13,192 bases of DNA from Candidatus Zixiibacteriota bacterium (GTDB taxonomy: Bacteria > Zixibacteria > MSB-5A5 > GN15 > JACZUZ01): the NCBI GenBank assembly GCA_022563625.1, contig JADFNA010000009.1, positions 1 to 13,192 on the forward strand, written 5' to 3'. The notes under the pieces were generated by a model that saw only the letters and a program-made list of their open reading frames with translations, searched no databases and was not told the DNA's origin. How positions within the stretch are numbered: the first letter of the stretch is position 1; each line of letters starts with the position of its first letter. This document shows positions 1 to 13,192 of this stretch, piece by piece. A program made the position numbers and the translations under genes.

Positions 1-2
1 AG

Positions 3-437
3 GCTGATCAGTTCAGCTCTGAGACCAGACTGCCGGTTTACGTGCACGGCGACATAGCCAAAATTAACTTTGAACATTTAGGAAAGCTCGACTGCATGGT
101 CGGCGGTCCGCCCTGTCAGGATTTTTCTATTACGAGAGGAAAAGGAGAACGAAAAGGAATTGAAGTGTCAAGGGGAAAACTTTACTCGCATTTTGTTAGA
201 GCTCTGGCGAGAACGCAGCCGAAAGTTTTTTTCTTTGAAAATGTTCCGGGTTTGATCAGCGCAAACAAGGCAACGATAAAGACCATGAAATCAGAGGCGT
301 CCATCTGCCCCGAGCCCGCCAGCACAGTCGTTCCGGCAAAATACAGCAGAAAAATTCCGACCGCAGAAGCCAGTGTGTCGTTGATTGGTGAGTTCAGATG
401 TGTAATGCGTGTCATGCGCAGCAGCGCCCGGAAATAG
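3..437 (+). pseudogene. DNA (cytosine-5-)methyltransferase, internal fragment
   Basis: The reading frame is open from the left edge, so the gene starts outside the window. The text shows the C5-methyltransferase hallmarks: a GDI element, the catalytic motif IV as GGPPCQDFS (about bases 99-125) and motif VI as FENVPGLISANK (about 234-269). The Cys of PPC is the nucleophile that attacks C6 of cytosine and the ENV Glu assists; the family methylates DNA, usually in restriction-modification or as an orphan enzyme. Motif I (SAM binding) lies off the left edge. Family similarity stops near base 270. The remaining codons to the stop at 437 are merely the opposite strand of the ABC exporter gene, so motifs VIII-X and the target-recognition domain are missing. 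Whether it is a real broken gene or an assembly join cannot be told from the sequence alone. Confidence 0.85.
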
Positions 438-1243
438 CGCTGTGTCGCCCGGGAGAACTTTTCTTTTTCTTTGGCTTCGGCGCCGAATGCTTTGACAATG
501 CGAAAATTGGACAGGTTTTCTTCCAGTGTCGAGGTGACATCTTCCATGCGCTCCTGTGAGCGTGTCGAATACTTGCGGATTTTCTTGCCGATGAAATAGA
601 TGAAGATAAACAGCAGGGGCAATGACAACGCCGCGATCAGTGTCAGCTTCCAGCTCAGCAGTATCAGAAAGCTGACCAGCAAAGCGGCCAGGGTGAAATC
701 CGCAACCAGGTGGTTGAAACCAAGATCAAGCGAGTGATTGAGAATCATAACGTCATTGGTAACGCGCGACATCAAAGCTCCCGTGCGCTCCATATGAAAG
801 TGATCAAACGACAGGTCCTGATATTTGTTAAATAAACGATTGCGCAGATCGCGCACCAGCGCCTGCTGGGCGAAGGCCATGGTAAACCCCTGCAGATAAT
901 TGAACCCGTTTTTCCCGACGACAATCACAATCACCAGCGCGCAGAAATTAAACAATCGAGAAATCGGCGTTGGCGCATCCACCAGACTTTGGATAAAGCC
1001 CTTGATCGCCTCCTTCGCAGAGGAAAGGGCGCCATCAGCATACGGCAACGCCGGCGTGTCTGCGCCCCCGATCTGCGTCTCGGTTAGCGAAAACACGGCC
1101 ATCAACAGCGGCCCGATCATCCAGATCAACGCCGCCGAGAAAAACGCATACATCGCCGCCGAGCCGGAGGCCAGGACCAGCCGCACCCAGTAAGGCCTGA
1201 GTATCCCCAGCGTACGCAGATATATGTTTGTTGGTTTATCCAT
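182..1243 (-). CDS. ABC exporter (MsbA-like), transmembrane half only, truncated
   Basis: This is the membrane domain of an ABC-type exporter resembling MsbA lipid/lipid A flippases. It has about six hydrophobic helices: TM1 around residues 20-50, TM2 98-118, TM3 177-197, TM4 200-220, TM5 289-309, TM6 318-331. Typical exporter text includes LSFDHFHMERTGALMSRVTNDV (the first coupling region) and the segment reading STLEENLSNFRIVKAFGAE. Family similarity runs to about residue 331 (LFALIKP, near base 249). The last ~22 residues come from the antisense of the methyltransferase fragment, so the linker and the entire nucleotide-binding domain (Walker A/B, signature) are absent. I chose the ATG at 1243 (MDKPTNIYL), because it begins at the usual point before the first elbow helix; a GTG at 1276 adds 11 residues. 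Neither has a clear Shine-Dalgarno. It is the last gene of the leftward cluster, about 100 bp after the lipoprotein gene. As it stands it could not hydrolyse ATP. Confidence 0.85.
   Translation of the reverse strand: MDKPTNIYLRTLGILRPYWVRLVLASGSAAMYAFFSAALIWMIGPLLMAVFSLTETQIGGADTPALPYADGALSSAKEAIKGFIQSLVDAPTPISRLFNFCALVIVIVVGKNGFNYLQGFTMAFAQQALVRDLRNRLFNKYQDLSFDHFHMERTGALMSRVTNDVMILNHSLDLGFNHLVADFTLAALLVSFLILLSWKLTLIAALSLPLLFIFIYFIGKKIRKYSTRSQERMEDVTSTLEENLSNFRIVKAFGAEAKEKEKFSRATQRYFRALLRMTRITHLNSPINDTLASAVGIFLLYFAGTTVLAGSGQMDASDFMVFIVALFALIKPGTFSKKKTFGCVLARALTKCE
248..269. other. Junction of two half-genes (22-bp shared segment)
   Basis: This 22-base segment reads sensibly in both genes: PGLISANK of the methyltransferase on the + strand and LFALIKP of the ABC exporter on the - strand. 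Left of it only the methyltransferase makes family sense, and right of it only the exporter does. The breakpoint must lie in or beside it. A short shared word at a join is what microhomology-driven rearrangement leaves, and also what a short-k-mer assembly chimera leaves. Confidence 0.65.
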
Positions 1244-1344
1244 AACGGTCTTTACCCGAAACAGGGAACATAACACAAAAATCTACGAATACAGCACGAA
1301 TACGATACGATTACGGGATGGCAGTCAGCGTCGAAACCGAACTT

Positions 1345-2043
1345 TTACCAATCAAGTCTGAGCGCGTCACCGGGGATATCTAGATTGAAGCGCCTCAGAT
1401 CAAATTCGCGGGCCAAACGGATTGTCCGCCGTTTGGCTTTGATGACGCTCTTACCATCCTTACCCCTGTATTCGAACTTCTTCAGGTAGAATCTCCCCGC
1501 CCCTCCAGGAGTGTCAAAAGTTAATTTTAGCGGACCCGGACAGTTTCCCAATATCAACTCGGCCTCAAAACGCCTGTCAGATTCCTGAGTTACCGTCAAT
1601 CCTTCAATTAACCGAACCCGTTCAATGTCTCCCGAAAACAGAGCGGACAGAGAGGACTGCAGGGGACCATCCTCCAGGCAACCGGCGTCGGAAATTCTGT
1701 CAAGGCGGCCTGCATAGTATTCATTTTCTGTGGGAAAGTAGAACAGCGCCGAGTCCGGGCGCCAGACCCCACGGCCCACACCTTTCCCCAGATAGGCGCG
1801 GCCGGTAATCAGCGCTATGGTGTCGGCGAAATAAATATCCATGCGCACCGTTCGGCGCGATTTGCGGTCGCGTACTTTCATGTCGAACAGGTATGCATCG
1901 ACCAGGACTTTGTCGCCTCGGACTACACCCGGACGCTCTGAGACAGAGCCTGCGGATGTTGATTTTCTGCTCCCCGGACAACCGAACAGCGCTAGTCCGG
2001 CGAGCGCCAGAGACAACATTATGACCGCGCGTCGGAGTGCCAT
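1345..2043 (-). CDS. Putative lipoprotein, possibly LolA-like/DUF4292-like
   Basis: A 232-residue exported protein. The N-terminus is a lipoprotein signal peptide: positive start MALRR, hydrophobic stretch to residue 20, and a lipobox LFGC with Cys22 as the lipidated residue, followed by the polar linker PGSRKSTSAGS. The body is rich in short alternating strands (for example LVDAYLFDMKV, VRMDIYFADTIALITG, SALFYFPTENEYYAG). It has two Cys downstream (CLEDG, NCPGP) that could pair. The layout, with a strand-rich body and a line describing a surface that handles lipoprotein or lipid, recalls the DUF4292/LolA-like fold, but this is a weak resemblance and function is not established. The start ATG has a GGAG about 11 bases upstream. 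It begins 23 bp after the stop of the membrane protease gene and precedes the ABC exporter, so it probably belongs to an envelope-related operon. Confidence 0.6.
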   Translation of the reverse strand: MALRRAVIMLSLALAGLALFGCPGSRKSTSAGSVSERPGVVRGDKVLVDAYLFDMKVRDRKSRRTVRMDIYFADTIALITGRAYLGKGVGRGVWRPDSALFYFPTENEYYAGRLDRISDAGCLEDGPLQSSLSALFSGDIERVRLIEGLTVTQESDRRFEAELILGNCPGPLKLTFDTPGGAGRFYLKKFEYRGKDGKSVIKAKRRTIRLAREFDLRRFNLDIPGDALRLDW

Positions 2044-2066
2044 CGAGAATTCGCTCCAGCCTGGTC

Positions 2067-2699
2067 CTAGTACATCAAGAATGAGGCAATCGGATGCACC
2101 ACCGAGCTTAACAGCATGTGCAGAATATTCGGAAATCCGGGAATCAGGCGCGGAACGATTATCAATCCGATCAGGATCATCGGCGCGATACGTTCAAAAC
2201 GCGCCAGCGGCTCTTCATATTCCTGAGGCAGTATTGAGCGCAGCATGTGTGATCCGTCGAGCGGGAAAAGCGGGATCATATTGAAGACGGCCAGCACGAG
2301 ATTGATTAAAACGCCGAAGTAGAGCGCGTTGGCCAGATAGCCATCCGGTTCAAGATTCAACACACGCAACAACATGGCGGCGACAAGCGCCTGCAAAATG
2401 TTCGAGATCGGTCCGGCGAATGAAATCCAGAAATCAGCCACACGATAGTTTTTGACATTCATCAGATTAACCGGAACCGGTTTGGCCCAGCCAAAAGTAA
2501 ACTGGCTCATGACCATCACAATGCTTCCCATCAGATCCAGATGGGCCAGCGGGTTGAGCGTCAGACGGCCCATGCGGGCGGCGGTGTCATCGCCGAATTT
2601 GAGCGCAGACCAAGCGTGTGAGAATTCATGCACACTCAGGGCGAAGACTATAACCGGCCCGGCGACTGCGGCCCGCTGAAAAAACTCTGCGTCAAACAT
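2067..2699 (-). CDS. Site-2 protease family (M50) membrane metalloprotease
   Basis: A 210-residue intramembrane zinc protease of the compact S2P/YwhC-like group. Zinc ligands are visible: HEFSH (His24, Glu25, His28) in the first membrane segment, and the PLDG motif (Asp148) within FNMIPLFPLDGS in a later one. Other conserved family text is NPLAHLDLMGS, FGWAKPVPVN and FAGPISN. There are about five to six hydrophobic segments and no PDZ domain, so it is shorter than RseP (about 450 residues) and normal for the minimal class. Such enzymes cut membrane-embedded substrates; the substrate here is unknown. The ATG at 2699 fits the family N-terminus, though no clear Shine-Dalgarno precedes it. It starts 36 bp after the glutamate dehydrogenase stop and ends 23 bp before the lipoprotein start, which suggests cotranscription. 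Confidence 0.9.
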   Translation of the reverse strand: MFDAEFFQRAAVAGPVIVFALSVHEFSHAWSALKFGDDTAARMGRLTLNPLAHLDLMGSIVMVMSQFTFGWAKPVPVNLMNVKNYRVADFWISFAGPISNILQALVAAMLLRVLNLEPDGYLANALYFGVLINLVLAVFNMIPLFPLDGSHMLRSILPQEYEEPLARFERIAPMILIGLIIVPRLIPGFPNILHMLLSSVVHPIASFLMY

Positions 2700-2735
2700 A
2701 TGTTATCATACCGGTAAGGGCTGAGCCAGGACGAA

Positions 2736-4004
2736 TCAGGCGTAAATGCCCCGCATCTCCAGAATTGATACCACGCGGTGAATCGCCAGCATATAGGCCG
2801 CCAGGCGCAGAGAGACCCCGTGCGCCTGCGAGTGATTGTACACATCGTAAAACGCCTCGACCATTTTCTTCTCCAGCCGCAGATTGACCTCGGGTTCGTC
2901 CCAGAAATAGCCCATGTTGTCCTGCACCCATTCAAAATAAGAGACAATCACGCCTCCGGCGTTACACAGAATGTCGGGAACAACAATGACGCCTTTCTTT
3001 TCGAGAATGACATCCGCTTCCGGCGTTGTCGGGCCGTTGGCGCCCTCGCCGATTATCCTGGCCTTAATCCTGCGTGCGTTCTTGCCGGTGATGACGTTCT
3101 CCAGCGCCGCCGGGATTAGCACATCCACTTTGCAGAAAAGCACATCTTCCCGCCCGCAGCGCTTTGCGCCGCGAAATCCGGGGACCTTCTTTTTTGACTC
3201 TACGTGTTTGATGAGTTTGGGAATGTCAATTCCGTCGGGATTATGTATGGCGCCATACTGGTCGGAAACATGCGTGATTTTGGCGCCTTCTTCGGAAAGC
3301 AGCAGGGCAGCGATGCTGCCGACATTGCCAAATCCCTGCACGGAGACTGTCACCTCCGCCAGATCCAGATCAATGCTCTTGCATATCTCGCGCACGGAGA
3401 TCATAACTCCGCGCCCGGTTGCTTCCACGCGCCCCAGTGAACCGCCGATCTCCAAAGGCTTGCCGGTCACAACCCCGGGGGCCGTATGGCCTTTGTGCAT
3501 CGAATAGGTGTCCATGATCCAGGCCATAGTCTGCGAGTCAGTGCCGACATCCGGCGCCGGAATGTCCTTTTGTGAGCCGAATAGATCTATCAGATCTGCG
3601 GTATAGCGCCGGGTCAGGCGGGCCAGTTCTTTTTTGGAGAGTTTGGAAGGGTCGCAGATGATACCGCCTTTGCCGCCGCCGAACGGAATCTTGGCCACGG
3701 CGCATTTCCAGGTCATCCACGAAGCCAGAGCCTGCACCTCGTCCAGGGTGACATTGGGGTGATAGCGAATGCCGCCTTTGGCCGGGCCGCGCACCACGGA
3801 ATGCTGGACCCGATAGCCGGTGAACATGCGGAATGTACCGTCGTCCATTTGCACCGGCAGCTTCACAATAGTTGAACGGCGCGGCTCTTTGATGAATTCC
3901 AAAAGTTCCGGATCGACTTTCATTTTGGCGGCGGCTTTGTCGAGTATTTTGATAACATTGCCGAAGGCGGAAATGGGAATGGTGGTGGACTTCAGGTGTT
4001 TCAT
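2736..4004 (-). CDS. gdhA: Glutamate dehydrogenase (Glu/Leu/Phe/Val dehydrogenase family)
   Basis: A cytoplasmic enzyme interconverting glutamate and 2-oxoglutarate plus ammonia with NAD(P)H, linking nitrogen and carbon metabolism. Its 422 residues match the usual length of bacterial hexameric enzymes such as RocG/GudB. Conserved sites: Lys76 in RGPAKGGIR, Lys100 in TWKCAVA, catalytic Lys112 in PFGGGKGG, and Asp152 in APDVGTD. The Rossmann dinucleotide motif GFGNVG is at 224-229, followed by VSDQYGAI, and the C-terminal part has [13 protein letters not shown] and [12 protein letters not shown]. The Asp at the end of the second Rossmann strand (D248) does not settle NAD versus NADP use. A related amino-acid dehydrogenase (Leu/Phe/Val) is possible but the text favours glutamate. 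It is the first gene of the leftward cluster, and its promoter should lie in the 223 bp before 4228. No strong Shine-Dalgarno precedes the ATG. Confidence 0.92.
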
Positions 4005-4170
4005 AGTTGGATTGATCTGTGTTTCAAATGATTCAAACCTTGAAATTCAGCGGGGGCGCTGCACTGTACTGTCTATTCTGAATGGAATCTCTTGAGTGTA
4101 AGTGTTTTCGGGTAGGAGAACCGTCTCTCTGCGTGCATTAATCAACCGAAAGGCCACAGGCGCCAGACGT

Positions 4171-4239
4171 TTGCTCAGATCACCTTGCTCAAGTCACCGT
4201 TTCAAGCCACAGGCTTAATTTGCAGGCTTAATTCGCAGG
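4171..4239. repeat. Two adjacent short tandem duplications
   Basis: TTGCTCAGATCACC (4171-4184) is followed directly by TTGCTCAAGTCACC (4185-4198), a 14-bp unit with two mismatches. Twelve bases on, a 13-bp unit CAGGCTTAATTTG / CAGGCTTAATTCG runs 4210-4235 with a further partial copy CAGG. The second array contains the stop codon of the glycosylase gene, so unit changes would move or duplicate that stop. A GCCACAGGC word also occurs twice (near 4153 and 4206). These look like slippage products between the glycosylase gene and the glutamate dehydrogenase start. Confidence 0.6.
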
Positions 4240-4845
4240 TGTCGTTCTATTCGCTCGCGGGCGAGGTTTCCTTTGAGTAGATATATATGGCGAATCCGGG
4301 TCGAAAAAGCGCCAGAGTCGGTCCGTTGCGGCGGAAATTCCGATGCGTCCACTGGTGGCAATCGTTCCGGGCCGCAGATTTCGGTCAGCAAGATACAGAG
4401 CGTTATCAGTCAAATCAAGGCCGTTGTCGGACCTGTCAATGCCAAGCGCCAGGCATAGTTTGCCCGGCCCGTCCGGCCGGTGGCGCCGGCCGCTCTTGGT
4501 GTCATTTTCAAACACACCTTCCAGCGGCTCAGCCGCCCGAATCAGGACCGCAGCCGGGAAACCGTCCTTTTCAGTGACAATATTCAGACAGTTATATACC
4601 CCATAGATGAGGTAAACATAAGCCAGACCGGGGCGGCCGTACATAATCCGATTGCGGGAAGTGGGACCGCAGGCGGCATGGCTGGCCGGATCGTCCTCTC
4701 CGATATATGCTTCCACCTCGACAATCCTCACGGCCCGCTGTTTGGCGTTCGAGCGCCGGTCAACCAACACCATGCCAATCAACTCACGGGCCACCAGCAG
4801 CGTCGGCCGACGGTAGAATCCTAATTTCAGTTTTCTTTCTGGCAT
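4228..4845 (-). CDS. mpg: DNA-3-methyladenine glycosylase (AAG/MPG type)
   Basis: A base-excision repair enzyme that removes alkylated purines (3-methyladenine, hypoxanthine and similar) from DNA by flipping the base out. Its 205 residues are the normal bacterial size. Family landmarks: VEVEAYIGEDDPASHA near residues 42-57, where Glu45 matches the catalytic Glu125 and Tyr47 the intercalating-pocket Tyr127 of human AAG. Next come TSRNRIMYGRPGLAYVYLIYG, AAVLIRAAEP and the helix GPGKLCLALGID. The ATG at 4845 is preferred because GGAG sits 8 bases upstream; a GTG at 4854 would add three residues and lose that spacing. The C-terminal tail (RKPRPRANRTTPAN) is basic, and its last codons run into a short tandem repeat. 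It is upstream of the glutamate dehydrogenase gene on the same strand but separated by 223 bp, so it is probably a separate unit. Confidence 0.92.
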   Translation of the reverse strand: MPERKLKLGFYRRPTLLVARELIGMVLVDRRSNAKQRAVRIVEVEAYIGEDDPASHAACGPTSRNRIMYGRPGLAYVYLIYGVYNCLNIVTEKDGFPAAVLIRAAEPLEGVFENDTKSGRRHRPDGPGKLCLALGIDRSDNGLDLTDNALYLADRNLRPGTIATSGRIGISAATDRLWRFFDPDSPYISTQRKPRPRANRTTPAN

Positions 4846-5202
4846 TTCATGCACTCCGCAGGATTGACGCTAAGAGTTTCCGGCACAGTATGTTGACCAT
4901 GATGTTCATTCCCGGACACGCTGTCAAGAGTCCGCGTAATCGAACCTTATCAGGATAATTCCACAATTCGTATGACGAAGTGTCCGTTCACCCCGGCTTT
5001 GCGACCGCTGGTCATTTACCCTGCCTGTGAAATGGAACCTGAAGCGCCGCATTACGTATGCTTGAGGAGATGTTCGAGCCGGGCTTATTGCGGTAAAAGT
5101 GAGGAAGCCTTGATCGCGGCATGCCAACCATTAATCTGATAAACAACACCTCTTCCATATGGGACCGAATTCTAAAGCGCCACACTCTGAGGGGAGCGAG
5201 TT
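4846..5202. promoter_or_regulatory. Divergent intergenic region (glycosylase / DUF5916 gene)
   Basis: This 357-bp gap separates two genes read away from each other, so it must hold both promoters. On the + side a strong Shine-Dalgarno GGGGAG (from 5191) precedes the GTG start at 5203 by about 7 bases. Only weak promoter-like words are present (for example TTGATC near 5110 with TAATCT 16 bases on), so I do not place a -35/-10 pair. A small perfect palindrome TTATC-AG-GATAA is near 4950. No convincing gene was found in either strand. Confidence 0.5.
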
Positions 5203-7923
5203 GTGAAATATATGTTCATGCGGGGATTATTTAGGGTAGCCTTCGCGCTTTTTGTTGCCGGGTTAGTTGGGCTCATATCACATGCCCAGCCCTTGGGCGA
5301 CGGCCCGCGCAAAGAAATCAGGGCCAGCAAGATCAACAGCGAAGGAATTAAACTCGACGGCAAACTGGATGACGCCATCTGGGCCAGGGCCCAGTTTGTC
5401 AATGGGTTTTTGCAAAAGGAACCGGACCAGGGTGAACAGCCGAGTGACTCAATGGAGGTCGCCGTCACCTATGATGAGGCGGCGGTGTATATCGGAGCGC
5501 GCATGTATTCAAAAAACCCCGGCGCCCTCAGACAGCATTTGGACCGCCGCGATTCTCAGGGACCGGCCGAACAGTTCATCGTGATGCTGGACACCTATCT
5601 GGACCGCCGCACGGCGTATGTCTTCGGTGTCAACACCGCCGGCGTGCGCTTTGAAAGATATCATGCGCAAGACAACGAGTTTAGCCGGGACTATTCATTC
5701 AATCCGGTCTGGGAAGCGCGGACGTCTCTTGATGAGAAAAGCTGGACCGCCGAAATGCGTATCCCGTTTTCACAGCTTCGTTTTACCGATAAAGAGAAAC
5801 AAGTCTGGGGGGTGAATTTCAACCGCTGGATTCCCGCAGACAACGAAGATGTATTCTGGGTCTATGTCCCGCGCGAAGAATCTGGCTATTCCTCCCGTTT
5901 TGGCAATCTTGTCGGGATTGAAAACGTCAAACCGTCGCGACGTCTCGAGCTTTTGCCCTATCTGGCCAGTGACGGCAGTTTCACCGGCGATTACGATGTC
6001 GCCGATCCGTTTAATGACGGCAGCAATATCACTTCTCGCCTGGGAGGAGATTTGAAAGTCGGCCTGGGGCCGAATCTGACTCTGGAATCCACTTTCAATC
6101 CGGATTTCGGCCAGGTCGAAGCGGATGCCGCCGAAGTTAATCTGAGCGCATTTGAAACTTTTTTCCCCGAGCGAAGGGCGTTTTTTACCGAAGGCAGCCA
6201 GCTCTTCAACGCCGAGGGCGCCAGGTATTTTTACTCCCGCAGAATCGGCGCCCGGCCGCATGGCGAATCTGTAGGTGATTTCGTCTCGCGTCCTAATAAT
6301 ACGACAATTCTCGGGGCCGCGAAGTTGACCGGCCGCTTGAGTTCGGGTTTATCTCTTGGAGTTCTCGCGGCGGTTACAGACCAGGAGTTCTCCAAAGGCT
6401 TCATCTCTGCAAACAATTCAACTGTTGAAACAAAGATCGAACCGCGCACTTTCTTTGGCGTGACCCGTCTGCAAAAGGAATTCGGAAAAGACGCCTCGAC
6501 GGTCGGGATCATCCTGACCGCTGTCGAAAGAGATTTCGATGAAAATGACCCGCTGGCCGACATACTGCGCAAGCGAGCCTATAGCGGAGGCGGTGACTTC
6601 AAACTCCGCTTTGCAGGCGGGAAATACGACATCGTGGGAAATGTCGGATTCAGCCATATTGAAGGGACGCCCGAGGTCATCCGCAGCGCCCAGGAGTCCA
6701 GCGCTCGATATTTCCAACGGCCGGACGCAGACTACGTCAATTTCGATCCAACGCGCACCAGCCTGACCGGCTACAAGCTCGGACTGCGCGGCGGCAAATG
6801 GAGCGGCAAACACTGGCTCTTCGGCGGCGGTTTCAGCGCTGAATCTCCGGAATTTGAACTCAATGACGCAGGTACTCTCGGTTCCGCGGACGATATTGAC
6901 TACTGGGGATGGGTCGGTTATCAGGAAACTAATCCGGGCAAAATCTTCCGCAGATATAGCATATTTACAAACTGGGACGCCGGCTCAAACTTTGGCAATG
7001 TAAATACATATAGCGGATGGAACGTAAACGGTTCAATGACCTGGAAAAACTTCTGGAACAGCTGGTGGGGCATCGACCGTGACAACCGTGGCGTCTCTGA
7101 CTCCCGCACTCGCGGCGGCCCAGACGTCGGTAAAGAATCCGGCTGGACTGTCTGGTTGGGAGTTGATAACGGTTTTTTCCGCAACACTTTCAAGTATGGC
7201 ATAAGCGGCCTGGCCGCCAATGACGAACTGGGTGGATACCTCTACAACTTCAGCATCAATCTCTCTACACGAGTAGGCAATCGTCTGTCACTATCCGCCA
7301 GACCGTTTTACCAACGCGAAGAACAACCTCGCCAGTATGTTGCGACTTTGGGCGACGACGCCAGCGAGGCGATGTTTGTGGCAGGAGGAGCGAATACTTT
7401 CGGCCGGCGTTACTTTTTCTCTCGCATAGCGCGCAGCACTATCTCAATGCGGATCCGGGCAAACTATTTCTTCACGCCGGATTTGAGCCTTGAGTTGTAT
7501 GCCGAACCGTTTATCTCCAACGGACGCTTCTTTGAAAACGGACAGACGCCGTTTGAACGTTCACTTGACCTGACGCAGACCGGAACTGACGGCACAATGA
7601 TCATCGACAATCCGAATGGCGACGGCACATTCCAAGTGCTTGATTCCAGCGGCGCCCTTATTGCCGACGCTGACGGCAACACATCTTTTGGCAGCGCAAA
7701 CTTCACCAGCCTGTCGTTTCGCAGCAATCTTGTCATGCGCTGGGAGTTTTTTCCCGGCAGTACGGCATTTCTGGTCTGGCAGCGCAATCTTTCCGGCGGC
7801 CTGACTGACAACAATGCGCGCGCCGGACGCAATGCGCGTTTTGGCAATCTGTTTGACTCATTCAGCGGAGAGGGCTCAGACTTTTTCGCCCTCAAAATCG
7901 CCTACTGGATTCCGGTTTCGTAG
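5203..7923 (+). CDS. Secreted CBM9-like / DUF5916 outer-membrane barrel protein
   Basis: A 906-residue exported protein. Residues 1-29 form a signal peptide (basic start, hydrophobic core, SHAQ cleavage area). Residues ~45-230 match the carbohydrate-binding family 9-like domain that opens DUF5916 proteins: IKLDGKLDDAIWARA, VAVTYDEAAVYIGARMY, FNPVWEARTSLDEKSWTAEM, IPFSQLRF. From ~245 on comes the DUF5916 body, with the family text NPDFGQVEADAAEVNLSAFETFFPERRAFFTEGSQLF, followed by long amphipathic, aromatic-rich strands ending in an exposed barrel-like C-terminus. Such proteins are thought to sit in the outer membrane; substrate and activity are unknown, and carbohydrate binding is only suggested by the CBM9-like part. 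The GTG start is fixed by a GGGGAG 7 bases upstream, and later ATGs lack one. It stands alone, with a terminator hairpin about 30 bp after the stop. Confidence 0.88.
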   Translation: MKYMFMRGLFRVAFALFVAGLVGLISHAQPLGDGPRKEIRASKINSEGIKLDGKLDDAIWARAQFVNGFLQKEPDQGEQPSDSMEVAVTYDEAAVYIGARMYSKNPGALRQHLDRRDSQGPAEQFIVMLDTYLDRRTAYVFGVNTAGVRFERYHAQDNEFSRDYSFNPVWEARTSLDEKSWTAEMRIPFSQLRFTDKEKQVWGVNFNRWIPADNEDVFWVYVPREESGYSSRFGNLVGIENVKPSRRLELLPYLASDGSFTGDYDVADPFNDGSNITSRLGGDLKVGLGPNLTLESTFNPDFGQVEADAAEVNLSAFETFFPERRAFFTEGSQLFNAEGARYFYSRRIGARPHGESVGDFVSRPNNTTILGAAKLTGRLSSGLSLGVLAAVTDQEFSKGFISANNSTVETKIEPRTFFGVTRLQKEFGKDASTVGIILTAVERDFDENDPLADILRKRAYSGGGDFKLRFAGGKYDIVGNVGFSHIEGTPEVIRSAQESSARYFQRPDADYVNFDPTRTSLTGYKLGLRGGKWSGKHWLFGGGFSAESPEFELNDAGTLGSADDIDYWGWVGYQETNPGKIFRRYSIFTNWDAGSNFGNVNTYSGWNVNGSMTWKNFWNSWWGIDRDNRGVSDSRTRGGPDVGKESGWTVWLGVDNGFFRNTFKYGISGLAANDELGGYLYNFSINLSTRVGNRLSLSARPFYQREEQPRQYVATLGDDASEAMFVAGGANTFGRRYFFSRIARSTISMRIRANYFFTPDLSLELYAEPFISNGRFFENGQTPFERSLDLTQTGTDGTMIIDNPNGDGTFQVLDSSGALIADADGNTSFGSANFTSLSFRSNLVMRWEFFPGSTAFLVWQRNLSGGLTDNNARAGRNARFGNLFDSFSGEGSDFFALKIAYWIPVS

Positions 7924-7952
7924 CGATTTGATCCATACATTTGTGGATGTAC

Positions 7953-7988
7953 AAAAGTCCCCGGTGAATTCAACGCCTAGGACTTTTT
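7953..7988. terminator. Bidirectional rho-independent terminator
   Basis: AAAAGTCC (7953-7960) pairs with GGACTTTT (7980-7987), with a 19-base loop and a run of five T on the + side and four T on the - side. It lies 30 bp after the DUF5916 stop and 65 bp after the serpin stop, between convergent genes, where a shared two-way terminator is expected. The stem is fairly short and the loop long, so strength is uncertain. Confidence 0.5.
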
Positions 7989-8003
7989 GACTAAAATCGG
8001 TAG

Positions 8004-8026
8004 GTCAGGAGGCCTGTCCTCCTGAC
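8004..8026. repeat. GC-rich perfect inverted repeat
   Basis: GTCAGGAGG (8004-8012) and CCTCCTGAC (8018-8026) form a perfect 9-bp stem with a 5-base loop CCTGT. There is no T-run on either side, so it is a poor classical terminator. It could stop readthrough from the serpin side together with the neighbouring hairpin, or be a copy of a dispersed palindromic repeat. Confidence 0.55.
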
Positions 8027-8052
8027 ACATTCCTTAAGCTTATATTACTAAT

Positions 8053-9345
8053 TTATTCTTCCCAGACGGGGCGGGCCACTTTGCCGACAAACATCACTGC
8101 GCCGGATTCCTTCTCCGATATGACAAACACAAACGGTCGGTTGCAGTCTATAAAAGGAGGAAGCGAAGTTGGTCCCCCTATGACCGTAACCGCCGCGGCC
8201 TCGGTACCCTTTTCGTCCACCTGAACAAATGTCTTGTGAATCACGGTGTCGATCCAGACTCCACCGCCTTCAAACATGTTGCTGAAGTCGGCTGCCCCCG
8301 ACTGAAAGGCGATATTCATCCCCATAGAGGCCAGAATGTCATCAAGCGCCACTTCATAGCCAAACTTGAACCTGGGCAGTTTCGCTTTAAAACGTCCTGA
8401 CAAAAACTCGGATCGCCATTGGTCCCATTTTTCAACGGTAAATTGCGAAATGAACTGTGTTACAGGTAGTGATGTATCCGGCAGAAAGACTGTCATCCTG
8501 AACCAGCGGTCACCATAAGGGAGTGAAAAGGCCGTGAATTCGTTGTCTTTGACGAGATACGTCACGTCCGGATCGAATCGACCGCTGTCGTCCCGGCGTG
8601 TCCAACTATCGAGCCACATGAAGTCGGCGCTCATGGCGCTGCCATCAGCAAGGTGGAAGGTATCTGCGCGTGTTAGTCTGGTGTCGAAAGGAACGGTCCA
8701 GTCTGCCTTGAAGTAGACGGCGTTAGCGAGTATGTAAACCCAGCTTGGATCGAGCGGAGATTCGAACACCTTCTTGATCTTGCCGTTGGTATTCTCGGAC
8801 ACCCAACTGTTTATTGTGTCGACCGACGACGGATCGGTGAAATCCAGGCCGGAGACCCTGGCGCCAAAAAAAGTCCGGACGATATCAGCGAATTCCGGCA
8901 CAAGCGTTAATCGTGTCGAGTGCCAGACGGCGTTAGCTATGGTGATCGTGACTGTTTGGTCGGCGTTTGTGAGGACGTCGGTCAGGCCTGCGAACGACTC
9001 ATTTACTTGATTGGTTGTTAGATCACCGATTTTGAGAGTTGCGGAAATGGAGTCACGCGTGTCTCCCGCTGCGCCGTTATAGGCCATTGCCAGCGCGTAC
9101 GCCGCCGACATGGGCGAAATGAAGAGGTTGGAGTCGGCCGGTGTCACTGCGGCAATCTTTTCGAAAAGGTCGAATGTGAATTCGTTCGTCGCGGTAACTA
9201 GCCGCCGCTCCGTCGCTGTCAACTCGGATGGTAAACGAATCGGGCTTGGATCGCTGGGCTCGGTGGGCTCGGTCAAACTGGAACAGTGCATTAAAAGGCA
9301 GCAGACAACAATCGACGCCGTAAGAGAAATCCGGTTACAACTCAT
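8053..9345 (-). CDS. Serpin-family protease inhibitor, secreted/putative lipoprotein
   Basis: A 430-residue serpin, which traps target proteases by swinging its cleaved reactive loop into a beta-sheet. Residues 1-20 form an export signal; Cys21 (LMHC, then SSLTEPTEPSDPSP) may be lipidated, though His at -1 makes the lipobox atypical. The serpin body begins near residue 45 (NEFTFDLFEKIA, NLFISPMSAAYALAMAYNGA) and ends with FIDCNRPFVFVI and GAVMFVGKVARP. The hinge EKGTEAAAVT (from 378) has the small residues needed for loop insertion, so it should be inhibitory. Aligned to alpha-1-antitrypsin from the C-terminal side, P1-P1' would be Thr393-Ser394; the loop seems one residue shorter. The ATG at 9345 is chosen for its GAGG 5 bases upstream; a TTG at 9363 is upstream of that site. 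It is transcribed alone from the promoter near 9490. Confidence 0.93.
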   Translation of the reverse strand: MSCNRISLTASIVVCCLLMHCSSLTEPTEPSDPSPIRLPSELTATERRLVTATNEFTFDLFEKIAAVTPADSNLFISPMSAAYALAMAYNGAAGDTRDSISATLKIGDLTTNQVNESFAGLTDVLTNADQTVTITIANAVWHSTRLTLVPEFADIVRTFFGARVSGLDFTDPSSVDTINSWVSENTNGKIKKVFESPLDPSWVYILANAVYFKADWTVPFDTRLTRADTFHLADGSAMSADFMWLDSWTRRDDSGRFDPDVTYLVKDNEFTAFSLPYGDRWFRMTVFLPDTSLPVTQFISQFTVEKWDQWRSEFLSGRFKAKLPRFKFGYEVALDDILASMGMNIAFQSGAADFSNMFEGGGVWIDTVIHKTFVQVDEKGTEAAAVTVIGGPTSLPPFIDCNRPFVFVISEKESGAVMFVGKVARPVWEE

Positions 9346-9473
9346 AGTGTCCTCGTTCTGCAAGAGATTTGATCAACACAGGCTAACTGATATACCTGGA
9401 CATGTGGGTGGCTCACACTGTGCTTTCCCATATGAAGGTTTCAATAACACGATTTATACCTTTCTGTATTATG

Positions 9474-9502
9474 AATATATAAAAACCTGGTCGAATGGTC
9501 AA
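9474..9502 (-). promoter_or_regulatory. Sigma70-type promoter of the serpin gene
   Basis: On the - strand TTGACC (9502-9497) and TATATT (9479-9474) are separated by exactly 17 bases; each hexamer matches the housekeeping consensus at five of six positions. Transcription would begin near 9467 and give a leader of roughly 120 bases before the serpin ATG at 9345. The surrounding sequence is AT-rich, unlike its neighbours. Confidence 0.55.
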
Positions 9503-9564
9503 CAGGAAATCGCCACGAGCGTGTCACGCATGCCAGGGTCGGGTGGCCTGCCTCTATGGGACCT

Positions 9565-9712
9565 GTTGAAAAATCCCTTAATAGTCTTTGCGAGGAGTCC
9601 GCCGCAGGCGGCCGGCGCGGCCCGACACTTCTCTCGGGGGAAAGCATCAAGTCTCACGACGGCAGAGGACGCCGTCGAAGGACCTGACGCAACTGAAATA
9701 GGGTTTATCAAC
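9565..9712. repeat. MITE-like / dispersed repeat element
   Basis: This ~148-bp stretch is bounded by imperfect inverted ends: GTTGAAAAATCCCT on the left and, read from the other strand, GTTGATAAA-CCCT on the right (12 of 14 positions agree with one gap). Inside are a GC-rich word TGCGAGGAGTCCGCCGCAGGCGG and a 7-bp-stem hairpin (9657-9677, CGACGGC/GCCGTCG). A related word CCGCCGCAGAGCGG follows outside at 9733-9746. No target-site duplication is obvious and no protein is encoded. GCGAGGAG plus CCGCCGCAGGCGG words are, as I recall, typical of scattered intergenic repeats in environmental bacteria. Together with the AT-rich promoter region it fills the 457-bp gap 9346-9802. Confidence 0.4.
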
Positions 9713-9802
9713 ACGCCCAGAGGGCTAGAAACCCGCCGCAGAGCGGACGAGCCGCCAGACCTTTCGATATCGCACAGGACGAGTTGGGACACTGGCCGTT
9801 CA

Positions 9803-10630
9803 CTAAGCGCCTTCAATAGCATATAGCTTGCTTCGCACATCCCAGATTCCTACTCCTGAAAGAAGGGCGAGGTTTACGAATAATAGCGGTGCAAAAATGG
9901 GAGCAGCTGTTACAAGATTTCGGATAAATGAAGGCTCCGCCCCGCTGGATACCGCCATCCCGTGAAAATAGAAACCGAGCGCTCCGACAATCATCTGAAG
10001 CGCCAGAACGACAAGGGTGACATCAAGAAACCTCCGCGACACGCTTCCAAAAAATGTAACTAACAAGAATCCAATAGCTATCGCGCTGCTGATAACAGGA
10101 ATCCACTCTGCCCAGTAAAAAAATCCGTTCTGGGCATGATCCAATAGCGCCAGCGCGAAGTTGCCGACAAATCCGCCGAGACCAAAAAATATCAGCCATC
10201 TCCCCCATTCCATTTTTTCGACAGCAATGCTTCTATTTAACAAAAGTAAAAATCCCAGCCCACAGTAGGCCAGCGGGGCAGCGAAAGGAGCTGCGTAAAC
10301 GAGGCTTCGTATAGTCTGCGCTTCAAAAAAGGAGCTGTTCAGATGAAAGATAGCGCCCGCAATGCCGATTGCGATGGAACCGTACCCGACAACGAGGCCG
10401 TTTACCCGCACCCTATGCTCTCTTCTCCGCCAGTTAAGCGCCAATTCGATACACAGAGGAACCGGCGCTGCAATTGAAAAATAAAATGGAATCCATTCGG
10501 CCGGGTGATGGAATGAATTGACGGAATGAGCGATAAAAATATCCAGCGCCAAAAACCCAATATTGACAATGATAAAAACTTCAATGACGAGCAAAAATGA
10601 TATTGCCCTGGAATTAGGATTATCCTTCAT
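9803..10630 (-). CDS. 8-TM membrane protein of two 4-TM repeats, cytochrome partner
   Basis: I do not recognise this 275-residue integral membrane protein. It shows about eight helices (roughly 10-36, 48-66, 76-98, 108-132, 144-166, 177-197, 203-225, 237-262). Its halves are repeats. HSVNSFHHPAEWIP (35-48) matches HAQNGFFYWAEWIP (165-178) without gaps, His96 (AIFHLN) matches His223 (FYFHGM), and IRSLVYAAPFAAPL (107-120) matches IRNLVTAAPIFAPL (236-249). Basic loops (WRRREHRVR, SVSRRF) imply N-in/C-in topology, which puts the shared His, Glu-Trp and Arg residues on the periplasmic face. It starts 7 bp after the stop of the octahaem cytochrome gene with no separate Shine-Dalgarno, so the two are probably translationally coupled. 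Inference: a membrane electron-transfer or quinone-handling partner of that cytochrome, perhaps binding haem b through the paired histidines. This is unproven. Confidence 0.75.
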   Translation of the reverse strand: MKDNPNSRAISFLLVIEVFIIVNIGFLALDIFIAHSVNSFHHPAEWIPFYFSIAAPVPLCIELALNWRRREHRVRVNGLVVGYGSIAIGIAGAIFHLNSSFFEAQTIRSLVYAAPFAAPLAYCGLGFLLLLNRSIAVEKMEWGRWLIFFGLGGFVGNFALALLDHAQNGFFYWAEWIPVISSAIAIGFLLVTFFGSVSRRFLDVTLVVLALQMIVGALGFYFHGMAVSSGAEPSFIRNLVTAAPIFAPLLFVNLALLSGVGIWDVRSKLYAIEGA

Positions 10631-10637
10631 AAATGAT

Positions 10638-11861
10638 CTAATCAGCGCGGAGTTCGCGGGCCATATCTTTCATTTCAACTATGTGAAGCAATAATTCGTA
10701 GTTGCCATGCCACTGCACGAAATCGGCGCCTCCCATGAAAGCGCCGTGCTTGGCGGTCCTTCCATAATAATGCCACATATCAAAAGCCAAGAATTCGATT
10801 GGTTCGTCGAATGGCTCGGGAGTCAACAGGCCTTCCTGGCGAAGTTCAGCAACGAGATCGAGGGCTTCCTGCACTTTCTTGTTGGTTGAATGAAGTACAA
10901 CTTCTGCTTCCTCGTAGAACTTTTCCACCTGCGGCTTCGCGTGACACTTCAGGCAAATATTTTTCATCGCCTCCTGCCCCATTATGTAGTTAGGGCGTTT
11001 CTTGGAGATTGCAGAAAACAACCACCAGGAAAGACGCTCAGTAACATCGTGCGTAACATTCATCCCCTCCAGGCCGCTCATATGGCAGGTTGCACATGTT
11101 GGCACAGACATGTCGCGGGTAGTCAGATTCTTTGGGGAAGCGTTAAGATTCAAAATTGATCGTTGCAAATTGAAGAGCACGCCGTGCTTAGATTCGTTGT
11201 AGATTTCGAGTTGGGAATGGTCCGGCCCCATGTGGCATTGACCACAGGTTTCCGGCTGGCGCGCCAGGGCAATTGATGTTGAATGCCGGGCGTGACAATG
11301 TGTGCAACTGCCTATGCTGCCGTCGGTATTTGGTTTGCCGATTGCATGACAGGACTCGCAGCCTAATTCCAAAACCCCTTCCCATTGGGCGATTGTCAGT
11401 TCATTCGGTGGACGCTTGACCGCTCCTTCGTGGTACTTCTCCGAAAACGCGATTTGTTCCGGTGTGAATGCTTCTTCCCCCCTGACGGCAGCCCAGGCCG
11501 GAGCTGCGTGGCGGCTCTTGAGAAACTGGTCGTATTCGGTAGAGTGGCATTGGGCGCAATTCAAGGCGGTCAGCGTTTTTGCCAGAGTGAATCCGTTGTG
11601 TGTAAATTGTTCTTGTCCAGCCTGCGGATAATGGCAATCATAACATGTAATACCGGCTCTGGCATGAGCGCTCATTGAGAATTGGTGGACAATTGCCGAT
11701 GTTTCCTTGCTGTGGCATCCCGCGCACTTTCCACTGGCGCGGACATATTCCGGCGCTGGTTGTGCTGTTTCAATTGGTGGGCGGGCCCGGTTAATTAGGA
11801 TTGCCGCCACTATCAGAGCGGTTCCAATAAATACAGCTATAAAGACACTTCGAAAAGTCAT
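10638..11861 (-). CDS. Octahaem cytochrome c, hydroxylamine oxidoreductase (HAO)-like
   Basis: A 407-residue periplasmic multihaem cytochrome. Eight CxxCH haem sites occur at 46-50, 73-77, 102-106, 168-172, 186-190, 206-210, 256-260 and 303-307. Residues 6-24 form one membrane helix with no clear cleavage site, so it is probably anchored and faces the periplasm. The C-terminal segment with HGAFMGGADFVQWHG (372-386) resembles the HAO/octahaem nitrogen-cycle cytochromes, whose members oxidise hydroxylamine or reduce nitrite or hydroxylamine. In that family the fourth haem is catalytic, here CESCH. It is shorter than nitrifier HAO (about 570 residues). Whether the Tyr that cross-links haem P460 is present cannot be settled without alignment. 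The ATG at 11861 is chosen because GGAGGTG lies 9 bases upstream; a TTG at 11906 would lie before that site. It heads a two-gene operon with the 8-TM protein. Confidence 0.88.
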   Translation of the reverse strand: MTFRSVFIAVFIGTALIVAAILINRARPPIETAQPAPEYVRASGKCAGCHSKETSAIVHQFSMSAHARAGITCYDCHYPQAGQEQFTHNGFTLAKTLTALNCAQCHSTEYDQFLKSRHAAPAWAAVRGEEAFTPEQIAFSEKYHEGAVKRPPNELTIAQWEGVLELGCESCHAIGKPNTDGSIGSCTHCHARHSTSIALARQPETCGQCHMGPDHSQLEIYNESKHGVLFNLQRSILNLNASPKNLTTRDMSVPTCATCHMSGLEGMNVTHDVTERLSWWLFSAISKKRPNYIMGQEAMKNICLKCHAKPQVEKFYEEAEVVLHSTNKKVQEALDLVAELRQEGLLTPEPFDEPIEFLAFDMWHYYGRTAKHGAFMGGADFVQWHGNYELLLHIVEMKDMARELRAD

Positions 11862-11957
11862 ATCTTGCTTCACCTCCAAAATGCGATACCAGCGGGCGAC
11901 ATCCAATTAATGGCAAAATTATTCACAAGTATTGCTAATACTAATAGGTTAGTTATT

Positions 11958-11984
11958 GTATGTCGGCAAACAAAGTGGACATAC
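11958..11984. promoter_or_regulatory. Candidate operator dyad upstream of the cytochrome operon
   Basis: GTATGTC (11958-11964) and GACATAC (11978-11984) are perfect inverted copies with a 13-base spacer, so the half-site centres are 20 bp apart, about two helical turns. It lies about 97-123 bases before the cytochrome ATG, inside the AT-rich promoter region. That suits binding by a dimeric regulator. It is not the FNR/CRP (TTGAT-N4-ATCAA) pattern, and the regulator is unknown. Confidence 0.4.
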
Positions 11985-12129
11985 TATCGGTATAAAGTAG
12001 TCTACATATGTTTGCGATGCAACAGTTTTCTACCAAGCCCCCATTAGTCGTAACACTTTCTAAGTTAGCTCCACCATCGACACAGTCAAGCGAATACATG
12101 CTATTCCTGTGACGCCCCGGCCGTCGCGG

Positions 12130-12147
12130 CCCGGACATTTGTCCGGG
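12130..12147. repeat. Perfect inverted repeat, hairpin
   Basis: CCCGGACA-TT-TGTCCGGG is a perfect 8-bp stem with a 2-base centre, which as RNA would need a slightly larger loop. On the + side it is followed by TTTCATT and on the - side by GC-rich sequence. The hydrolase gene ends about 285 bases away on the - strand, so a terminator role is doubtful. Confidence 0.45.
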
Positions 12148-12431
12148 TTTCATTCGTGCGGGTTGTGGAGCCTCCGGTTTGCCCCATTCCCGCCTGAGTC
12201 TGCCTATTCACCAAGAAAGCTACAAAACCACACCAGATACACCTGCGAGACATATATGATGAAGAAAGAACTCACAAGCGCCCACAAACACCCTCACTAC
12301 ACCTGCATCCACCACCGTGGAGAGACAACCACACCTCAAAATAATCGAAATATAGAAAACGAACCCAATTTGCCGGAAGGTTTTGCCCCGCTACAATGTA
12401 CGCGCGACTATCTCAATCGAGTGTGACAGCC

Positions 12432-13091
12432 TCAGACGCTGCTGTCTTGCAGTTGCAGCAAAAACGGATTGGTCATGCGTTCACGGCCGACAGTTGTCGC
12501 CGGGCCGTGACCGGGATAGAGAAAGATTTCATCGGGAAGGGTCAGGATTTTTTCGGCGAGGGTACGCATCATTGTCTCATGATCTGCGCCGGGCAGGTCA
12601 GTGCGGCCGATTGAACCCATGAACACAACATCTCCGCAGAACATAATCTTGTCATGCAAGTAACAAATTGAGGCCGGCGAATGTCCGGGTGTCAAGAGAA
12701 TGCTAAAATCAAAACCGGCGATAGTCAGGCTGTCACTGTCATTCAGCAAGTGGTCAGCCGGAGGCGACACTACATGTTCTCCATGCGCTGCGGACAGGTT
12801 TTTGAGCGGATCAGTGAGCAGTTCCTGCTCTCCGTCTCCAATATAAATCGGCAGCTCGAAGCGCTCCTTAATTTCCGCAACGGCGCCGATATGATCTGAG
12901 TGGCCGTGCGTCAGGAGAATTGCTTCCAGCGTAATCCCCAGACTTTCGATACGTGAAATCAGCCTCGGCGCTTCCGCGCCGGGATCGAGGGATCGATCTC
13001 GTTTCTCAAGCGCGCGCTTGGTCTGGCGCGCTGCTTCAACAAGGGATGGGAGCACTTCGTCGCGACGGTGGGAGCGACCGTCTTTGCGCAC
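12432..13091 (-). CDS. Metallo-beta-lactamase-fold hydrolase (glyoxalase II-like), 5'-truncated
   Basis: A zinc hydrolase of the YcbL/GloB-like type, which typically cleaves thioesters such as S-lactoylglutathione in the cytoplasm; the substrate here is unproven. Metal ligands are complete: THGHSDH (His62, His64, Asp66, His67), His137 in TPGHSPAS, Asp154 in FCGDVVF and His195 in YPGHGPAT. The family text GSIGRTDLPGAD and the final NPFL are present. Family similarity begins at DPGAEAPRL (Asp36, near base 12986). The ~35 residues before it, up to the ATG at 13091, are the antisense of a transposase end and do not resemble the expected first beta strands (usually reading like NCYLV...IDPG). About 30 native N-terminal residues are therefore missing, and the start coordinate is only the end of the open frame. 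Confidence 0.85.
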   Translation of the reverse strand: MRKDGRSHRRDEVLPSLVEAARQTKRALEKRDRSLDPGAEAPRLISRIESLGITLEAILLTHGHSDHIGAVAEIKERFELPIYIGDGEQELLTDPLKNLSAAHGEHVVSPPADHLLNDSDSLTIAGFDFSILLTPGHSPASICYLHDKIMFCGDVVFMGSIGRTDLPGADHETMMRTLAEKILTLPDEIFLYPGHGPATTVGRERMTNPFLLQLQDSSV

Positions 13092-13118
13092 AACCTGCTC
13101 AGCCTGGCTCGATGTTGA
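12990..13118 (+). pseudogene. IS transposase, C-terminal fragment
   Basis: On the + strand a short frame reads SFLKRALGLARCFNKGW (13000-13049) and then FVATVGATVFAHNLLSLARC, ending at a TGA (13116-13118). This pattern, a FLKR...GL.RC..KG element followed by a hydrophobic NL..LAR tail, matches the C-terminal end of DDE-type transposases of the IS5/ISNCY kind. Everything upstream (DDE core, N-terminus) is replaced by the hydrolase gene. The flank is more GC-rich than the rest of the window. The 74 bases after the stop may be the IS end, but no inverted repeat can be identified. Family assignment is from recall. Confidence 0.6.
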
Positions 13119-13192
13119 CGTCGGCTCCCGCCAAGCCCGATCGTTCTCTGCCCGTTCAAGCAGCGGTCGAGATCTGCCCGCGCGTCCTTTCC

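What the first reader, a model, noticed from the sequence alone, without database searches (positions are those of the whole stretch)
9803..11861. HAO-like octahaem cytochrome paired with an unrecognised 8-TM membrane protein
Seen: an eight-CxxCH cytochrome with a membrane anchor, directly followed (7 bp) by an 8-TM protein, isolated from other genes on both sides. Known: HAO-like cytochromes in nitrifiers and epsilonproteobacteria are encoded near NapC/CycX-type tetrahaem quinol oxidoreductases. Inference: here the quinone-side module has been replaced by a haem-motif-free membrane protein, forming a two-gene redox unit, possibly nitrite/hydroxylamine reduction or oxidation coupled to the quinone pool.
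Basis: partly seen in the sequence, partly recalled or inferred. Interest (0 to 1): 0.75.

Follow-up and report, generated by a model that had tools for sequence, protein, structure and literature searches.

The report
Octahaem reductase with novel membrane partner
Many unrelated soil and sea bacteria carry the same two neighbouring genes, an eight-haem enzyme of the hydroxylamine/nitrite family and an unnamed eight-helix membrane protein that seems to replace its usual electron-feeding partner, which suggests an undescribed way of reducing reactive nitrogen compounds at the cell membrane.

Summary
The window carries a 407-aa membrane-anchored octahaem cytochrome (OCC), followed after 7 bp by a 275-aa 8-TM protein without CxxCH. 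The pair is a unit: all 80 loci kept from a scan with the membrane protein (10 phyla) have the OCC directly upstream. In 524 genomes of two phyla, 18 carry both as neighbours; the only unpaired membrane hit is a 90-bp contig-end fragment. Of 16 OCCs fetched from outside this clade in the same phylum, 8 are followed by a pentahaem protein with a NapC/NirT domain, so a partner exchange is well supported. The OCC is nearest the Ignicoccus OCC and has the Trp/Met pair reported for reductive-type Hao in place of the cross-link tyrosine. In 6 of 80 loci Hcp, qNOR or NnrS adjoins it. The membrane protein is an internal duplication (4+4 TM) with invariant His/Asp/Glu on the predicted periplasmic side, and fits no Pfam, NCBIfam or PDB family found here. 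Best reading: a quinol-linked nitrite/NO/hydroxylamine reductase, a reverse-HURM variant. Electron transfer through the 8-TM protein is inferred, not shown.

The parts
10638..11861 (-). occ: 407-aa octahaem cytochrome c, HAO/OCC superfamily (PF13447), with N-terminal membrane anchor
9803..10630 (-). 275-aa 8-TM membrane protein of an unnamed family, internal 4+4 TM duplication
10631..10637 (-). 7-bp gap between the two genes, operon-like spacing
11784..11855 (-). N-terminal anchor helix of the cytochrome (residues 3-26), followed by invariant R27-P28
   Evidence: helix; R27, P28 invariant in 59 rows
11217..11222 (-). D214-H215, invariant; aligns with the VDH residues of N. europaea HAO (their catalytic role is recalled)
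   Evidence: 59 of 59
10734..10736 (-). M376, invariant, eight residues before W384
   Evidence: 59 of 59; rule from passages
10710..10712 (-). W384, invariant, inferred by the Met-8 spacing to stand at the HAO cross-link tyrosine position
   Evidence: 59 of 59; rule from passages
10220..10630 (-). repeat 1 of the membrane protein (residues 1-137; D30, H35, E45, H96, Y112 invariant)
9806..10219 (-). repeat 2 of the membrane protein (residues 138-275; D164, H165, N168, E175, H223 invariant)

Best explanation
The two genes encode one membrane-bound enzyme: a reductive octahaem cytochrome of the HAO/OCC superfamily, tethered in the periplasm by its own N-terminal helix, plus an 8-TM quinol-side partner that takes the place of NapC/NrfH/CycB. 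Quinol would be oxidised at the periplasmic His/Asp/Glu cluster of the 8-TM protein (two pseudo-symmetric sites, one per 4-TM repeat, possibly binding haem b through the His pairs H35/H96 and H165/H223). Electrons would then pass to a surface haem of the OCC and along its haem chain to the catalytic haem, which reduces nitrite, NO or hydroxylamine towards ammonium, for N-oxide detoxification or as an electron sink. Shown: the pair, its strict linkage in the sets searched, the OCC fold (by model), the Trp/Met residues, the internal duplication, and charge statistics that place the conserved cluster on the periplasmic side. Inferred: complex formation, quinol oxidation, any haem b, and the substrate.
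For: Linkage: 80 of 80 loci, 10 phyla; 5 of 132 Zixibacteria and 13 of 392 Planctomycetota genomes have both as neighbours, with no intact solo copy of the membrane gene found. The two proteins' distances co-vary (Pearson 0.72; 0 of 999 permutations reach it; 71 loci). Exchange of partner: of 16 OCCs fetched from outside the clade, 8 have directly downstream (6-9 bp) a roughly 500-aa protein with five CxxCH, and all 8 pass the PF03264 NapC/NirT cut-off; on the tree the 75 OCCs with the 8-TM partner fall on one side of a branch (100/100) and the 8 NapC-linked ones too (96/82). Direction: Trp with Met eight before, 59 of 59, the pair reported for epsilonproteobacterial-type Hao in PMC8940962 (passages). 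N-oxide context: Hcp 24-25 bp upstream (L039, L066), qNOR 130-136 bp downstream (L041, L043, L054), NnrS 140 bp downstream (L051); DGC directly after the pair in L066; DGC, a Crp/Fnr-type regulator and YgbA_NO further on in L043. Membrane protein: 4+4 TM duplication (hhalign E 6.3e-14); D30, H35, E45, H96, Y112, D164, H165, N168, E175, H223 in 75 of 75; mean K+R 1.56-3.23 at the predicted inner ends, 0.25-1.01 at the outer.
Against: No cofactor or quinone site is demonstrated. Foldseek found no PDB match at E<=0.001, so there is no fold-based support for a quinol dehydrogenase. N-oxide genes adjoin only 6 of 80 loci by BLAST probes, 5 of them closely related Verrucomicrobiota. Hcp was found in 0 of 9 module-bearing genomes, so a complete reverse-HURM with Hcp is not general. 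Rank correlation of the two distance matrices is only 0.32. No FNR-type box is enriched upstream. Of the 16 outside OCCs, 8 have no NapC-type gene next to them. The scan behind the 80 loci used two conserved peptide patterns and kept 80 of 126 relatives, so more distant members without an OCC could have been missed.
Confidence: 0.52

Rival explanations
1. The 8-TM protein is a dedicated assembly, haem-handling or anchoring factor for this OCC and carries no electrons; the OCC is reduced by another periplasmic donor.
For: One-to-one adjacency fits a maturation partner as well; the OCC has its own anchor helix with invariant R27-P28.
Against: All eight haem motifs are standard CxxCH, which ordinary c-type maturation handles (general knowledge); no cytochrome c assembly family matches the window protein in Pfam at E<=1; half of the fetched outside OCCs have a NapC/NirT-domain gene at the same position.
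Confidence: 0.16
2. The 8-TM protein is a channel or permease that moves a substrate or product (NO, hydroxylamine, ammonia) across the membrane next to the enzyme.
For: 4+4 repeat architecture is common in transporters (general knowledge); the reverse-HURM model needs hydroxylamine uptake (PMC3701875, passages).
Against: The invariant His and Asp sit at the predicted periplasmic ends of TM1, 3, 5 and 7 and not through the membrane; the window protein passes no family cut-off, and weak matches of other members, some to transporter families (ZIP, best E 0.0048), are few.
Confidence: 0.12
3. The module runs oxidatively: hydroxylamine (or NO) is oxidised and electrons enter the quinone pool, as in nitrifier HURM.
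For: HAO-family fold; invariant D214-H215 aligned with N. europaea HAO; the four Zixibacteria relatives with the pair (86-98% complete) have a COX1 gene.
Against: Trp, not Tyr, at the inferred cross-link position, 59 of 59; the nearest structure is IhOCC and not HAO.
Confidence: 0.1
4. The substrate is not an N-oxide: the OCC reduces another small oxyanion or a metal, and the N-oxide neighbours are incidental.
For: Most loci have no N-oxide gene in reach by the probes used; substrate promiscuity is known in multihaem reductases (general knowledge).
Confidence: 0.08

Closest known systems
HURM / reverse-HURM (HaoA + NapC/NrfH/cM552 CycB; Nautilia profundicola, PMC3701875, passages)
   Same: HAO-family octahaem cytochrome paired with a membrane partner; residues of the reductive type; Hcp beside it in two loci
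   Different: The tetrahaem quinol module is absent from the locus; an 8-TM protein without CxxCH stands in its place; Hcp absent from 9 of 9 module genomes scanned
IhOCC, Ignicoccus hospitalis octahaem cytochrome c (PDB 4qo5)
   Different: 521 residues against 407; carries PDV where this family has invariant PDH; its gene neighbourhood was not examined
Epsilonproteobacterial Hao (Haase et al. 2017, seen only as cited in PMC8940962)
   Same: Trp at the cross-link Tyr position and Met eight residues before (spacing rule)
   Different: In N. profundicola the proposed partner is NapC/CycB-type
NapC/NirT/NrfH quinol dehydrogenases (PF03264)
   Same: Same genetic position as the 8-TM protein, in 8 of 16 outside OCC loci
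   Different: Those proteins carry c-haems; the 8-TM protein has no CxxCH and eight TM helices
Putative Onr-like OCC of Phycisphaerae (PMC11266412, passages)
   Same: Possibly the same or a nearby OCC group (not compared); proposed nitrite reductase; said to be encoded by cultured Poriferisphaera corsica
   Different: The passages read do not mention the 8-TM partner

Membership tests
HAO/OCC superfamily (PF13447) | Eight CxxCH motifs | tested here: met
   Sequence; all eight CxxCH invariant in the 59 rows of A3
HAO/OCC superfamily (PF13447) | Family profile above curated cut-off | tested here: met
   91.7 bits against 21.9
HAO/OCC superfamily (PF13447) | HAO fold | tested here: met
HAO/OCC superfamily (PF13447) | Trimer with one open catalytic haem | not testable with these tools
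   No haem or complex modelling available
Oxidative HAO/HDH | Tyrosine cross-linked to the catalytic haem of the next subunit | tested here: not met
   Trp384 at that position by the Met-8 rule of PMC8940962 (passages), 59 of 59; a direct alignment with the HAO C-terminus did not form
Reductive eHao-like OCC | Trp at the Tyr position and Met eight residues before | tested here: met
   M376 and W384 59 of 59
HURM / reverse-HURM | NapC/NrfH/cM552-type multihaem quinol module in the locus | tested here: not met
   No other ORF with 3 or more CxxCH in the held flanks of 79 of 80 loci; L057 has one 6.2 kb away, unexamined. A module elsewhere in the genome was not searched for
HURM / reverse-HURM | Hcp hydroxylamine reductase in the pathway | tested here: inconclusive
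   Adjacent in 2 of 80 loci; 0 of 9 genomes
NapC/NirT family (PF03264) for the 8-TM protein | c-type haem motifs and PF03264 match | tested here: not met
   No CxxCH; no PF03264 match at E<=1 for the window protein
NrfD/PsrC, NarI, b561-type quinone proteins | Family profile or fold match | tested here: inconclusive
   No such family among matches of the window protein at E<=1; none among the listed fold matches, which does not exclude them
HaoB (gene after haoA in nitrifiers, recalled) | Homology to HaoB | not tested
   No HaoB sequence or model was compared directly

The most novel reading that the evidence does not exclude
The 8-TM protein is the founding member of a new class of quinol:cytochrome c oxidoreductase, born by internal duplication of a 4-TM unit (possibly with one bis-His haem b site per repeat), which stands in for NapC/NrfH and spread with its octahaem reductase as a portable two-gene respiratory or detoxification module across at least ten bacterial phyla.
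Probability: 0.42. Interest if true: 0.85.

Novelty: new variant of a known kind. Interest (0 to 1): 0.66.

Why it matters
If right, it adds a class of quinol-linked electron input to N-oxide reduction that searches for haem-motif (NapC/NrfH) partners do not see, in phyla such as Planctomycetota, Poribacteria, Acidobacteriota and Marinimicrobia. It turns 'what donates electrons to reductive HAOs that have no NapC beside them' into a two-gene test, in heterologous expression or in a cultured host: strain ZRK32, reported in culture (PMC10945688, passages), carries the pair (L023), as do the named strains ZRK34 and Singulisphaera GP187 (L022, L037). It also points to a large unnamed protein family: 2,813 matches, of which the 120 listed carry no Pfam domain.

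Tried and rejected

Led nowhere: alignment of the HAO C-terminus to place the cross-link Tyr directly; FNR-box scan upstream of 73 OCC genes, the window's among them (mean shuffled p 0.56, no enrichment); a generally conserved third gene (the largest neighbour cluster covers 9 loci, and the eight shown are Poribacteria); my guess that the L049 neighbour is NnrS-like (no Pfam or NCBIfam match); NirK in module genomes (0 of 9 over cut-off, weak matches in 4).

Literature: the searches gave no paper that names the 8-TM partner in the titles, abstract starts or passages I saw. No paper was read whole, and most subscription journals are not held. Seen as passages: PMC4429474, PMC12758564, PMC3701875, PMC10945688, PMC10949509, PMC11266412, PMC10732223, PMC8940962. 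PMC8042395 is not held.

Rows dropped and limits: the tree used OCCs of at least 395 aa (75 of 78 with the window; L003, L018, L025 are cut by contig ends); the distance test used 71 of 80 loci (length limits); alignments A2 and A3 hold 75 membrane and 59 OCC sequences chosen by me from the fetched loci and hits. Three assemblies give two of the 80 loci each, by record prefix (L003/L004, L013/L025, L043/L052). The 16 outside OCCs were picked from the top of the score list, not at random. In some searches the OCC group with the partner is set apart by score (748-778 bits against 331 and below); the OCC cut was E<=1e-120, and searches scored at most 6 and 4 first-look candidates a genome, over genomes drawn from a larger group.

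Full report

The pair is a unit. A scan of one genome per species with the membrane-protein alignment gave 126 relatives, of which the best 80 loci were kept; they come from 77 assemblies by record prefix. An OCC lies directly upstream on the same strand in 77 by ORF search. In the other three (L013, L042, L081) tblastn finds OCC sequence running up to the membrane gene, cut at or near the contig end and, in L013, split over two frames. So 80 of 80. The 75 rows of the tree fall in ten phyla: Zixibacteria, Fidelibacterota (Marinimicrobia), Planctomycetota, Acidobacteriota, Verrucomicrobiota, Gemmatimonadota, Bacteroidota, Myxococcota, Eiseniibacteriota and Poribacteria. Beyond the pair no gene is generally conserved.

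Whole genomes say the same. In 132 genomes of the window's phylum the membrane protein occurs in 5 and the matching OCC group (748-778 bits) in exactly those 5, as neighbours; another 101 genomes have only other matches to the OCC profile (331 bits or less, some weak) and no membrane protein. In 392 Planctomycetota genomes the membrane protein occurs in 14 and the OCC group (E<=1e-120) in 13; all 13 are neighbours, and the fourteenth membrane hit is a 90-bp fragment at a contig end. These genomes overlap in part with the 80 loci. The most divergent pair (G164; 169 and 534 bits) keeps all four His, both Asp, E175 and Y112 of the membrane protein, but has Gln for E45 and Asp for N168.

The partner has been exchanged. 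I fetched 16 high-scoring OCCs from outside this clade in the same phylum; 8 are followed within 6-9 bp by a roughly 500-aa protein with five CxxCH, and all 8 of these pass the PF03264 NapC/NirT cut-off. The other 8 have no such neighbour. On a tree of 91 OCCs the 75 with the 8-TM partner lie on one side of a branch (100/100), and the 8 with the NapC-type partner likewise (96/82). That tree is midpoint-rooted and the two sides are joined by long branches, so which partner is ancestral is not shown. Within the 8-TM clade, rows from different phyla interleave, for example Bacteroidota and Acidobacteriota among Fidelibacterota, as expected for transfer of the module.

The cytochrome looks reductive. 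PMC8940962 (passages) cites Haase et al. for two residues of epsilonproteobacterial-type Hao: Trp at the position of the HAO cross-link tyrosine, and Met eight residues before. Here M376 and W384 have that spacing and are invariant in 59 of 59 sequences; the equivalence rests on that spacing, as no direct alignment to the HAO C-terminus formed. D214-H215, aligned with the VDH stretch of N. europaea HAO, are also invariant. PMC12758564 (passages) describes His, not Trp, at the key site of reductive forms; this family also has an invariant His (H385) next to W384, so either description reads as reductive and neither as the oxidative Tyr. Six of 59 sequences have Tyr at 381, three residues before W384, which I do not take for the cross-link residue.

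The membrane protein is an internal duplication. Its two halves align as profiles with probability 98.1, E 6.3e-14, 34% identity over 96 columns, and the confident model shows four plus four long helices with a short helix at the same place in each half (H100-107, H235-241). D30, H35, E45, H96, Y112, D164, H165, N168, E175 and H223 are present in 75 of 75. Mean K+R is 1.56-3.23 at the predicted inner ends and 0.25-1.01 at the outer ends, so the conserved His, Asp and Glu at the ends of TM1, 3, 5 and 7 and the starts of TM2 and 6 would face the periplasm, where the OCC sits. Whether they hold haem b, bind quinol or do something else is inference.

Context points to N-oxides. Hcp (PF03063) lies 24-25 bp upstream in L066 and L039, a qNOR-type protein (PF22085 and PF00115) lies 130-136 bp downstream in L041, L043 and L054, and an NnrS (PF05940) lies 140 bp downstream in L051. 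A DGC protein follows the pair in L066, and in L043 DGC, a Crp/Fnr-type regulator and YgbA_NO lie further on (L054 has like ORFs by eye). That is 6 of 80 loci next to the pair by BLAST probes, five of them related Verrucomicrobiota, so it is suggestive and not general. Hcp is in 0 of 9 module-bearing genomes and NirK over cut-off in 0 of 9. COX1-family genes are in 8 of 9; the three Planctomycetota genomes reached through loci each have one ORF of about 800 aa scoring about 200 bits, as the L043 qNOR does, away from the pair.

Mechanism. HURM links an HAO to the quinone pool through a NapC/NrfH/cM552 cytochrome, and in N. profundicola the reverse form is proposed to reduce nitrite to hydroxylamine, with Hcp finishing to ammonium (PMC3701875, passages). 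The present pair keeps the HAO part, with reductive-type residues, and has the 8-TM protein where the quinol module would be. The simplest reading is quinol oxidation on the periplasmic side by the 8-TM protein and N-oxide reduction by the OCC. The rivals (assembly factor, channel, oxidative direction, other substrate) are not excluded.

Novelty. The OCC itself is a group within a known superfamily; octahaem cytochromes of Phycisphaerae have been noted as putative Onr (PMC11266412, passages), and I did not compare those sequences. The 8-TM partnership was not found in print in the searches named under Tried and rejected.

Noticed in passing
L002 (G000 contig C169, 4855-4938), L002:1501-1608: A second copy of only the first 28 residues of the OCC (the anchor, 79% identical), with a stop codon seven residues later, downstream of tRNA-Val and tRNA-Asp genes: a relic or a stray leader duplication.
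   Followed up: partly
window about 250-275: An ABC-exporter reading frame (182-1276, -) and a cytosine methyltransferase-like frame (42-437, +) both seem to break off at the same place, which may be an assembly junction or an insertion; the 12432-13091 frame may be foreign at its upstream end too. Read by eye.
   Followed up: no
L043 and L052 (contig CAINLR010000113.1): Two copies of the OCC/8-TM pair on one Verrucomicrobiota contig, one followed by qNOR.
   Followed up: no
L087:6465-7967 and like genes in L086, L088, L090, L092, L093, L094, L096: OCC followed by a roughly 500-aa pentahaem protein with a NapC/NirT domain at about residues 108-188 and a further haem region near the C-terminus, possibly a distinct quinol-side module.
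   Followed up: partly
L085, L089, L091, L095, L098: Another OCC clade; in 4 of these 5 loci (not L085) the gene is preceded by a 419-455-aa secreted, porin-like protein (by eye), and none has a NapC-type gene beside it.
   Followed up: no
window 8053-9363: A bacterial serpin (PF00079, E 4.3e-96) with a lipoprotein-like start (by eye), 439 bp downstream of the pair on the same strand.
   Followed up: no
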